In this document: piece by piece, positions 1-58,879 of the stretch
How positions within the stretch are numbered: position 1 is the first letter of the stretch
How the letters are laid out: every line of letters begins with the position of its first letter
NCBI GenBank assembly: GCA_028283145.1
Contig: JAPYNY010000027.1
Location: forward strand, 1 to 58,879
Reading direction: 5' to 3'
DNA length: 58,879 bases
Origin: Candidatus Hopanoidivorans cymbastelae
GTDB taxonomy: Bacteria > Actinomycetota > Acidimicrobiia > Acidimicrobiales > Hopanoidiivorantaceae
Notes under the pieces: model-generated
Told to the model about the DNA's origin: nothing
Seen by the model: only the letters and a program-made list of their open reading frames with translations
Databases searched by the model: none
Translations under genes and position numbers: made by a program

Positions 1-1904
1 TAGTAGTAGTCGTAGAACTTAAAATAATAGGGGTGGTCGTAGCCAAAACCAAGACCGTTGAAGTAGTTGTTGTTGCTTTCAGGTTTTGGAGTCCTTGGCG
101 GGTCTTCGGCAGGGTCATAAGGGTCGTCAACGTTACTCCCTTTGGTTTCCCTGCTAGACGCCGGAACAGTGGTGGTAGTGGTTGTGGTGGTCGTCGTTGT
201 TGTAGTAGTCGTAGTAGAGCTTGTAGTCGTGGTGGAGGCCGAGCCATCAGGCGAATCGCTTACGCTCAGGTAAGCCACCGCAACTGGAGAACTGGAGCTG
301 GAGGAGACCTCTGTCGTCAAAACCGACTGCAGCTTCAGGGTGTCATCCCCCAAAACGGCTGGCAACGAAAGCGAATATCTGCATGAACTGCCACCAAACG
401 GGCGGTTCAGCAAAATCAAATTCAGCGACTTTGGAAATCCAGCACCTGCGCTGACTTGGCGAAACTCACTGATCTCCTTGCAACCAGCGGGTAAATTCGC
501 TGCCGCCGAAACTCCCACGAACGAACTGCCGCCAGCCAATGGATTGCCACGAGCAAAAGGGGTTGCCCCAGCTGGACCAGTTAGGTTGACCGTATAGTAG
601 AACACCGTAGAACAAACATCAGTTCGCTCAAACTCAATCTCTGCTACACCCCTGTAGCCCCCGAACTTCAGCGGGCCGTCGCCGCCAACCCCTGAAAGCA
701 CCAAGCCAGCTCCTCTGTCCAGCACACTGGCGCCAATCTGATTGCCATCGTGGTCTTTCACAGTGGCTTCAACCAAGCAAGTTCTTGAGCCATTGTCGCT
801 GAGGTTGCGAAACTCTATCTTCCAATCGCAGTTCTGCGACAAGATGCCCGTTTCCACGGATGTTGCACCGAAGGTGTAGGTTTCCTGGGAAGGAGTCCTA
901 CTGCCGGGGTCGCAGCCAACTGCCGGCAAGACATCAACGACTACCTGTGCCCGCTCAAGATTGCCGGGCTGATTGGCATCTGGTGCGGTCAGGTTGGTGA
1001 GCCTCACGGATGAATTAGGGGAACTGCTGGGTGTCCTGGGGGCATATACCACGGTAGCTTCAGCAGAATCAGCATCAACGGCTGTTGTCAGGGGCGACTG
1101 CAGACCGAGGCCGCCAAAGGAGGCAGGCATGGCAACAAAATAGCTGCAGTCGGTCGTGGCTCCAGCGGGGCGCTTCACCAAGGGAAGGCTCATGCGCAAG
1201 GGATACTGAGCTGAGCCAATTAGCGCAAAGTGGGGCTCAAACACCCGGCAACTCTCAGGTAAATTGTCAGCTGCAAAAGCCACAATGCTCCGCTTGAACC
1301 TGTCGAACTCATTGGCGAATGGATTTACATCTTGTGGGTAGCTGATCGTTACGGAATATACAAACATAACATCGCAGTTGCTTCTGACGACTTCAAAGTC
1401 AATTGAGGCCACGTCTCGGTAGTCTCCGAACTTCAGCGGGCCATTGCCACCGACCCCAAAAAGCCGCAAGGGGACGGCATTGCTAACTCCACGCCGAGTT
1501 ATGACTGGGTTTCCAATGGCGGTTCCATCGCTGCCTTTGACCGTGATGGAAACTGGGCATTCCAACTCGCCCCTAGCGTCACGGCCAGAGGTGGTGAAGT
1601 CCAGCAGCCAATCACATTGTTGCGACAGAGCACCGGTTACGGTTGATTCACTGGCATCAAGAAAATATGACCCGCCCACGGTGTTCTGCGGTGTGCGGGA
1701 ACCAGGGTCGCAACCATCTGCTGGGGATAGGTCAACGGTTGCTGCCCATACATTAACATCATCCGGGTGAGGCGGTGTAACATTGCGAATCGTTACCGAC
1801 GAAGTCTGGGCTGAAGCGGTGCTAGCTGTCGTCCCAACTATCACCAGCGTTGAAACCAAAATCCCTATGATGCTGAAAATGCTGACCGACAGCAGCTTTC
1901 TCAT
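1..1904 (-). CDS. Secreted repeat protein with poly-Thr linker (3' end outside window)
   Basis: The frame is open from an ATG at 1904 to the window edge, so the C-terminus is missing. A strong ribosome site (GGGAGGA) lies just upstream of the ATG. The protein starts with a signal peptide (MRKLLSVS, a hydrophobic core, then TASAQ). Two tandem modules follow, each opening with SSV-T/R-x-x-N and a DGCDPGSRTP or VGCDPGSRTP stretch, and each later showing C-D-W and C-x-Y cysteine motifs with RPAG or RPFG. After them comes a run of about 15 threonines, VPASS, and a Tyr/Asn/Gly-rich tail. Poly-Thr linkers of this kind are common in secreted Acidimicrobiia proteins. Paralogous modules occur in the next three genes. 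The function is unknown; a cell-envelope or surface role is inferred from the signal peptide and linker. Confidence 0.8.
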   Translation of the reverse strand, partial: MRKLLSVSIFSIIGILVSTLVIVGTTASTASAQTSSVTIRNVTPPHPDDVNVWAATVDLSPADGCDPGSRTPQNTVGGSYFLDASESTVTGALSQQCDWLLDFTTSGRDARGELECPVSITVKGSDGTAIGNPVITRRGVSNAVPLRLFGVGGNGPLKFGDYRDVASIDFEVVRSNCDVMFVYSVTISYPQDVNPFANEFDRFKRSIVAFAADNLPESCRVFEPHFALIGSAQYPLRMSLPLVKRPAGATTDCSYFVAMPASFGGLGLQSPLTTAVDADSAEATVVYAPRTPSSSPNSSVRLTNLTAPDANQPGNLERAQVVVDVLPAVGCDPGSRTPSQETYTFGATSVETGILSQNCDWKIEFRNLSDNGSRTCLVEATVKDHDGNQIGASVLDRGAGLVLSGVGGDGPLKFGGYRGVAEIEFERTDVCSTVFYYTVNLTGPAGATPFARGNPLAGGSSFVGVSAAANLPAGCKEISEFRQVSAGAGFPKSLNLILLNRPFGGSSCRYSLSLPAVLGDDTLKLQSVLTTEVSSSSSSPVAVAYLSVSDSPDGSASTTTTSSTTTTTTTTTTTTTTTTVPASSRETKGSNVDDPYDPAEDPPRTPKPESNNNYFNGLGFGYDHPYYFKFYDYY

Positions 1905-2071
1905 GTTTTATCCTCCCGTTTTAGCTTTTGGTTGGGAGCGGGCAGCTTTATTGCTTCTGTGTGCTCCTGTGATTAAGCTTCATATCGGTTGGGGGGGTAT
2001 TTCAAGTCGCTTTACCGAACTTTTACCTTTAGCAGAACAGCCTGGCAAAGGAACCAGTTCATCCAAATTCA

Positions 2072-2103
2072 GCCCATTAACCAGAAAGGGCGGCTCCCCT
2101 AGG
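2072..2103. repeat. Second copy of the left half of the 4939-4970 terminator
   Basis: These 32 bases are identical to 4926-4957, which is the left arm of the palindromic terminator plus 13 bases of flank. The right arm is absent here, so the long hairpin cannot form. It lies in the 237-bp gap after the 2142-4889 gene. This suggests that the paralogous secreted genes were duplicated together with their terminator and that this copy later lost an arm. Confidence 0.7.
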
Positions 2104-2141
2104 CCGTGTGCGCCACAAAATCTAGAATTTGAGTAGAGGCG

Positions 2142-4889
2142 TTAATGATATACAGCCGAAGCAGCAGGGGAACTGGCTCCAACCACTCTGGTAGAGCCAG
2201 CCTGAAGCTGTAAAGCATCATTGTGGGGTGGGAACGATGCCAAATACTCACAGGGAGCGCCGACACCTTGAATTCGATCTATCAAACGTGGACTTTCCGA
2301 AGTGTAAGAACTGCCAGTGCTGGAGATCTGCAAAATCACCTCAAGCGCCTGTGTGCAGTTATTGTTTGAAGCCGCAGTTGGACTGAAACGAACTATAAAT
2401 CTTTCATCTAAATAAATGTTATTTCCACTGCTGTCATTCACCTGAGGCACCTCAATAGACACAGTGGGGCTAAACCAAGTGTGATAAACATAAGTAGCCG
2501 AGACAGCAGGAGCAGCAGCCGTGACCACAGTAGAGCTGCTTTGAGCATTAGGCCTAATCACCACGCCCTTGCCCAAAGTTTCATCTGAAGTGCCTATTTC
2601 TGATATAAACACCTTGTAACTACATCTCACATCTGTGCCCGCAGGTCGGTCTACCAAAATAGGCAAAGAGGAATTCCCAGCCAAAGACACCGCACCATTG
2701 GCTGAAATCTTAAAAACCTGTGCAGTAGACCTAGAGCAGCTAGCATTGGAGCCAGGCACTGGAATAAAGGAAACTGAAGGTCTAACATTCCTTTCTGAAA
2801 AATCACTCACTCCGTTCGCATTATCATCAAACCATGGAACTGTGGCTGTAGTTTGGGGTGTGAATTGGGTATTATAGTTGGCTGTAACAGCCGGGGCGGC
2901 GGCGGTGATGGTCAAGGTGGTGGCGGGTTGGAGGCTTAGTAAGTTCTTCTGAGGTGGGAACGTCACGTTGTATGAGCATCGGTTTTCTACGCCTTCGGGG
3001 TGGTCTATGAAGATAGGAATTATCGAGCTGTAGGAACGCAAGTCTGAAGTGTATGTCCTAACTATGTAGGAGTTCCCTTCAGGAGTGATGCCAACTATCA
3101 CTTGCGCTGGTTGGGTGCAGCCACTGCTGGAACCCGCAGTTGGGCTGACTTGCACATTGAAGAATAAGCCTGCGTAGTCATTGCCTCCTGCCCCATCAGC
3201 ATCAACTTGGGGAACAGCAATAGACACCGACGGCTGAAATGTGGAAACAGGAGCTATGTAAGAAGCGGAAACAGCAGGAGCAGCGGCACTGAAGGAAGGG
3301 CGGCTGTTTTCCCTGGTTCCGTATCGGGGCAGCAAAACAGATGCAGGGGTATTCAACTGCAACAACCCCATCGTATATTTGCACCTAAAAGGTGACTCAG
3401 AAGGCCGGTCCACCAAAGCAGGAAAAGAAGAATTATCAGCCAAAGACACCGAACCATCATCGCCCACCACAAACACTGAAGGAGCAACGCTCGTAGGGCA
3501 AGACCAAAAAGCTCGGCTACTTCCCGACCTAGAAAAATGAACAGTGAACCGCTGCCCGGAGAAATCATTCACACCATCCCCATCATCATCAAATTGCGGA
3601 ACCGTGACAGCCACAGAGGGGGAAAATCTAGTAGTGGACTTGCCGAAATAACCTGCAATGCTGGTAACCGCTGAAATTGAAATAGTACTATAGGTGGGAG
3701 GCTGTCGCAGCCTTAAAGATCCCACCCGAGACGGCAACGACACTTGATACGAACACCTATCACGCGAACCGGTAAGCCAGTCCGCCAAAGCAGGCAAAGA
3801 GGAATTATCAGCCAAAGACACCGAACCATCGTCTCTAACGACAAATACTGAACTGGCAGGTTCACTGCAATGAGCCCTGTCTGCAGTATTGAACGTATTG
3901 AACGTTTTGCGGAACCCAACAGTGAACCGCTGCCCGGAGAAATCATTCACACCATCCCCGTCGTCATCAATCCTAGGGACTTCCAGAAAAGAAATCTGAG
4001 GATAAAACACAGAATCATAAACAGCCGAAACCAAGGCAGAACCGGCACTGACAGTCACCGCAGCAACATCACGCAACTTCAAAACGCCCACCCGAGACGG
4101 CAACGACACATCATATACACATCTCACATCTTCACCAGCAGGGCGGTCCACCAACGTAGGTAAAGAAGAATTCTCAGCCAAAGACACCGAACCACCAGCC
4201 ACCACCACAAACACCGAACTGACAACCCCAGAACACCCACCATTAGAACCCGCAACAGCCTCAAACCCAACCACAAAAGTCAAACCCAAAACATCACCCA
4301 AATCACCACCAAAACCAGGAACCGCAATAGAAACAGAAGGAGAAAACACAGAATTAGTGCCTAGAAGGTATGTAGCAGACACACTAAGGCTAGCAGCGTA
4401 CACACTAAAGCTAGTACTGGGCTGCAAAGCCAAGGAACCTACCATTTGAGGAAATGCCGCTAAATATTCACACTGGGCATCAAGACCAGCAGGGCGGTCT
4501 ACCAAAGATACCTGCGCATCGGTTGATACCGCACCGCTGTTGGATACAGTGTAGTTTGAAGTGGCTGTTTGAGTACATCCGCTGTCAGAACCTGATATTG
4601 GGGCAAAACTGATTGTGAAGATCTGTTCTGAAAAGTCGTTCACACCATCCCCATCGTCATCGAATTGCGGCACCGTGATAGACACCGATGGCGAAAACAC
4701 AGAAGCAGTCTGAGCGGAAACGGAACTTGCCAAGAAACCAAATATGAACAAAAAAGAAGCAAAAATTCCAACTACGCCAACAAAGCTAAGCAATAGCAAT
4801 CTTTTTGCACCACATACTCCTTCTTGATGGGTAGCAGAAAAGAGCAGCAGTTTAATGTGGCCCTTCCTATTGGACATAAACTTTAACAT
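2142..4889 (-). CDS. Large secreted protein with seven tandem ~120-residue modules
   Basis: Protein of 915 aa. A hydrophobic segment ending VSAQ (about residues 30-60) is followed by seven tandem modules. Each opens with a line such as FSPSVSITVP, usually followed by an acidic loop of the DDDGDGVNDFS type in modules 1, 3 and 4 (degenerate in the others). Each then carries a Cys, and later an L-x-DRPxGxxxxCxY line and a short beta-rich end (xVSAxY). The acidic loops resemble calcium-binding D-x-D-G-D-G motifs, so a Ca-stabilised surface protein is plausible but inferred. The signal peptide region aligns with its neighbours' MKRLL, but here that Met codon reads GCA (AKRLLLL). The protein therefore begins about 29 residues earlier at a weakly supported start, or at an internal TTG near 4796. 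No family is recognised. Confidence 0.85.
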   Translation of the reverse strand: MLKFMSNRKGHIKLLLFSATHQEGVCGAKRLLLLSFVGVVGIFASFLFIFGFLASSVSAQTASVFSPSVSITVPQFDDDGDGVNDFSEQIFTISFAPISGSDSGCTQTATSNYTVSNSGAVSTDAQVSLVDRPAGLDAQCEYLAAFPQMVGSLALQPSTSFSVYAASLSVSATYLLGTNSVFSPSVSIAVPGFGGDLGDVLGLTFVVGFEAVAGSNGGCSGVVSSVFVVVAGGSVSLAENSSLPTLVDRPAGEDVRCVYDVSLPSRVGVLKLRDVAAVTVSAGSALVSAVYDSVFYPQISFLEVPRIDDDGDGVNDFSGQRFTVGFRKTFNTFNTADRAHCSEPASSVFVVRDDGSVSLADNSSLPALADWLTGSRDRCSYQVSLPSRVGSLRLRQPPTYSTISISAVTSIAGYFGKSTTRFSPSVAVTVPQFDDDGDGVNDFSGQRFTVHFSRSGSSRAFWSCPTSVAPSVFVVGDDGSVSLADNSSFPALVDRPSESPFRCKYTMGLLQLNTPASVLLPRYGTRENSRPSFSAAAPAVSASYIAPVSTFQPSVSIAVPQVDADGAGGNDYAGLFFNVQVSPTAGSSSGCTQPAQVIVGITPEGNSYIVRTYTSDLRSYSSIIPIFIDHPEGVENRCSYNVTFPPQKNLLSLQPATTLTITAAAPAVTANYNTQFTPQTTATVPWFDDNANGVSDFSERNVRPSVSFIPVPGSNASCSRSTAQVFKISANGAVSLAGNSSLPILVDRPAGTDVRCSYKVFISEIGTSDETLGKGVVIRPNAQSSSTVVTAAAPAVSATYVYHTWFSPTVSIEVPQVNDSSGNNIYLDERFIVRFSPTAASNNNCTQALEVILQISSTGSSYTSESPRLIDRIQGVGAPCEYLASFPPHNDALQLQAGSTRVVGASSPAASAVYH

Positions 4890-4938
4890 AACTTATAGTT
4901 ATTATAGTTCTTCAACGCAGCCTTGGCCCATTAACCAG

Positions 4939-4970
4939 AAAGGGCGGCTCCCCTAGGGGAGCCGCCCTTT
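4939..4970 (-). terminator. Perfect 32-bp palindromic terminator
   Basis: A 16+16 base perfect inverted repeat (AAAGGGCGGCTCCCCT and its complement) lies 49 bases downstream of the stop of the 5019-6431 gene and upstream of the next one. The U-rich tail is better on the plus strand (TTTTAGGTTTTTA), so it may act in both directions. The stem is unusually long and G+C-rich. Confidence 0.8.
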
Positions 4971-5018
4971 TAGGTTTTTAGAGACCAGCAGCCACTTGGA
5001 CTGCTAAGTCAAGCTTGT

Positions 5019-6431
5019 CTAGCCAGTGATGCCAGGCCTTTGTGGGCCAGTATCCGGACCACTTGGATCTATCGATGGAGGAGTAGTGCCAGGAGTGGTT
5101 GGAATCTCAATTGGCGGAGGATCTGGAGGTGTGATGATACTTGGAATAGTAGTATTTGTCGCACTGTCGCCCGCCTCGCCACTGTCAGCAACCGGAGCGG
5201 TGCAGGTGTGAGTGAACTCAAACGCGAAGGCAGTTGTGCCAGCTGAATAAGTCCTGGTCTGGACTCCGCCGCCAACAGGGGTGCAACGGTCAGGGCCGTT
5301 GCGCTCAGTTACCTGAACTGTGCAAGGCCGGGTGCCGGCACCGTCGGCAAATGCGGTGATGGTGAAGTTCCTCTCAGCCACCAAAATGGGGTTCAAAGGA
5401 TCGCCATAAACCGTAACCGAGCCAGGGAATACCTGAACCGAGGCTACGTCGCCTTGGCTGCCGAAGGCTTGAGGTATAACACCTAGATAGCCGCCACAAG
5501 GAGCGATTACATTGATGAAGTAATCAACCTTGTCTTGAGTGGTGAAGACCTCATCAGACGGGAAGGTTGTTACCACGCTGACAGCTACTGTGAAAACATC
5601 ATAAGTAGCCGTTGCAGTTGCTGCACTGGCGCGAACCGTGCGGGTAGCAGCAGGCGTCCTAGCCAAACGCAAGGCACCCGTCTCGGCAGGGAACGTAACG
5701 TTATACACGCAATCTGCGGTGGCACCCAGTGGGCGGTTGACCAAGTTCAGGGCATTGCCGTCTCGGGTGATGCTTCCGCTGGCCTTGACAGAGTAAGTCA
5801 AGCTGCCGCTCTGAGTGCAGGCAGCGTTTGACCTAGCAACCGGAGCAAAGGAGATAGCGAAGCTAACGCCAGTGTAAGTCCTGCCAGCGGTGGAAGCGGC
5901 AAGATTGATCGTTGCCGCAGGCTGGAAAGACGTAGAACACGAAGTTGTTACCTCGAAATCAATGTTGCTCACAGGGGCGGTTCCATACTGCAGTTGGCCA
6001 TTTCCGCCGATGCCGGACAGAATCAAGTTCCCATCGGACTCAGTACCTGTCTCTGTTTCGCCGTTTCTGACTGTAGCTTCAACGGCACAGTTACCAGTTG
6101 CATTGCGGAAGGTTATTTCCCAGTTGCAATTCTGAGACAAAACGCCAGTAACGTCTGATGCGCCCATGTCCATGCCGTTTCTCGCATCAACATTTAAAGT
6201 TATGGAAGAACTCAAAGGCGCCCTGTTGCCAGGGTTGCAGTTGTTCACGGTGCTGATACCTACAATCACCTGCTGCTGGGCTGCAGGCAGATTGGTGTCT
6301 CTTGTAGTACGGTTCTGAACCGTCACAGACGAAGTCTGCGCCGATGCCGGACTAGCCACCGACGCTGCAATCGCCAAAGCCGAGCCCAAAAGCCCTGCTA
6401 TGGCAACAACGCCAATCAATAGTCGTTTCAT
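5019..6431 (-). CDS. Secreted two-domain protein with Pro/Thr-rich tail
   Basis: Protein of 470 aa with a clear signal peptide (MKRLLIGVVAIAGLLGSALA, cleavage near PASAQ). Residues about 33-165 form a module like those of the 1-1904 protein (NCNPGNRAP, SQNCNWEI, L-x-GIGGNGQLQ). Residues about 175-275 form the shared module with a CTQ cysteine, then NRPLGATADCVY and TFPAETGALRL. A third Cys-containing region follows, and the end is a Pro/Thr/Asp-rich tail from about residue 415, probably an extended wall-spanning or linker segment. A terminator follows at 4939-4970. No known family is recognised, and an envelope location is inferred. Confidence 0.85.
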   Translation of the reverse strand: MKRLLIGVVAIAGLLGSALAIAASVASPASAQTSSVTVQNRTTRDTNLPAAQQQVIVGISTVNNCNPGNRAPLSSSITLNVDARNGMDMGASDVTGVLSQNCNWEITFRNATGNCAVEATVRNGETETGTESDGNLILSGIGGNGQLQYGTAPVSNIDFEVTTSCSTSFQPAATINLAASTAGRTYTGVSFAISFAPVARSNAACTQSGSLTYSVKASGSITRDGNALNLVNRPLGATADCVYNVTFPAETGALRLARTPAATRTVRASAATATATYDVFTVAVSVVTTFPSDEVFTTQDKVDYFINVIAPCGGYLGVIPQAFGSQGDVASVQVFPGSVTVYGDPLNPILVAERNFTITAFADGAGTRPCTVQVTERNGPDRCTPVGGGVQTRTYSAGTTAFAFEFTHTCTAPVADSGEAGDSATNTTIPSIITPPDPPPIEIPTTPGTTPPSIDPSGPDTGPQRPGITG

Positions 6432-6629
6432 TTGTGTATCCTTTCTGGTTTGTGGATTTGGATTGCTTTTATTTATTGTATTCTAACTAGCTCTGGTGTC
6501 AACTTATTTATTGGTATTTTTATTTCTATTTTCTTAAGGTTCGGGTTGCCCCGAAAAACTCACTTTAAGCAATGTATATGAAGTCTTTCATACTGTCAAC
6601 TTATTAAAGCAGCCTGCGCTGGCTTGGCG

Positions 6630-6658
6630 AGCAGCCTACGACCAGCAGCCCTACGACC
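6630..6658. repeat. Two near-identical 14/15-bp tandem copies over a stop codon
   Basis: AGCAGCCTACGACC is followed directly by AGCAGCCCTACGACC. The second copy contains the TAG stop of the 6651-8936 gene, read on the minus strand. It is one of many short tandem duplications in the window. Confidence 0.7.
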
Positions 6659-8936
6659 ATGGAATGGTTATAGCCACCGAGGAGGCGTTGAAGATGAAGA
6701 CAGCATCCTCTGGGCTGATGACATCAAACCACGGAACAGACACCGACGGCAACTGCTGGCGGCCGGGCAGGAAATAGTTCCACGCCTGGGCCTGGCTGTC
6801 CCAGCGGTACACCACCGGAATCAAATCGGCCTGAGGCCCCAGCAAGCTCTCAAGCGACCTGGAAGCAGCTCCGCCAAACACTTGGAACGAATATCCCGGC
6901 GGAATCGTCAATCTGCCTGTGGCAGCCGGGGTGTTGAGCAAGGTGGCTGGATTGTATGTTACTCGGCTGGCAGAAGGCACATAGGCCATGACGATGTCAC
7001 CTCTAGTAAGGCTGGTCAAACCCAGCGACCCTTGTCCGGCAGCCCAGCCTCTCCAAGATTGCGTCTGGGCATTCCACACCCACAATGCAGCAATGGCATT
7101 GTCTAGCTCCCTGGCGAAGGCCTGCGGCGTGGTGCCTGTGATGCCGTTGAATGGCAGTGTGATCCAGCCCTGCGACAGAAACGAACTGCCTGCGCCGGGA
7201 GTTGGGTCGGGTGCAGTGTCTGGAGTGGTGCTTGTGTCGCCATCGGAGCCTGTGCCTCCATCGGTGCCATAGGAAGTGCAGTCGTATTGAAGCGCCACGG
7301 TGATGAGATTGGTATTGGCAGCCCAAGTGGTTTCCACAAAGGCCCTGCCAGAACTGTCTCGCTGAGCGTTTCGGATGGTGCAACGTTCAAAAGCCGAAAG
7401 CTCAGTAGCCCTGACGGTGCAGCTGATTCTTTGATTGTTGACAAATACATAGGGTGGAAGGCTATAGGAAGCGGCCGGGTTGACCGACCGGGCGTTAGGC
7501 CCGATGGCGTAGGTGAGGCCTGGCACGATAAACATTCCATACTGCACCCCGACACTGGCCGACACGCCGCCGAAGAGAGAAGTATCGCTGCCGCAGGGGC
7601 CTGGAACAGTCACATGCAAGTCAATGGTTTGGTCGGTTCTGAAGATGCTGCCACGGGGTGCAAAGACTTGCAAAGCCACTCGCACGGGGATACGACGCTG
7701 GGTGTATCTAAAGTCCACGTTGATGCGAGCCGCGCCACGAGTATCAAACTCTCTGACGCTTGGCTGATTGCCGGCCAGCTGCAGAGCCGTTGAGGTAGCT
7801 GCGGCAGTTATCTTGTAGGCGCAGGTGGTCGTAGCGCCCCGCGGGACTTGAACGATGTCCAAAGTGGCGGGATTTGAGGCCGACCCTTTGAATTCCGTGC
7901 GCTGAGTGCAAGCCGCGCTTTGCCTGTTGTCCAGCGGCTCCACTGTGAAGGTAACCTGCTCGCCGCCAAACAGAGACCTGTCGGCTGCGGTGGCCAGCTG
8001 CACATTCGCAGTCAGTCTGATCTCTTGCTCACAGACTCCCGATTCGGCTGAGGTATTGCTAAAGCTGAGGTCTATGCGATTGATGAGCTTGCCCCCCACG
8101 GCAGCAAAACTCCCCGCCTGATGAATAAAGAGTTCTCCGTCTGAGTCCACGGCATGGGTTCCGTCTGCAAAATAAAGGATGGCATCAACCCGGCAACCCG
8201 AAGTGGCCACATTATCCACGGGGGCGACGTCCAACCGCCAGTTGCACCTGAGGTCAAGCACTGCGAATGACCAACCCGAACGCTCAATCACCTCCAGCGG
8301 ATTGTTCCTGGTGGAGCAGTTGCCGAATGGGGTGTAGGTGGCTCTGTATCGCTCGGTGCTCTCAAGGTTGCGAATCTGCACCAACTGCTGGGTGGTAACA
8401 GCAGCGGGATGGGAGCAGTCGGCGGGCGTGATGGTAACCACCCTGGCTGCTGTCAAGTCTGAAAAGGCACCCACCCGCGATGAAAAATTCGGAGAATCCG
8501 TGCCTTCCAGGGTGAAAGAAGAGCCGGTCTGGTCGGTGATGCCTTCGCCTCTGTTGATGGTGAAGGAACAATCAGACAGGTTGGAATTGATAGTTACGGT
8601 GTAGAGGCAGGTGACTTCATCGTTGTTGGCGACGTTGGTTGGAGTTGGGTCGTAGTTGGTGATGAAGTTTCTGCTGGCACTGGTGCCGTTGGCGAAAAAC
8701 CTGAGGGGGGTTATAGGAGTGCAGCGCTGGGTGTTGTTGGCTGAAAAAGCCAACTGAAGGCTGGGAACGGAACCCGCCGTGGGGGCCGACACCACGAAGT
8801 TGACCCTGGTTATAGCTTGGGTGCTGCTGCCGGGCGTAGCAACTGCTGAAGCTGGGCTGGCCACCAAAGCTATAGCCACCAACGCTGAACTCAAAACCCC
8901 GACAATCGCCAAAACGCTAACTAATGTTCGTTTCAT
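6651..8936 (-). CDS. Secreted multi-domain protein with Trp-rich C-terminal domain
   Basis: Protein of 761 aa with signal peptide MKRTLVSVLAIVGVLSSALV, cleavage near PASA. The middle region has several Cys-pair modules related to the neighbours (for example CTQRTEFKGS and PRGATTTCAYKI). A linker rich in Gly, Ser, Asp and Pro lies near residues 555-585. The last ~170 residues are a distinct domain with repeated Trp motifs (FLSQGW, LWVWNAQTQSWRGW, YRWDSQAQAWNYF) and end in IPWS. Such paired W-x-x-x-x-x-x-W lines suggest a beta-rich binding domain, but I cannot name it. It is the first of four paralogous minus-strand genes and has its own upstream region. Confidence 0.85.
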   Translation of the reverse strand: MKRTLVSVLAIVGVLSSALVAIALVASPASAVATPGSSTQAITRVNFVVSAPTAGSVPSLQLAFSANNTQRCTPITPLRFFANGTSASRNFITNYDPTPTNVANNDEVTCLYTVTINSNLSDCSFTINRGEGITDQTGSSFTLEGTDSPNFSSRVGAFSDLTAARVVTITPADCSHPAAVTTQQLVQIRNLESTERYRATYTPFGNCSTRNNPLEVIERSGWSFAVLDLRCNWRLDVAPVDNVATSGCRVDAILYFADGTHAVDSDGELFIHQAGSFAAVGGKLINRIDLSFSNTSAESGVCEQEIRLTANVQLATAADRSLFGGEQVTFTVEPLDNRQSAACTQRTEFKGSASNPATLDIVQVPRGATTTCAYKITAAATSTALQLAGNQPSVREFDTRGAARINVDFRYTQRRIPVRVALQVFAPRGSIFRTDQTIDLHVTVPGPCGSDTSLFGGVSASVGVQYGMFIVPGLTYAIGPNARSVNPAASYSLPPYVFVNNQRISCTVRATELSAFERCTIRNAQRDSSGRAFVETTWAANTNLITVALQYDCTSYGTDGGTGSDGDTSTTPDTAPDPTPGAGSSFLSQGWITLPFNGITGTTPQAFARELDNAIAALWVWNAQTQSWRGWAAGQGSLGLTSLTRGDIVMAYVPSASRVTYNPATLLNTPAATGRLTIPPGYSFQVFGGAASRSLESLLGPQADLIPVVYRWDSQAQAWNYFLPGRQQLPSVSVPWFDVISPEDAVFIFNASSVAITIPWS

Positions 8937-9587
8937 TGCGCTCTCCCTTGTTTCCTTGTCGTCCCTTTTACTGTTTTTGTCTTTATCTTTATTGATCTTT
9001 ATTGGTTTTCGATCTGTTTTCGCTGTTCGCTATTTGTGCGGATGCGGAATAATATTACTGCCCCAATATAAATGAGTTGTAAATGAGTTTTATAAATAAG
9101 TTTGCGTTGCGCTTATCACCTGCCAAAACATTAGCAGACTGAATTGATACTGGCAAGTAATTGCTTGATTTGCTTGGCTGTGCTAGCGACTTTTAACCTT
9201 TCTTTAATGATTCTTGAGCTGTTCTTGGCAATTTTTCTGCTCTTCCTCTCTTCCCTCCCCCCAGCTTCCAAGGCTGAACCAGCTTGAGTTGAAAGCGTTT
9301 CCCAGGCGGTTTCTCAGATGTGCAACATGGTAAACCCATAATTATGAACAGACGACGGCCATGGAACAACTCACTTTAACCAGCAGCAATTTTGGCATCC
9401 AGCTGGAGCTTTCAAGAGATACGAAATCAATGTCCAATACTCAAATGGCGACACCATCAGCGCATCCTTTCAACACAAACAAGGGGCTAAGCATTTCTTG
9501 CAGTACCTTTGTGAGTGAAGCGAAAAGCTCTTCGCCAAATATACCCCGCCCCCACTAGGGTTCACTGGGGCACCCACTCTAAACCAC
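8937..9587. other. Non-coding gap before the cta operon end
   Basis: These 651 bases separate the first secreted gene from the end of the cta operon. The right-to-left reading should hold the promoter of the 8936 gene in the T-rich stretch near 8940-9110. A short plus-strand frame at 9361-9558 has no recognisable protein character. No RNA gene was recognised. Confidence 0.4.
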
Positions 9588-10451
9588 TCACGAGTTAATT
9601 TCCGCCAGTCCTTTTTGATTATTCTGGGCGACTTGGGAACGTCGTGTTCGCAAGTCTTGGGCTTCTTGTTGAGCCGACCACTTGAAGAACAAAATGGCAA
9701 TAATCACCCACAGATAGAAACCGCCAATTATTTTCATAATCAGCCCGGCAGCTTGCTGGTCGCTTTCGGGAGAAATCCCAAATGAACCCGTGTAAGCCTC
9801 ATATATGGGGGTTTCCGCGAAGGTCAAAAACCCTGCGGGGATGGTGGGCAGAATAGACATGGTAAACAAATAGACCATCTGACCAGGCAATCCCAAACGG
9901 AATTCCCTCAGCGGGCCACACACCGGCATCCACATCAGCAGAGCCAGACCAAATAGCAACGTGTGAACCACATAGTGAAACACCCCGTTGGAAGCGGCGG
10001 TGTTGACCACCCAAGGCAGATGCGTCAAAGCCACCATCACATTGAAGGACACGCCAGCCACCACGGGGTGGGTAAGTTTTTGCAGAACCTTGTTGTTTTT
10101 GCCAAACACTAGGGCTGCCATCGGCTCAGGCACGGAAAGCAACAACAGCGGAGGCACCACAAAGGTAATCAACAGATGTTGCACCATATGAACGGAGTAG
10201 AGAAAATCTTCTGAGAGGTCGTGCAGGGGCCAGTCACTGGCTAACCAAAGAAAGAATACAGCTGCCGTGTATGACATCTTTTGCTGGGGCGTGATTGCCG
10301 GGGTGGTAGCGCCAGTGGGAGTCAACTGCTCCCAGCGAGGAGCTAGTGTGCGGCTGACATAGTAACCCAACCAGACACAAAAGGCTATAAGCAGCCAGAC
10401 TTCGGGATGAAACGTATAGCTAAAAGAGCTTTCAGCGAATATGAAGCCCAC
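9588..10451 (-). CDS. ctaG: Cytochrome c oxidase assembly protein, caa3 CtaG type
   Basis: Protein of 287 aa with about seven hydrophobic segments. The HMVQHLLITFVVPPLLLL stretch around residue 85 is the hallmark of the Bacillus-type caa3_CtaG family of integral membrane proteins needed for assembly of caa3 oxidase. The family is thought to help with copper delivery. It begins with GTG and has no strong ribosome site. It is the last gene of the operon, 24 bases after subunit IV, consistent with a role after the structural subunits. The C-terminus is charged and cytoplasmic-looking (QEAQDLRTRRSQ). Confidence 0.85.
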   Translation of the reverse strand: MGFIFAESSFSYTFHPEVWLLIAFCVWLGYYVSRTLAPRWEQLTPTGATTPAITPQQKMSYTAAVFFLWLASDWPLHDLSEDFLYSVHMVQHLLITFVVPPLLLLSVPEPMAALVFGKNNKVLQKLTHPVVAGVSFNVMVALTHLPWVVNTAASNGVFHYVVHTLLFGLALLMWMPVCGPLREFRLGLPGQMVYLFTMSILPTIPAGFLTFAETPIYEAYTGSFGISPESDQQAAGLIMKIIGGFYLWVIIAILFFKWSAQQEAQDLRTRRSQVAQNNQKGLAEINS

Positions 10452-10475
10452 GTCCGCTCATTTCAAACCGGCCAG

Positions 10476-10922
10476 CTACCAAATTTCAAAGGCAGTCAGC
10501 ATGGCGATATAAACCCCCAGCGCCATGACTATGCCCACTTGGAAAACTCGGCGAAACAGCAGGGAGTCAAACTTCAGGTGCATGAACCAGGCAGCTACAT
10601 AACCGAACTTCAACACCATCAGCACGGTGAGCGAAACAAACAGCGCAGCATCTGAAAGGTTGTGAACCGACTCAAAATATGTGAACACCTCAATGGCAGT
10701 CAAAAGTGCCAACAACAAGGCAATTTTGATGTATTGCCAATCTGAAGGGTGGGCGTGGGAGTCGTCGGTGTGTTGGTCGGGCTGAGCTTCGGCCGTTTGG
10801 TCGGCGCCAGCATTGGCAGCATCAGCTTCAGTTGCCGGTTGGGTTTGAACTGCCGTTTCGTCAGCCACAGCCCCAGGCGACGTTTCGCCTTGGCTGGTTT
10901 CGGTGGTGAGTGTGTCGGTCAT
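10476..10922 (-). CDS. Cytochrome c oxidase subunit IV family protein
   Basis: Protein of 148 aa. A hydrophilic, Thr/Glu/Ala-rich N-terminus of about 60 residues is followed by three hydrophobic helices (IKIALLLALLTAIEVFTYF, ALFVSLTVLMVLKFGYVAAWFMHLKF, VFQVGIVMALGVYIAML). The WFMHLKF motif is typical of the CyoD/CtaF-type small subunit IV found after ctaE in aa3/caa3 operons. The gene follows ctaE by 21 bases and precedes ctaG. The long acidic N-terminal extension is unusual for a subunit of this kind. Confidence 0.85.
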   Translation of the reverse strand: MTDTLTTETSQGETSPGAVADETAVQTQPATEADAANAGADQTAEAQPDQHTDDSHAHPSDWQYIKIALLLALLTAIEVFTYFESVHNLSDAALFVSLTVLMVLKFGYVAAWFMHLKFDSLLFRRVFQVGIVMALGVYIAMLTAFEIW

Positions 10923-10943
10923 GTGACTATTGCGGGAACAGGA

Positions 10944-11588
10944 CTATTGCGGGAACAGATAGACAATTGTGAAAATGAGAATCCAGATGATGTCCACGAA
11001 GTGCCAATACAACCCCACGATCTCGACCACTTCGGCCCGGTCAGGCCCTAGGCGACCGCGCAGATTCAAGACCACCAGCGACATTAACATCACAATCCCG
11101 ATAGTCACGTGAGCGCCATGAAAGCCCGTCAAGCTGTAGAAAGCGGAGCTGAATATATTGGTGGTGTAACCCAGACCCTCCTCGTAGAAAACGCTGAACT
11201 CATAGACTTGCCCGGCTATGAAAGTGGCTCCCAGCAGCGCAGTGGCGACAGTCCAGACCCTGAAGCGGTGCTCATCGCCTCTAGACATGTTGGACAGCGC
11301 CAGCACCATCGTCAGAGAACTCAGCAACAGCACAAAGGAACTGACCGAAGTGAAGGGTATGTCAAAAACATCTTCGGGGCCGATTTCGCCTTCCGGGAGG
11401 CGCTCCTTCAGCAATAAATAAGAAGAAATCAGCGCGCCGAAAAGCAGACATTCCGACCCCAGGAACAACCACATCAACAGCTTGTTGTTGGATACCCCCT
11501 TGGGAATCATGGAGGGTGAATGCCCAGCAACTTGCGGCTGGCTAACTGCTTGAGGGGTGGTTGCCAAAGCTACTTGGTCGGCTGCCAT
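10944..11588 (-). CDS. ctaE: Cytochrome c oxidase subunit III
   Basis: Protein of 214 aa with five hydrophobic helices, typical of the short actinobacterial subunit III. Family lines are visible: NKLLMWLFLGSECLLFGALI near the N-terminus, TGFHGAHVTIGIVML, and the closing GLYWHFVDIIWILIFTIVYL. The His and Asp of WHFVDIIW are the usual conserved residues. The gene lies directly after ctaD in a tight gene series, and the product should pack against subunit I in the membrane. Confidence 0.93.
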   Translation of the reverse strand: MAADQVALATTPQAVSQPQVAGHSPSMIPKGVSNNKLLMWLFLGSECLLFGALISSYLLLKERLPEGEIGPEDVFDIPFTSVSSFVLLLSSLTMVLALSNMSRGDEHRFRVWTVATALLGATFIAGQVYEFSVFYEEGLGYTTNIFSSAFYSLTGFHGAHVTIGIVMLMSLVVLNLRGRLGPDRAEVVEIVGLYWHFVDIIWILIFTIVYLFPQ

Positions 11589-11611
11589 CTATCTGGTGTC
11601 CTTGCTACCTG

Positions 11612-13723
11612 CTATCCCTGCGGTGCACCGTTCAAGGCTGCATACTCCCCATTCATGGAGATATGCTCGCTGTCGCCTTGGCCGTTGGTTTCGTGGCTGT
11701 CGTCGCCAGCACCGCCACCATCGCCATGGCCGTTATTGCCGTGGTCGTCATCGTGATGTTCATGGACCGCCTCAGGGTCATCCGGCGGTTCCAAAATCCA
11801 GCCGTAGATAGCAACCAGAACCAAGCCAACCCCCAAAACCAAAAACCACAAGTTGAAAATCAGTCCGTAGCCAATGAACGGCAGACCCAACGCCAGCACT
11901 AGCGGCCAGTAAGACGGGGAAGGCAGATGAACACCCTTGGCATCACCTTTTTGAGCCAACTCCGCAACTGCGGCTGTCTTGACGCTGTTGCCGTCTGGCT
12001 GAGTTTCATATTTGCGGTGCCACCACTCGTCTTGGGACTGGACGATCGGAATCTCGTCAAAATTGTGCTCAGGCACTGGTGAAGCCACCATCCATTCCAG
12101 ACTTCGGGCATCCCACGGGTCGGGGCCTGGGGCTGGGCGCCTGGAAGCCGCCCGGCGGCTGGCAAAAATGTTGATGAACAACAGCAACATGCCAACGGCT
12201 ATCACAAAAGCTCCCAGAGTGGCTATGAGATTCCAGAAGGTGAAGCCGTCTTCGGGTGTATAGGTGGGAATTCGGCGAGACATACCCTGCAGACCGAGGA
12301 TGTGCATCGGCCCAAAAGTGAGGTTAAAGCCGATCAGCACCGTCCAGAAGTTGGCCTTGCCGAGGCGCTCCCCCAGCCGATGTCCGAAAACCTTGGGCCA
12401 CCAGAAATAGACACCCGCCAGCAAGCCCAACAAGGCACCCCCAAAGATGACGTAGTGGAAGTGTGCCACGATGTAATAGGTGTCGTGCTGCTGGGTGTCT
12501 GCCGGCGCGACTGCGTGGGTTACACCCGACAGACCACCGATGGTAAACATGCCGACCGCCCCCACCGCAAACAGCATCGGCGTTGGAAAGCGCAGGTTGC
12601 CGCCCCACATCGTGGCTAGCCAGTTGAGTATCTTGACGCCAGTGGGCACCGCGATGAACATTGTGGAAAGGCTGAAGGCGGTGACTGAGATGGGTCCCAA
12701 GCCAGAGGTGAACATGTGGTGAGCCCACACTCCCCAACCCATAAATCCGATAAGTATCCCGGAAAAAACCATGAAGGAGTAGCCGAAAATGGGCTTGCGG
12801 CTGAAAGTCGGGATCACTTCGGAGATGATCCCAAAGGCTGGCAAGATGAGAATATACACTTCGGGATGGCCGAAAATCCAGAACAGATGCTGCCACAGCA
12901 AGGGGTCGGCGCCGGCCGCCACATTGAAGAAATTGGCGTCAAACAGCCGGTCGAACATCATGAAGAACAGTGCCACAGTGATGACTGGAATGGCAAACAG
13001 CAGCAGGAACTGGACGATGGTCAGCATCCAAGTCAGCACTGGCATGCGGAACAAGGTCATGCCTGGGGCGCGCATGTTGATAACCGTGACAATCAAGTTG
13101 ATGGCAGAGACCAACGAGGCCACGCCGGTGATCTGCAGCCCGATGGCGTAAAAGTCCATGCCGTGAGAGGGGGAGAACGTTACTCCTGCGTTGGGAAGGT
13201 AGCCGAACCAACCGCCGTCTGGAGCGCCACCCAGGAACCAAGAGGTGTTCAAGAAGATACCGCCCGCTAGGAAGCACCACAAGCTGAAGGCGTTCAGACG
13301 CGGGAACGCTACATCTCGGGCTCCTATCTGAAGGGGTATCAAGTAATTGGCGAAGGCAGCAGCTAACGGCATCACCACCAGGAAAACCATGGTTACGCCG
13401 TGCATGGTGAAGATTTGGTTGTAGGTTGAGGCACCCAGGAGTTCGCTTCCAGGCTGGGCTAGTTGAAGCCTGATCAGCAGGGCTTCAACCCCTCCGACCA
13501 CCAAGAAAACCATGGCGGCGGCGCCATACATGATGCCTATGCGCTTGTGGTCGACCGTAAACAGCCACGACTTCCAGCCGTGCTTGCCTTGCGGCCGGGT
13601 GAAAACACCCAACGGAGCCGGCACCACCTTGGATGCTGGCAAGGCCGGAATGGTTGTGACGGGAGCGGCCTGGGCGGGAAGCTCAGCGGGGAGTTCGGTT
13701 GGCTGCTCTTTGAGTTGGGTCAT
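11612..13723 (-). CDS. ctaD: Cytochrome c oxidase subunit I (aa3/caa3 type)
   Basis: Protein of 703 aa. This is the catalytic heme-copper subunit that reduces O2 to water and pumps protons. All key residues are visible: helix II FTMHG (H108, heme a), helix VI IFGHPEVY (CuB His, proton-channel Glu and the cross-linked Tyr), helix VII WAHHMF (two CuB His) and helix X VAHFHY (heme a3 and heme a His). After the oxidase core, a linker leads to a two-helix segment beginning SPSYWPLVLALG. A similar SYWPVVLAFG line occurs in the 15175-16074 protein. The C-terminal tail is rich in His and Asp (HEHHDDDHGNNGHGD), which could bind metal (inferred). It starts at ATG, 118 bases after ctaC. Confidence 0.95.
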   Translation of the reverse strand: MTQLKEQPTELPAELPAQAAPVTTIPALPASKVVPAPLGVFTRPQGKHGWKSWLFTVDHKRIGIMYGAAAMVFLVVGGVEALLIRLQLAQPGSELLGASTYNQIFTMHGVTMVFLVVMPLAAAFANYLIPLQIGARDVAFPRLNAFSLWCFLAGGIFLNTSWFLGGAPDGGWFGYLPNAGVTFSPSHGMDFYAIGLQITGVASLVSAINLIVTVINMRAPGMTLFRMPVLTWMLTIVQFLLLFAIPVITVALFFMMFDRLFDANFFNVAAGADPLLWQHLFWIFGHPEVYILILPAFGIISEVIPTFSRKPIFGYSFMVFSGILIGFMGWGVWAHHMFTSGLGPISVTAFSLSTMFIAVPTGVKILNWLATMWGGNLRFPTPMLFAVGAVGMFTIGGLSGVTHAVAPADTQQHDTYYIVAHFHYVIFGGALLGLLAGVYFWWPKVFGHRLGERLGKANFWTVLIGFNLTFGPMHILGLQGMSRRIPTYTPEDGFTFWNLIATLGAFVIAVGMLLLFINIFASRRAASRRPAPGPDPWDARSLEWMVASPVPEHNFDEIPIVQSQDEWWHRKYETQPDGNSVKTAAVAELAQKGDAKGVHLPSPSYWPLVLALGLPFIGYGLIFNLWFLVLGVGLVLVAIYGWILEPPDDPEAVHEHHDDDHGNNGHGDGGGAGDDSHETNGQGDSEHISMNGEYAALNGAPQG

Positions 13724-13841
13724 TTACTTGCGGTGAGTCTTGCTTGCGATATGATGCGGCGAGATGGCGGTGGGACTGCGGGGCAGGCTTTGTTTGAGTT
13801 TAGCTTTGGGAAGTCTGTGCCTAAAAATTTCACTTGCAGTC

Positions 13842-15182
13842 CTAGGTAAGCGTTCTCAAATATTCCACCAGCGCATCAACGTCGGCGTTGGTCAAATTCG
13901 GGAAGGGCGGCATGCCTCGTCCTGCCTCCCAATCGCCTGGCTTGTTGCCGGGTGCGTTGGAAATCCAGTTTTCCAGCTCGGCAGCGTTGAACTCGCCCAA
14001 CTGCGCCAAATCCTGATAGTCCACATCCTCGCCTCGGTCTTCATAGAGGTTGTAGGTGGCTCCTGCGAAAGTAGCTCGCGACATCATGTGGGTCAAATCG
14101 GGGGCTGCGCCGGCAACTAGCTGGTCATGCACTGGATCGCCGCCTGAATAGATGCTGGGATCGTCTGTCTGGTCGTCGCCGTTGGTGTCGGTCAAGCCAG
14201 AAATGGAATGGCAGCGAGCGCAGTTGGCCAAGAACAACTCCTGTCCCTCATAGCCAACCTCGCCTGGATTCAGCGGGGTGACTGGTTGGCGCTGGTTGGC
14301 AGCCCAGTCATTCCAATCCGTGGCTGGCAGCGCAATGGTATACATGCGCATGTAGCCGTGAGCCAAGCCGCAAAACTCGGTGCAGGCGCCTAGGTAGCGG
14401 CCCGGCCTGGATGCCTCGATCAGCCAATCGTGATAGCGCCCCGGAACGCCGTCTTTTTTGCCGATCAACTGTGGAATCCAATAGGAATGGATAACATCCC
14501 TGGAGGTGATTTCAAGGGGGACTTGCTGGCCGACTGGGATGACCAGCTCCCCGGCGGTTACGAAATCTGGAGGCGAGTCGGTGTTGCCGTCTGTGTGGTA
14601 TTGGAATTCCCACCACCACTGCTGTCCCACCACCGTCACCCGCAGGCTGTCCTCGCTGGCAGTTACTTCCTCCAAGTCAAAAATCGCTACTAGGGTGAAG
14701 CCGGCGATAACTGCCAGAATTATGGTCGGAATTATGGTCCAGGCAATCTCCAGGCGAAGGTTGCCGTGGGTTTGTGGCGGCAGCGGTTCGCCGACAAGAA
14801 GCTCAGTTGGATTGTCTGGGTCGTAGGGGTCGCCAGCCATAGCGGTGCCACTGTCTTCGGCGCGCCGCTGGGCCTTGAAACGGCGAATCATGTAGATGAT
14901 GGCCCCTTCCACCAAAATCAAAATGATAATGGCCACAATCAAGATGGGCCAGAACAAGTTGGTGATGCGCTCAGATGAAGGTCCGGCATCAGCCGTGAGG
15001 CTGTCAAGCGGGTGCTCAGAAGCGCAACCAGCCAAAAGCAGAATCAGCACACCCAACGACAGGGCTGCCAGGGCTTTGATTTTGGCAGGCTGCACAAGTC
15101 TTCTTCGCTCAGGTGCGCCGCCATCGCTGTTAGGCAGTTGGGGGATTGGCATTGGGGTAGTGCGCCTTGCCGACCTAGCCAT
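13842..15182 (-). CDS. ctaC: Cytochrome c oxidase subunit II with fused cytochrome c domain
   Basis: About 446 aa from the ATG at 15182, which overlaps the upstream gene by 8 bases. This start puts a lipoprotein signal (LILLLAGCAS) close to the N-terminus; a longer frame reaches 15290 but lacks that logic. Two transmembrane helices follow, then the cupredoxin domain with the CuA site (HSYWIPQL and CTEFCGLAHGYMRM). A C-terminal c-type cytochrome carries NCARCH as its heme site and a distal Met candidate in GRGMPPFPNLT. The fused cytochrome marks a caa3-type enzyme that takes electrons without a separate soluble cytochrome. Electrons pass CuA to heme a in CtaD. Confidence 0.92.
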   Translation of the reverse strand: MARSARRTTPMPIPQLPNSDGGAPERRRLVQPAKIKALAALSLGVLILLLAGCASEHPLDSLTADAGPSSERITNLFWPILIVAIIILILVEGAIIYMIRRFKAQRRAEDSGTAMAGDPYDPDNPTELLVGEPLPPQTHGNLRLEIAWTIIPTIILAVIAGFTLVAIFDLEEVTASEDSLRVTVVGQQWWWEFQYHTDGNTDSPPDFVTAGELVIPVGQQVPLEITSRDVIHSYWIPQLIGKKDGVPGRYHDWLIEASRPGRYLGACTEFCGLAHGYMRMYTIALPATDWNDWAANQRQPVTPLNPGEVGYEGQELFLANCARCHSISGLTDTNGDDQTDDPSIYSGGDPVHDQLVAGAAPDLTHMMSRATFAGATYNLYEDRGEDVDYQDLAQLGEFNAAELENWISNAPGNKPGDWEAGRGMPPFPNLTNADVDALVEYLRTLT

Positions 15183-16074
15183 GATCTGCCTCTGTGCCCG
15201 CGCCTGAGGTTGAGGCCAAGCCTGAGGCCGCCGCTTCAGACTCTCCGTCGGCGCCGACAACTTCAGCTTGGCTGTGCAACAGCTCTTCATGCAAATCGTG
15301 AAACTCTCTGCTGCCTATGGCCGTAGCGACTATGCCTGCCACGATAGCCCCCACAGCAGCCAAAGCCACTACTCCAACCACCGCCGACTTGCTGATTTTG
15401 GGGGCGTAGGCAAAGGCAATCGCAATCACAAAAACAGCCGCCGACAGCCCGGTAACAACCCACACGGCACTGAATTCAGATACCGCGATCAGCACCCGCC
15501 AAACTCCCAGCACTAGCACGGCTATACCAGCTGCGCCTACGGCAGGCACTTCTATGGGCCACAGCAGGCGGTTGCGGACTGCTTTGTTGACCTCCGGATC
15601 GCTGCTGGCTCGCTCGGCCCAAGCTGAAATAGCCCATTCCAACCCAGCCACTCCCGCAAAAACTATGCCAATCACCATGATGGCTGGATTGGTGGCCAAG
15701 CCGACTACGGCCAAACCCACACCGAAAGCCAACACCACAGGCCAATAGCTGGGAGCAGTCGGGGCTTGAGCTGGTGGCACTTCGCCTTCATCTGAGATTT
15801 CAGCCACGGCAGACGGGTCGGCATCGGAAAATGCGGTCAGCATCAAGGCTAAGAACAAGCTCACCAGAAAGACAAAGAAAAACACCACATAGCCCAGGTG
15901 CTCACCAATGCCGCCCTGCCATCCAAAACTGACGACGCCTTTGAAAGCGGAGCGATCTATGACCTGCAGATAATCGGGGCCGGATGTGTTGCCGCTGACA
16001 ATGCCGTAGGCCAGCGCGGAAATGAGCGCCGCCAGCCCAAAACCGGTGTAAAGCTTGAATCCGCGGGTCAACAT
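15175..16074 (-). CDS. Oxidase-operon membrane protein, unknown
   Basis: Protein of 299 aa with about seven hydrophobic segments: one at residues 8-28, one near 60-82, and several after the line PTAPSYWPVVLAFGVGL. That SYWP line is shared with the C-terminus of CtaD and resembles the small subunit IV (CtaF-like) of actinobacterial oxidases, so this may be an accessory oxidase subunit. The C-terminal 40 residues are acidic and Ser/Gly-rich. It overlaps the ctaC start by 8 bases, so translation is probably coupled. Three copies of GGTGTGTC lie around its start and just upstream (16075-16127). Confidence 0.7.
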   Translation of the reverse strand: MLTRGFKLYTGFGLAALISALAYGIVSGNTSGPDYLQVIDRSAFKGVVSFGWQGGIGEHLGYVVFFFVFLVSLFLALMLTAFSDADPSAVAEISDEGEVPPAQAPTAPSYWPVVLAFGVGLAVVGLATNPAIMVIGIVFAGVAGLEWAISAWAERASSDPEVNKAVRNRLLWPIEVPAVGAAGIAVLVLGVWRVLIAVSEFSAVWVVTGLSAAVFVIAIAFAYAPKISKSAVVGVVALAAVGAIVAGIVATAIGSREFHDLHEELLHSQAEVVGADGESEAAASGLASTSGAGTEADHG

Positions 16075-16152
16075 GGTGTGTCCTTAGAAGGCGTATCGGT
16101 GAGTGGTGTGTCAGCAGGTGGTGTGTCGGTGGGTTTAGGCGTCAGCATGGCT

Positions 16153-16806
16153 CTATTTGGTCACAAAAATTCCGATCCACAAAATGAAATATACAAGGAC
16201 CATTGCATACCACAACAGCGCTACAGCTGACAGACCGTCAGCGGTGTGGCGCATGCTTTGCCCGCCCAAGCTGCGAAACGCCATGATGGTCAAGAAAATG
16301 AGCGCCGCCGCAACCAAGGCCACGAAGCTCCCGCAGATGGTGTAGATGAGCGGCGCAGCCAGAGATCCGTCGTCTATCACTAACTCCATCTGCACAAAGA
16401 TGAACGCCATCTGATTGATGATGGCCACGCCAAAAAGCCCGGTTACCACCACCGCCAGCAGGAGATGTCGGCGGTCTTGTCTGGCAGCCGCGTGAATAGC
16501 CCATTGCATGGTGATGATCGACAAAAGCAAAGTCCAGAAAATCATGGTGGGGGCCGTCAGCTGCAGATTGGCCGAAGACGGTATCCACGACTGGCCTTCG
16601 TTAGCTTTCAAAAAGCTGGCCCGCTCGGTGAAGTAAATCCCGAATAGCGTGGCGAAATACATCATCACGCCCACCACAGCAAAGCCAGTGCCCACAAATA
16701 GGTGACGGCGCCGTCTGGGAGTGGGCGCGGGGGCAAAAGCCAGGGAAGTCAACTCTTGTGAGGTAGTGGCGACGGCAGTGCCAGCCGCAGCCTGGGCAGT
16801 ACTCAT
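16153..16806 (-). CDS. Divergent heme-copper oxidase subunit III-like protein
   Basis: About 217 aa from the ATG at 16806, which overlaps the stop of the previous gene as ATGA. The longer frame upstream is only the shadow of that gene. Five hydrophobic helices are visible (RHLFVGTGFAVVGVMMYFAT, PTMIFWTLLLSIITMQWAIH, LLLAVVVTGLFGVAIINQ, PLIYTICGSFVALVAAALIF, LLWYAMVLVYFILWIGIF). The order and the last W-Y-x-x-x-V-Y-F-x-x-W line recall CtaE. It is co-translated with the divergent subunit I at 16803-18524, so the two probably form a complex. Confidence 0.75.
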   Translation of the reverse strand: MSTAQAAAGTAVATTSQELTSLAFAPAPTPRRRRHLFVGTGFAVVGVMMYFATLFGIYFTERASFLKANEGQSWIPSSANLQLTAPTMIFWTLLLSIITMQWAIHAAARQDRRHLLLAVVVTGLFGVAIINQMAFIFVQMELVIDDGSLAAPLIYTICGSFVALVAAALIFLTIMAFRSLGGQSMRHTADGLSAVALLWYAMVLVYFILWIGIFVTK

Positions 16807-18524
16807 GACACTTCCGCCAATTCTGGCTGGGTTGCGGGGGTTTTGTGCTGGCTTGCCTGTCTGAGCGCGGCTAAGACATCCAAGGCCACTAGAGCCACGC
16901 CCAGCAACACTGCACAAGCCCCTACAAAGCTGGCAACATTGGCAGCTTCCACGCCGTTGTTGGCCACAAAGGTCTGAGCTTGGGCTTGGGCAGCCGATGC
17001 AGCTGGCACGTCTGGTTGTCCCCAAAAGCCACTTACCATCTCGGGCACAGCGTATAGCACGGCACCCCCGAAAATCAACAACCCGGCAGGCAGCCCAACG
17101 GCAGCGCGCAGCTTGTGTCCGAGCACTCCAGGCGCCCACATATAGAGCGCGGCGATGGCACCCAAGAAACCGGCCAGCAAAACAGCGTGAAAGACGCTTG
17201 AACCCGCGGTCGTGCCCAACAGGTTGTCAAATGGGCTGAGCAGTCGGTCTAAGTCTTCCTGCCAGCCGGGTTCATCACTGAATATATCCAGCACTCCGAC
17301 TAGCCGGCCAACCGTGCGAATGCTCGCCAGCACCACCGCTCCCAACAACAGCGCAAAGCTCATGAAGCCCAACATGAACCCTAGGGTCGGGCGCGGTGAG
17401 TTGGGTTGTTCTCCCGCCAGCAGGCCAAAGGCACGCAACAAAGCCAACAGCACTAACGCAGCCAAAAACGGCGCTACCACATAGACCGGCGAGGAATAGA
17501 ACTCGGGGTTGAAAAAGCCCTGTATGGCAGCCCCGAAAGACACGATGGCAAATAGGGACAGCACGAACTTGGTGGTGTTTTGGGCTTGGCCTGTGATGGG
17601 CTTGGTGGCGGGGGGCCATGAGGGTGTGCTTTTGCTGAAACTTCCGTAGAGCGCATCACCGGCTACGCCCAGCAACGGCAAGGCCCAGGCAAAAACCTGC
17701 TGCTGAGTGAAAATCCATGAAATCTGCTCATAGAGATTTTCGCCTAGACCATACTTGGCTGCCGAAACACCTCTGGCATCGGTCCACATCACCATCACAT
17801 TGCCCAACAAAACGCCGAAGCTGATCAGCCAAAGACCACCCACCACCAGTATCGCCAAAGCAAAGAACGGCACATCGGTGAGGCGGGGGAAGCTTTGGCT
17901 GCGCTGGAGAATGACTGTACTGGCAAGGTTGATTGATGCGGCCATCAAAGCAATTGAAATCACTGCCAGGCTGAGCAGCGAAAGCTCGGTGGCTTCTTGG
18001 CCTCCGCCCGCCGCCAAGCCACCGTCAATACCCCAGGAAGCCACCAACAGGCCTGCCCCGATCAGCCAAGTGGCAAAAGCAGCGGTGGAAAGACGCGGAA
18101 AAGCCACTGAGTTAGCGCCGATTTGTTTGGGCACAATGCTGTGCGCCAAGCCGACAAACATAGGCACCACACACAACAAGACCAACGACACTTGATGCAG
18201 CGAAAAGAACAAAAAATGCGCTCGGTGGCCGGCAAAGACGTTGATGGCATCGGCGTCCAGTCTTTCTGCAGCCAGCAGCATGCCCGCTACCATGCTGAAC
18301 ACTCCAAAACCCAAACCAAAGAACACCCAAAGCCGTCCAATCAGGGCTGAATCTCCGGTGGAAAGCAACCCTGCCAAACCTTGGGGGCTCGGGGCAGGGG
18401 AGGTCTGCGCTGGTGCGAGAGTCCGCCCCGAAGAGACAGCCTGCTCTGAGTGGGCCAACTCAGATTCGTCAGACACTAACTCTGACGTGGTTATGTTGGC
18501 AGGCTTAGTTTCCGTGATGGTCAT
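16803..18524 (-). CDS. Divergent oxidase subunit I paralogue lacking the O2-reducing site
   Basis: Protein of 573 aa with about 12 hydrophobic helices. It aligns with CtaD through HQVSLVLLCVVP (CtaD HGVTMVFLVVMP), IGANSVAFPRL (IGARDVAFPRL) and the helix X/XI region (FHAVLLAG). The low-spin heme ligands remain: H110 in helix II and H446 in helix X. The catalytic residues are gone. IFGHPEVY of CtaD is IFTQQQVF here (Q274 for the CuB His, Q276 for Glu, F278 for Tyr), the helix VII His pair is replaced (around FN, 338-339), and the heme a3 ligand position is V444. It should bind one low-spin heme but not reduce O2. It sits second in the operon, after ctaB, with its own subunit III. A role in quinol or electron transfer is inference. 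Confidence 0.8.
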   Translation of the reverse strand: MTITETKPANITTSELVSDESELAHSEQAVSSGRTLAPAQTSPAPSPQGLAGLLSTGDSALIGRLWVFFGLGFGVFSMVAGMLLAAERLDADAINVFAGHRAHFLFFSLHQVSLVLLCVVPMFVGLAHSIVPKQIGANSVAFPRLSTAAFATWLIGAGLLVASWGIDGGLAAGGGQEATELSLLSLAVISIALMAASINLASTVILQRSQSFPRLTDVPFFALAILVVGGLWLISFGVLLGNVMVMWTDARGVSAAKYGLGENLYEQISWIFTQQQVFAWALPLLGVAGDALYGSFSKSTPSWPPATKPITGQAQNTTKFVLSLFAIVSFGAAIQGFFNPEFYSSPVYVVAPFLAALVLLALLRAFGLLAGEQPNSPRPTLGFMLGFMSFALLLGAVVLASIRTVGRLVGVLDIFSDEPGWQEDLDRLLSPFDNLLGTTAGSSVFHAVLLAGFLGAIAALYMWAPGVLGHKLRAAVGLPAGLLIFGGAVLYAVPEMVSGFWGQPDVPAASAAQAQAQTFVANNGVEAANVASFVGACAVLLGVALVALDVLAALRQASQHKTPATQPELAEVS

Positions 18525-18555
18525 CGCTTCTAGAATTTTAGATTTCTGTTTAATG

Positions 18556-19452
18556 CTAGAAGATTAAAAGCACATCAGCCGTGATAGCAGCAAAAAGAGC
18601 CAACAGATACAGCATGGAGAAAAAGAACAGCTTCATGGCATTGTCCTGGCTCAAAGTCAACCTGACCACTGCTGCATAAATCAGGAAACAAACCCCCAGT
18701 ACGATGGCAGCGGCTATGTAGATCACACCCATCTCCCCTATCGGAATAAACACCAAGCTGAGCCCCACCACAATGGCGGTGTAAACCAGCATGCGATTTG
18801 CCACCGCCCGGAATTCGGCCACCACTGGCAGCATGGGCACGCCGGCGGCCTGGTAGTCGTCTCGATAGTGGACAGCCAGAGCCCAAAAATGTGGTGGAGT
18901 CCAAAAGAAAATCAACGCAAATAGCAGCACTGGGGCCCAACCCAGCCCATTGTGAACTGCGGCCCAACCCACCAGAGGCGGCACGGCGCCAGCGGCTCCG
19001 CCGATGACTATGTTGGCGGGTGAGCGGCGCTTCAGCCAGATGGTATAGATCACCACGTAGAACACGGCTGCTCCGAGCGACAGGGCGGCGCTCAGCCAGT
19101 TCACCCAAACAGCAAAGACCACCAGAGCTGCAACTTCAAGTGCGACTACCAAGGCAATCGCGTTGGAAATCTCAAGTTCGCCGGCGGGCAGGGGGCGCAG
19201 CTTGGTTCTTTCCATGATCGAGTCGATGTCTCTGTCCAACACCATGTTGGCGGCATTAGCCCCCATTGCAGCCAAGGCGCCACCGATGACGGTAGCCAGC
19301 ATCAAGGATGTAGCAGGCACCCCGTCATGGGCCAAAAACATAGAAGGCAAAGTGGTGACCAGCAGCAACAGCACTATGCGAGGCTTGGTGAGTGCAAGAT
19401 AGGCACTGATATGGCGAGTCCGAGTGGCCTTGGACTGTGCCTTGACGCTCAC
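18556..19452 (-). CDS. ctaB: Protoheme IX farnesyltransferase
   Basis: Protein of 298 aa. It attaches the farnesyl group to heme b to give heme O, in the membrane. Hallmarks are YLALTKPRIVLLLLVTTLP, NMVLDRDIDSIMERTKLRPL (the NxxxDxxxD prenyl-diphosphate site plus the R-T-x-x-R-P-L line) and WTPPHFWALA with YRDDY. Eight to nine hydrophobic helices are present. The start is GTG at 19452. The gene is divergent from ctaA (30 bases apart) and first in the long oxidase operon, so heme O/A synthesis and its consumer are encoded together. Confidence 0.94.
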   Translation of the reverse strand: MSVKAQSKATRTRHISAYLALTKPRIVLLLLVTTLPSMFLAHDGVPATSLMLATVIGGALAAMGANAANMVLDRDIDSIMERTKLRPLPAGELEISNAIALVVALEVAALVVFAVWVNWLSAALSLGAAVFYVVIYTIWLKRRSPANIVIGGAAGAVPPLVGWAAVHNGLGWAPVLLFALIFFWTPPHFWALAVHYRDDYQAAGVPMLPVVAEFRAVANRMLVYTAIVVGLSLVFIPIGEMGVIYIAAAIVLGVCFLIYAAVVRLTLSQDNAMKLFFFSMLYLLALFAAITADVLLIF

Positions 19453-19482
19453 TCATCTAATGCTACTGCATAGGCTGAAAAT

Positions 19483-20541
19483 ATGCGAATGTCCGTGTCG
19501 CCTGAGAGGTTCCAACGTTTTGCGCTTTGGGCAATCTGGTCGCTGGCTGCGATTGTGGTGACTGGAGTTGCTGTGAGGCTGACGGGATCAGGGCTGGGAT
19601 GCCCCGACTGGCCGACCTGTGAAGACAAGCAGCTGGTCTCGCCCTGGGAGTATCACGCGGTGATTGAATTCGGCAACCGGCTGGTGACGGGCTTGGTATC
19701 TTTGGCGGTTGCCTTGGCGGTGCTTGGGTCGATCTGGCGGAGGCCCAAAAGGATGGATTTAATTTGGTGGTCGCTGGGGTTGGTCGCTGGTGTCGGTGCG
19801 CAGGTCTTGCTGGGACGCTGGGTGGTTACTTCGCACCTTACGCCGTGGATTGTCATGGCACATTTTCTGGTGTCTATGGTGCTGCTTTGGAATGCCATTG
19901 TGCTGTATCACAGGGCCAAGCTGCCTGATGACGGCGTTGGGACAGCACAGACATCCGTCGCACAGCAAACCGGTCCGCACCAGACCGCAGTGACCCCTAC
20001 GCACCACCCTGCCGTGAACCCTACGCACCACCCCGCAGTGCGCTTTCTGATGTGGCTTATCGGGGCCGTGACTGTCTGGGTTTTGGTGAGTGGCACCATC
20101 GTAACAGGAGCTGGCCCGCACGGGGGCGACGAGGATGCCGAAAGATTGAATTACGACATCTCAAATGTGGCCAGGATTCATGCCATCGGGGTTATTGTTT
20201 TACTGGTTTTGGTGTTGTGGATGTTCTGGATACTCTCCCGCCATGAAAGTTGGGGACACTACTACCAGTCAACCTATGCCTTGTTGGGCGTGATTTTAGC
20301 CCAGGGTTTCATTGGCTACGTCCAGTATTTCAACGATGTTCCAGAGTTGCTGGTGGGCATCCACGTGGCAGGCGCCATCAGCGTTTGGTGGGCTATGCTC
20401 AACCTGCATCTGACGGTGTTGCCTCCCAAACGGCTAGGGGCAAAAAGCTCCGCGGAGCAACGACTGGAATCAAACCATCTGGCACCAAGCTCGTCGGGGA
20501 TAACACAACCTGAAGACACACCCGCAACGCTGCCAAGCTAA
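19483..20541 (+). CDS. ctaA: Heme A synthase
   Basis: Protein of 352 aa that oxidises the C8 methyl of heme O to give heme A. Diagnostic lines are VAVRLTGSGLGCPDWPTCEDK near residue 30, EFGNRLVTGLVSL, and paired His positions in VMAHFLVSMVLLW, RIHAIGVIVLLVL and GIHVAGAISVWW. Eight hydrophobic helices are present. Between helices 4 and 5 lies an odd loop made of two 24-bp tandem copies (19990-20037) that encode PTHHPAV-type repeats. It is divergent from ctaB and presumably co-regulated with it. The C-terminal 25 residues are hydrophilic and look variable. Confidence 0.93.
   Translation: MRMSVSPERFQRFALWAIWSLAAIVVTGVAVRLTGSGLGCPDWPTCEDKQLVSPWEYHAVIEFGNRLVTGLVSLAVALAVLGSIWRRPKRMDLIWWSLGLVAGVGAQVLLGRWVVTSHLTPWIVMAHFLVSMVLLWNAIVLYHRAKLPDDGVGTAQTSVAQQTGPHQTAVTPTHHPAVNPTHHPAVRFLMWLIGAVTVWVLVSGTIVTGAGPHGGDEDAERLNYDISNVARIHAIGVIVLLVLVLWMFWILSRHESWGHYYQSTYALLGVILAQGFIGYVQYFNDVPELLVGIHVAGAISVWWAMLNLHLTVLPPKRLGAKSSAEQRLESNHLAPSSSGITQPEDTPATLPS
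19990..20037 (+). repeat. Two in-frame 24-bp tandem copies inside ctaA
   Basis: The unit GTGA-C/A-CCCTACGCACCACCC-T/C-GC-C/A occurs twice without spacer and is followed by GTG. It adds eight residues per copy (V-T/N-P-T-H-H-P-A) in a loop between helices and keeps the frame. Confidence 0.85.
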
Positions 20542-20545
20542 AACA

Positions 20546-20597
20546 GCGCCGGTCGGTATATGCGCTGGTCGGTATAGTAAATGCGCTGGTCGGTATA
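20546..20597 (+). repeat. Three 15-bp direct repeats upstream of clpS
   Basis: GCGC-C/T-GGTCGGTATA occurs at 20546, 20562 and 20583 (steps of 16 and 21 bases). The last copy runs into the TATAAT box of clpS. It may be an operator array, or a recent duplication that created extra TATA-like boxes. Confidence 0.75.
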
Positions 20598-20607
20598 ATT
20601 GTCTTAG
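20594..20607 (+). promoter_or_regulatory. Probable leaderless promoter of clpS
   Basis: A perfect TATAAT at 20594-20599 is followed by 8 bases and then the ATG of clpS. No Shine-Dalgarno sequence is present. The expected transcript start falls at or next to the ATG, as in leaderless actinobacterial mRNAs. Confidence 0.65.
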
Positions 20608-20913
20608 ATGTCGCCAACTCCGCTAGCACCTGTCCAGGACCCCTGCTTAGATGAGGCAGTTGACGAGGATATTCGCATAGACAGGTCTTGGATGGTCATC
20701 GTCTGGGACGACCCTATTAATTTGATGTCTTATGTGGTGTATGTCTTTATGAAGCTGTTTGGGCAGAGCCTTGAGAACGCTACGCAACTGATGTGGCAGG
20801 TGCACAACGAGGGGAAAGCTGTGGTATCCAGCGGGACTCGTGAAAAAGCCGAGTTGGATGTCTTCCGCCTCCATGAGCACGGCTTGTGGGCTACTATGCA
20901 GCAAGATATTTAA
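20608..20913 (+). CDS. clpS: ATP-dependent Clp protease adaptor ClpS
   Basis: Protein of 101 aa. ClpS carries N-end-rule substrates to the ClpA/ClpC unfoldase in the cytoplasm. The core is visible: [20 protein letters not shown] (the N-D-P line of the substrate pocket), the helix with [12 protein letters not shown], and the [18 protein letters not shown] end. It is followed 25 bases later by a DUF2017 gene, the usual actinobacterial neighbour. Confidence 0.95.
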
Positions 20914-20938
20914 GCAATAAACTCGGCGGTTACTAGCT

Positions 20939-21547
20939 TTGGGAAACTTCTTCAAATTCGGCAATGGCGGGGCCAAAGGGCAACCTCCTGAGTATCGCCA
21001 TATTGAGCCAGTTGCGGGCGAGCATGAGTCTCCCGCAAACGAGCCTTTGACAGGCGAGGAGGCTTCAGGCATGGGTGCGATATTGCGGTTGTCGTCAACC
21101 GAAGTGAAGCTGCTGCAGCTTTATTCCAAACTTTTAGCGGACGACTTTGAAGACGCTGACAATCCCCGTCTATACCCTGAAGCTCATCTTGAAAACCCTA
21201 AGCTCCAAGAGGAATTCGCCGACCTCACCCAGCAAGAACTTCAAACCAGCCGACTCAAGGCATTGAACACCCTGACCGCGACTATCGCCGCCAACAACCA
21301 CCAAACTCTAACCTGCGAACAGCTAGGCAACTGGGCCATGTCGCTCAGCGTTTTGCATCTGGCTTTGGGCGCCAAGCTGGAAGCCAAGGGATTTGCGCTA
21401 GACGATCTAGAAAGCGTCTTGGAAGATTTCCCCGACGAAGATGACCGCTTTGAATTAGCCGCTTATCTCCTGATGGCAGATATACTGGAAGAGGCTTCGA
21501 GGTTTCTGGTGAGTCAGTTGACACTGGAATTCAACGAAAGGCACTAG
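20939..21547 (+). CDS. DUF2017 family protein
   Basis: About 202 aa from a TTG start. A later ATG at 21071 would remove 44 residues and start at MGAILRLSS. The body is acidic and helical (FEDADNPRLYPEAHLENPKL, then a long helix QQELQTSRLKALNTLTATI, and NWAMSLSVLHLALGAKLEAKG). This architecture and the position after clpS fit DUF2017, a conserved actinobacterial protein of unknown role that is thought to be linked to ClpS function by gene neighbourhood. The first 44 residues are low in conserved character, so the true start is uncertain. Confidence 0.75.
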   Translation: MGNFFKFGNGGAKGQPPEYRHIEPVAGEHESPANEPLTGEEASGMGAILRLSSTEVKLLQLYSKLLADDFEDADNPRLYPEAHLENPKLQEEFADLTQQELQTSRLKALNTLTATIAANNHQTLTCEQLGNWAMSLSVLHLALGAKLEAKGFALDDLESVLEDFPDEDDRFELAAYLLMADILEEASRFLVSQLTLEFNERH

Positions 21548-21623
21548 CATTTCTTTAAGTGGTCTAGTCATAAGCTGTTTGCATCCACAAGCCCCAGAAG
21601 AAGCGGCAAGGAAGAAATAGTAA

Positions 21624-21696
21624 GCCCCCATCGTCTAGTGGCCTAGGACGCTGCCCTTTCAAGGCGGTAACACGGGTTCGAATCCCGTTGGGGGTG
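21624..21696 (+). tRNA. tRNA-Glu (TTC)
   Basis: Cloverleaf: acceptor GCCCCCA with TGGGGGT, anticodon loop CTTTCAA with anticodon TTC, T-arm ACGGG-TTCGAAT-CCCGT, discriminator G. CCA is not encoded. First of three tRNA genes in a row. Confidence 0.95.
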
Positions 21697-21705
21697 CTTA
21701 CAAGT

Positions 21706-21780
21706 GGTCCCGTGGTGCAGCTTGGAGTGCACGCCGGCCTGTCAAGCCGGAGGTCGCGGGTTCAAATCCCGTCGGGACCG
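21706..21780 (+). tRNA. tRNA-Asp (GTC)
   Basis: Acceptor GGTCCCG pairs with CGGGACC. The anticodon stem is CCGGC/GCCGG with loop CTGTCAA (GTC), and the T-arm contains TTCAAAT. The three bases after the discriminator read CCA, so a 3' CCA may be encoded here, unlike in the two neighbours. Confidence 0.94.
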
Positions 21781-21868
21781 CCAGAGTGCTTGAAGTAAGA
21801 AGTCATGGCATGGCTGGAAAGCTTAGCTGAAAGGTGTGGCGAGATGGCTTTTGCTTCAGGTGCTGCTT

Positions 21869-21941
21869 GGTCGGGTAGCTCAGTCGGTAGAGCGTCCGCC
21901 TGAAAAGCGGAAGGTCCCCGGATCGATCCCGGGCCCGACCA
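21869..21941 (+). tRNA. tRNA-Phe (GAA)
   Basis: Acceptor GGTCGGG pairs with CCCGACC. The D-arm is GCTCAGTCGGTAGAGC, the anticodon loop CTGAAAA gives GAA, and the T-arm is CCCGG-ATCGATC-CCGGG. Discriminator A, no encoded CCA. Confidence 0.95.
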
Positions 21942-22077
21942 CACAAAACTAGTGGCAGAGAGGAGAGTTGCGCTAAGCCAGTGGCGGGGGAGGCAGCTGC
22001 ACAAAGCTGCTGGCAGTGGCTGCGCAAGGCAGCCCGAGCCGGGCAAGACGAGCGGCTGGGATTTGCCCGAAAGTTGG

Positions 22078-22704
22078 TTAGTTCAAGTTGCCGAAGAAGG
22101 GGTCAACGAAAAAAGCGGCATGCTCAGCCAAGGCACTGGCTGTCAGAGACATTCTTTTTTCGCAATTCCAGTGGTCAACAGTCTCAAAGGTGTACGTTTC
22201 AAGAGTGCCTTGGCTACGTCTCATCCCAGCAAAAACTCTGCAAAAAAGAGGATAAGAATATAGAAACTCGGCAAGGATAACGTCTGGAGGGTAAGCTCTC
22301 AGCCCTAACTGAAGCATCTCAACCTGATCAAAGTCCTTGAAATTCTCGGTAACTATGATTTGGGCCTTGGCCGCCCGTGCTGAGGCCGCTATAGGTTGGT
22401 CTTTGTTGGAAGTTCGCTCCAGTGCTTTGGCGAACCGTCTCCAATCTCTCTCGTCAACGAAAGTGTAACGCTTTTTCAACACCTTCGCTAACTCCTCACG
22501 GGTAATCCCCATGCCCTTTATATAACGACCCTCATTCCCCACGATCCACTCATCAATCACATAATCTGAGAGCGATAAACGGCATAACTCAAGGCCTGCA
22601 GCATTAACGAAAACTGGCGTCAAGTTAGTGTCAATCCAGATGTTGGTGTCTAGAAAAAGATTGGCTCCTATAATCCTGGGTTTTGGCCACTCAAGAGGGA
22701 GCAT
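22078..22704 (-). CDS. PIN-domain ribonuclease, probable toxin
   Basis: Protein of 208 aa. The opening FLDTNIWID (first catalytic Asp) and the later IIVTENFKDFD with DQPIAASARAAKA before it give the PIN fold with its acidic metal-binding residues. VapC-like toxins of this class cut tRNA or mRNA, but the target here cannot be read. It begins 3 bases after the stop of the preceding small gene, whose end supplies a GGAG ribosome site, so the two are a toxin-antitoxin operon by arrangement. The longer C-terminus (about 70 residues after the PIN core) is unlike short VapC proteins. It sits next to a tRNA cluster, a common insertion place. Confidence 0.75.
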   Translation of the reverse strand: MLPLEWPKPRIIGANLFLDTNIWIDTNLTPVFVNAAGLELCRLSLSDYVIDEWIVGNEGRYIKGMGITREELAKVLKKRYTFVDERDWRRFAKALERTSNKDQPIAASARAAKAQIIVTENFKDFDQVEMLQLGLRAYPPDVILAEFLYSYPLFCRVFAGMRRSQGTLETYTFETVDHWNCEKRMSLTASALAEHAAFFVDPFFGNLN

Positions 22705-22707
22705 GTA

Positions 22708-22935
22708 TCAGTCTCCGTAGGCAGGTGTGCCCTCAAGCTCAGCCACGCTAGCCTGAAGCACTTTCCATCCGAAGGGAGACAGAAACTTCTCCAACTCAAA
22801 CGGAACCCCGTGGATGATGAAGTCGCGCACCATCTCATTGCGTTCAGGAGTGCCGTGGTCTCGCTCCAAGAGATACGCATACTGGGGAAGGTAATATTCC
22901 TCCACAGGAATCTCAGGAAGCTCCGTTGTTGTCAT
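22708..22935 (-). CDS. Probable antitoxin of the PIN-domain toxin
   Basis: Protein of 75 aa, acidic, starting ATG after a strong AAGGAGG site. No DNA-binding motif is evident, and the line REN-like EMVRDFIIHGVPFELEKFL looks helical. The call rests on operon order (small gene first, toxin 3 bases after) and on co-occurrence with the PIN protein. It might instead be an unrelated small partner. Confidence 0.6.
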   Translation of the reverse strand: MTTTELPEIPVEEYYLPQYAYLLERDHGTPERNEMVRDFIIHGVPFELEKFLSPFGWKVLQASVAELEGTPAYGD

Positions 22936-23197
22936 TGTGAGCCTCCTTTTTTTGGGCTTAATGAAATTCTACCGCACGAATGCTGCAAAACGGAATTTTG
23001 CGGCAAGATAAAACTTAGCTGCACAACCATGTTTAGCACCTGACCAGGCCAGGCTTCGCAAGGCTTCGCCAGCTATTTCACCAGCGGAGCTTCTACAGAG
23101 CGTCACATACCCTGAAATTCTGGAATAAAACTCCCATAACTCTTGTTATATAAACAGACACCAAAAAACATCAATATTTCAAAAAGGAGACAAATAT

Positions 23198-25111
23198 ATG
23201 GGTGCAGCAGTAGGAATTGACTTAGGCACTACCAACTCTGTGGTAGCCGTTCTGGAGGGAGGCGAGCCTACAGTGGTAGCCAACCAAGAGGGGTCGCGCA
23301 CTACGCCGTCTGTGGTGGCGTTTGACAAAAGTGGCGCCGTTTTGGTGGGTGAAGTTGCCAAGCGCCAATCCATCACCAACCCCGGCCGCACCATCCGCTC
23401 AATCAAACGTGAGATGGGCACCAACTGGAAAAAGGAAATCGCCACCGAAAAAGACGGCAAACAAGACACAAAAACCTACAAGCCAGAGGAAATCTCAGCC
23501 AGGACTTTGCGCAAGCTGAAGGAAAGCGCCGAAGCATATCTTGGAACTGACGTGACCTCGGCTGTGATTACTGTGCCGGCTTATTTTGACGACTCCCAGC
23601 GAACAGCCACACAGGACGCCGGCAAGGTAGCCGGCCTCGAAGTGCTGCGCATCATCAACGAGCCAACCGCGGCGGCTCTCGCCTACGGCATGGACAGCGA
23701 GAAAGACCAGACCGTGCTGGTATTTGACTTGGGCGGAGGCACTTTTGACGTTTCAGTTTTGGAGATTGCCGATGAAGTCTTTGAAGTCAAGGCCACCAGC
23801 GGTGATTCCCGCCTAGGCGGGGATGACTGGGATGAAAAAATCATCAACTGGCTGGTGGACAGCTTCAAAGCCGACAACGGAGTAGATCTGTCCAAAGACC
23901 CGATGGCTATGCAGCGCCTGAAGGAAGCCGCCGAGAAAGCCAAGATTGAGTTGTCGCAAAAGTCTGAAGCCCAGATCAACCTGCCCTTCATCACAGCCAC
24001 CGACGCTGGTGCCATCCACTTGGATTACACCTTGAGCCGGGCCAAGTTTGAAGCCATGACGGAAGATTTGCTCAAGCGCTGCCGGGGGCCGTTTGAGCGC
24101 GCCATCAAAGACTCTGGTCTGTCCATCAATGATATTGACCACGTGCTTTTGGTTGGTGGTTCTACCCGCATGCCCGCGGTGAATGAACTGGTCAAGGAAT
24201 TGACTGGCCGAGAGCCCCACAAGGGCGTCAACCCAGACGAAGTCGTGGCAGTCGGAGCAGCCATTCAGGCTGGCGTGCTGCGGGGCGAAGTGAAGGATGT
24301 CTTGTTGCTGGACGTCACCCCGCTTTCGCTGGGCATTGAGACCAAGGGCGGTGTTATGACGCAACTCATTGAGCGCAACACCACTATCCCCACGCAACGT
24401 TCGGAAACTTTCACCACCGCGGCACACAACCAGCCTTCAGTGGAAATTCATGTGCTTCAGGGCGAGCGCGAAATGGCGCGCTACAACAAGACCCTGGGCC
24501 GTTTTGACCTAGTGGATATTCCGCCCGCGCCGGCTGGAGTGCCCCAGATTGAGGTGAGCTTTGATATTGACGTCAACGGCATTGTGCATGTAACCGCCAA
24601 AGACAAGGCCACCAATAATAAGCAGTCCATCACCATCACCGGACAGTCGTCTCTGTCCAAAGAAGACATTGACCGCATGGTGCAAGACGCTGAAGAGCAC
24701 GCCGAGGAAGACCGCCGGCTGCGTGAGCAGGCCGATATTCGTAACGAGGCTGATGCCGTATGCTATCGAGCCGAGAGCTTTCTGAAAGACCAAAAGGAAG
24801 CTTTGCCTGAAGATACTGCCGAAGACATCTCCGAGAAAATGGAGGCGCTTAGGGGTTTGCTGAAAGACACGGCTGAGGACGGTGCCGACATGGACGCAGA
24901 CCAACTCACATTTGCCACCGCCGATCTCAGCGAAACCCTGCAGAACGCCGGCAAGCAACTTTACGAACAAGCTGGTGCTGGTGATGCCAACGCCTATGAT
25001 GCTGACGGCTCTCGGCAGGACTACGACGGGGCCGACTCGGCCTTTTCAGACGACAGCGTTGTGGATGCTGAAATAGTGGACGAGTCAACCACCGATGAAG
25101 CTGGGCGATGA
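23198..25111 (+). CDS. dnaK: Chaperone DnaK (Hsp70)
   Basis: Protein of 637 aa. The ATPase domain opens with [19 protein letters not shown] and contains the phosphate loops [15 protein letters not shown] and [13 protein letters not shown]. The linker [19 protein letters not shown] leads to the substrate domain, and the end is acidic ([15 protein letters not shown]). A good ribosome site (AAGGAG) lies upstream of the ATG. The insert typical of Gram-negative DnaK in lobe IIB region is short, as in Gram-positive forms. It overlaps grpE as ATGA, so dnaK-grpE-dnaJ form one operon. No CIRCE or HAIR operator was found in the 260 bases upstream. Confidence 0.97.
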
Positions 25112-25812
25112 GCCAAGCCAGCCATCCTGAACAGCCCCAGGATACAGCCACAACTGAAAAGACAGCAGAGTCATCTGACAATCCGGGCGTGGAGCAAGTA
25201 ACCGCTCATGACGCAGCCAACCTTGACGGCTCCGCCTATTCCGAACAGTCAGAGCAAGCATCGCAAGCCAATGGGCTAGAAGCTGAATCGGCCGCAGCCG
25301 GGGCAGCCGCAACCGAGACCGGGCCAGCCGGGGCCGAGCCGCCCGAGCCACAGGACGACTATCTTGAAGCCCTGCAACGCCTCAAGGCGGAATTCAACAA
25401 CTATCGGCGCCGTGTCAGGCAGCAGCAACATGAATCAGCTGAAAAAGCCACCGCTGCCCTGGTTGAAAAGCTGCTGCCGGTGGTGGACGCCTGTGAAGCT
25501 GCCCTGTCGCTATCTGCTTTGAGCGCCGATGCCAGCGCCAGCGCCAAAGAACCAAACTCCTTGTTGAACGAGCATGAAGGTTTGGTCAAACTCGCGGAAC
25601 TGCTGCTGTCGGTGCTTCAAGACCAAGGTCTGAAAGCCCTGCAACCAGAAGGCGAAGCCTTTGACCCAAATCTCCACGAAGCCATTGAGCACGTCTCTGT
25701 CGAAACAGGCGAAACAAACACCGAGGGCCCGGTAGTCAAGGAAGTGGCCAGAACGGGATACCTCTGGTGTGGCAAACTCCTGCGCCCAGCTCTAGTGAAA
25801 GTCAGAGGCTAG
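25108..25812 (+). CDS. grpE: Nucleotide exchange factor GrpE
   Basis: Protein of 234 aa that overlaps dnaK by 4 bases. About 85 residues of Ala/Glu/Ser-rich, low-complexity N-terminus precede the coiled coil ([20 protein letters not shown], the GrpE signature) and the beta domain ([34 protein letters not shown]). It releases ADP from DnaK. A short disordered-looking insertion, [20 protein letters not shown], sits between the helix and the beta domain. Confidence 0.95.
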
Positions 25813-25845
25813 ATTTCGCGCAGAGCGCAGAGATAGAGGCTGTGA

Positions 25846-26862
25846 ATGAGTGAAATCAAGCGTGAGTGGCTGGAAAAGGACTACTACAAAATCCTTGGCG
25901 TTGAGCGCACCGCTTCGCAAAAGGATATTACCAAGGCTTATCGCAAGCTAGCCCGCAAATACCATCCGGATGCCAACTCTTCGGCTGGCGCCGAAACCAA
26001 GTTCAAGGAGATCTCCGCGGCTCACAGCGTGCTAGGCGACCCAAAAGCCCGCAAAAACTATGACGAAGCCCAGAAAATTGGAATGTTCCAGTCGGGGCCG
26101 CGAACTACTAGTGGTGGCGGCATCCATTTTGAGACCGATGATTTAGGAGGTTTTTTTGCCAGGGGCACCGGAGCTAGAAGTGGCAGCAGCGGCCTGTTCA
26201 ATTTTGGCAGGAACTGGCCACGAGACGGAGAAGACGTCAGGGCGGCGGTAGCCATTTCTTTTGACGAAGCCATCAGAGGCAGGCAAGTAAGGGTGAGCAA
26301 CTCAGACTGGCCTTCTCGTTCCCCTGTCGCTGTGCGCATTCCACCGCTGGTGCAAGACGGTGATTTGATCAGAGCCAGGGGCAAAGGCCAGCCAGGCGCT
26401 GACGGCGGTCAAGACGGTGATTTGCTTGTGAGAGTTAAAGTTGGCAAGCACCCTGTGTATGAGCGCGATGGTCTCAACCTGAAAATGAACCAGAAAATCA
26501 ACTTTGTTCAAGCTGTTCTGGGCGGCGAAATAATTGTGCTGAATTACTACGGGGAAAAGTCAACCATAGCCATCCAACCTGGCACTCAATCGGGTCAAAC
26601 TTTGAGGCTGCGGGACAAGGGGCTCAAGCAAACAGCCAAAGGCAGTGCGTCCAGCACCGGCGAGGCCAAGCAGGGCAAGGCAAAAACAAGCAAGACAAAG
26701 GAATCCAAGGCAAAAGCAAGCGGCGCCAAAACGGGAGAAACCAAAGCAGGCGACTTGTTTGTGGAAATTCAAGTTGAGGTGCCCACCTCACTCACCGACG
26801 AACAACGCGATGCAGTTGAATCGCTAGCTGACGCTTTCGGCATGGATATGCCGGAGAATTAA
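25846..26862 (+). CDS. dnaJ: DnaJ-family co-chaperone without zinc finger
   Basis: Protein of 338 aa. The J domain (residues about 11-75) has the HPD motif in [10 protein letters not shown] and stimulates DnaK ATPase. A Gly/Phe-rich linker follows, then two C-terminal beta domains ([38 protein letters not shown]). No CxxCxGxG zinc repeats are present, so it is of the type B/CbpA plan although it occupies the dnaJ slot. Between LRLRDKGLK and [12 protein letters not shown] lies a roughly 40-residue Lys/Ala/Ser/Thr-rich insertion that is absent from normal DnaJ proteins. It is probably an exposed loop. Confidence 0.9.
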
Positions 26863-26881
26863 CAACTTTGAAGCTTTTATA

Positions 26882-26895
26882 TAGCCTAAAAACAT
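26882..26895 (+). promoter_or_regulatory. Candidate leaderless -10 box of egtB
   Basis: TAGCCT is followed by 8 bases and the ATG at 26896. No Shine-Dalgarno sequence is visible. The spacing matches the clpS, gpmA, SRPBCC and ABC permease genes. Confidence 0.4.
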
Positions 26896-28491
26896 ATGGA
26901 TTCTGCTGAAGGGGCGTCGCTGAGAGGGGCACCGCTGTTTGCGCCTTTGAGTTCCGACATTGATGCGCCCCTGCAGGATCGCTATGCATCGGTGCGCTCC
27001 CTGACAGAAACCTTGGCTGAGCCGCTGTCTCCCGAAGACCAATGCATTCAGTCCATGCCAATTGTCAGCCCTACTAAATGGCATCGGGCGCACACTTCCT
27101 GGTTTTTTGAGACTTTTTTGTTGGCGCCACAACTGGCCGACTATGTTTCCTTCAACGATTCCTACGGCTATCTGTTCAACTCCTATTATCAAGCTGTCGG
27201 CCCGCAGCATCCGCAACCCAACAGAGGTCTGATTTCACGCCCTTCGGTGTTTGAGGTGGGGGATTATCGTCGTTATGTTGACGATGCCATGTTGACCTTG
27301 CTGGAAGACATCCCGGCTGAGTTGGAACCTTTGGTGGAGTTGGGTCTGCACCACGAGCAACAACATCAAGAATTGCTTTTGATGGACATCAAGCATGTCC
27401 TGGCGCAGAATCCTCAAAACCCTGCTTATAGAAATCTGTCAACTAGCTATAGTGAAGCCGATCCCTGCGTCAGCCAGTCAGCCGTTCAAAGCTTGCGCAA
27501 CGCGGGCGAGCGCCACAACAACACGAGCGGGCGCCACTATGAGGCGGGCGAGCACCACCGGGATTGGGTGAATTATGAGGGTGGGTTAGTGGAAATCGGC
27601 TTTGAACCACAAGACCAATCCTCCAATTTTTGCTTTGACAACGAGACGCCTAGGCACTCACACTTGCTGCAGCCTTTTGAGTTAGCCAGCAAAGCCGTTA
27701 CCTGTGGTCAGTGGCTGGAGTTTATACTGGACGGGGGTTATGGCAAATGTGATTTGTGGCTGTCAGATGGCTGGAACATTGTTCAGACTGAAAATTGGAC
27801 AGCTCCCCTATATTGGAAGTCTCACGAGACGGCAGTTGGCTGGCAAGACAATGGCTCCAGTCCCCGCAACAACTCTCCCGGTAGCAACTCATACCAAAAC
27901 AACTTCAACCGCAGCAACTCTTTCCAAAACAGCGGCTGGTCGGAATTCACTTTGGATGGGTTGCGCCCACTGGACTTGGATGCTCCGGTGTGTCATGTAT
28001 CTTATTTTGAAGCTGATGCCTTTGCTCGCTGGGCTGGAGCGCGTCTGCCCACTGAAGCCGAGTGGGAGCACGCTGCCAAGCTTCAATTGGCTTCAACCGG
28101 CAGTCCCGACCCCAAAGGAAATTTTCTAGACAGCGGTTTGTTGGCACCAGCACCAGCATCTACGCCAGCACCAGCGCCTACGAAAGGCACTGGACAGGCA
28201 CATCCTGAAACTGCCCTGCACCTAAACGCACCGCAAATAAACACCCCACTTCAACTTTTCGGCGACGTCTGGGAATGGACATCCAGCCCCTATGTGGGCT
28301 ACCCAGGTTTCAAGCCCAGTGCCGGAGCAGTCGGAGAATACAATGGCAAGTTCATGATTAATCAGCATGTTCTGCGTGGTGGCTGTTGCGTTACCCCACT
28401 TGGACATATACGTAGCACCTACCGCAACTTTTTCTACCCTCATATGCGCTGGCATTTCTCAGGTCTTCGCTTGGCGCGTGACTGCAACTGA
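26896..28491 (+). CDS. egtB: Hercynine oxygenase / sulfoxide synthase of ergothioneine synthesis
   Basis: Protein of 531 aa. EgtB is a non-heme iron enzyme that joins hercynine to gamma-glutamylcysteine or cysteine with O2. The N-terminal DinB-like domain shows WHRAHTSWFFETFLL and the iron site line HHEQQHQELLL. The C-terminal FGE-type domain runs from about residue 225 (VEIGFEPQ, FCFDNETPRH, LPTEAEWEHAA, WEWTSSPY, LRGGCCVTP, RNFFYPHMRWHFSGLRLARD). Three low-complexity insertions made of short tandem repeats interrupt loops (around residues 200-220, 315-345 and 415-430). egtD follows after 3 bases. egtA, egtC and egtE are not in the window. Confidence 0.93.
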   Translation: MDSAEGASLRGAPLFAPLSSDIDAPLQDRYASVRSLTETLAEPLSPEDQCIQSMPIVSPTKWHRAHTSWFFETFLLAPQLADYVSFNDSYGYLFNSYYQAVGPQHPQPNRGLISRPSVFEVGDYRRYVDDAMLTLLEDIPAELEPLVELGLHHEQQHQELLLMDIKHVLAQNPQNPAYRNLSTSYSEADPCVSQSAVQSLRNAGERHNNTSGRHYEAGEHHRDWVNYEGGLVEIGFEPQDQSSNFCFDNETPRHSHLLQPFELASKAVTCGQWLEFILDGGYGKCDLWLSDGWNIVQTENWTAPLYWKSHETAVGWQDNGSSPRNNSPGSNSYQNNFNRSNSFQNSGWSEFTLDGLRPLDLDAPVCHVSYFEADAFARWAGARLPTEAEWEHAAKLQLASTGSPDPKGNFLDSGLLAPAPASTPAPAPTKGTGQAHPETALHLNAPQINTPLQLFGDVWEWTSSPYVGYPGFKPSAGAVGEYNGKFMINQHVLRGGCCVTPLGHIRSTYRNFFYPHMRWHFSGLRLARDCN

Positions 28492-28494
28492 ATT

Positions 28495-29472
28495 TTGACT
28501 AACCCAACCATTCGTTTTTTATTAGACGACAACGGTGCTTCCCTGGCTGAAGACGTGCTGTCGGGGCTGAGCCGACAACCCAAGGCAATTCCTTCAAAAT
28601 GGTTCTATGACGACCGGGGGTCTGAGTTGTTTGAGGAAATCACCAGCCTGCCAGAATACTACGTTACGCGCAAAGAGGAAGAAATCCTGCTGCAACGCTC
28701 CCCTGAAATTGCCCAGCTTTCAAAAGCTGCGGAGTTGGTGGAGTTGGGAGCCGGCAATTCAGAAAAGACCAGGGCCCTGCTAGACGCGCTGAGTGTGCCA
28801 AACAACGGGTCGCGCTTGGAAAGATTTGTCTTGTTTGATGTCAGCGAAGATGCTGTTCGTCAGACTGCAGCTGCGCTGACCACACAATATCCGCAACTGG
28901 CAATTGAAGGCATTGTTGGCGATTTTGACCACCATTTGGATGAAATAGACCATAGTTATCGCTGTCTTTTTATTTTTCTAGGGGGCACTATCGGCAACCT
29001 TAACCCTGCTGAGCGGGAAGACTTTTTGACCGACGTGGCTTTTTCAATGAAACCTGGAGACACTTTCTTGTTGGGAACAGACCTGGTCAAATCCCCAGAA
29101 CATCTGCATGCCGCCTATAACGATGCCCAGGGAATCACTGCCGATTTCAACTTGAACATTCTCAAGGTCATCAACCGGGAGCTGGACGCGAACTTTAAGC
29201 TAGATCAATTTCAACATGTCGCTTTTTGGGATGCTGAAAACTCTTGGATTGAGATGCGCCTGAAATCTCTCTGTGACCAAGAGGTTTTGATTGGCAGCTT
29301 GAACTTGGATGTGAGTTTTGGGACAGGAGAGGAAATGCGCACCGAGATTTCCACCAAATTTCTTTCAGACCAAGTTGCCTCAGAGTTGAATCAGGCAGGT
29401 CTTAAGGTGCTCAAGCGTTGGACTGACTCTGAGAGATTTTTTCAGCTGACACTGGCACAGGCCGTATGCTAA
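28495..29472 (+). CDS. egtD: L-histidine N-alpha-methyltransferase
   Basis: Protein of 325 aa with a TTG start 3 bases after egtB. EgtD trimethylates histidine to hercynine with three SAM molecules. Family lines are KWFYDDRGSELFEEITSLPE and YYVTRKEEEIL near the N-terminus, the SAM loop VELGAGNSEKTR, and FLGGTIGNL. In the pathway it acts before EgtB, although its gene comes second. Translation is probably coupled to egtB. Confidence 0.95.
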   Translation: MTNPTIRFLLDDNGASLAEDVLSGLSRQPKAIPSKWFYDDRGSELFEEITSLPEYYVTRKEEEILLQRSPEIAQLSKAAELVELGAGNSEKTRALLDALSVPNNGSRLERFVLFDVSEDAVRQTAAALTTQYPQLAIEGIVGDFDHHLDEIDHSYRCLFIFLGGTIGNLNPAEREDFLTDVAFSMKPGDTFLLGTDLVKSPEHLHAAYNDAQGITADFNLNILKVINRELDANFKLDQFQHVAFWDAENSWIEMRLKSLCDQEVLIGSLNLDVSFGTGEEMRTEISTKFLSDQVASELNQAGLKVLKRWTDSERFFQLTLAQAVC

Positions 29473-29497
29473 ACAACCATCCGACGCAAACACATAG

Positions 29498-30787
<1,290 letters not shown>

Positions 30788-30802
30788 TAAAATGTTAAAG
30801 CG

Positions 30803-31363
30803 CTATTTGCCCCTGTAAATTCCAGCTCTTCTCAAGATAGCGGCAGGCACATTTACTTGTCGCCAAGCCGAATAGCTGATACCTTTCCTTGTGCCATATG
30901 ATTGAGCACTTGCGATAAAGTCGCGCTCTAGTCTTTCCTTTTCAGACAGACCGTGATCTTCCCCCTGGTCTTCGCTTTCTTTCATGGCTTCTACCAGCCT
31001 TTGTTGCAGCTCAAGTTGCTTCTGAGCCATGTCAAGCCGCTGAAGCATGTCAGCAGAAGCCATCTTTTCTTCCAATCTGGCTAATTGCTTTTGCAAGGAT
31101 GCGGGAGAACTCCAACGAGTTTTTGCCTTGGACTTGGCTTCGGTTTTGCCTGCAGCCTTTTGGTCTGAAGACTGGTTGAGGAACTTGAGGTAGCTGTTAA
31201 CCGCCTTAGCTTCCTGCAACTTCTGCGCACGGTCCTCAGACTTACTGAGTTCTGAAGCACTTGACTCCGAAGCGCTTGGTTCCGAAGAGGCACTCTCGTC
31301 TGAAGACCAGCTGCTGCTGGAAAAAGAATTGCTTGGAGTGTTGGTTTGAAAGGTGTCTTCCAT
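30803..31363 (-). CDS. Small coiled-coil protein, unknown
   Basis: Protein of 186 aa. A Ser/Glu-rich N-terminus (about 45 residues) is followed by a Lys-rich segment and a predicted coiled coil (SLQKQLARLEEKMASADMLQ and onward). The C-terminus is conserved-looking, GTRKGISYSAWRQVNVPAAI followed by LRRAGI, a short helical unit that I associate with uncharacterised actinobacterial proteins. No function can be given. A 20-bp palindrome lies upstream between this gene and the divergent 31534 gene. Confidence 0.7.
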   Translation of the reverse strand: MEDTFQTNTPSNSFSSSSWSSDESASSEPSASESSASELSKSEDRAQKLQEAKAVNSYLKFLNQSSDQKAAGKTEAKSKAKTRWSSPASLQKQLARLEEKMASADMLQRLDMAQKQLELQQRLVEAMKESEDQGEDHGLSEKERLERDFIASAQSYGTRKGISYSAWRQVNVPAAILRRAGIYRGK

Positions 31364-31440
31364 GTGTATTTTCCTTTGTTGTTGTGTTTGACTTGCTTAA
31401 TGCACGATTTTAGTCTAGTTTAATTTTGTGTGGCATGCTT

Positions 31441-31460
31441 TTTCAAATTAAAATTTGAAA
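31441..31460. promoter_or_regulatory. Palindrome in a divergent promoter region
   Basis: TTTCAAATT-AA-AATTTGAAA has two perfect 9-base arms in the 170-bp gap between divergent genes. It is a plausible operator for a dimeric regulator controlling one or both. Confidence 0.4.
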
Positions 31461-31533
31461 CTGACGTTTGCCAAATTAAAGACTAGCAGAAAAACAGCAA
31501 ACAACCAACGCAATTATTCTGAAAGGGGAAAAC

Positions 31534-31830
31534 ATGGCAATAATTGAAAGCGACCGACCTCTGATTGAAATCTATGACAGGGCTGGAGCTGCCATGTGGC
31601 TGGGGATTTTGGCCCTAGTTCTGAATGTTTTATTAATCCCAGGCATTTTGGCTTTTTACTTTGGCAGGAAAACTAAAAAAGCTTGGGATAAAGCATGGTC
31701 AGCGGGTTACTTACCAGTCAATCAAATGCGTTTGCCTGTAAGCCGGGGCAAAGCTATAGCTGGAATAACCATGGGCATTATAGGCACTATTGCTGCTATC
31801 ATCTTAGGCATGACTATAGCAGTTTCCTAG
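31534..31830 (+). CDS. Small two-helix membrane protein
   Basis: Protein of 98 aa. The first helix (MWLGILALVLNVLLIPGILAF) is followed by a basic loop (FGRKTKKAWDKAW) and the second helix is IAGITMGIIGTIAAIILGMT. The plan resembles DUF4190-type proteins. A clear ribosome site (AAAGGGGAA) lies before the ATG. The role is unknown. Confidence 0.7.
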   Translation: MAIIESDRPLIEIYDRAGAAMWLGILALVLNVLLIPGILAFYFGRKTKKAWDKAWSAGYLPVNQMRLPVSRGKAIAGITMGIIGTIAAIILGMTIAVS

Positions 31831-31928
31831 CTAGGGCGCATCTGGCGCTGACTGATTGTGCCAACTTGTTCTTGCCAGCTTGCTCCTTTGAAAATTGACT
31901 AAATCGCAGTCTGGTTTGGATATGGCCG

Positions 31929-31942
31929 TATGATTTAGTGAA
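31929..31942 (+). promoter_or_regulatory. Candidate leaderless -10 box of gpmA
   Basis: TATGAT is followed by 8 bases and the ATG of gpmA. No ribosome site is present. The arrangement matches that of clpS. Confidence 0.5.
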
Positions 31943-32698
31943 ATGGGGTATCAGCTTTTACTGCTCAGACATGGCCAGAGCACATGGAACTTGGAAAATA
32001 AATTCACCGGTTGGCACGACAGCCCGCTTTCTGAACAAGGGCGAACCGAGGCTATAGCTGCCGGCAAAACTCTGAAGGCAGCCCAGTTAACGCCAGATGT
32101 TATAATTACCTCAGTGCTGGCTCGAGCCATTGAAACGGCTCAGTTGGCAGCACGTGAAATTTTTGGGTTTGATGCCCTAGCCGACCAACAATTTGATAGC
32201 CAATTGGATGACCGGACGGCTCAGACAGTGGAGTGGCAGCAGGATTGGCGTCTGAACGAGCGGCATTATGGCAACCTCACTGGCTTGAACAAGGCTGAAA
32301 CAGCTAAAAGATACGGTGATGAGCAAGTTCACATTTGGAGGCGAAGCTACTCGGTTCAGCCACCTCCCATCACCGAAGACAATCCTTGGAATCCCAACAG
32401 CAACCCACTTTATGATGCAATCCCAGAAATCCCGCTGACGGAATGCCTAGCCGATGTAACCAAGCGCATGCTGCCTTGCTTCCAGGAAGTCATTGCTCCT
32501 CAACTGGTAGCTGGCAAGCTGGTGTTGGTTGTGGCTCATGGCAATAGTTTGCGGGCTCTGGTTAAACACCTGGACAACATTGACGACCAGACCATCCCCA
32601 AGGTGAACATTCCCACTGGTATTCCCTTTAGCTATGAACTGGGAACCGACCTGAAACCAATCGAAAACATTCCTTTGGAAGACCGCTACTTCAGCTAG
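31943..32698 (+). CDS. gpmA: 2,3-bisphosphoglycerate-dependent phosphoglycerate mutase
   Basis: Protein of 251 aa. It interconverts 3- and 2-phosphoglycerate in glycolysis. The catalytic RHG motif is in LLLRHGQSTWNLENKFTGWH. The substrate region ERHYGNLTGLNKAETAKRYG and the second catalytic His in VVAHGNSLRALVKHL are normal. Length is normal for the dPGM family. Confidence 0.95.
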   Translation: MGYQLLLLRHGQSTWNLENKFTGWHDSPLSEQGRTEAIAAGKTLKAAQLTPDVIITSVLARAIETAQLAAREIFGFDALADQQFDSQLDDRTAQTVEWQQDWRLNERHYGNLTGLNKAETAKRYGDEQVHIWRRSYSVQPPPITEDNPWNPNSNPLYDAIPEIPLTECLADVTKRMLPCFQEVIAPQLVAGKLVLVVAHGNSLRALVKHLDNIDDQTIPKVNIPTGIPFSYELGTDLKPIENIPLEDRYFS

Positions 32699-32780
32699 CC
32701 TTGGAAGGCTGCTGCCTAGGCGAGCAGCCGCCCGCTTGCCGCCCAGTTGCTTGTCGCACAGCCTTCTAACTGTCTCCCAC

Positions 32781-32828
32781 CCAGCCGCCAAACCACGATC
32801 CGTCGCTCTACGCCAGCCGCCAAACCAC
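32781..32828. repeat. 16-bp exact direct repeat
   Basis: CCAGCCGCCAAACCAC occurs at 32781-32796 and 32813-32828 in the gap between gpmA and the Fe-S reductase gene, with a 32-base period. Confidence 0.7.
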
Positions 32829-32874
32829 CGAATTCTCAAATTTCCATCACTTTTCCCGCTAGCATTTCTAGGAA

Positions 32875-35781
32875 ATGACACAAACAGACACAGACCTGAG
32901 CCAAGCCCCGAACCAGCCAGCCCAAAAGCCCAAAACCAGCATCCGACTTCGCCCTTCTCACATTGTTATCGGGCTGGGAGTTGCTCTGGCGCTGTTCACG
33001 GCGGCTTCGGGCATAGTTGCCTCCATTACAGGCTTCAAGAGCGACAGTTCGGTTACCCGAGTTGTGTTTGACCATGTCCCCAGCCCACTCAAAGCTGCTT
33101 TTTATACGGTCATCCCGCTGGTGTTGGTCTTGGTGGCGGTGCTGTTTGCCAACCGAGTCAAAAACTGGCAGCGCGGCGGCGCCGAAGAACGCAATATCAC
33201 ACGCGCCAACCTTCACCAGCGCCTGAAAGACCTTCGAGCCGGCACCACCATGGCCACTTTGCTGCGTGACCCTGCAGCCGGGCTGATGCATTCCATGATC
33301 TACTTCTCATTTCTGGTGCTGGTCGGCGTTACAACCACCTTGGAAATTGACCACCAACTGCCAAGCGAAGCCAAGTTTCTTCACGGGCTCACCTATCAGG
33401 TCTATTCAGCTGTCGGAGATATAGCTGGGGTGGTGCTCATCGTGGGGGTGGTCTGGGCCGCAGCCCGCAGGTGGGGGCCCAAAAACATGCGCCCCTACCG
33501 CACTCGCATCAAAACCAAGCCTGAGCATGCCGTCATTTTGGGCACTTTGTTTGCGCTGGCGGTAACGGGCTTTCTGGTTGAGGCGTTCCGCATTGCCGAA
33601 GACGGAACGCCTGATTTTGAGCGCTGGTCGGTCATTGGCTACCCGTTGGCAACTATCTTTGACGGGCTGGACAACGTAGCTGGCTGGCATCAGGTTTGGT
33701 GGGTGGTTCACGTGGGTACTTTCGTGCTGTTCCTGCTGATTTTGCCCGTTACCATGCTGCGTCACATCTTCACTTCCCCAGTGAATATGTTCTTGCGCGA
33801 CAACCACAGGCCCAAGGGTGCCATGCGTGCCATGCCCGATCTGATGGAAAGCGACCTGGAAACATTTGGGGCTGCCACCATTGAAGACTTCACCTGGAAG
33901 CAGCTGCTGGACACCGACTCTTGCACCATGTGCGGGCGGTGTACCTCTGTGTGTCCGGCCCATGCCACGGGCAAATCGCTAGACCCTAGGGAAATCGTGC
34001 TGAAAGTCGGCGAAGTGATGGCAGCCACGGGCACTCCACCAACCACCCCACCAATCGGCACCGACCCTGAGATCACCGTTACAGCCCCGAATGTGTTTGA
34101 GCGAATCACCTCAGAAGAGCTTTGGGCTTGCACTTCCTGCAAGGCCTGCGATGAGATTTGCCCGGTGAATATTGAAATCCTGGACAAGATTCTGGACATG
34201 AGGCGCTATCTGTCGCTTATGGAAAGCGACTTCCCCACAGAGTTGGGCAATGCCTATCGTGCCATGGAAAATCAGTCCAACCCCTGGGGTATATCGCAAA
34301 GAGAGCGGGCAGACTGGGCCGACGGGCTGGACGGAGTGAAGATTATTGAAGGCGGCAACCCGCTGGAAGCTGAATATCTCTATTGGGTGGGTTGTGCTGG
34401 CAGCTTTGACGACAAAAACCGCAAAGTAACTAGGGCGATGGCTCAACTGCTGCAGCGTGCTGGGGTTGATTTTGCCATTTTGGGCCCACAGGAGACCTGC
34501 ACTGGCGACCCTGCCAGGCGATCGGGCAACGAATATATCTTCCAGATGCTGGCTTCCCAAAATATTGAGACGCTCAACGCTATGGGCGTACGTAAAATCA
34601 TCACCCAGTGTCCGCACTGTTTCAACACACTGGGCAATGAATATCCGCAGCTGGGCGGGCATTACACAGTCATCCACCATAGCCAACTGCTGGCTCAACT
34701 GGTGGAGGATGGACGACTGGATATGTCTGAAGCTCAACTGGATGGGAGGTTTGTCTATCATGACTCCTGCTATCTAGGCAGGCACAATGATGTTTACATG
34801 GCTCCCAGGCGGGTGGTGGCTTCCATTGGCGGGATTGAAATGGTGGAAGCTGAGCGCAACGGCACCAAGGGGATGTGCTGTGGAGCGGGTGGCGCCAGGA
34901 TGTGGATGGAAGAGCACGTCGGCAAGCAAATTAATGTGGAGCGGTCACAGGAGTTGCTGGCTACGGGAGCCGACCGCATTGCCACAGCCTGCCCGTTTTG
35001 CTATGTGATGATCGATGACGGAGTTAAAGGGGAAGGCGTTGAGGAAGATGATGTCAAGGTTGGCGACATCGCCCTGCATTTGCTGGAAGCAATTGAGGCT
35101 GGAGAGGCTGCCACGGAAACTGCGGTGTCCATCGGGGTCAGCACGAGTGCAGGGGCAATGGCAATGGCGGCAGCGGGGGCAGGCGATGGGAATGCTGGCG
35201 AGGGCGTAGGCGTTACCACTGCCACTGCTGTCTTGGACAGACCTGGCTCTGGAGGGCCTGGTGAGCCAGATGGGCTGGGGGCTGAGTCGATGTCGGAATT
35301 GTCAGCTGCCTATGAGGTGCCTATGCACCTGAGGCGGGTCAATGTGGATTTGCCAACAGCTACCCCTGCCAATGTGTCCCAGGCAGCCAAAGCAGCTATG
35401 TCAGAAGTTGCGGCTGAGCCCGTTGCCGATACTAGAACTGCTTTGCCCAAGGGTAAAGACAAAGATGCCACAGACGCAGCCCCTGCTTCGGCATCGGATA
35501 GACCCACCCCAGAAAAGCCTGCTTCTGCAGCAGATGAAGTTGCTGCCAGCGCGCCGGGCGAGTTGCCCAAAGCCACCAAAGACAGGCCAGACAATTTGTC
35601 TCGCATCAAGGGCACTGACCCTCGCCTGATTGCCCTGTTGCATCGTGAAGGCATTACAACTTACGCTCAAATAGCAGAACTGAACGAAGCTCAAATTGAA
35701 ACCCTTGAAGTTGCCTTGGATGCCCCTGGCAGAATTCGCAAATGGAGTTGGGTAGAACAAGCCAAGGAGTTGCTTGAATAA
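32875..35781 (+). CDS. Membrane Fe-S oxidoreductase, Rv0338c-like (HdrD/GlpC family)
   Basis: Protein of 968 aa. The N-terminal ~300 residues hold about six helices in the manner of a NarI-like heme b domain (GLMHSMIYFSFLVLVGVTT, and others). Two 4Fe-4S motifs follow (CTMCGRCTSVCP and CTSCKACDEICP). Then come two CCG domains of the heterodisulfide reductase D type (CTGDPARRSG with CPHCFN, and CCGAGGARMWMEEH with CPFCY). A low-complexity linker of about 170 residues leads to a C-terminal helix-hairpin-helix-like unit (LIALLHREGITTYAQIAELN). This plan matches the essential mycobacterial Rv0338c, a presumed quinone-linked electron carrier whose partner is not known. The linker is much longer than I would expect. 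Confidence 0.85.
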   Translation: MTQTDTDLSQAPNQPAQKPKTSIRLRPSHIVIGLGVALALFTAASGIVASITGFKSDSSVTRVVFDHVPSPLKAAFYTVIPLVLVLVAVLFANRVKNWQRGGAEERNITRANLHQRLKDLRAGTTMATLLRDPAAGLMHSMIYFSFLVLVGVTTTLEIDHQLPSEAKFLHGLTYQVYSAVGDIAGVVLIVGVVWAAARRWGPKNMRPYRTRIKTKPEHAVILGTLFALAVTGFLVEAFRIAEDGTPDFERWSVIGYPLATIFDGLDNVAGWHQVWWVVHVGTFVLFLLILPVTMLRHIFTSPVNMFLRDNHRPKGAMRAMPDLMESDLETFGAATIEDFTWKQLLDTDSCTMCGRCTSVCPAHATGKSLDPREIVLKVGEVMAATGTPPTTPPIGTDPEITVTAPNVFERITSEELWACTSCKACDEICPVNIEILDKILDMRRYLSLMESDFPTELGNAYRAMENQSNPWGISQRERADWADGLDGVKIIEGGNPLEAEYLYWVGCAGSFDDKNRKVTRAMAQLLQRAGVDFAILGPQETCTGDPARRSGNEYIFQMLASQNIETLNAMGVRKIITQCPHCFNTLGNEYPQLGGHYTVIHHSQLLAQLVEDGRLDMSEAQLDGRFVYHDSCYLGRHNDVYMAPRRVVASIGGIEMVEAERNGTKGMCCGAGGARMWMEEHVGKQINVERSQELLATGADRIATACPFCYVMIDDGVKGEGVEEDDVKVGDIALHLLEAIEAGEAATETAVSIGVSTSAGAMAMAAAGAGDGNAGEGVGVTTATAVLDRPGSGGPGEPDGLGAESMSELSAAYEVPMHLRRVNVDLPTATPANVSQAAKAAMSEVAAEPVADTRTALPKGKDKDATDAAPASASDRPTPEKPASAADEVAASAPGELPKATKDRPDNLSRIKGTDPRLIALLHREGITTYAQIAELNEAQIETLEVALDAPGRIRKWSWVEQAKELLE

Positions 35782-35876
35782 GTGGATCAAAGGTTCGCTT
35801 CATTCTGGCGGAGCCTAGCCCGCATACAGTTCGCGCCCGCTTTAACCCACGCCTTCTTCCCCCAAGCTCATCGCCC

Positions 35877-36479
35877 CTAGCCCGCTGCCACCTCGTCGGG
35901 CTTCGCCTCGTCGCGCTTTTTGAAGTTTTCCCAATAACGGCTGGCAATCGGCCCTACCTGGCCTTGATATTTGGAACCGACTTGCCTCGACCCGTAGGCC
36001 TGGTCGGCAGGTGTTGTCATTTGGAGGAAACTTATCTGCCCAATAGCCATGCCTGGATAAAGCGTGATAGGCAAAGTTGCCACATTGGACAACTCCAACG
36101 TCAACTGTCCATTCCAACCTGCATCAACAAAACCAGCCGTGGAATGGATCAGCAAACCCAGACGTCCCAAGCTGGACTTGCCTTCCAGACGCGCCACCAA
36201 ATCGTTCGGCAGGCGAATCCTCTCAATCGTGCAACCCAACACAAACTGCCCTGGATGCAGCACGAACACACCATCTTCAGGTATCTCCACCAACTCATTT
36301 AGCCCTTCCATCTCTTGTTTCACGTCTATATGCCCCAAAGTATGGTTGCGGAATTCCAAAAAGTAGCGATCTAAACGCAAATCCACAGAGGAAGGTTGAA
36401 TGGCATTTAAACTTAGAGGGTCTATTTCAATGTGTCCAGCACTGATGGCTTCGGTAATGCTGCGGTCTGAAAGAATCAT
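35877..36479 (-). CDS. dcd: dCTP deaminase
   Basis: Protein of 200 aa. MILSDRSITEAISAGHIEID opens the protein, and the active-site line EGKSSLGRLGLLIHSTAGFV with DAGWNGQLTLELSN is complete. SKYQGQVGPIASRYWENF closes it. It resembles the mycobacterial enzyme, which is bifunctional and makes dUMP directly from dCTP; whether this one is bifunctional cannot be decided by eye. The last ten residues are a variable tail. It is divergent from the next gene. Confidence 0.94.
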   Translation of the reverse strand: MILSDRSITEAISAGHIEIDPLSLNAIQPSSVDLRLDRYFLEFRNHTLGHIDVKQEMEGLNELVEIPEDGVFVLHPGQFVLGCTIERIRLPNDLVARLEGKSSLGRLGLLIHSTAGFVDAGWNGQLTLELSNVATLPITLYPGMAIGQISFLQMTTPADQAYGSRQVGSKYQGQVGPIASRYWENFKKRDEAKPDEVAAG

Positions 36480-36589
36480 GGCCTCGGTTGTCCTCTAAAA
36501 TTTGATACCAGTGTATTGCAAGTTATCTAACGCAATCTAGCAGACCAGCAACCATAGCAGGCTAGCAGCACCTCAAGGCTCACGGATTC

Positions 36590-38068
36590 ATGGCTGATTT
36601 GCTACTCAAGAATTCGCTTCTAGTAGCCACGATGGACGCAACTCGTTCCGAAATAGCCAGTGGGTGGGTGGCCATCACAGATGGCTTTATCTCGGGTGTT
36701 GGCAAGCCCGGTTCGGAGCCACAAGCCCAAGCTGTCTTGGACGCTACGGATTGTCTCATCACCCCTGGTCTGATCAACACCCATCACCACCTTTATCAAA
36801 ATCTAACCCGTGCCTATAGGCCAGCCTTGGAAGGCGGGCTATTTTCCTGGCTGACAACGCTTTATCCACTGTGGCGCAATCTGAACGAGGAAAGTTCTTA
36901 TCTGTCGGCTTGGATAGGGCTGCTGGAGTTGGCGCAAAGTGGCTGCACCACCTCTAGCGATCATCTCTATATCCATCCACAAGGTGGAGGAGATGTTTTG
37001 GCAGCCGAAATCGCCGCCGCCAAAGACCTGGGTTTTCGCTTCCATCCAACTCGGGGGTCAATGTCGCTTTCCGAAAAAGACGGGGGTTTGCCGCCCGACT
37101 CCGTGGTGGAAAATCCAGACAGAATACTGGAGGAATCTGAGCGGGCAGTGTTGCGCTATCATGACCCCACGCCCGGTTCGATGCTTCAAATTGCTCTGGC
37201 GCCTTGCTCTCCGTTTTCGGTTACCAGCCAGGTGATGGAAGACACAGCCCACTTGGCGGAGCGATTGGATGTGCGTCTGCATACTCACTTGGCCGAAACT
37301 CTGGACGAAGCCGACTACTGCCGCCAAACCCATAATATGACTCCAGTGGAGTTATTCCAATCGGTCGGGTGGGGTGGCAACCGAACTTGGATTGCCCATT
37401 GCGTGCACCCTTCAGCCAAAGAGATCCAACAGCTTGGAAGCTGGGGGACTGGCGTGGCCCACTGCCCTAGTTCCAACATGATCCTAGCTTCAGGCTTGGC
37501 ACCGGTGCGCGAACTGAGGCAAGCTGGAGTGCCTGTGGGACTGGGTTGCGATGGCTCCGCTTCAGCAGACTCCGGATCACTTTGGACTGAGGCTCGGATG
37601 GCTTATTTGCAGGGGCGCCTGCGAGACGGAATGGCAGCGGGCCACGCCAACACAGCTAGCCACGCCAACACAATGGGTGGGGACGATATTGCAGGTCAAG
37701 CTGCGCCCAAACTCACGAGTGCCCAACCCAAACTCACAAGCACCCAACCTACACTCACAAGTGCTCGGGATGTCTTGGAGATGGCCACTTTAGGCGGGGC
37801 GAGTTGTCTGGGCAGGTTGGGCGAACTAGGGGAAATTTCTGTTGGCGCGGTGGGAGATGTAGTGGCCTGGAAGCTAGATGGTGCAGCTTTTGCCGGTGCG
37901 CTGTCTGACCCAGTGGAGGCGTGGCTGCGCTGCGGCCCGCTTCAGGCACATCACACTGTGATAGCCGGACGCCCCCTTGTGAGAGCCAAAGAGCCGCAGG
38001 TGAATGGTCTAGAAGAGAAATTAAGACAGCACCGGGCAGCCGCTCTTCGGATGCAAGCAGAGAGTTAG
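36590..38068 (+). CDS. Amidohydrolase, probably 8-oxoguanine deaminase family
   Basis: Protein of 492 aa. Metal ligands are NTHHHLYQNL near the N-terminus, RLHTHLAE, AHCVHP and GLGCDGSASADS (terminal Asp). The LTRAYRPALEGGLFSWLTTL line is typical of 8-oxoguanine deaminases and related N-deaminases of the amidohydrolase family. The reaction is inferred from this likeness; atrazine-type chlorohydrolases are close relatives. Near residues 350-390 lies an unusual insertion with two in-frame tandem repeats (GHANTASHANT, and three copies of a 21-bp unit encoding K/T-LTS-A/T-x-x). A role in purine salvage or repair-product clearance would follow if confirmed. Confidence 0.8.
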   Translation: MADLLLKNSLLVATMDATRSEIASGWVAITDGFISGVGKPGSEPQAQAVLDATDCLITPGLINTHHHLYQNLTRAYRPALEGGLFSWLTTLYPLWRNLNEESSYLSAWIGLLELAQSGCTTSSDHLYIHPQGGGDVLAAEIAAAKDLGFRFHPTRGSMSLSEKDGGLPPDSVVENPDRILEESERAVLRYHDPTPGSMLQIALAPCSPFSVTSQVMEDTAHLAERLDVRLHTHLAETLDEADYCRQTHNMTPVELFQSVGWGGNRTWIAHCVHPSAKEIQQLGSWGTGVAHCPSSNMILASGLAPVRELRQAGVPVGLGCDGSASADSGSLWTEARMAYLQGRLRDGMAAGHANTASHANTMGGDDIAGQAAPKLTSAQPKLTSTQPTLTSARDVLEMATLGGASCLGRLGELGEISVGAVGDVVAWKLDGAAFAGALSDPVEAWLRCGPLQAHHTVIAGRPLVRAKEPQVNGLEEKLRQHRAAALRMQAES

Positions 38069-38144
38069 TCTGAGACTGCAACCCATAAAAACATTTACAA
38101 AAATATTTAACCAAATCAAAATCCCGACCGGAGGAGATGAAAAC

Positions 38145-39368
38145 ATGCGAACCATTGACTACATCGGTGCCTACTACGACGAAAAGGAAAAGGCAGCAGT
38201 CAACAAAGTGCTTGACAACTCCATAAGAGTGGGGGAACACGTCTTTGAGATGGAGCGTCTCACGGCTCAGGCTTGGGGAAAGGCTCATGGGATAATGGTC
38301 AACTCAGGCTCTTCGGCACTGCAGGTCGCATACGACTTGATCAGCGGTGAGGACGAGGCGGAATTGCAGCCTGGCGATGAGTTCATCACATCGGCTGTTA
38401 CTTTCTCCACCACGGTGGCGCCGGGCATCAGAGGAGGCCTTGTCCCAGTCGTGATTGACGTTGAGCCTGATACCTACCAAATTGACGTTTCTCAAATTGA
38501 GGAAAACCTGAGCCCACGTACCAAAGCTGTGGTGGTGCCCAACTTGGCTGGTAACTGCCCCGACTGGGACGCCATCCGTGCCATAGCTGACAGACACAAC
38601 TTGATTGTGGTGGAGGATTCCTGCGACACTTTTGGCGCCAAGCTTAGGGGCACTCCCACGGGTGAGCGGTCGGATATTTCGGTTACCAGCTTTGCCATGA
38701 GTCACATAATCACAGCTATGGGAACTGGCGGGATGGTGATGGTGGACAATGACAGCTGGTGGGACAAAGCCTTGCTGCTGCGACGTTGGGGGCGCAGTTC
38801 TGAGACCCGCTTTTACGGCACGCAGCGTGAAGAGCGCGGTCGTTTTGTAAGAGACTTGGACGGCATAGCCTACGACCAACTGTTTGTCTTTGAGTTGCTA
38901 GGACACAACTTTGAGCCCTCGGAGGTGTGTGCTGCCTTTGGACTGGTTCAACTGGAGCGGGTGGCAGACTTTGCCCTAAAACGCCGGCACAATGCTCAAG
39001 CTCATATAGAGTTTCTGCGCAGCCACGAAGATATTTTTGTGCCTACCAGGGAAACAGATGGATTGGAAACTTGCTGGCTGCAGTTTCCCATTCAGTTGCG
39101 CCCCGAGGCTGCCTTCACCCGTCCTCAATTTCAGATGCACATGAAACGCCGGGGCATTGCTACTCGGATGGTCTGGACTGGCAATCTATTGCGCCAACCC
39201 ATGATGTCTGAAATCCCATTTCGGCAGGGCCGGGCTGGCTTGGCGAATGCTGATGCCATCATGGAATACGGCGTGCTCATTCCCTGCCATCAAATGCTGA
39301 CCGAGGATGACCTTGACTATATCCACCAGTCAATTGAGGACTTGATCAAGCACGGTCCAGATACCTAG
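38145..39368 (+). CDS. DegT/DnrJ/EryC1-fold enzyme with His in place of the PLP lysine
   Basis: Protein of 407 aa. The fold is clear: NSGSSALQVAYDLI (phosphate loop), VVEDSCDTFGAKLRG (D158, cofactor ring) and a conserved C-terminus. Where aminotransferases have the Schiff-base lysine, this protein reads TSFAMSHIITAMGTGGM with H187. That swap is the mark of PMP-dependent dehydratases such as ColD and RfbH (E1), which remove the 3-OH of 4-keto-6-deoxy sugars. A role in making a deoxy sugar for surface glycans is therefore likely, though no other sugar genes are nearby. A strong GGAGG site precedes the ATG. Confidence 0.8.
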   Translation: MRTIDYIGAYYDEKEKAAVNKVLDNSIRVGEHVFEMERLTAQAWGKAHGIMVNSGSSALQVAYDLISGEDEAELQPGDEFITSAVTFSTTVAPGIRGGLVPVVIDVEPDTYQIDVSQIEENLSPRTKAVVVPNLAGNCPDWDAIRAIADRHNLIVVEDSCDTFGAKLRGTPTGERSDISVTSFAMSHIITAMGTGGMVMVDNDSWWDKALLLRRWGRSSETRFYGTQREERGRFVRDLDGIAYDQLFVFELLGHNFEPSEVCAAFGLVQLERVADFALKRRHNAQAHIEFLRSHEDIFVPTRETDGLETCWLQFPIQLRPEAAFTRPQFQMHMKRRGIATRMVWTGNLLRQPMMSEIPFRQGRAGLANADAIMEYGVLIPCHQMLTEDDLDYIHQSIEDLIKHGPDT

Positions 39369-39418
39369 TGCGCGCTGGACAACTGCGCTGGGGGCGGCGC
39401 GCGGCAACCCAGAGCCAG

Positions 39419-40342
39419 CTACAAAGCCGCTACCACTTCTTGTTGAAATCGTGTCAGAAGTTCGGCGGTTTCTTGCACCACGAAGTTGAAATCGGGGATT
39501 ATCAGCTCGTCTATCCCAATGTCTCTGAAGGCTGCCACTTGCGACTGTATCGCCGAAGCGGTGCCTAGCAAAGCCGGGCGACCCGGCGGTATGCGATCCC
39601 TTTGGCGCTGGAGTTCCGGTTCGGTGTCGGCCCAATACAGCAGTGCCACAGCGGTGCGCTTCAGTGACTTCGGGTCGCGCCCCAAGCTTTCGCAAAGTTC
39701 ATCCAGTCGCTTCATTTTCGGTGCCACCGCTTCAGGCAACCCCCACATATTCCATTCATCCGCATATTTCGCCACAATCGGCAGCATGTAACGTTCGCCC
39801 TCAGCTCCAATCATGACTGACGGCAGCGGAGTGGGTTTCGGCATCAGAGGAGCGCCGTCCAAAGCATAGAACTGACCCGCAAAAGTCGCCCTCTCCTGGG
39901 TGAAAAGCAGGTGAATCACCTCACAGGCCTCTTCGAATCTTTTGATTCGCTCCTTGGTGGTGCCGTAGTGAATGCCGTAGCGACGATGCTCGTTCTCCTG
40001 CCAGGCAGCCCCTATGCCCAGCACAAATCTCCCTCCGCTGATCTCCTGCAACCCAGCCGCCATGTTGGCCACCACCGCTGGGTGGCGATAGGTATTGCCC
40101 AAGACCAAATGACCCACTCGCACGCGGGGCACCAGCGTCGCCAAAGCTGCTGCCAGAGTCCACGACTCGCGCACCTCTCCCAACTCTGGAACTTCACCCT
40201 CTTGCTCGGGATAACCTTCGGGGGGCGGCATGAAATGGTCTGGCAGCCAGATGCCTTCCCAGCCGACCTGCTCAGCCAGCCTGGACATCTCCAGCATGTG
40301 CTGCCAAGGGTTTGAAGTGTCAAGCCAGTAGCTGAATCTCAT
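39419..40342 (-). CDS. LLM-class F420-dependent oxidoreductase
   Basis: Protein of 307 aa. A luciferase-like TIM barrel with GWEGIWLPDHFMPPP, HLVLGNTYRHPAVVANMAAG and LQEISGGRFVLGIGAAWQEN is typical of actinobacterial F420-linked monooxygenase-like enzymes. The substrate is unknown. No F420 biosynthesis gene is in the window. The gene converges on the 38145 gene and lies 50 bases downstream of an SMP-30-like gene on the same strand, so the two may be cotranscribed. Confidence 0.88.
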   Translation of the reverse strand: MRFSYWLDTSNPWQHMLEMSRLAEQVGWEGIWLPDHFMPPPEGYPEQEGEVPELGEVRESWTLAAALATLVPRVRVGHLVLGNTYRHPAVVANMAAGLQEISGGRFVLGIGAAWQENEHRRYGIHYGTTKERIKRFEEACEVIHLLFTQERATFAGQFYALDGAPLMPKPTPLPSVMIGAEGERYMLPIVAKYADEWNMWGLPEAVAPKMKRLDELCESLGRDPKSLKRTAVALLYWADTEPELQRQRDRIPPGRPALLGTASAIQSQVAAFRDIGIDELIIPDFNFVVQETAELLTRFQQEVVAAL

Positions 40343-40392
40343 ATTGTGGCGCCTTTCTTTTGGTTGTGCGGCTTTTGAAATGTGTCTGACTG

Positions 40393-41304
40393 CTAAGGGC
40401 GGCCGGCACCGGCAACATCCACCCGAACCGCGTCAATGCGCCCAGTAGCCGCCTGCATCACAATTTCTCGGCGCCAGTCAGCGGCCACACAAATGCACAA
40501 GGTGCGCCGGTCGACTCCAGCTAGCACGCAGGCCACTGGCATGACGTCTTCGTAAATAAAGAAGTCGGTTATCTCCCCGCCCTCCAGCACTCTGAACACC
40601 CGCTTCCCCCTTGGGTCGGCCACCCAGACAGCGCCTTGTTCATCTAGACAAATCCCGTCAGGTGTGGCTATGCGCAATTCCTCAGAGGCGGGCGGCAATT
40701 GGGCAAAAACCCGGCGGTTTGACAGGTCGCCGTGGCTGTCAATGTCAAAAGCCGTCAGGCACGAAGCTGCGCTTTCAGCCACAATCAGGGTTTGGCCGTC
40801 GGGAGTGAGAATATGACCGTTGGGAGCTTCCAGTTGGTCAGCACCAATGCTGGCTTGCCCATCGGGAGTTACCTTGACGGTTTCGGCGGGCTGGCGCTCG
40901 GCAATGCCACCATGGATGCGGTAACCCATGTGCCCCACGTAAGCTGTGCCGTCAGCAGCCACTATCATGTCGTTGATGTCGCCATGCACCAGTGCTGAGA
41001 GGTCGGCATGCTGAGCCAGGGAGCCGTCTGCGGCTTGGCGATAAAGTTTTTGGGTTTCCATGGCCACCACCAGCAACCGTCCGTCGGGCAGCCATCCCAA
41101 ACCAGACGGGTTGTCAAAGTCCATTTCCAAAACTGTCTGGGCACTGGCGCTCATCTCCGCAACAGCCGCGCCGTCCAGCGACTCCCCAACCGACATGCAC
41201 ACCACCCGATGTGCGTGCATATCGCTGAACCACAGGGAGCCGTCATGCCAACGCGGGCCTTCCCCGAAACGTAAACCTTCCAAAATCGGTACTGGCGCTT
41301 GCAT
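40393..41304 (-). CDS. SMP-30/gluconolactonase family protein
   Basis: Protein of 303 aa. A six-bladed propeller is suggested by repeated lines. EGLRFGEGPRWHDGSLWFSD contains the metal-binding Glu. NPSGLGWLPDGRLLVVAMET, GDINDMIVAADGTAYVG, EAPNGHILTPDGQTLIVAES and ATPDGICLDEQGAVWVADP follow in order and supply the Asn/Asp ligands. Members hydrolyse lactones such as gluconolactone, with Ca or Zn. The actual substrate is not known. Confidence 0.88.
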   Translation of the reverse strand: MQAPVPILEGLRFGEGPRWHDGSLWFSDMHAHRVVCMSVGESLDGAAVAEMSASAQTVLEMDFDNPSGLGWLPDGRLLVVAMETQKLYRQAADGSLAQHADLSALVHGDINDMIVAADGTAYVGHMGYRIHGGIAERQPAETVKVTPDGQASIGADQLEAPNGHILTPDGQTLIVAESAASCLTAFDIDSHGDLSNRRVFAQLPPASEELRIATPDGICLDEQGAVWVADPRGKRVFRVLEGGEITDFFIYEDVMPVACVLAGVDRRTLCICVAADWRREIVMQAATGRIDAVRVDVAGAGRP

Positions 41305-41440
41305 GAGATTCTCCTTTGGCTCTTTGTGTGGTTCGGGTTGCTTGACTTTGAGGCTGCTAGTTCCCTGACTACATCATAGATTTAGCCGCATGATACTTGC
41401 CCGACACATGTCCGCTCTCAAACAACTCCTGCTGAGAAAC

Positions 41441-41454
41441 TACAATATAACCAT
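41441..41454 (+). promoter_or_regulatory. Candidate leaderless -10 box of the SRPBCC gene
   Basis: TACAAT, 8 bases, then ATG at 41455, without a ribosome site. Same spacing as clpS and gpmA. Confidence 0.5.
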
Positions 41455-41910
41455 ATGGCAAGCCCCATGACGTTTGAATTCTCGGTGGAAGTGGATGCGC
41501 CTCAAAAGACAATGTGGAGAGTCATGACCGACCATGTGCGCTGGTGTGATTGGATGCCAGCCAGCAAGGTGGTGTTGGAGAAGCAAGGGGCGCCTGAGCG
41601 AAACGGGCTGGGGGCTGTGCGGGTCTTCAAAGTAGCCGGGGGTGTTTCCGCTAGCCGAGAGGAAGTTGTGGGCTGGGAGTCGCCGCATTCAATGTCATAC
41701 ATCTTGCATTCGTCCTTCCCGATGAAGAACTATCGCAGCACCATGAAGCTGATAGCTGATGGGCCCGACCGGTGTCGTCTGTTCTGGAAGTCAAACTGGC
41801 AATCTGCGATTCCGACCTGGCTTGGAGCCAAACTGGTTCGCAATAGAGTGCAAAAGATGTTGAAGTCAGCAGCGGTGAAGATGGCCACAGCCGCAAGTCA
41901 GGAAACTTGA
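41455..41910 (+). CDS. SRPBCC (START-like) family protein
   Basis: Protein of 151 aa. The opening FEFSVEVDAPQKTMWRVMTD followed by VRWCDWMPASKVV is the usual beginning of polyketide-cyclase/START-like ligand-binding proteins, with a long C-terminal helix (KLVRNRVQKMLKSAAVKM). It probably binds a hydrophobic ligand; nothing more can be said. The dienelactone hydrolase gene follows 60 bases later. Confidence 0.8.
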   Translation: MASPMTFEFSVEVDAPQKTMWRVMTDHVRWCDWMPASKVVLEKQGAPERNGLGAVRVFKVAGGVSASREEVVGWESPHSMSYILHSSFPMKNYRSTMKLIADGPDRCRLFWKSNWQSAIPTWLGAKLVRNRVQKMLKSAAVKMATAASQET

Positions 41911-41969
41911 GCCGTAGCAAACATTCTCCATCCCCCACATCCCACAACAACCAAAACAAAGGAGCACAA

Positions 41970-42677
41970 ATGTCAGAGTCAGACAACTTCATTGAAATTA
42001 CCAACCCCCAAGGAGAAATTTTCAAAGGCTATCTTGGCGTGCCTGAATCGGGTTCGGGGCCAGGGGTGGTCGTCATCCAGGAAATTTTCGGTATCAATGA
42101 CTTCATCAGAACCACGGTGGATGTGTTGGCTAATCACGGCTACGTGGCGTTGGCCCCTGATTTGTTTTGGCGCTTGGAGGATGATGTATCGCTTTCCTAC
42201 AGCGATGAGGACATGTCCAAGGCATTTGAGCTTTTCGGACGCTTTGAACCAGAAGGGGCTATTGGCGACATTCAAGGGGCCATTGACACCCTGCGTGCTC
42301 TCCCGCAGCAGGAGGGCAAAGTGGGCTGCGTAGGATTTTGCCTAGGCGGACTGCTGGCTTGGCTGACGGCGGCACGAACCGACGTGGATTGTTCCATCAG
42401 TTACTACGGGGTTTCCATTGACAACTATCTGGATGACGCCGCCAATGTAACTACACCCACCATTTTGCATATCGCCCAGCAAGATGCCTTTGTTCCACCT
42501 GAAGCACAGGAAAAGCTTATGCAAATGGCAGCTTCTCATGGCCAGGTAGAGGCTTATCTCTATCCCGGCTGCGACCATGCCTTCGCTACCCCCGGCCGAG
42601 ACAGTTTCAACCAAGACGCCACCCACCTGTCGGTGGAGCGCTCTCTGGGTATGTTTGAGCGGGTGCTCAAGGGCTGA
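41970..42677 (+). CDS. Dienelactone hydrolase family protein
   Basis: Protein of 235 aa from the ATG at 41970, chosen because AAAGGAG precedes it; a longer frame from 41907 reads through non-conserved sequence. It has an alpha/beta hydrolase fold with nucleophile Cys in GFCLGGLLAWL, Asp in IAQQDAFVPPE and His in YPGCDHAFATPGRDSF, the normal triad of carboxymethylenebutenolidases. It hydrolyses cyclic esters; the natural substrate here is unknown. Confidence 0.9.
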   Translation: MSESDNFIEITNPQGEIFKGYLGVPESGSGPGVVVIQEIFGINDFIRTTVDVLANHGYVALAPDLFWRLEDDVSLSYSDEDMSKAFELFGRFEPEGAIGDIQGAIDTLRALPQQEGKVGCVGFCLGGLLAWLTAARTDVDCSISYYGVSIDNYLDDAANVTTPTILHIAQQDAFVPPEAQEKLMQMAASHGQVEAYLYPGCDHAFATPGRDSFNQDATHLSVERSLGMFERVLKG

Positions 42678-42729
42678 TAAGGGCTGATGCAGGCTAGCCA
42701 CCCAGTGTGGCAATGTAGTTAGCTAGCTA

Positions 42730-43338
42730 ATGGAATTCACTGGCAGTGACTATCTGGTACCAATTCTGGTAATTGCCATTACTGGCTTGTTCATCGCCTT
42801 TGAGGTCTGGCGACGGGTAAACAGAGGCAAAAAAAGCCATCCGCTGGGTGCTTCCGAGCTTGTAAGCCAGCCCACAACTGAAGAAATAGTTGCTTGGCAC
42901 CGACAATATGAGCAGATCGTTTATCGGTGGTTTGAAGTCACGGAAGCAGCTTTGGCCGAAACTGATTCAGCCAGGGGAGTTACGGAGGCATTGGGAGATG
43001 CTACTGCTGACGCTTTTGATGCTGAGACTGCCAACCAGGAATTTTTGGAGGCTGCCGAAAGCCATCCTTCCCAAACCAAGCGCAGTGAATTGTTGCACAT
43101 GTGCAACACCGCTCAGTCAGCCATCCAAAACTTGACCAGCAGCCAACCCGAACAAGCTAAAGGGACGCCGGCCAACCCCGAAAATCTGGCCGATGAAATA
43201 CTCGCCCACAACGCATCGCTAGCCCGCTACGAATCACTGCGCAATATCTGGGTGGAACGTTTGCGCCAGCTTTGTGTGGATGACAGATTTGCGTTGAAAC
43301 TGCTGGACATGCAGCGCAAGCCAATCAAAATTGCCTGA
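42730..43338 (+). CDS. Single-pass membrane protein, unknown
   Basis: Protein of 202 aa. One N-terminal helix (YLVPILVIAITGLFIAFEVW) is followed by a basic stop-transfer segment and a mostly helical, acidic cytoplasmic part (EEIVAWHRQYEQIVYRWFEV, and a C-terminal SLARYESLRNIWVERLRQLC). No family is recognised. It sits between the hydrolase and a peroxiredoxin with its own spacing on both sides. Confidence 0.7.
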   Translation: MEFTGSDYLVPILVIAITGLFIAFEVWRRVNRGKKSHPLGASELVSQPTTEEIVAWHRQYEQIVYRWFEVTEAALAETDSARGVTEALGDATADAFDAETANQEFLEAAESHPSQTKRSELLHMCNTAQSAIQNLTSSQPEQAKGTPANPENLADEILAHNASLARYESLRNIWVERLRQLCVDDRFALKLLDMQRKPIKIA

Positions 43339-43346
43339 GTTGCGAT

Positions 43347-43372
43347 TGACAAATTCTTGAGTAAAATTGTCA
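43347..43372. promoter_or_regulatory. Inverted repeat upstream of the peroxiredoxin gene
   Basis: TGACAAATT, 8 bases, AAATTGTCA: 9-base arms with one mismatch, 45 bases before the peroxiredoxin ATG. A TTGACA hexamer overlaps the left arm. It is a candidate operator for a redox regulator. Confidence 0.4.
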
Positions 43373-43416
43373 GCAATAAGCAAATACCAAAACAATCCAA
43401 GCCATAGGAGCAAAAT

Positions 43417-44052
43417 ATGAGCATCCAACTAGGCGACATCGCCCCTGATTTCACCGCTGACACCACCGAAGGCACGGTTCACTTCCATGACTGGAAGACA
43501 GACAGTTGGGCCGTGCTGTTCTCCCATCCCAAGGATTACACACCGGTCTGCACCACCGAGTTGGGCTACACAGCCAAGATGAAGGAGGAATTCCAGAAGC
43601 GCAATGTGAAAGTCATCGGGCTTTCTTGTGATTCCGTGGAAGATCATCGTGGCTGGTCGCAAGACATCGCCGATACGCAGGGGATCGCCCCAAACTTTCC
43701 GATGATTGCAGACGCCGACCGCAAAGTGGCCGACCTCTATGACATGATCCACCCCAACGCCAGCGACACGATGACCGTGCGTTCGGTGTTTGTGATTGAC
43801 CCCAATAACAAGGTGCGCCTGACCATCACCTATCCAGCTAGCACTGGGCGTAATTTTGATGAGGTGCTGCGGGTTATTGATTCGCTTCAACTCACCGATT
43901 CCCATAAAGTGGCAACACCGGTGAACTGGAAGCACGGCGATGATGTGATTATCGTGCCGGCCGTCAGCAATGAAGACGCAGCAGGCATGTTTCCCGATGG
44001 GTGGGATGAGCAAAAACCCTACCTACGGGTAGTCCCCCAGCCGGGCAACTAA
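43417..44052 (+). CDS. Peroxiredoxin, 1-Cys (Prx6-like)
   Basis: Protein of 211 aa. It reduces hydroperoxides through C45 in DYTPVCTTELG. The extended C-terminal domain (VATPVNWKHGDDVIIVPAVS, then PYLRVVPQP) places it with the Prx6/1-Cys group, not with AhpC. FSHPKDYTPVCTTE and SVFVIDPNNKVRLTITYPAS are complete. A good ribosome site (TAGGAG) precedes the ATG, and a hairpin terminator follows at 44087. Confidence 0.93.
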   Translation: MSIQLGDIAPDFTADTTEGTVHFHDWKTDSWAVLFSHPKDYTPVCTTELGYTAKMKEEFQKRNVKVIGLSCDSVEDHRGWSQDIADTQGIAPNFPMIADADRKVADLYDMIHPNASDTMTVRSVFVIDPNNKVRLTITYPASTGRNFDEVLRVIDSLQLTDSHKVATPVNWKHGDDVIIVPAVSNEDAAGMFPDGWDEQKPYLRVVPQPGN

Positions 44053-44086
44053 CACACAACTGAACTTCACAGCATAAAAGTTGAAC

Positions 44087-44116
44087 GCAGTCGCTGCTAG
44101 CGGTAGCGGCGACTGC
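44087..44116 (+). terminator. Hairpin after the peroxiredoxin gene
   Basis: GCAGTCGC-T-GCTA, loop GCGG, TAGC-G-GCGACTGC: 12 pairs with one internal mismatch, followed by an A/T-rich tail. It lies 34 bases after the stop codon. The tail lacks a clean T run. Confidence 0.6.
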
Positions 44117-44250
44117 AAATAAATAAATTTCGTGGGCCTGCATGTCATGCCCTTTGGCGTTTGACGCGAGCCCTGCCCGCCCCCCATCTTGTGGCGAGCT
44201 CCAGCCACCACTAATCCTTCACCCCCAACAATACGGTGTCTTTTCCCTGC

Positions 44251-44281
44251 TTGACCGCCCTATAGAATGATATATATTCTA
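44251..44281 (+). promoter_or_regulatory. Promoter of the ABC transporter operon
   Basis: TTGACC (44251-44256), 16 bases, TATATT (44273-44278). An inverted repeat TAGAAT-N7-ATTCTA (44263-44281) overlaps the -10 box and could be an operator. The ATG of the ATPase gene is at 44317. Confidence 0.55.
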
Positions 44282-44316
44282 TTCTTTTCCAAACCCACCC
44301 TTAGCGAGGCTGAATT

Positions 44317-45102
44317 ATGACTGCAGATGTAGCTCTAGATGAGACAACTCCGCCGGTGACAGCGTCAAACAGTTCTGAAGACATAGCTGCCCGGGCAGAG
44401 AATGCTGTGAAAATTTTTGGCAGCGGGGAAACCGAAGTCAGAGCTCTTGACGGCATCAACGTGGCATTTGAGAACGGTAGCTTCACCGCTGTGATGGGCC
44501 CTTCAGGCTCGGGCAAATCCACCCTTATGTATTGCCTAGCCGGGTTGGAATCGTTGACTTCAGGTAATACCTACATTGGCGATATCAACCTTCAAAGGCT
44601 TTCAGAAAAGCAGTTGACCCTGATACGCCGAGACAAAATCGGATACATTTTTCAGGCTTTCAACCTTGTGCCCACCCTCAATGCCAAGGAGAATATGACA
44701 CTTCCTATGAATTTGGCCGGCAATTCACCCGACCCGGCCTGGTTTGACGAAGTTGTGGCAGCGGTTGGGTTGGCTGATCGTCTCAGACATCGCCCGACGG
44801 AGCTTTCAGGCGGGCAGCAGCAGAGAGTGGCTGTGGCACGTGCGCTCAGCAGCCGGCCAGAGATCATTTTTGCCGACGAGCCGACTGGCAACTTGGATTC
44901 GCACTCCAGCGGTGAAATCCTTGAATTCCTGAGGCGTGCAGTAGATACATTCGGTCAGACAATAGTCATGGTTACCCACGATGCGCATGCTGCCAGCTTC
45001 AGCGACCGGGTGGTGTTTTTGAGCGACGGTCGTATTGTGCATGAAAACCTCAACCCCACTTATGACAGCATTATTGACAACATAAGGAGCTTGGGGGAAT
45101 AA
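44317..45102 (+). CDS. ABC transporter ATP-binding protein (MacB/LolD class)
   Basis: Protein of 261 aa. Walker A is GPSGSGKST, the signature LSGGQQQRVAVARAL, Walker B IIFADEPTGNLDS, and the switch His is in VMVTHD. The Q-loop context IGYIFQAFNLVPTLNAKENM is typical of the MacB/LolD/FtsE group, which drives mechanotransmission rather than classical import. A hydrophilic N-terminal extension of about 28 residues is present. The large FtsX-type permease follows 73 bases later. The pair may release lipoproteins, export peptides or act in envelope stress; the substrate is unknown. Confidence 0.92.
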   Translation: MTADVALDETTPPVTASNSSEDIAARAENAVKIFGSGETEVRALDGINVAFENGSFTAVMGPSGSGKSTLMYCLAGLESLTSGNTYIGDINLQRLSEKQLTLIRRDKIGYIFQAFNLVPTLNAKENMTLPMNLAGNSPDPAWFDEVVAAVGLADRLRHRPTELSGGQQQRVAVARALSSRPEIIFADEPTGNLDSHSSGEILEFLRRAVDTFGQTIVMVTHDAHAASFSDRVVFLSDGRIVHENLNPTYDSIIDNIRSLGE

Positions 45103-45161
45103 TTCCCAAGACGCCCGCACCCCCCCCTACCAAGCCGCAAAAACTGCCCGTCCCAGACCCC

Positions 45162-45175
45162 TAAGTTTTGGCACT
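45162..45175 (+). promoter_or_regulatory. Candidate leaderless -10 box of the ABC permease gene
   Basis: TAAGTT, 8 bases, ATG at 45176, with no Shine-Dalgarno sequence. A run of eight C (45120-45127) lies just upstream. This box is the weakest match of the five with this spacing. Confidence 0.35.
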
Positions 45176-47956
45176 ATGAAAACCCTATTTAGTCTGACCC
45201 TGAAAAACTTAGCCGACAAGAAAATCCGCTTTGTCCTGACTTCTCTGTCGGTCATACTGGGCGTTATGTTTACGGTTGGCGTTTTTATCTTCACCGACAG
45301 CCTGCGACAGGTTTTTGGCACGCTAGCGGATGATATTGCCTCCGGCGTCGACCTCACAGTGCGCAGTGAGCAGGCCTTCGGCAACCGGCTGTTGGCCCCC
45401 ACAATTGACCCGGAGTTGGCTCGTGTAATTGAACAAGTAGATGGGGTCAAGGCAACCAGCCCTGGAATTATAGAGAACAATGTTGTTATCGTCAAGACCG
45501 ACGGCAGTCCAGTGGAGTCTGGAGGTAATAACAACGCGCCCAAGTTTGGCGTCAACTGGGATGACAATCCAGAATTTTCAGATTTATATCTGACTATGGG
45601 CAGACAGCCCAGTGCGCGCAACGAATTCGCCGTCAACACTAATGCCTTTGAGGACAACGAGCTTCAAATTGACCGAAGTTACAGTATCGTTCTGCCGTCC
45701 ACTGGGCCTGAAGCGTTCACGCTGGTGGGCACCTTCAACTTTGCCGACCCAGACGAAGACAAAAGCATTGGCGCGGTGTTGACAGCTTTTGACACGCCAA
45801 CAGCTGAAATGGTGCTCAGGCCCGATGGCGGCTGGAACGAAATCTCGGTATTGATTGAAGACGACGCCGACGAGGAAATTGTCAGCCAGCTCATCTCGCA
45901 GGAAATAGCCAATGCTGGTTATTCCAATATAGAGGTTGTCTCAAGTGAAGAGATTGCCGAAGAGCAAGAGGAGGTATTTGACGAAATCATCAACATATTC
46001 CAAACCTTCCTGCTGGCGTTTGCGGGTGTGATTCTGCTGGTGTCAATTTTTGTCATATTCAACACTTTCACCATTGTTTTGGGGCAGCGTATCCGAGAAA
46101 TTGGTCTGATGCGAGCCTTGGGAGCCACAGGCCGACAGATTTTTTCCTCCACCGTCGGGGAGGCTGTAGCGGTGGGGTTATTCTCCTCGGGGGTTGGGAT
46201 AGCCGCCGGCTTAGGCTTGGCTTATTTGCTCCGCTTCGTAAGCGACCAGGCAAACTTTGATCTTGGGCTTGACGCTTTGGTGCTTTCGTCGCGCACCATT
46301 GTTTTGGCGTTCATTGTCGGCACGGGTGTAACGCTGGTTTCGGCTGTGGTTCCGGCGTTGCGCTCTCGCCGGGTCTCTCCGATGGCAGCTCTACGAGACG
46401 ATCTGACCATTGATGCCCGCATTGTCAAACAGCACACCATCATCGGGTCTGTCCTGGTGGGGTTGGGTTTGTTTTTCACTGTCTTTGCTTTCACAGCCGA
46501 CTGGCAGCCAATGATTTTGTATGCGCTGATAGCTACTTTCTGCTTGGCTATAGGGGGCAAACGCCTCAACCAAAGGCTCAATCTGGGGCACTGGTTTGTG
46601 CTTGCTCAGGGGGCGGCGTTCTTGATAGCTTCGGTGGTAGCTGGTTTTGAATCTGGCGAGCAAGCAGTAGCCCTGGGCCTAGGCGCGCTGATTTTGATTA
46701 TCGGAGTCAACCTCATCAGCCCAGTGTTTGTCCCCAATCTAATGCGGGGAGTGGGCACTCCGATCCGTTGGATGTCCAAGGTGACTGGCAAGCTTTCCAC
46801 CGAAAATGCGGCTCGGGCACCTAGGCGCACATCTACTACAGCTGCCGCCTTGATGATAGGTCTGGCTCTGGTATCAACCGTCAGTCTTGTGGCATCGTCA
46901 CTGAAGGCTACCTTCGCCGATGTTTTGGAGAACACTGTAAAGTCTGACTGGTTTTTGTGCATTGGAAGCTGCAACGATCCCAACTCTACTTTCAGCCCTA
47001 ACTTGGCTGACAACATCAGGGACCAGCCGGAGTTCTCGTCGGTCCTCAACTTCCGATTTGCCGAGGAAGGTTTTATCTATAAGGGGGAAGTGGGTGATGT
47101 TGACAGGGCGGGAGACGGCTCAGGCGATAACATCAAGTCGGTGCTCGGAACCAACTTCAGCGAACTGGAAAATCACATTGATGTCGGCCTAGTTGATGGC
47201 TTCTTCAGTCAAGCTAACACACAGGATGGTCTGGCTATCTATGATGAAGCAGCTGAGGACAATAATCTTGTTGTGGGCGACAGCGTGCTACTGGAATTCA
47301 ACGACGGCACGCAAGCGCCGTTCCGGGTGGTGGCTCTTTACGACGACTCCCGAATCTTGGGCAACTGGACTATAGATATTGCAGCCTGGGATGCATATCT
47401 CCCACAGAGCCAGGATACCTTTGTTTCGGTGGTAAATGCTCCGGGGGTAACTGAGCAGCAAGCTGAAGTTGCTATAAGCACTGCGGCCGTCAACTATCCG
47501 CAGGTCAACGTTCAAACCAAACAGGAATTCAACGACAGCCAGACAGGACAGATCGACCAGATTGTGATCATCGTCAATATCTTCTTGTTCTTGGCCTTGG
47601 TGGTGGCCTTCATCGGCATTGCCAATACCTTGGCTTTGTCAATTATTGAGCGGACGCGTGAACTTGGCCTGTTGCGGGCAGTGGGTATGAAGCGACGGCA
47701 GATGTTGCTGATGGTTCTCTGGGAAGGTGTGCTGATCGCCATTTTCGGAGGCCTGCTTGGGATTTCTATGGGCATAGTTTTCGGTGTGACTGCGGTGACT
47801 GTCATCCCAGACGAATTTATTTCCACGCTGGATATCCCTTGGCAGACTTTGATCTACTATCTGGTCGGGGCGGGAGTAGCTGGCTTGATCAGCGCCCTGT
47901 TGCCGGCACGCCGGGCCAGCCGTCTGAATGTGCTTGACGCTATAGCTACGGAGTAG
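45176..47956 (+). CDS. ABC transporter permease with two FtsX domains
   Basis: Protein of 926 aa. The first helix (IRFVLTSLSVILGVMFTVGV) is followed by a large periplasmic MacB-like domain, then three helices around 280-400 (FQTFLLAFAGVILLVSIFVI, LGQRIREIGLMRALGATGRQ). A central group of helices leads to a second extracytoplasmic domain and the second FtsX core (LALVVAFIGIANTLALSIIE with RTRELGLLRAVGMKRRQM) and an end at LLPARRASRLNVLDAIATE. The duplicated plan is common in actinobacterial members. It works with the ATPase at 44317. Confidence 0.92.
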   Translation: MKTLFSLTLKNLADKKIRFVLTSLSVILGVMFTVGVFIFTDSLRQVFGTLADDIASGVDLTVRSEQAFGNRLLAPTIDPELARVIEQVDGVKATSPGIIENNVVIVKTDGSPVESGGNNNAPKFGVNWDDNPEFSDLYLTMGRQPSARNEFAVNTNAFEDNELQIDRSYSIVLPSTGPEAFTLVGTFNFADPDEDKSIGAVLTAFDTPTAEMVLRPDGGWNEISVLIEDDADEEIVSQLISQEIANAGYSNIEVVSSEEIAEEQEEVFDEIINIFQTFLLAFAGVILLVSIFVIFNTFTIVLGQRIREIGLMRALGATGRQIFSSTVGEAVAVGLFSSGVGIAAGLGLAYLLRFVSDQANFDLGLDALVLSSRTIVLAFIVGTGVTLVSAVVPALRSRRVSPMAALRDDLTIDARIVKQHTIIGSVLVGLGLFFTVFAFTADWQPMILYALIATFCLAIGGKRLNQRLNLGHWFVLAQGAAFLIASVVAGFESGEQAVALGLGALILIIGVNLISPVFVPNLMRGVGTPIRWMSKVTGKLSTENAARAPRRTSTTAAALMIGLALVSTVSLVASSLKATFADVLENTVKSDWFLCIGSCNDPNSTFSPNLADNIRDQPEFSSVLNFRFAEEGFIYKGEVGDVDRAGDGSGDNIKSVLGTNFSELENHIDVGLVDGFFSQANTQDGLAIYDEAAEDNNLVVGDSVLLEFNDGTQAPFRVVALYDDSRILGNWTIDIAAWDAYLPQSQDTFVSVVNAPGVTEQQAEVAISTAAVNYPQVNVQTKQEFNDSQTGQIDQIVIIVNIFLFLALVVAFIGIANTLALSIIERTRELGLLRAVGMKRRQMLLMVLWEGVLIAIFGGLLGISMGIVFGVTAVTVIPDEFISTLDIPWQTLIYYLVGAGVAGLISALLPARRASRLNVLDAIATE

Positions 47957-48277
47957 CCAGGCGATGGCCGCGGCGTAGCCACCGTGCTAGTCGCGGAATG
48001 GGAATGCCGTAGCAACCAAAATGGTAACGCCATAGCCACGGTATCGCACAACACCATAGACGCGGGTATTGCACAACGCCATAGTTGCGGTATAGTAGTT
48101 AGAAGGGGGATGGGGGGATTTTTGGGGTTGGCTGACGAGCCACAACCCACCTACCCGTCATCGGGCTCATCCTGCTATCGCGAGCTAGCCACGCCCAGCC
48201 GCCTGTTGACCACGGGAGTTGAACTGCTCCCACCCCACAGGCAAGGAGCCAGCCAACCTCAAAAATTTTTTGACAAC
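47957..48277. other. Repeat-bearing gap before the ATPase pseudogene
   Basis: These 321 bases hold no convincing gene. A plus-strand frame from 47984 runs through in phase with the next gene, but its sequence is not protein-like. From 48026 to 48095 there are three imperfect copies of a ~25-base unit (GCACAACGCCATAGTTGCGG type). A G-rich stretch follows (48103-48128). Confidence 0.5.
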
Positions 48278-49771
48278 ATGGACAGATTAACAACATCACT
48301 TGACCCTGACATCATTCAGTTAATCCATGACCAAAGCCCTTGGCAGTTGGACGCAGCGATTCCGAGGGAATTTGCACCGCTTAGACAACGTCAAATTGTT
48401 TCGCACCTGTGTGATTGGCTCTTACGGGCGAAATCACGGCACATGCAAATTATTCAAGGACTAAGACGAGCGGGCAGAACTACCGTCTTATATCAAGTCA
48501 CCAACAACCTCTTGAAAAATGGCGTTGATTCTTCCCGAATTTTCTTCCTTCGTTTAGACCAACCTAATCTCTGGGGTTTCAGCCTCGGAGACTTGGTTCA
48601 ATATATGATTCAAGCTAGTTCGGCTACCAAAGATAACCCTGCGTATCTGATGCTTGACGAGGTTGTTAATATGGAACACTGGGATAAGTGGTTAAAGAGC
48701 TTCTACGACCAGAACTGGCCCGTGAGAATCATAGCAACTTCAAGTACTCGCTTAGGGCTAAAAATGGGTCAAATTGAAAGCGGGATAGACAGATGGCGAG
48801 AGCAAACCTTATTGCCTTGCAGTCTACCGGAATGTCTCGACCTTATGGAGGCTGAAACCGAACTTTCGAGGCAGATTGCGGTAGGACCAACACTATGTGA
48901 AACACTCGCAAATCTTACCCCCATCACGCCCAGAATAAATGAACTTGAGAAATACAGAAATCTATTGTTGACAGTAGGTGGTTTCCCAGAACTTCTAACT
49001 TCATATAAAAATATAGAGCAGTTTCCTCTCACTTCATCTGACTTCTTTCCACCTCCACACCAAATTCAGCTTTATGAAAATGTGGTTGAGAAAAGTATTT
49101 ATCTTGACATGCCAAAGTATTTTAAGATTACCAGTCCGAGTGATCTAGGAACAATTCTCTTTGCAGCGGCTAGACAAATGGGAAATTTATGGTCGCCGAC
49201 TAATGTGAGTCAGAAGCTTGGCATTAGCATCTCAACGATCAATAACTATATGACTTGTTTGGAGATGGCTTTACTAATCACAATGCTGCCAAATTACCCA
49301 CATGGAGAGGCTAATGCACAGCATCGAGGGCGCAAACTTTATTTCGTTGACAGTGCTCTTAGAAATGCAGTGTTGAGACGTTAGGTTTCAAGAGATTATG
49401 ATCCGAAGGACTATGGACATATTCTTGAAAACCTTGTGGTTTCTTCACTTAATACTTTGGCTGAACAAACTCGATTCCGCCTCTATCACTGGAGGTATCA
49501 AAAAGCTGAAGTTGATGTAATTTATAATGATGTAAACGGTCCTCTGGCGTTTGAAGTGAGTTCTTCACCGGGGCATTCCCTTTCAGGCTTGTCGGCTCTG
49601 ATTGAAAAATACCCTGAATTTCATGGCAACAGCTATCTTGTCTCACCAAGTGCGCATTTCCAGGCTGCTAACCTTTCTCCCAATGGCATCGGCACTATTC
49701 CACTTGACTTATTGCTGTTAGCGGTGGATCTTCAGGCCAGTCACATGATGAAACTGTGGTTTAGCATCTAG
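48278..49771 (+). pseudogene. DUF4143 ATPase gene interrupted by an in-frame TAG
   Basis: The frame runs from the ATG at 48278 to TAG at 49382-49384 and continues open in the same frame to 49771, giving one protein of about 497 codons with a single internal stop. The first part has an AAA-type P-loop in IIQGLRRAGRTTVLYQ, where the usual lysine is Arg, Walker B in YLMLDEVVNMEHW, and arginine sensor lines. The part after the stop (DYGHILENLVVSSL, HWRYQKAEVDVIYND, LAFEVSSSPG) is the DUF4143 C-terminal nuclease-like region of the AAA_14/DUF4143 group. Loss of both the P-loop Lys and the frame points to decay. Readthrough is possible but less likely. Confidence 0.8.
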
Positions 49772-49819
49772 GACTTTGCTGCTAGCACAAACCTTGTTTG
49801 CTGGTATAGCCTTATCTTT

Positions 49820-50503
49820 ATGGATATACAAACTAGACATACACCAAGCTTCGGAGTGGCGAGATGCCTGCTGTCCGGAGGCGAGCAAATCAAGATTGAA
49901 GCGGGCGCGATGATGGCGCATTCCGCTGGGATGCACCTGGAGGCCCGAATGGAAGGTGGCGTTCTGAAAAGCCTGAAGCGCAGCGTTTTGGGCGGGGAGT
50001 CGCTATTCATCTCAACCTACACGGCTCCTGCCGAGGGTGGTTGGGTGGATGTGGCGGCCAAGCTGCCTGGCGATCTCAAAGTCATCGACTTGGACGGCTC
50101 TACCAACTGGATACTGGAGCGAGGCAACTGGCTGGCTTCTGAGGCTTCGGTTGATATTGACACCAAGTGGCAAGGTTTCAGAATGCTAGCTGGAGGCGAA
50201 GGCGGTTTCATGGCTCACGCTGCTGGCGTGGGGAAAGTGGTGGTGGCGTCCTACGGTGCCATTGAAGTTCTTTCGCTTGGGCCAGCAGAGCAGGTTGTGG
50301 TGGATACCAACCACATGCTGGCTTTTGCCGACACGGTTCAGTATGAGTTGACCCGAGCGGCGGAAGGCAGGTCTATCCAATCCATGAAGTCGGGCGAGGG
50401 TTTGGTGTTTCGCTTCACCGGGCCTGGCGATGTTTGGATTCAGTCCCGCAATCAGCAGCAGTTGATCGCTTGGCTGAACACCGAACTGGGTTCCAGGGAG
50501 TAG
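49820..50503 (+). CDS. AIM24 / TIGR00266 family protein
   Basis: Protein of 227 aa. GGEQIKIEAGAMMAHSAGMH, the Gly-rich GGVLKSLKRSVLGGESLFIS and FRFTGPGDVWIQSRN are the typical lines of this widespread beta-helix-like family, whose role is not settled. It starts at an ATG preceded by TAGCCT and 7 bases, without a ribosome site. It is not obviously linked to its neighbours. Confidence 0.9.
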   Translation: MDIQTRHTPSFGVARCLLSGGEQIKIEAGAMMAHSAGMHLEARMEGGVLKSLKRSVLGGESLFISTYTAPAEGGWVDVAAKLPGDLKVIDLDGSTNWILERGNWLASEASVDIDTKWQGFRMLAGGEGGFMAHAAGVGKVVVASYGAIEVLSLGPAEQVVVDTNHMLAFADTVQYELTRAAEGRSIQSMKSGEGLVFRFTGPGDVWIQSRNQQQLIAWLNTELGSRE

Positions 50504-50525
50504 TGAAAGACGTGGAGTTGCTCGG

Positions 50526-50926
50526 ATGAGTTATGTCAGATGGATCGATACGAACTCGTTTTACATTTACGGCACAAATGAAAACTAGGTCTGCATGCAT
50601 TTCCCTCCCTACGAGGAATGCGCCGACCAGCCCCAAATAACGGAATTCAACACAGACGGCATCTTCCTTGGTGCCACTTGGGAAGGGCACCCATTGGATG
50701 CAATCGAGTTTCTTTTGGAAGTTTAGGAGTTCCTACGGGAGAACCCGCAAAGGCAAACAACTGAATACCCTTTTTGCACATGGGCGAATTCCCTGAATAC
50801 GACAGGTTTATTCTCCAAGACTGGCTCAGGGACAACAGTTGGAGTTCAGACGAATTCCCCATAGGCGAAGAGAAACGTCGCTATGAGAAACTTATGAAAG
50901 AGCTGGACGCTATATCTAAAGCTTAA
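50526..50926 (+). pseudogene. Decayed small gene with two TAG stops and a frameshift
   Basis: From the ATG at 50526 the frame reads MSYVRWIDTNSFYIYGTNEN then TAG (50586), goes on with protein-like sequence (EECADQPQITEFNTDGIFLG, WEGHPLDAIEFLLEV) to TAG (50724), and then fades. From about 50770 another frame continues plausibly (MGEFPEYDRFILQDWLRDNS to a TAA at 50926). A T5 run near 50771 could be the frameshift point. The original product is not recognised. The reading as one broken gene is inference. Confidence 0.5.
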
Positions 50927-51261
50927 TTTTCTGCAATGGGGTTCAGCCAGATGCTATTTCCCCTCTAATCTGAAATAAACTTGCAAACCAAATTATTGCA
51001 ATCCCAGAAGCAACTCATCCTATGATGAGGCCTGTCATAGCATTTTTTGCTGACGATTACTGTCTTGGGTCTGGTAAAAATTCTAATTTTGTAGAGAGTA
51101 TGCCTCAAAGCAACGGACATGTTGTAGTGTCTGCAAGTCGTGATGCCCCGCTTGATGGGAAGCAGAGCGCAGGCAACTCCGAAACCAATATAAATCGGCT
51201 AAGTGAAATAGGGTTGGAAGGAAAATCAAAAGGGTTGGATAGATGCCAAAGATGCCCCATA
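50927..51261. other. Gap between the decayed gene and the restriction gene
   Basis: Nothing convincing is seen in these 335 bases. Frames on both strands (for example plus 51022-51291) are short and have no protein character. Confidence 0.4.
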
Positions 51262-51450
51262 TCAAACTTGCAGTGGATTACCCTTCAATAATTTGTGGAG
51301 ACCTGTTCTGCTATGAGACTGAAGACATCTCAGATATTGCTTTTTGGTTTTTCCGTTTGTGCTGCATCTATAATCTATCTGAATACCATACTCTGCTTCA
51401 ACGAGTCGCTTGGGCAGCGGCACAAGTTTGTCAATGCTTGCTTCTTGCAT
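51262..51450 (-). CDS. Small reading frame after the restriction gene, doubtful
   Basis: Sixty-two codons from an ATG at 51450, overlapping the end of the restriction gene by 20 bases. The sequence (IDKLVPLPKRLVEAEYGIQI) has plausible amino-acid use and could be a tail left over from a longer C-terminus of the enzyme. There is no ribosome site and no family match that I can name. Confidence 0.3.
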   Translation of the reverse strand: MQEASIDKLVPLPKRLVEAEYGIQIDYRCSTNGKTKKQYLRCLQSHSRTGLHKLLKGNPLQV

Positions 51451-54400
51451 TGGATAGCGTGTGCCTGTGTGCTAGGCGGTAGGCTTGCTGAGTTCCGGCT
51501 GCGCATAGGTCTGTGACAATTGGTGTGGCCAGCACTCCGAAAACAGCTTTGTTGGAAGGACAGGTGACCGCTATTGGGACGGTTATCTGGGTAGCGTCCG
51601 TGTCGCCCCTGTGGTGCCAATCATATTCAAGTCTGTCAGAACCGTTGTCGCCAACACTGCCTGAATTGTCCTGCCTGACGGTGTGCTTATCAATATCGCC
51701 GGACGAACGCTCGGGTTTGCCGACCCGTGGCGCAGAGATCGAACATTCCTCGGTTGCCCAGTATCCCGAATGGAAGTTGTCGCGTGTAGATAACCAAGAT
51801 TGCCCCCCCCCCGTTATATTGTCGTCGGCAAAACTCTGGTTCCTGCTGGAATCAAATGCAGATCCGGCAAAAGAGTCGTGGACATCACCACCGGTAAAGT
51901 TACGTTGGATGTTCCGCTGATCAATATCGCTGCGGAATGCCTCGCCTGCCGCCGCTGCTGTGAACGTCGAAGATGGTTTTGATTGCGAGGGGCTGGAACT
52001 CTGTCTGAGATGATCCCCTCCAAGTGAGCCACGAGTAACCCCCCCCCCGTTGAATAATTCTGTTACTTTGGTTCTAGCCAAAATATCAGGATCAAGATAG
52101 AGCCACATTTTTCTGAACGGGCGGTAGAGAACTCGAGTAATTTTGCTGTCTTCAAAAACCAAGCCCTTTTTTGCTTTCAGCCTCTGAACAAGAGACTCCG
52201 TCCATTTAATACTATGAAGGTTATAACTAGTGGTCAGTTTATCTAGGTGATCTTGGGTTGGGTTTTGAATATAAAGTGCTAAAGTCTTGTTGTACTCATC
52301 AATGAGTGCTATGGCTTTATGCTGAACTTCACTTCTTGAGAAGGCATACACATAGGTATCGCATCCAGTTGTAATTCCTGGAGCGTGCTTACTAATCAAA
52401 GTGCCTTCACTGCTACCTGATTTCTCAGGACACAGTGTGAGCATGTCTTCCCATCCGGGTGTGCCAGGGTTTGACCATGACCATCTGTCATTCATCGGAA
52501 TTATTTGAAACTTAGGGCTTAAGATATCACCTAGTTCTGATAGCCACTCAAATTTTTGGTCTCGATTTGAATATTCTGGTATCTCCAGGTAGTGAAGCAT
52601 TGCAGGTGTTTCCTTATTTTTCAGTGGATTGCGCACCAATATAGTTGTTTGAACCCCACTTCGGGTTTCGCTTCCAAAAATGTTATCGCCCTCTTTCTTG
52701 CGTTCTTCGCCACTCTTGTAAGCATTGCCTCTCAGGTTCACCACATAAATGTCAGTGAATTCATCATGCAAGCACTTGCGTACCCCTGCTAGAGATGTTC
52801 CATCATACAAGCTATTAGGAGATACAAAAGCGATGATAGCAGGGGCAGGCTTTTCTTCTGCTTTCTGGTTGCCATTGATGCGGTCTGATGCCCAGCGAAA
52901 CGCTTGAACGTAAGTGTTGCCAGCTGCGTTGCCACCAAGTCGCCTATTTGAAATTTTCTTTTGACTTTCTACGTATGTTTCCTTGACCCGGTCGGCAATA
53001 GCTTTGTATTTTGTTCTGGGATTGTCGTCGGAAGCGCTGTCCTGCCCGGATGACCAAGGTGGGTTGGAAGCAATCACCTGTATGGAAAGCTGGTTTTGCT
53101 TCTGAACTCGTTCGGGGTTGCCGTCTTTTCGCTCAAACATTTCGGAGGCTCTCGCAGCCAAATTTTCATTCATCAAGAAAGTGTCAGTCAGCACAATGTT
53201 CTCAAAAGGCTCATATTTGGCTTGGCTGTTTGGGTTAGCTTCTTGCTCGCGGCTGTGCTTGGTCTCCTCTATCTTTAAGGCAGCGATGTAGTAGGCCAGC
53301 AAAATCAACTCGTTGGCGTGGATTTCGTGGTTATATTTCCGGGCAAGGTCTTCGTCACGGATGAGATAATTGCCTTGGCTGTCCTTGCCTGTCAGGAGTC
53401 GGCTTATGAATGTGCCAGTGCCGGCAAAAGGCTCCAAAATATTGACGCCTTCATCAGTCAGCCCCTTGCCAAACTCACGGCGGCACACAGCATCAACCGA
53501 ACGCCAGATGAAATCCACCAGCTCTACAGGCGTGTAGGCGATGCCCAGCGCTTCGACTGCTTTTTTCATAGCAGCATTGAAGAACCCATCGTAAATCTCC
53601 CGCAAAATGTCCAGCTTGTCTTGGCTGCTGACTGCGCCTTGGAAAGCCCTTTCCATCGTTTGATAGGCGCGCTTCAGCGGGCGCAAATCCTCCTCAAACT
53701 TCCCGCCTTGAGCTTCAAATATCCCGATCAGCTTGTTGATGCTGATAGAGACAGGATTGCTGGATACAAAATCCGATCCGGAGAACAACACGTCAAAGAC
53801 AGGAATTGTCACGATGTGCTGAGCCACCATTTCCTCGGCTTGCCGATATGAAACATCAGGGCTGACAGCGAGGCGAATTTCACTCAAGAATTCGTCAAAA
53901 GCGTCCGCTGAAGCATTGGGCAGCCCGCCTGCCCGTGAGATGAGAACCGACACACGCTGGCGGATTGTTTCGCATATTCTGGCAGCTTGTTCGCCCCAGC
54001 GTGGATACAACTGCCGATCGCCACATTTACTTACCAACATTGAAGCGAAGTTTTGCGCTAAGGCTAACGACAACTGCTCAAAGGTGTCACGGGCGACTTT
54101 GGTGTCGGCGCCATTTGATGCGCTATTTGTTTCGGTGTCTCGGTTGGCAGATGGGAATTTGGTGGTGCGTAGCCTGAAGGTTGTGGTCTGCTTGGCGGTA
54201 TGCGGGTTGTTCAGCCAATAATCAATGCGATCATCATGTGAACGCAACGCCCGCGCTACTTTCCAAACAGCGCTGAAATCGCTGCTGCTTAAAATCTTGT
54301 CGGCGTGAGAAATACGAGCGTCCTCATCCTCAACGTCAACCTCATGCACTGGTATCACTACCGGAATGATGATGTAGCCCTTTTGCTTGCCCGGGGCCTT

Positions 54401-56431
54401 GCGCATCACCCGGCCAACTGCTTGGGTGATGTCCAACTCGGACGACCGCGGCTCCAAAAACACAACCGCATCCAAAGCCGGCACATCCACGCCCTCCGAT
54501 AGCACCCTGGCGTTTGTCAAAACACGACATGTCGTGCTGCTGCCTGTGGAATTTTGGGAGTCGCTGGGATTGCTAGGAGCGATGTCTGCGACGTCTATCA
54601 ATTTCGGGCTGGAGCTGCTTGGATTCAGAGCCTCCAAGTTGCGCAGTCTTTGCAACAAGTCGGCACGCTCATTGGCGGGTGTGTGGCTATCAAGATGGCG
54701 AACGTCAATTCCCAAAAAATCGCCAGTTGCGTATCGGTCGGAGATTGTTGCGTGCCGGCCGGAACCAGTCGCAGGCTGGTCGGCACCACTCTCGTGCCGC
54801 CCGGGGCCAGTTGCATGTTGTGCAACATCAGCCGCGTGCCGCCCAGAAATCGCTTCGGCAACTTTCTGCCAGTGCAAGGCCGCCTGTTTGGAATTCCTCA
54901 CGGTGTTGCAAAACGCAATGGCAGACCGGGCGGGTGCCCCCCACTCAGGGCGCAACTCGCCTGGTTTGCGGTCGCGGTCAAAACTAATGGTCTGCGGCGT
55001 AGCCAGCGCATCCCAGCTACCGGCCAGCTTCACCGCCGCGCTGGTGGAAATCATCTCCTTCAGCCCAGGGTCATCATGCGCCAAGCTGGAATCCTCCAGC
55101 GACTGAAGGTAAGACCTCTCATCAGCCGCGATGACAATCACCTCATAATCAGACAGACAATCCGCTTGCAAAGCATCGGCAAAAGACATCTTGAAGAACT
55201 CATCGCCATATCGGTCGGGATCGTCCATTGAATAACTGAATTCGTCCTCATAGATTCCCTCATCAATTTTCTTGCGCTGCTTGTCGGTGAAAATCCTGGG
55301 GGTGGCCGTCATGAACAATCGTTTGCTGGCGGGTAGGTGCTCGTTGTGGTGGATCAGCTGGAACGGGCTGATGCCGTGATAGCCCTTGATGTTGTCTTTC
55401 TTGCTGTGGGCTTCGGAAATTCCAGTGGTGCGGTGGGCCTCATCGCAGATGACCAAGTCAAAATGGAAATGGGGCAGGCTCTTCAGCGCCTCAGCAATTT
55501 TAGGCGTGGAATGATAGGTGGAGAAAATAACCCGTATGTGGCCAGCCAGAGGCTTGCGAGCCAATTGCTCGGCCACTTTTTCGGCGTCTGTGGTGACGGG
55601 AATGGCGAGTTCGGTCAAGTTGCCAGCCGTGGAAGCGTCGTCGGTAGCTTTCAGGCCGGTAGTGACATCTGAGCACACGCCCAGATACTGCATCGCCAGA
55701 CTGCGCTGCTGCGACCACTCGCGCATAGTCTGCCCCATGAGCGCAATGGACGGCACTAGATAGAGCACATCGGTGTTGGCACCAGCTATTTTCTCGGCAG
55801 CATGGAGGGCCACCAAACTCTTGCCCGATCCGCAGGGCATGATCAACTGACCTTTGTTGGCTTCGGTGAAGCCTTTGTCTATCTTGAGAACAGCTTCATC
55901 TTGATACTCACGCAGTTCATGCTTTTCAAACTCAATTTTCAGCGGCTGGCTTTCGTCCTTGAGATAGATGCGCCAATCGCTGAGCCAACCGTCCATTTCC
56001 GAAGTGCGCAGAATTTGGCACTGCGGGGATGCTTTTTCTAATTCTTGGAGGCCTACCTTGGCAATCTCACGACTTGAAACAATAAGCCGCGAAGTGAAAA
56101 AATCGGTTCCGGAAGCGCCTAAAAACGAATCAACTTCAGCGGTGGAGACTTCGCTGTCGCCGAACTTGACTTGAATGGCAACAAGCCCCCCCCCCGTGGC
56201 TTGTGTCTCTTTGGCGACCAGATCTATGCCAATGTCTTTAGCGGAGTAGCCGTGTTTTTGCCGGTCGGGCCAATCTCTCCAAAACCAGATTGTCTCAAAC
56301 CGCTCCTGGCCGAATATCCCAGGATGGCTTTCTAGGGCGGTCTTGACGAACTTCTCAAACCGCCTGCCCTCCTTGACTCGGCTGGGGTCGTCCTCGCGGA
56401 GGGTTCTTATGACTTCTTCGATGTAGGCCAT
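51431..56431 (-). CDS. Single-chain restriction-modification enzyme, type ISP (LlaGI-like), with three G10 tracts
   Basis: Protein of 1,666 aa in the order of LlaGI/LlaBIII: Mrr-like nuclease (GIDLVA, D70; AIQVKF, Q87/K89), SF2 translocase (MPCGSGKSL near 200, CDEAHRTTG near 327, QAVGRVMRKA), helical coupler, N6-adenine methyltransferase (LEPFAGTGTF near 1000, NPPW near 1120), and the start of the specificity domain (YRPFRKMWLYLD near 1434). Such enzymes methylate one strand and cut after head-on translocation. G10 runs on the coding strand lie at residues 80-82, ~1462 and ~1540. After 1462 the main frame is Ser/Gly-rich and does not look like a specificity domain. A repeat-rich loop (RHATGPGRHES-like) sits near 525-567. 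It starts directly after the TAG of the upstream gene. Confidence 0.9.
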   Translation of the reverse strand: MAYIEEVIRTLREDDPSRVKEGRRFEKFVKTALESHPGIFGQERFETIWFWRDWPDRQKHGYSAKDIGIDLVAKETQATGGGLVAIQVKFGDSEVSTAEVDSFLGASGTDFFTSRLIVSSREIAKVGLQELEKASPQCQILRTSEMDGWLSDWRIYLKDESQPLKIEFEKHELREYQDEAVLKIDKGFTEANKGQLIMPCGSGKSLVALHAAEKIAGANTDVLYLVPSIALMGQTMREWSQQRSLAMQYLGVCSDVTTGLKATDDASTAGNLTELAIPVTTDAEKVAEQLARKPLAGHIRVIFSTYHSTPKIAEALKSLPHFHFDLVICDEAHRTTGISEAHSKKDNIKGYHGISPFQLIHHNEHLPASKRLFMTATPRIFTDKQRKKIDEGIYEDEFSYSMDDPDRYGDEFFKMSFADALQADCLSDYEVIVIAADERSYLQSLEDSSLAHDDPGLKEMISTSAAVKLAGSWDALATPQTISFDRDRKPGELRPEWGAPARSAIAFCNTVRNSKQAALHWQKVAEAISGRHAADVAQHATGPGRHESGADQPATGSGRHATISDRYATGDFLGIDVRHLDSHTPANERADLLQRLRNLEALNPSSSSPKLIDVADIAPSNPSDSQNSTGSSTTCRVLTNARVLSEGVDVPALDAVVFLEPRSSELDITQAVGRVMRKAPGKQKGYIIIPVVIPVHEVDVEDEDARISHADKILSSSDFSAVWKVARALRSHDDRIDYWLNNPHTAKQTTTFRLRTTKFPSANRDTETNSASNGADTKVARDTFEQLSLALAQNFASMLVSKCGDRQLYPRWGEQAARICETIRQRVSVLISRAGGLPNASADAFDEFLSEIRLAVSPDVSYRQAEEMVAQHIVTIPVFDVLFSGSDFVSSNPVSISINKLIGIFEAQGGKFEEDLRPLKRAYQTMERAFQGAVSSQDKLDILREIYDGFFNAAMKKAVEALGIAYTPVELVDFIWRSVDAVCRREFGKGLTDEGVNILEPFAGTGTFISRLLTGKDSQGNYLIRDEDLARKYNHEIHANELILLAYYIAALKIEETKHSREQEANPNSQAKYEPFENIVLTDTFLMNENLAARASEMFERKDGNPERVQKQNQLSIQVIASNPPWSSGQDSASDDNPRTKYKAIADRVKETYVESQKKISNRRLGGNAAGNTYVQAFRWASDRINGNQKAEEKPAPAIIAFVSPNSLYDGTSLAGVRKCLHDEFTDIYVVNLRGNAYKSGEERKKEGDNIFGSETRSGVQTTILVRNPLKNKETPAMLHYLEIPEYSNRDQKFEWLSELGDILSPKFQIIPMNDRWSWSNPGTPGWEDMLTLCPEKSGSSEGTLISKHAPGITTGCDTYVYAFSRSEVQHKAIALIDEYNKTLALYIQNPTQDHLDKLTTSYNLHSIKWTESLVQRLKAKKGLVFEDSKITRVLYRPFRKMWLYLDPDILARTKVTELFNGGGVTRGSLGGDHLRQSSSPSQSKPSSTFTAAAAGEAFRSDIDQRNIQRNFTGGDVHDSFAGSAFDSSRNQSFADDNITGGGQSWLSTRDNFHSGYWATEECSISAPRVGKPERSSGDIDKHTVRQDNSGSVGDNGSDRLEYDWHHRGDTDATQITVPIAVTCPSNKAVFGVLATPIVTDLCAAGTQQAYRLAHRHTLSNARSKH
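51803..51812 (-). repeat. G10 homopolymer, third tract of the restriction gene
   Basis: Ten C on the plus strand, in frame as Gly-Gly-Gly near residue 1541. A length change selects between C-termini that stop at 51431, 51583 or 51690. Confidence 0.9.
52039..52048 (-). repeat. G10 homopolymer, second tract of the restriction gene
   Basis: Ten C on the plus strand, in frame as Gly-Gly-Gly after VTELFN (near residue 1462). Loss of one G or gain of two leads to the stop at 51814; gain of one leads to a stop at 51921. Confidence 0.9.
56186..56195 (-). repeat. G10 homopolymer in the nuclease motif
   Basis: Ten C on the plus strand encode Gly80-82, between the catalytic Asp (D70) and Q-x-K (87-89). 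Slippage here would truncate the whole enzyme and so act as an on/off switch. Confidence 0.9.
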
Positions 56432-57226
56432 CTACTTGCGCCTTTCAGTTGAGGGCTTGGGGTCGCCAGCTGCATCAAGGTTGATGGAAGCTGGCAAGCT
56501 AGCAATAATCTCGGCAGATTTCACGCTCACATACACCAGACGCCTTAGATGGCGGATCAGTTCAAACGGGTTGTCGGCCCACTCTTCGCAGGTGTTGGGG
56601 TCGTCGGTGATGCCTGACCGTTTGTCTTCTTTGTGGCGAAGGCTGTCAACTTCCCATTCCAAGGGCGAGCGGCCTGAGACTGTGTAGTTGTGCGCTTGGA
56701 GCGGGATGTTGATTAGTTCGCACCTTGGGTTGATGACAAGTCTGGTTTTGTCGAATTTCGGGGCGACTTCGGAACTACGACTGTCATCCTGGTTTTGGCT
56801 TTCGCTTTCGCTCAAATCTGCTATGCCTGGAAGGTTGAACTTGCTCCAGCGCATCCGGTCGGCAATTCTGTAAACCTCCGGATCGGCGGCATCGTCTTCA
56901 GATGGTGTGCCGTCCACCTGGCAGACAACTTTCCCATATTCCGGGCAGGACTCATAGCCTGTGTGGAGATCCATCAACTCCCGGCCAGCATCCCGGAAAG
57001 CCGCAAAATCAGGAGCCAGCGGGACTCTAGGCAGGCTCTCCCGCAAATCCTTGGCGTAGGTCTTACGCCAGTCGGGAGCGTGCATCACCCCGTAGATGTA
57101 AAACCAGATGTCATCCTTAGAAATGGAACTGTCTTGGTAATGCCCGCGGAACTGCTCTGCCGCCCAGTTGGTAACGTTGTCTTGCCGTTGCGCTTCTGGC
57201 GTCTCAATCATTGTAGTCTGCGACAA
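56432..57226 (-). CDS. Separate C-terminal specificity-domain subunit of the type ISP enzyme
   Basis: Protein of 264 aa. The lines RQDNVTNWAAEQFRGHY, DDIWFYIYGVMHAPDWR, LPRVPLAPDF, NIPLQAHNYTVSGRSPLEW and SGITDDPNTCEEW are those I know from the very C-terminus of type ISP and related helicase-methylase proteins, where they follow the PDL/FP line inside one chain. Here they form a free-standing gene whose TAG stop directly abuts the ATG of the nuclease-helicase-methylase gene. This is a split and order-reversed layout. The two products should associate to recognise DNA. The start ATG follows GGAGGTAGAAATTTT on the coding strand, a strong ribosome site. C-terminal residues about 240-264 are variable. 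Confidence 0.8.
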   Translation of the reverse strand: MSQTTMIETPEAQRQDNVTNWAAEQFRGHYQDSSISKDDIWFYIYGVMHAPDWRKTYAKDLRESLPRVPLAPDFAAFRDAGRELMDLHTGYESCPEYGKVVCQVDGTPSEDDAADPEVYRIADRMRWSKFNLPGIADLSESESQNQDDSRSSEVAPKFDKTRLVINPRCELINIPLQAHNYTVSGRSPLEWEVDSLRHKEDKRSGITDDPNTCEEWADNPFELIRHLRRLVYVSVKSAEIIASLPASINLDAAGDPKPSTERRK

Positions 57227-57281
57227 AATTTCTACCTCCTAGAAATTATTAGAATAGCAGAGTTTAGCGGGTTCTGCTTTG

Positions 57282-57536
57282 CTAGCTGGTTTGCCTCAAC
57301 TCATGATGCCAAGGGTTTGTTTGGTTGGCTTCAGCAATTTCACGCCGCTTAGTTTCTTCTGCCAAAATATGGTCAACCATCCACTCAACTTCAGGTTGAA
57401 TTTCAATTTCCTCTCGCAATATATTCCACGATTCTTCCAATTGACTTTTCCAACCATTTATGATTTCACTCTGGACGCTGATGAAGCAATAATGTTCGTT
57501 TATGCGGATCAAGTGAAGTTTAATTAATTCAGACAC
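57282..57536 (-). CDS. Small protein upstream of the restriction operon, unknown
   Basis: Eighty-four codons from a GTG at 57536, 55 bases upstream of the specificity gene. It is charged and helical, with Trp residues (NGWKSQLEESWNILREEIEI, EWMVDHILAEETKRREIAEA). No helix-turn-helix is visible, so it is not obviously a controller protein. Without a ribosome site the start is uncertain. Confidence 0.5.
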   Translation of the reverse strand: MSELIKLHLIRINEHYCFISVQSEIINGWKSQLEESWNILREEIEIQPEVEWMVDHILAEETKRREIAEANQTNPWHHELRQTS

Positions 57537-57794
57537 ATTTAAGGTTTCATTTGGGTCGTTTCAGAATAATGGTTTATAGCTAGAATAGAAATTATCCTAA
57601 GTTACCAGAAAAGAAAATGGAAATTTTAAAATTGCAATATCAAACTCAGAATCAAATTTTGAAATTTTATCTGTATTGAAACGATCGGAAACCATCAAAT
57701 GGACTTTTAGCTGAGATAATTTGCCAACATGTGTTATGAAATTGCGCAGCAATCTAAATTCTGATTCCAATTCAAATTTAATTTTTTTGCCTTG

Positions 57795-58169
57795 TTAAGA
57801 ATTGTCACTATGAATATTTTTCAAATGGAAAGCATATGGAACATCAAGTCTACTTTCAATATAGCTCTCTTCAATTTTCTTAGCTACTTCAAAGTAGAAT
57901 TGTATATGTGCTATCATGGCTTCTATCTCACATGATACTTCTAAACTAATCAATTGCTCATTTGAACTCGCAAGGACAATTCTTTGCTTGGCAATTTTCT
58001 CATGATAGCTGCCGCAAGAAAAGAGCAGTTGCTCATAAGCAAGCTCTAACATGGCAAGCCCCTTTAAGCCCAAGATCCCCTCAACCAGAGTATTAATGTG
58101 TGCATCAAATTCCTTTGACGCTTCAGTTTCTTTTAGAATTGTGACCGGATGTTGCATTTTCCGCCGCAA
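57795..58169 (-). CDS. Helical protein in the AT-rich island, unknown
   Basis: Protein of 124 aa, mostly helical (TLVEGILGLKGLAMLELAYE, IEAMIAHIQFYFEVAKKIEE). It lies in sequence visibly richer in A and T than the rest of the window, next to the restriction genes, which suggests recent transfer. There is no recognised family. Confidence 0.5.
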   Translation of the reverse strand: MRRKMQHPVTILKETEASKEFDAHINTLVEGILGLKGLAMLELAYEQLLFSCGSYHEKIAKQRIVLASSNEQLISLEVSCEIEAMIAHIQFYFEVAKKIEESYIESRLDVPYAFHLKNIHSDNS

Positions 58170-58245
58170 TAGCCTTAAACCTATAATGGCAATAGATTGC
58201 CAGAAATAAAAAGTGAAAGAAATTTAAACACTTTGGTTTATAAGT

Positions 58246-58446
58246 TTACATAGCTGCTGTCAGTTTGAGAGCAGATAAAATCTTATCATCTTCAAGAGCC
58301 AACAGTAAACAGGGAATATAGTGATTGCATTCCAAATGAGGGTGAATTACTCCACCGAATTCTAAAGAAATTATTATAAATCTGTCTTGGCTATCATTTT
58401 GCTGCTCTCCGTCTCCAAGAGTAAGTATTTGATTTGCTTGCTTCAA
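58246..58446 (-). CDS. Short reading frame, unknown
   Basis: Sixty-six codons from a TTG that directly precedes, in transcript order follows, the TAA of the 58447 gene. The sequence (RFIIISLEFGGVIHPHLECN, YIPCLLLALEDDKIL) looks protein-like. Adjacency to the upstream gene suggests a two-gene unit. Function unknown. Confidence 0.45.
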   Translation of the reverse strand: MKQANQILTLGDGEQQNDSQDRFIIISLEFGGVIHPHLECNHYIPCLLLALEDDKILSALKLTAAM

Positions 58447-58719
58447 TTATCCGCCAAGCCCCCACACCATTGACCCAATGATGCTACAATGGTCTGCTTT
58501 AAGTTCTGGCCCACCGCTGGCAAATTTTTTCAAATCGTGCGGTACTTTGATGGTAATAGTCTTCATGGGAGCAATGTTATGCTCACTGGATAAACAATAA
58601 CTCACAACTTCACCATCCAACATCGGAGGGATGTGCTTTATGCCATTTGGCAAGACTGTCAGAAAATGGGCAGGAAACACCATTTCCAATTCAGTGCCCC
58701 CCTGCCTTTTGACCGTCAT
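58447..58719 (-). CDS. Small protein, unknown
   Basis: Ninety codons from the ATG at 58719, chosen because GGAG lies 5 bases upstream; a TTG at 58746 would add nine residues. It reads MTVKRQGGTELEMVFPAHFL and later MKTITIKVPHDLKKFASGGP. The beta-like pattern and small size recall toxin-antitoxin-island proteins, but no family is recognised. Confidence 0.5.
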   Translation of the reverse strand: MTVKRQGGTELEMVFPAHFLTVLPNGIKHIPPMLDGEVVSYCLSSEHNIAPMKTITIKVPHDLKKFASGGPELKADHCSIIGSMVWGLGG

Positions 58720-58755
58720 AACTCCACTAGGGGGCTCAGGCCTCAAAAAGTCTGG

Positions 58756-58879
58756 CTACCCAGTTGGTTTGGCGGTGAACTCAATCTCACAGTCCTCCGT
58801 GGGCATCAGGAGGCAATATTTGCGCAGAGCCCCCATGACTTCCCCAATGCTGCGCAGGGGTGGGCTGGCTGTGCATGGG
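58756..58879 (-). CDS. C-terminal end of a gene running off the window
   Basis: The frame is open from the window edge to TAG at 58756 and reads RSIGEVMGALRKYCLLMPTE then DCEIEFTAKPTG. The composition is protein-like, but the fragment is too short to identify. It lies 36 bases upstream of the next gene on the same strand. Confidence 0.5.
   Translation of the reverse strand, partial: PCTASPPLRSIGEVMGALRKYCLLMPTEDCEIEFTAKPTG

Follow-up and report, generated by a model that had tools for sequence, protein, structure and literature searches.

Genes and tracts at the locus

The window, i.e. the whole stretch of DNA that was analysed, comprises 58,879 nt of Candidatus Hopanoidivorans cymbastelae (Acidimicrobiales, Actinomycetota; GCA_028283145.1, JAPYNY010000027.1, positions 1-58,879). 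Two adjoining genes in it carry the following features, given in the order in which the genes are read:

56432-57226, minus strand: upstream gene, 264 aa, C-terminal part of a Type ISP specificity domain (open reading frame list, PF18135)
51431-56431, minus strand: main gene, 1,666 aa in the assembled phase (open reading frame list, Pfam, motifs)
55952-56308, minus strand: Mrr_cat_2 nuclease domain, residues 42-160 (PF13156, E 1.7e-20)
56186-56195, minus strand: G10 tract in the nuclease domain, predicted ON/OFF site (run count, in silico slips)
55295-55921, minus strand: ResIII helicase domain, residues 171-379 (PF04851, E 4.6e-21)
53633-54001, minus strand: ISP coupler domain, residues 811-933 (PF22240, E 8.3e-21)
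52049-52396, minus strand: constant N-terminal part of the specificity domain, residues 1346-1461 (PF18135 positions 3-106)
52039-52048, minus strand: G10 tract T1, three-way junction; in silico, G9 leads to cassette A, G11 to cassette B and G10 onward to T2
51921-52034, minus strand: cassette B with stop, frame 2 relative to the gene, SWLTWRGSSQTEF...RRGIPQRY-stop, profile 9.1 bits
51814-51930, minus strand: cassette A with stop, frame 1, AILISGTSNVTLP...TRVLPTTI-stop, profile 11.3 bits
51803-51812, minus strand: G10 tract T2, three-way junction; in silico, G9 leads to D, G10 to E and G11 to C
51690-51806, minus strand: cassette C with stop, frame 2, GAILVIYTRQLPF...AFVRRY-stop, missed by the canonical-only profile
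51583-51702, minus strand: cassette D with stop, frame 1, PAILISTPSGRTI...ATRTLPR-stop, profile 11.3 bits
51431-51577, minus strand: cassette E with stop, frame 0, the assembled state, PIAVTCPSNKAVF...LSNARSKH-stop, missed by the canonical-only profile

The preliminary description had placed three runs of exactly ten C on the plus strand, at these positions, within one 1,666-codon frame, and a run count together with the open reading frame list reproduced coordinates, lengths and frame alike; no further run of ten G or C occurs in the whole window, as it had also said, the next longest being 8. Dinucleotide-preserving shuffles of the window (n=300) contained on average 0.140 G/C runs of at least 10 bases each, with a maximum of two, and three were found in none; the three tracts are not due to chance. 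They are in-frame repeats whose unit is not divisible by three, which is one mark of a phase-variable gene. The tract that comes first along the gene encodes residues 79-82, between GIDLVAKE (residue 68) and IQVKF (residue 86), motifs of the Mrr-type nuclease that we take to hold the catalytic residues. Its shortening to G9 in silico leaves a product of 103 aa and its lengthening to G11 one of 98 aa, in keeping with the earlier view that a slip there truncates the protein, and such a slip would turn the entire enzyme on or off.

The main protein is arranged as Mrr-type nuclease, SF2 helicase, coupler, N6-adenine methyltransferase, N-terminal specificity part and cassette array, with PCGSGKS at residue 199, DEAH at 330 and NPPW at 1123. 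As in Type ISP enzymes, nuclease, SF2 helicase and coupler share one chain (PF13156, PF04851/PF00270/PF00271, PF22240), and NPPW points to a gamma-class N6-adenine methyltransferase; N6_Mtase is absent from the Pfam matches of the window protein at 1e-3 and present in those of the relatives L010 and L059, and the matches of a model of another relative (L087) include LlaGI/LlaBIII and further N6 methyltransferases. Type ISP enzymes are further marked by ATP-dependent translocation and cleavage. The preliminary description called it single-chain, which does not hold, because PF18135 is split: positions 3-106 lie in the main gene and positions 163-338 of 342 (E 4.8e-47) in the separate upstream gene, which starts with TTG behind an AGGAGGT-like site, ends where the main-gene ATG begins, and encodes a protein matching LlaGI, LlaBIII and DrdV. 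Since the specificity domain is divided over two genes, the system is classed as a two-gene relative of Type ISP and not as a member. Searched against the PDB, the constant part of the domain matched LlaGI only, and the equivalent of that protein's Loop V falls at about residues 1450-1457, directly ahead of T1 (alignment to LlaGI, with loop numbers from the accessible part of PMC4872093 and a numbering offset of 164 deduced from the alignment).

Behind the constant part follow five homologous segments of about 40 residues, one stop each, in different reading frames, which align with the hairpin and the base-reading Loop VI of the LlaBIII recognition domain. After each 3' tract the cassettes occupy successive frames (f, f-1, f-2), while the remaining frames run without a stop to the next cassette or tract; in silico, the tract decides which recognition segment ends the protein. 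That the canonical-only profile did not list cassettes C and E counts against the cassette reading. The preliminary description had let slips in the two 3' tracts change the C-terminus; beyond this, the tracts would route translation to one of five homologous cassettes. Slips in the 3' G10 tracts very probably select one of five likely recognition segments in this two-gene relative of Type ISP, which would change the sequence that is methylated and cut.

Cassette arrays in related loci

The array layout was found in 40 of 49 related loci; the nine without it are L089, L101 and L106-L112, several of which are contig-end fragments. With the window and a paralogue included there are 44 arrays and 170 cassettes, counts that are not independent events, as related loci share ancestry. 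The profile trained on arrays was built on 109 cassettes that the canonical profile had found in these same loci; on reverse strands it gave 14 matches of at least 12 bits, all in the four reverse-strand arrays. This profile served for the results given below on arrays, frame steps, open paths, assembled states, substitutions and homologous proteins. Twenty stretches at other G tracts of the genome held no cassette of at least 8 bits by the canonical profile. One structure prediction (12 sequences, mean pLDDT 50.7) was left out of the evidence.

Could all this be plain ON/OFF or C-terminal phase variation, the cassettes being tandem duplicates devoid of individual function? The nuclease tract fits such a site, and C-terminal phase variation is already known, as the accessible parts of PMC2823697 and PMC5320596 describe. 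Against it, each alternative frame runs into a cassette that is homologous to the others and has a stop of its own, and the substitution pattern agrees with purifying selection acting on the cassette frame (167 of 170 cassettes, the L088@8052 pair and one cassette cut by a contig end being excluded), with the residues at the known base-reading position varying among H, C, A, N, S, K and others in the same 167. The assembled states of relatives, moreover, use all array positions, the frame ending in a cassette in 31 of the 38 arrays with an identifiable main frame; in the other seven it reaches none, which counts against the array reading. A cassette is present in 110 of 120 listed homologous proteins, in every case at most 20 residues from the C-terminus. 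In favour of the ON/OFF reading stands P0286, a protein that ends 16 residues past GGG with no cassette and belongs to two of the near-identical pairs found in different phases: P0209/P0210 (likely the window's species), P0218/P0286, P0280/P0286 and P0216/P0283. These are predicted proteins from assemblies, and the list they come from was clustered at 90% identity, a procedure that gives preference to pairs whose tails differ. On balance, mere ON/OFF or end variation seems improbable, and cassette selection remains the preferred reading. The preliminary description had held that one invariant tract length in all reads and all close relatives would speak against phase variation; closely related strains instead differ in phase, as expected of a phase-variable gene. 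At the DNA level, no near-identical pairs suited to direct tract comparison exist among the arrays, the closest being L090/L096 (90.2% over 892 nt), L090/L092 (96.6% over 295 nt) and L064/L069 (88.6% over 316 nt); the exact match of 740 nt within L088 comes from a single stretch having been extracted twice. Signs of allele replacement were noted as well.

Transcription can slip at runs of identical bases, and a second possibility is recoding, in which ribosome or RNA polymerase slips on the G tract and one cell makes several cassette forms together. This would be compatible with DNA slippage, the two not being mutually exclusive. The 85 repeats found at array junctions have units of 1, 2, 4 or 5 bases, in no case a multiple of three (some are probably assembly noise, several homopolymers each lying in L076, L086, L095 and L097), and in other loci the tetra- and pentanucleotide repeats CGAC, CGAA and GGAGC occupy the same junction, where slippage of polymerase or ribosome offers no simple account. 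As the near-identical proteins also differ in DNA-level phase, recoding was rejected as the main mechanism and has only a slim chance of being right.

Neighbouring cassettes that have no repeat between them differ by a frame step of -1 in 100 of 102 cases (101 of 105 in an earlier count with a cruder repeat window). Because these steps were measured where no tract intervenes, they are independent of tract length, and assembly error was rejected on this ground. The -1 steps, the open reading paths to cassettes of ranks 1-3 (145 of 149), the different repeat types at the same place and the presence of the layout twice (L059, L060) in a single-contig genome of the same genus also leave hardly any room for a decaying tandem duplication, in which an ancestral Type ISP gene was broken by frameshifts and the tracts amount to noise from assembly or mutation, even granting the messy homopolymers near the arrays of L076, L086, L095 and L097 and an in-frame TGA in the L098 main gene; simple pseudogene decay was rejected. 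A phage origin was rejected too: three viral_contigs stretches matched a peptide pattern, and no relative of the upstream protein is encoded in them.

Some observations count against tract-selected cassettes. Paths were open to none of two cassettes of rank 4 and to one of two of rank 5, and in L090, with five cassettes behind one tract, the fourth and fifth seem unreachable. No repeat precedes the first cassette in 7 of 44 arrays, of which L072 and L083 start at a contig end and L064@4005, L088@8052, L092, L098 and L100 do not. The order of genes also varies (26 array-CTD, 14 CTD-main-array, 4 on opposite strands), and because it is not conserved, the partnership of the two proteins is argued from domain logic.

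Proposed mechanism and its implications

The tracts, the cassette layout and the phases of relatives lend good support to the phase-variable Type ISP-like enzyme in an actinobacterium that the preliminary description had put forward. Slipped-strand mispairing would make a tract longer or shorter by one or two bases, which would move the ribosome from one cassette to another: T1 would lead to B, to A or past them to T2, and T2 to C, D or E. The chosen cassette would complete the core of the target-recognition domain, bringing the hairpin and the Loop VI that reads position +3, and the remainder of that domain would be supplied in trans by the neighbouring gene. Why should that gene be separate? 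Each cassette has its own stop, and for this reason a shared end would presumably have to be encoded elsewhere. As methylation and cleavage share one recognition domain, both would switch together. Slippage in cells and a change of target sequence are what we infer from these sequences.

More generally, the arrays are likely a slippage-addressed library, in which all frames after a hypermutable repeat are productive, the repeats act as chained ternary routers, and one gene holds five to seven segments, which complete a recognition domain shared in trans. The window's genome holds three related loci with tracts at recognition segments. Besides Acidimicrobiales, MAG contigs that bear the labels Dehalococcoidia, Thermoanaerobaculia and OMG group contain arrays. 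Given this spread, the device is possibly shared across phyla, and microbes may use it to diversify restriction against phages and each other.

If this is true, a hypermutable repeat addresses several interchangeable protein segments in all three frames, which goes beyond ON/OFF, and the DNA sequences that are marked and attacked would differ among the cells of a population. Contingency loci, which are familiar above all from pathogens, would then be a main feature of an uncultured actinobacterial lineage. The prediction is a population with a set of methylation motifs, one per cassette, differing at one or two positions beside the methylated adenine. The Type ISP recognition code has been deciphered only in part, according to the accessible text of PMC4872093, and the 170 cassettes offer a start for extending it.

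Comparison with known systems

The NgoAV hsdS gene belongs to a Type I system and is not known as a cassette array; loss of one nucleotide from a homopolymer in it reportedly alters restriction specificity (Adamczyk-Poplawska et al. 2011). Several target specificities also arise in a population from one locus in the pneumococcal SpnIII/SpnIV hsdS systems, by recombination, i.e. by DNA rearrangement; shuffling of Type I hsdS genes depends on inverted repeats and a recombinase. The window system, in contrast, keeps its alternatives within a single gene, in separate frames, and would reach them by tract slippage. Type IIG enzymes are not known to have a helicase domain, and the window protein, with both helicase and coupler domains, is not one of them. 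A search of open-licence papers found neither a frame-coded array of recognition cassettes nor a multi-frame array with a detached domain.

LlaGI and LlaBIII (PDB 5ffj, 4xqk) have nuclease, helicase, coupler, methyltransferase and specificity domain in identical order; as far as the accessible part of PMC4872093 goes, they are one polypeptide with one fixed recognition domain, in contrast to the two genes and several cassettes of the window system. H. canadensis and N. gonorrhoeae show C-terminal phase variation in which, as here, the protein end is altered through a frame shift at a 3' repeat, the alternative ends measuring 0-30 residues in the H. canadensis rows considered and 2-186 in N. 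gonorrhoeae; the available portions of these reports describe no homology among the ends and no layout of cassettes in successive frames (PMC2823697, PMC5320596).

The closest precedent is specificity switching in the H. pylori Type IIG system JHP1272 / HP1353-HP1354, by which homopolymer switching of specificity is already known: the first homopolymer acts as ON/OFF switch and the second changes recognition, from GGWTAA to GGWCNA by SMRT sequencing (PMC3936762, accessible part). The element switched there, so far as that text describes it, is similar to a four-strand segment within the recognition domain, the one by which the positions beside the methylated adenine are read. The H. pylori gene, on the same partial account, adds one extra C-terminal domain or does not, giving two states, whereas the arrays described here offer up to seven alternatives in all three frames, with each tract three-way, with di-, tetra- or pentanucleotides as possible repeats and with the remainder of the domain in a separate protein.

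A two-gene enzyme and its G tracts

Three runs of ten C on the plus strand lie exactly where the preliminary description had placed them, all within one minus-strand frame of 1666 aa as it had stated, and the window does hold no further ten-base G or C run, the longest other being 8. Shuffling the window 300 times with dinucleotides preserved gave on average 0.140 G or C runs of at least ten per shuffle, and no shuffle held three.

Features of the locus (minus strand)
51431-56431, main gene, Type ISP-like
56432-57226, upstream gene
56186-56195, G10, nuclease tract
52039-52048, G10, T1
51803-51812, G10, T2

Pfam assigns to the main gene Mrr_cat_2, ResIII, helicase C, ISP_coupler and the start of Type_ISP_C; of the 342 positions of this last domain, 3-106 fall in the main gene and 163-338 in the gene immediately upstream. 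The specificity domain is thus divided over two genes, and the enzyme, previously taken as single-chain, is a relative of Type ISP encoded by two genes, whose products presumably join. Of 779 candidates from a search with the upstream protein, restricted to proteins of similar length, 396 are stand-alone or fragmentary relatives, some bearing the names Acidimicrobiaceae or Candidatus Poriferisodalis.

Cassettes behind the 3' tracts

In silico, a slip in the nuclease tract truncates the protein, as had been predicted (G9, 103 aa; G11, 98 aa). The two 3' tracts alter the C-terminus, as also predicted, and what had gone unseen is that their slips would choose among five homologous cassettes: three-frame translation past T1 shows five versions of one segment, each with its own stop, B and A behind T1 and C, D and E behind T2. 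Were the tracts to slip in living cells, as we infer they do, the DNA target would probably change with the cassette, to a putative benefit against phages.

Predicted ends of the main protein (in silico)
T1 G11 (nuclease tract G10): ends in B, 1503 aa
T1 G9 (nuclease tract G10): ends in A, 1538 aa
T1 G10 (nuclease tract G10): passes to T2
T1 G10, T2 G11: ends in C, 1580 aa
T1 G10, T2 G9: ends in D, 1615 aa
T1 G10, T2 G10: ends in E, 1666 aa (assembled state)

Homology was examined with a canonical profile built from 72 unsplit Type ISP-like proteins of a set of 88, leaving out 11 without the end motif and P0121-P0125 as C48-like. It gave 14 matches of at least 10 bits, in differing frames after the tracts, in the window, its paralogue on contig C52 and the two arrays of the same-genus genome G001; no such match arose in 1,000 shuffled arrays (26 of at least 4 bits, 2 of at least 8, maximum 8.5). 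In the window, A and D scored 11.3 bits each and B 9.1, C and E being detected only by an array-trained profile.

The window's genome carries two further homologues, on contigs C52 and C48. The first (L009) has its domain split as in the window, with tracts of 11, 10 and 9 G. Its upstream gene is assembled out of phase at a G11 tract (L009, about 8026-8036), the pieces covering positions 12-135 and 134-230 of the alignment model, and this tract may be a switch of the trans partner. The second (L010:2912-8257) has an unsplit domain, yet two C9 tracts:
L010 3856-3864, inside the first cassette
L010 3594-3602, between the second cassette and the fused C-terminal domain
Changing frame at the former would stop the protein after cassette 1, without the C-terminal domain.

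Array grammar and natural phases

A single scan of genome contigs, using 24 aligned stand-alone upstream proteins, found 49 loci, 40 of which, with the window and C52, supplied 44 arrays and 170 cassettes. In the layout a repeat comes first, and the cassettes behind it stand in frames f, f-1 and f-2 in turn. Between neighbours without an intervening repeat (spacings 104-191 nt) the frame step was -1 in 100 of 102, +1 in two (L100, and L105, where a C7 run sits) and never 0; across a repeat it was +1 in 12, -1 in 9 and 0 in 3. A repeat precedes the first cassette in 37 of the 44 arrays, whose repeats comprise 65 mono-, 14 di-, 5 tetra- and 1 pentanucleotide units and none of 3 or 6; where G/C tracts are absent, (CGAC)n, (CGAA)n, (GGAGC)n, (CT)n, (AG)n or (AC)n occupies the junction. 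Repeat-to-cassette paths are open in 61/61, 52/55 and 32/33 cases for ranks 1 to 3, against 78/183, 27/165 and 5/99 on the reverse strand. Once two cassettes have passed, the remaining frame stays open as far as the next repeat in 17 of 18 cases; behind a single cassette, one and only one of the two remaining frames is open (6/6). The 84 nearest cassette pairs differ at codon positions 1, 2 and 3 in 404, 256 and 774 places.

The main gene of L098 has an in-frame TGA (about 8448) at a position that is tryptophan in relatives (PFTKM*LYYN), ahead of three cassettes in frames 0, 2 and 1. Two G001 arrays, L059 and L060 (= L064 and L069), are 88.6% identical over 316 nt, a likeness that suggests cassette exchange between loci.

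Of the 38 arrays whose main frame can be recognised, 31 are assembled in a phase that terminates in a cassette, and the cassette used ranges from the first of an array to the last. Among the 120 homologous proteins listed (of 169), 110 carry a cassette (one in 107, two in 3), ending in every case within 20 residues of the C-terminus, and 10 have none at 12 bits. Phase variability, as originally suspected, is supported by close relatives, in which near-identical predicted proteins continue in different frames: P0218 and P0286 share 831 of 833 aligned residues and diverge at GGG, and P0280/P0286 (99.4% over 700 residues) and P0216/P0283 (97.7%) are alike up to the tract. Other close pairs show sequence differences in addition to their different cassettes; because the protein list was clustered at 90% identity, pairs with differing tails are over-represented.

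P0209 and P0210, likely from the same species as the window by their sequences, match it at 98-100% in 60-residue bins over residues 1-1140 (one P0209 bin 95%) and at 63-87% over 1141-1440, P0209 returning to 98% over the last 46 residues. The final cassette is E in P0209, A in P0210 and B-like in the more distant P0211 (read by eye, below 12 bits), so that window-type T1 has been observed in three phases. Residues 1141-1620 form a divergent module with sharp borders and near-identical flanks, a mosaic allele; because identity changes so abruptly, the comparison suggests that strains also swap the specificity module by recombination. A repeat-like stretch at about 535-562 (HATGPGRHESG...ATGSGRHAT), facing a 28-residue gap in P0209, is possibly an in-frame length-variable linker in the helicase part.

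Genomic setting and precedent

The whole genome (2.33 Mb, 90 contigs) has 99 overlapping G9 matches, merged by hand into 67 tracts. The same pattern was counted in seven further genomes: 0, 0, 1 and 3 matches in four from the same order, 39 in one from the same family, 113 in a single-contig genome of the same genus, and 297 in G037, a figure raised at least partly by contig-end poly-G. Outside the three ISP-like loci lie 59 of the 67 tracts; in the stretches examined, on contigs C18, C36, C48, C49, C58, C75 and C87 (L115-L119, L122-L125), several occupy the 5' portion of genes for prepilin-like proteins (GITLQTLIVTAVLVL) and for large proteins that are probably secreted, a picture suggestive of a broader set of phase-variable surface genes. 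Among the tracts listed, the G-rich strand switches along the chromosome, from plus to mostly minus in G001 and from mostly minus to mostly plus in G157, as though it followed replication or the orientation of genes. In ten of 18 matched genomes, those with the C-terminal domain in a short separate frame (G001, G098, G157, G158, G183, G086) have 18-52 tracts of G10 or longer each, and those with it in a long frame (G087, G152, G154, G191) 0-3.

The literature searched held no description of cassette arrays spread over several frames, of three-way junctions in a chain, of such varied repeat units or of a detached domain. C-terminal phase variation has already been described in PMC2823697 and PMC5320596. 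Specificity switched by a tract is already known from Helicobacter pylori, where, according to PMC3936762, frameshifts in the Type ISP cluster of strain 26695 are not caused by repeats, and where in JHP1272/HP1353-1354 one tract acts as an ON/OFF switch and the other adds an extra recognition segment, changing GGWTAA to GGWCNA by SMRT sequencing.
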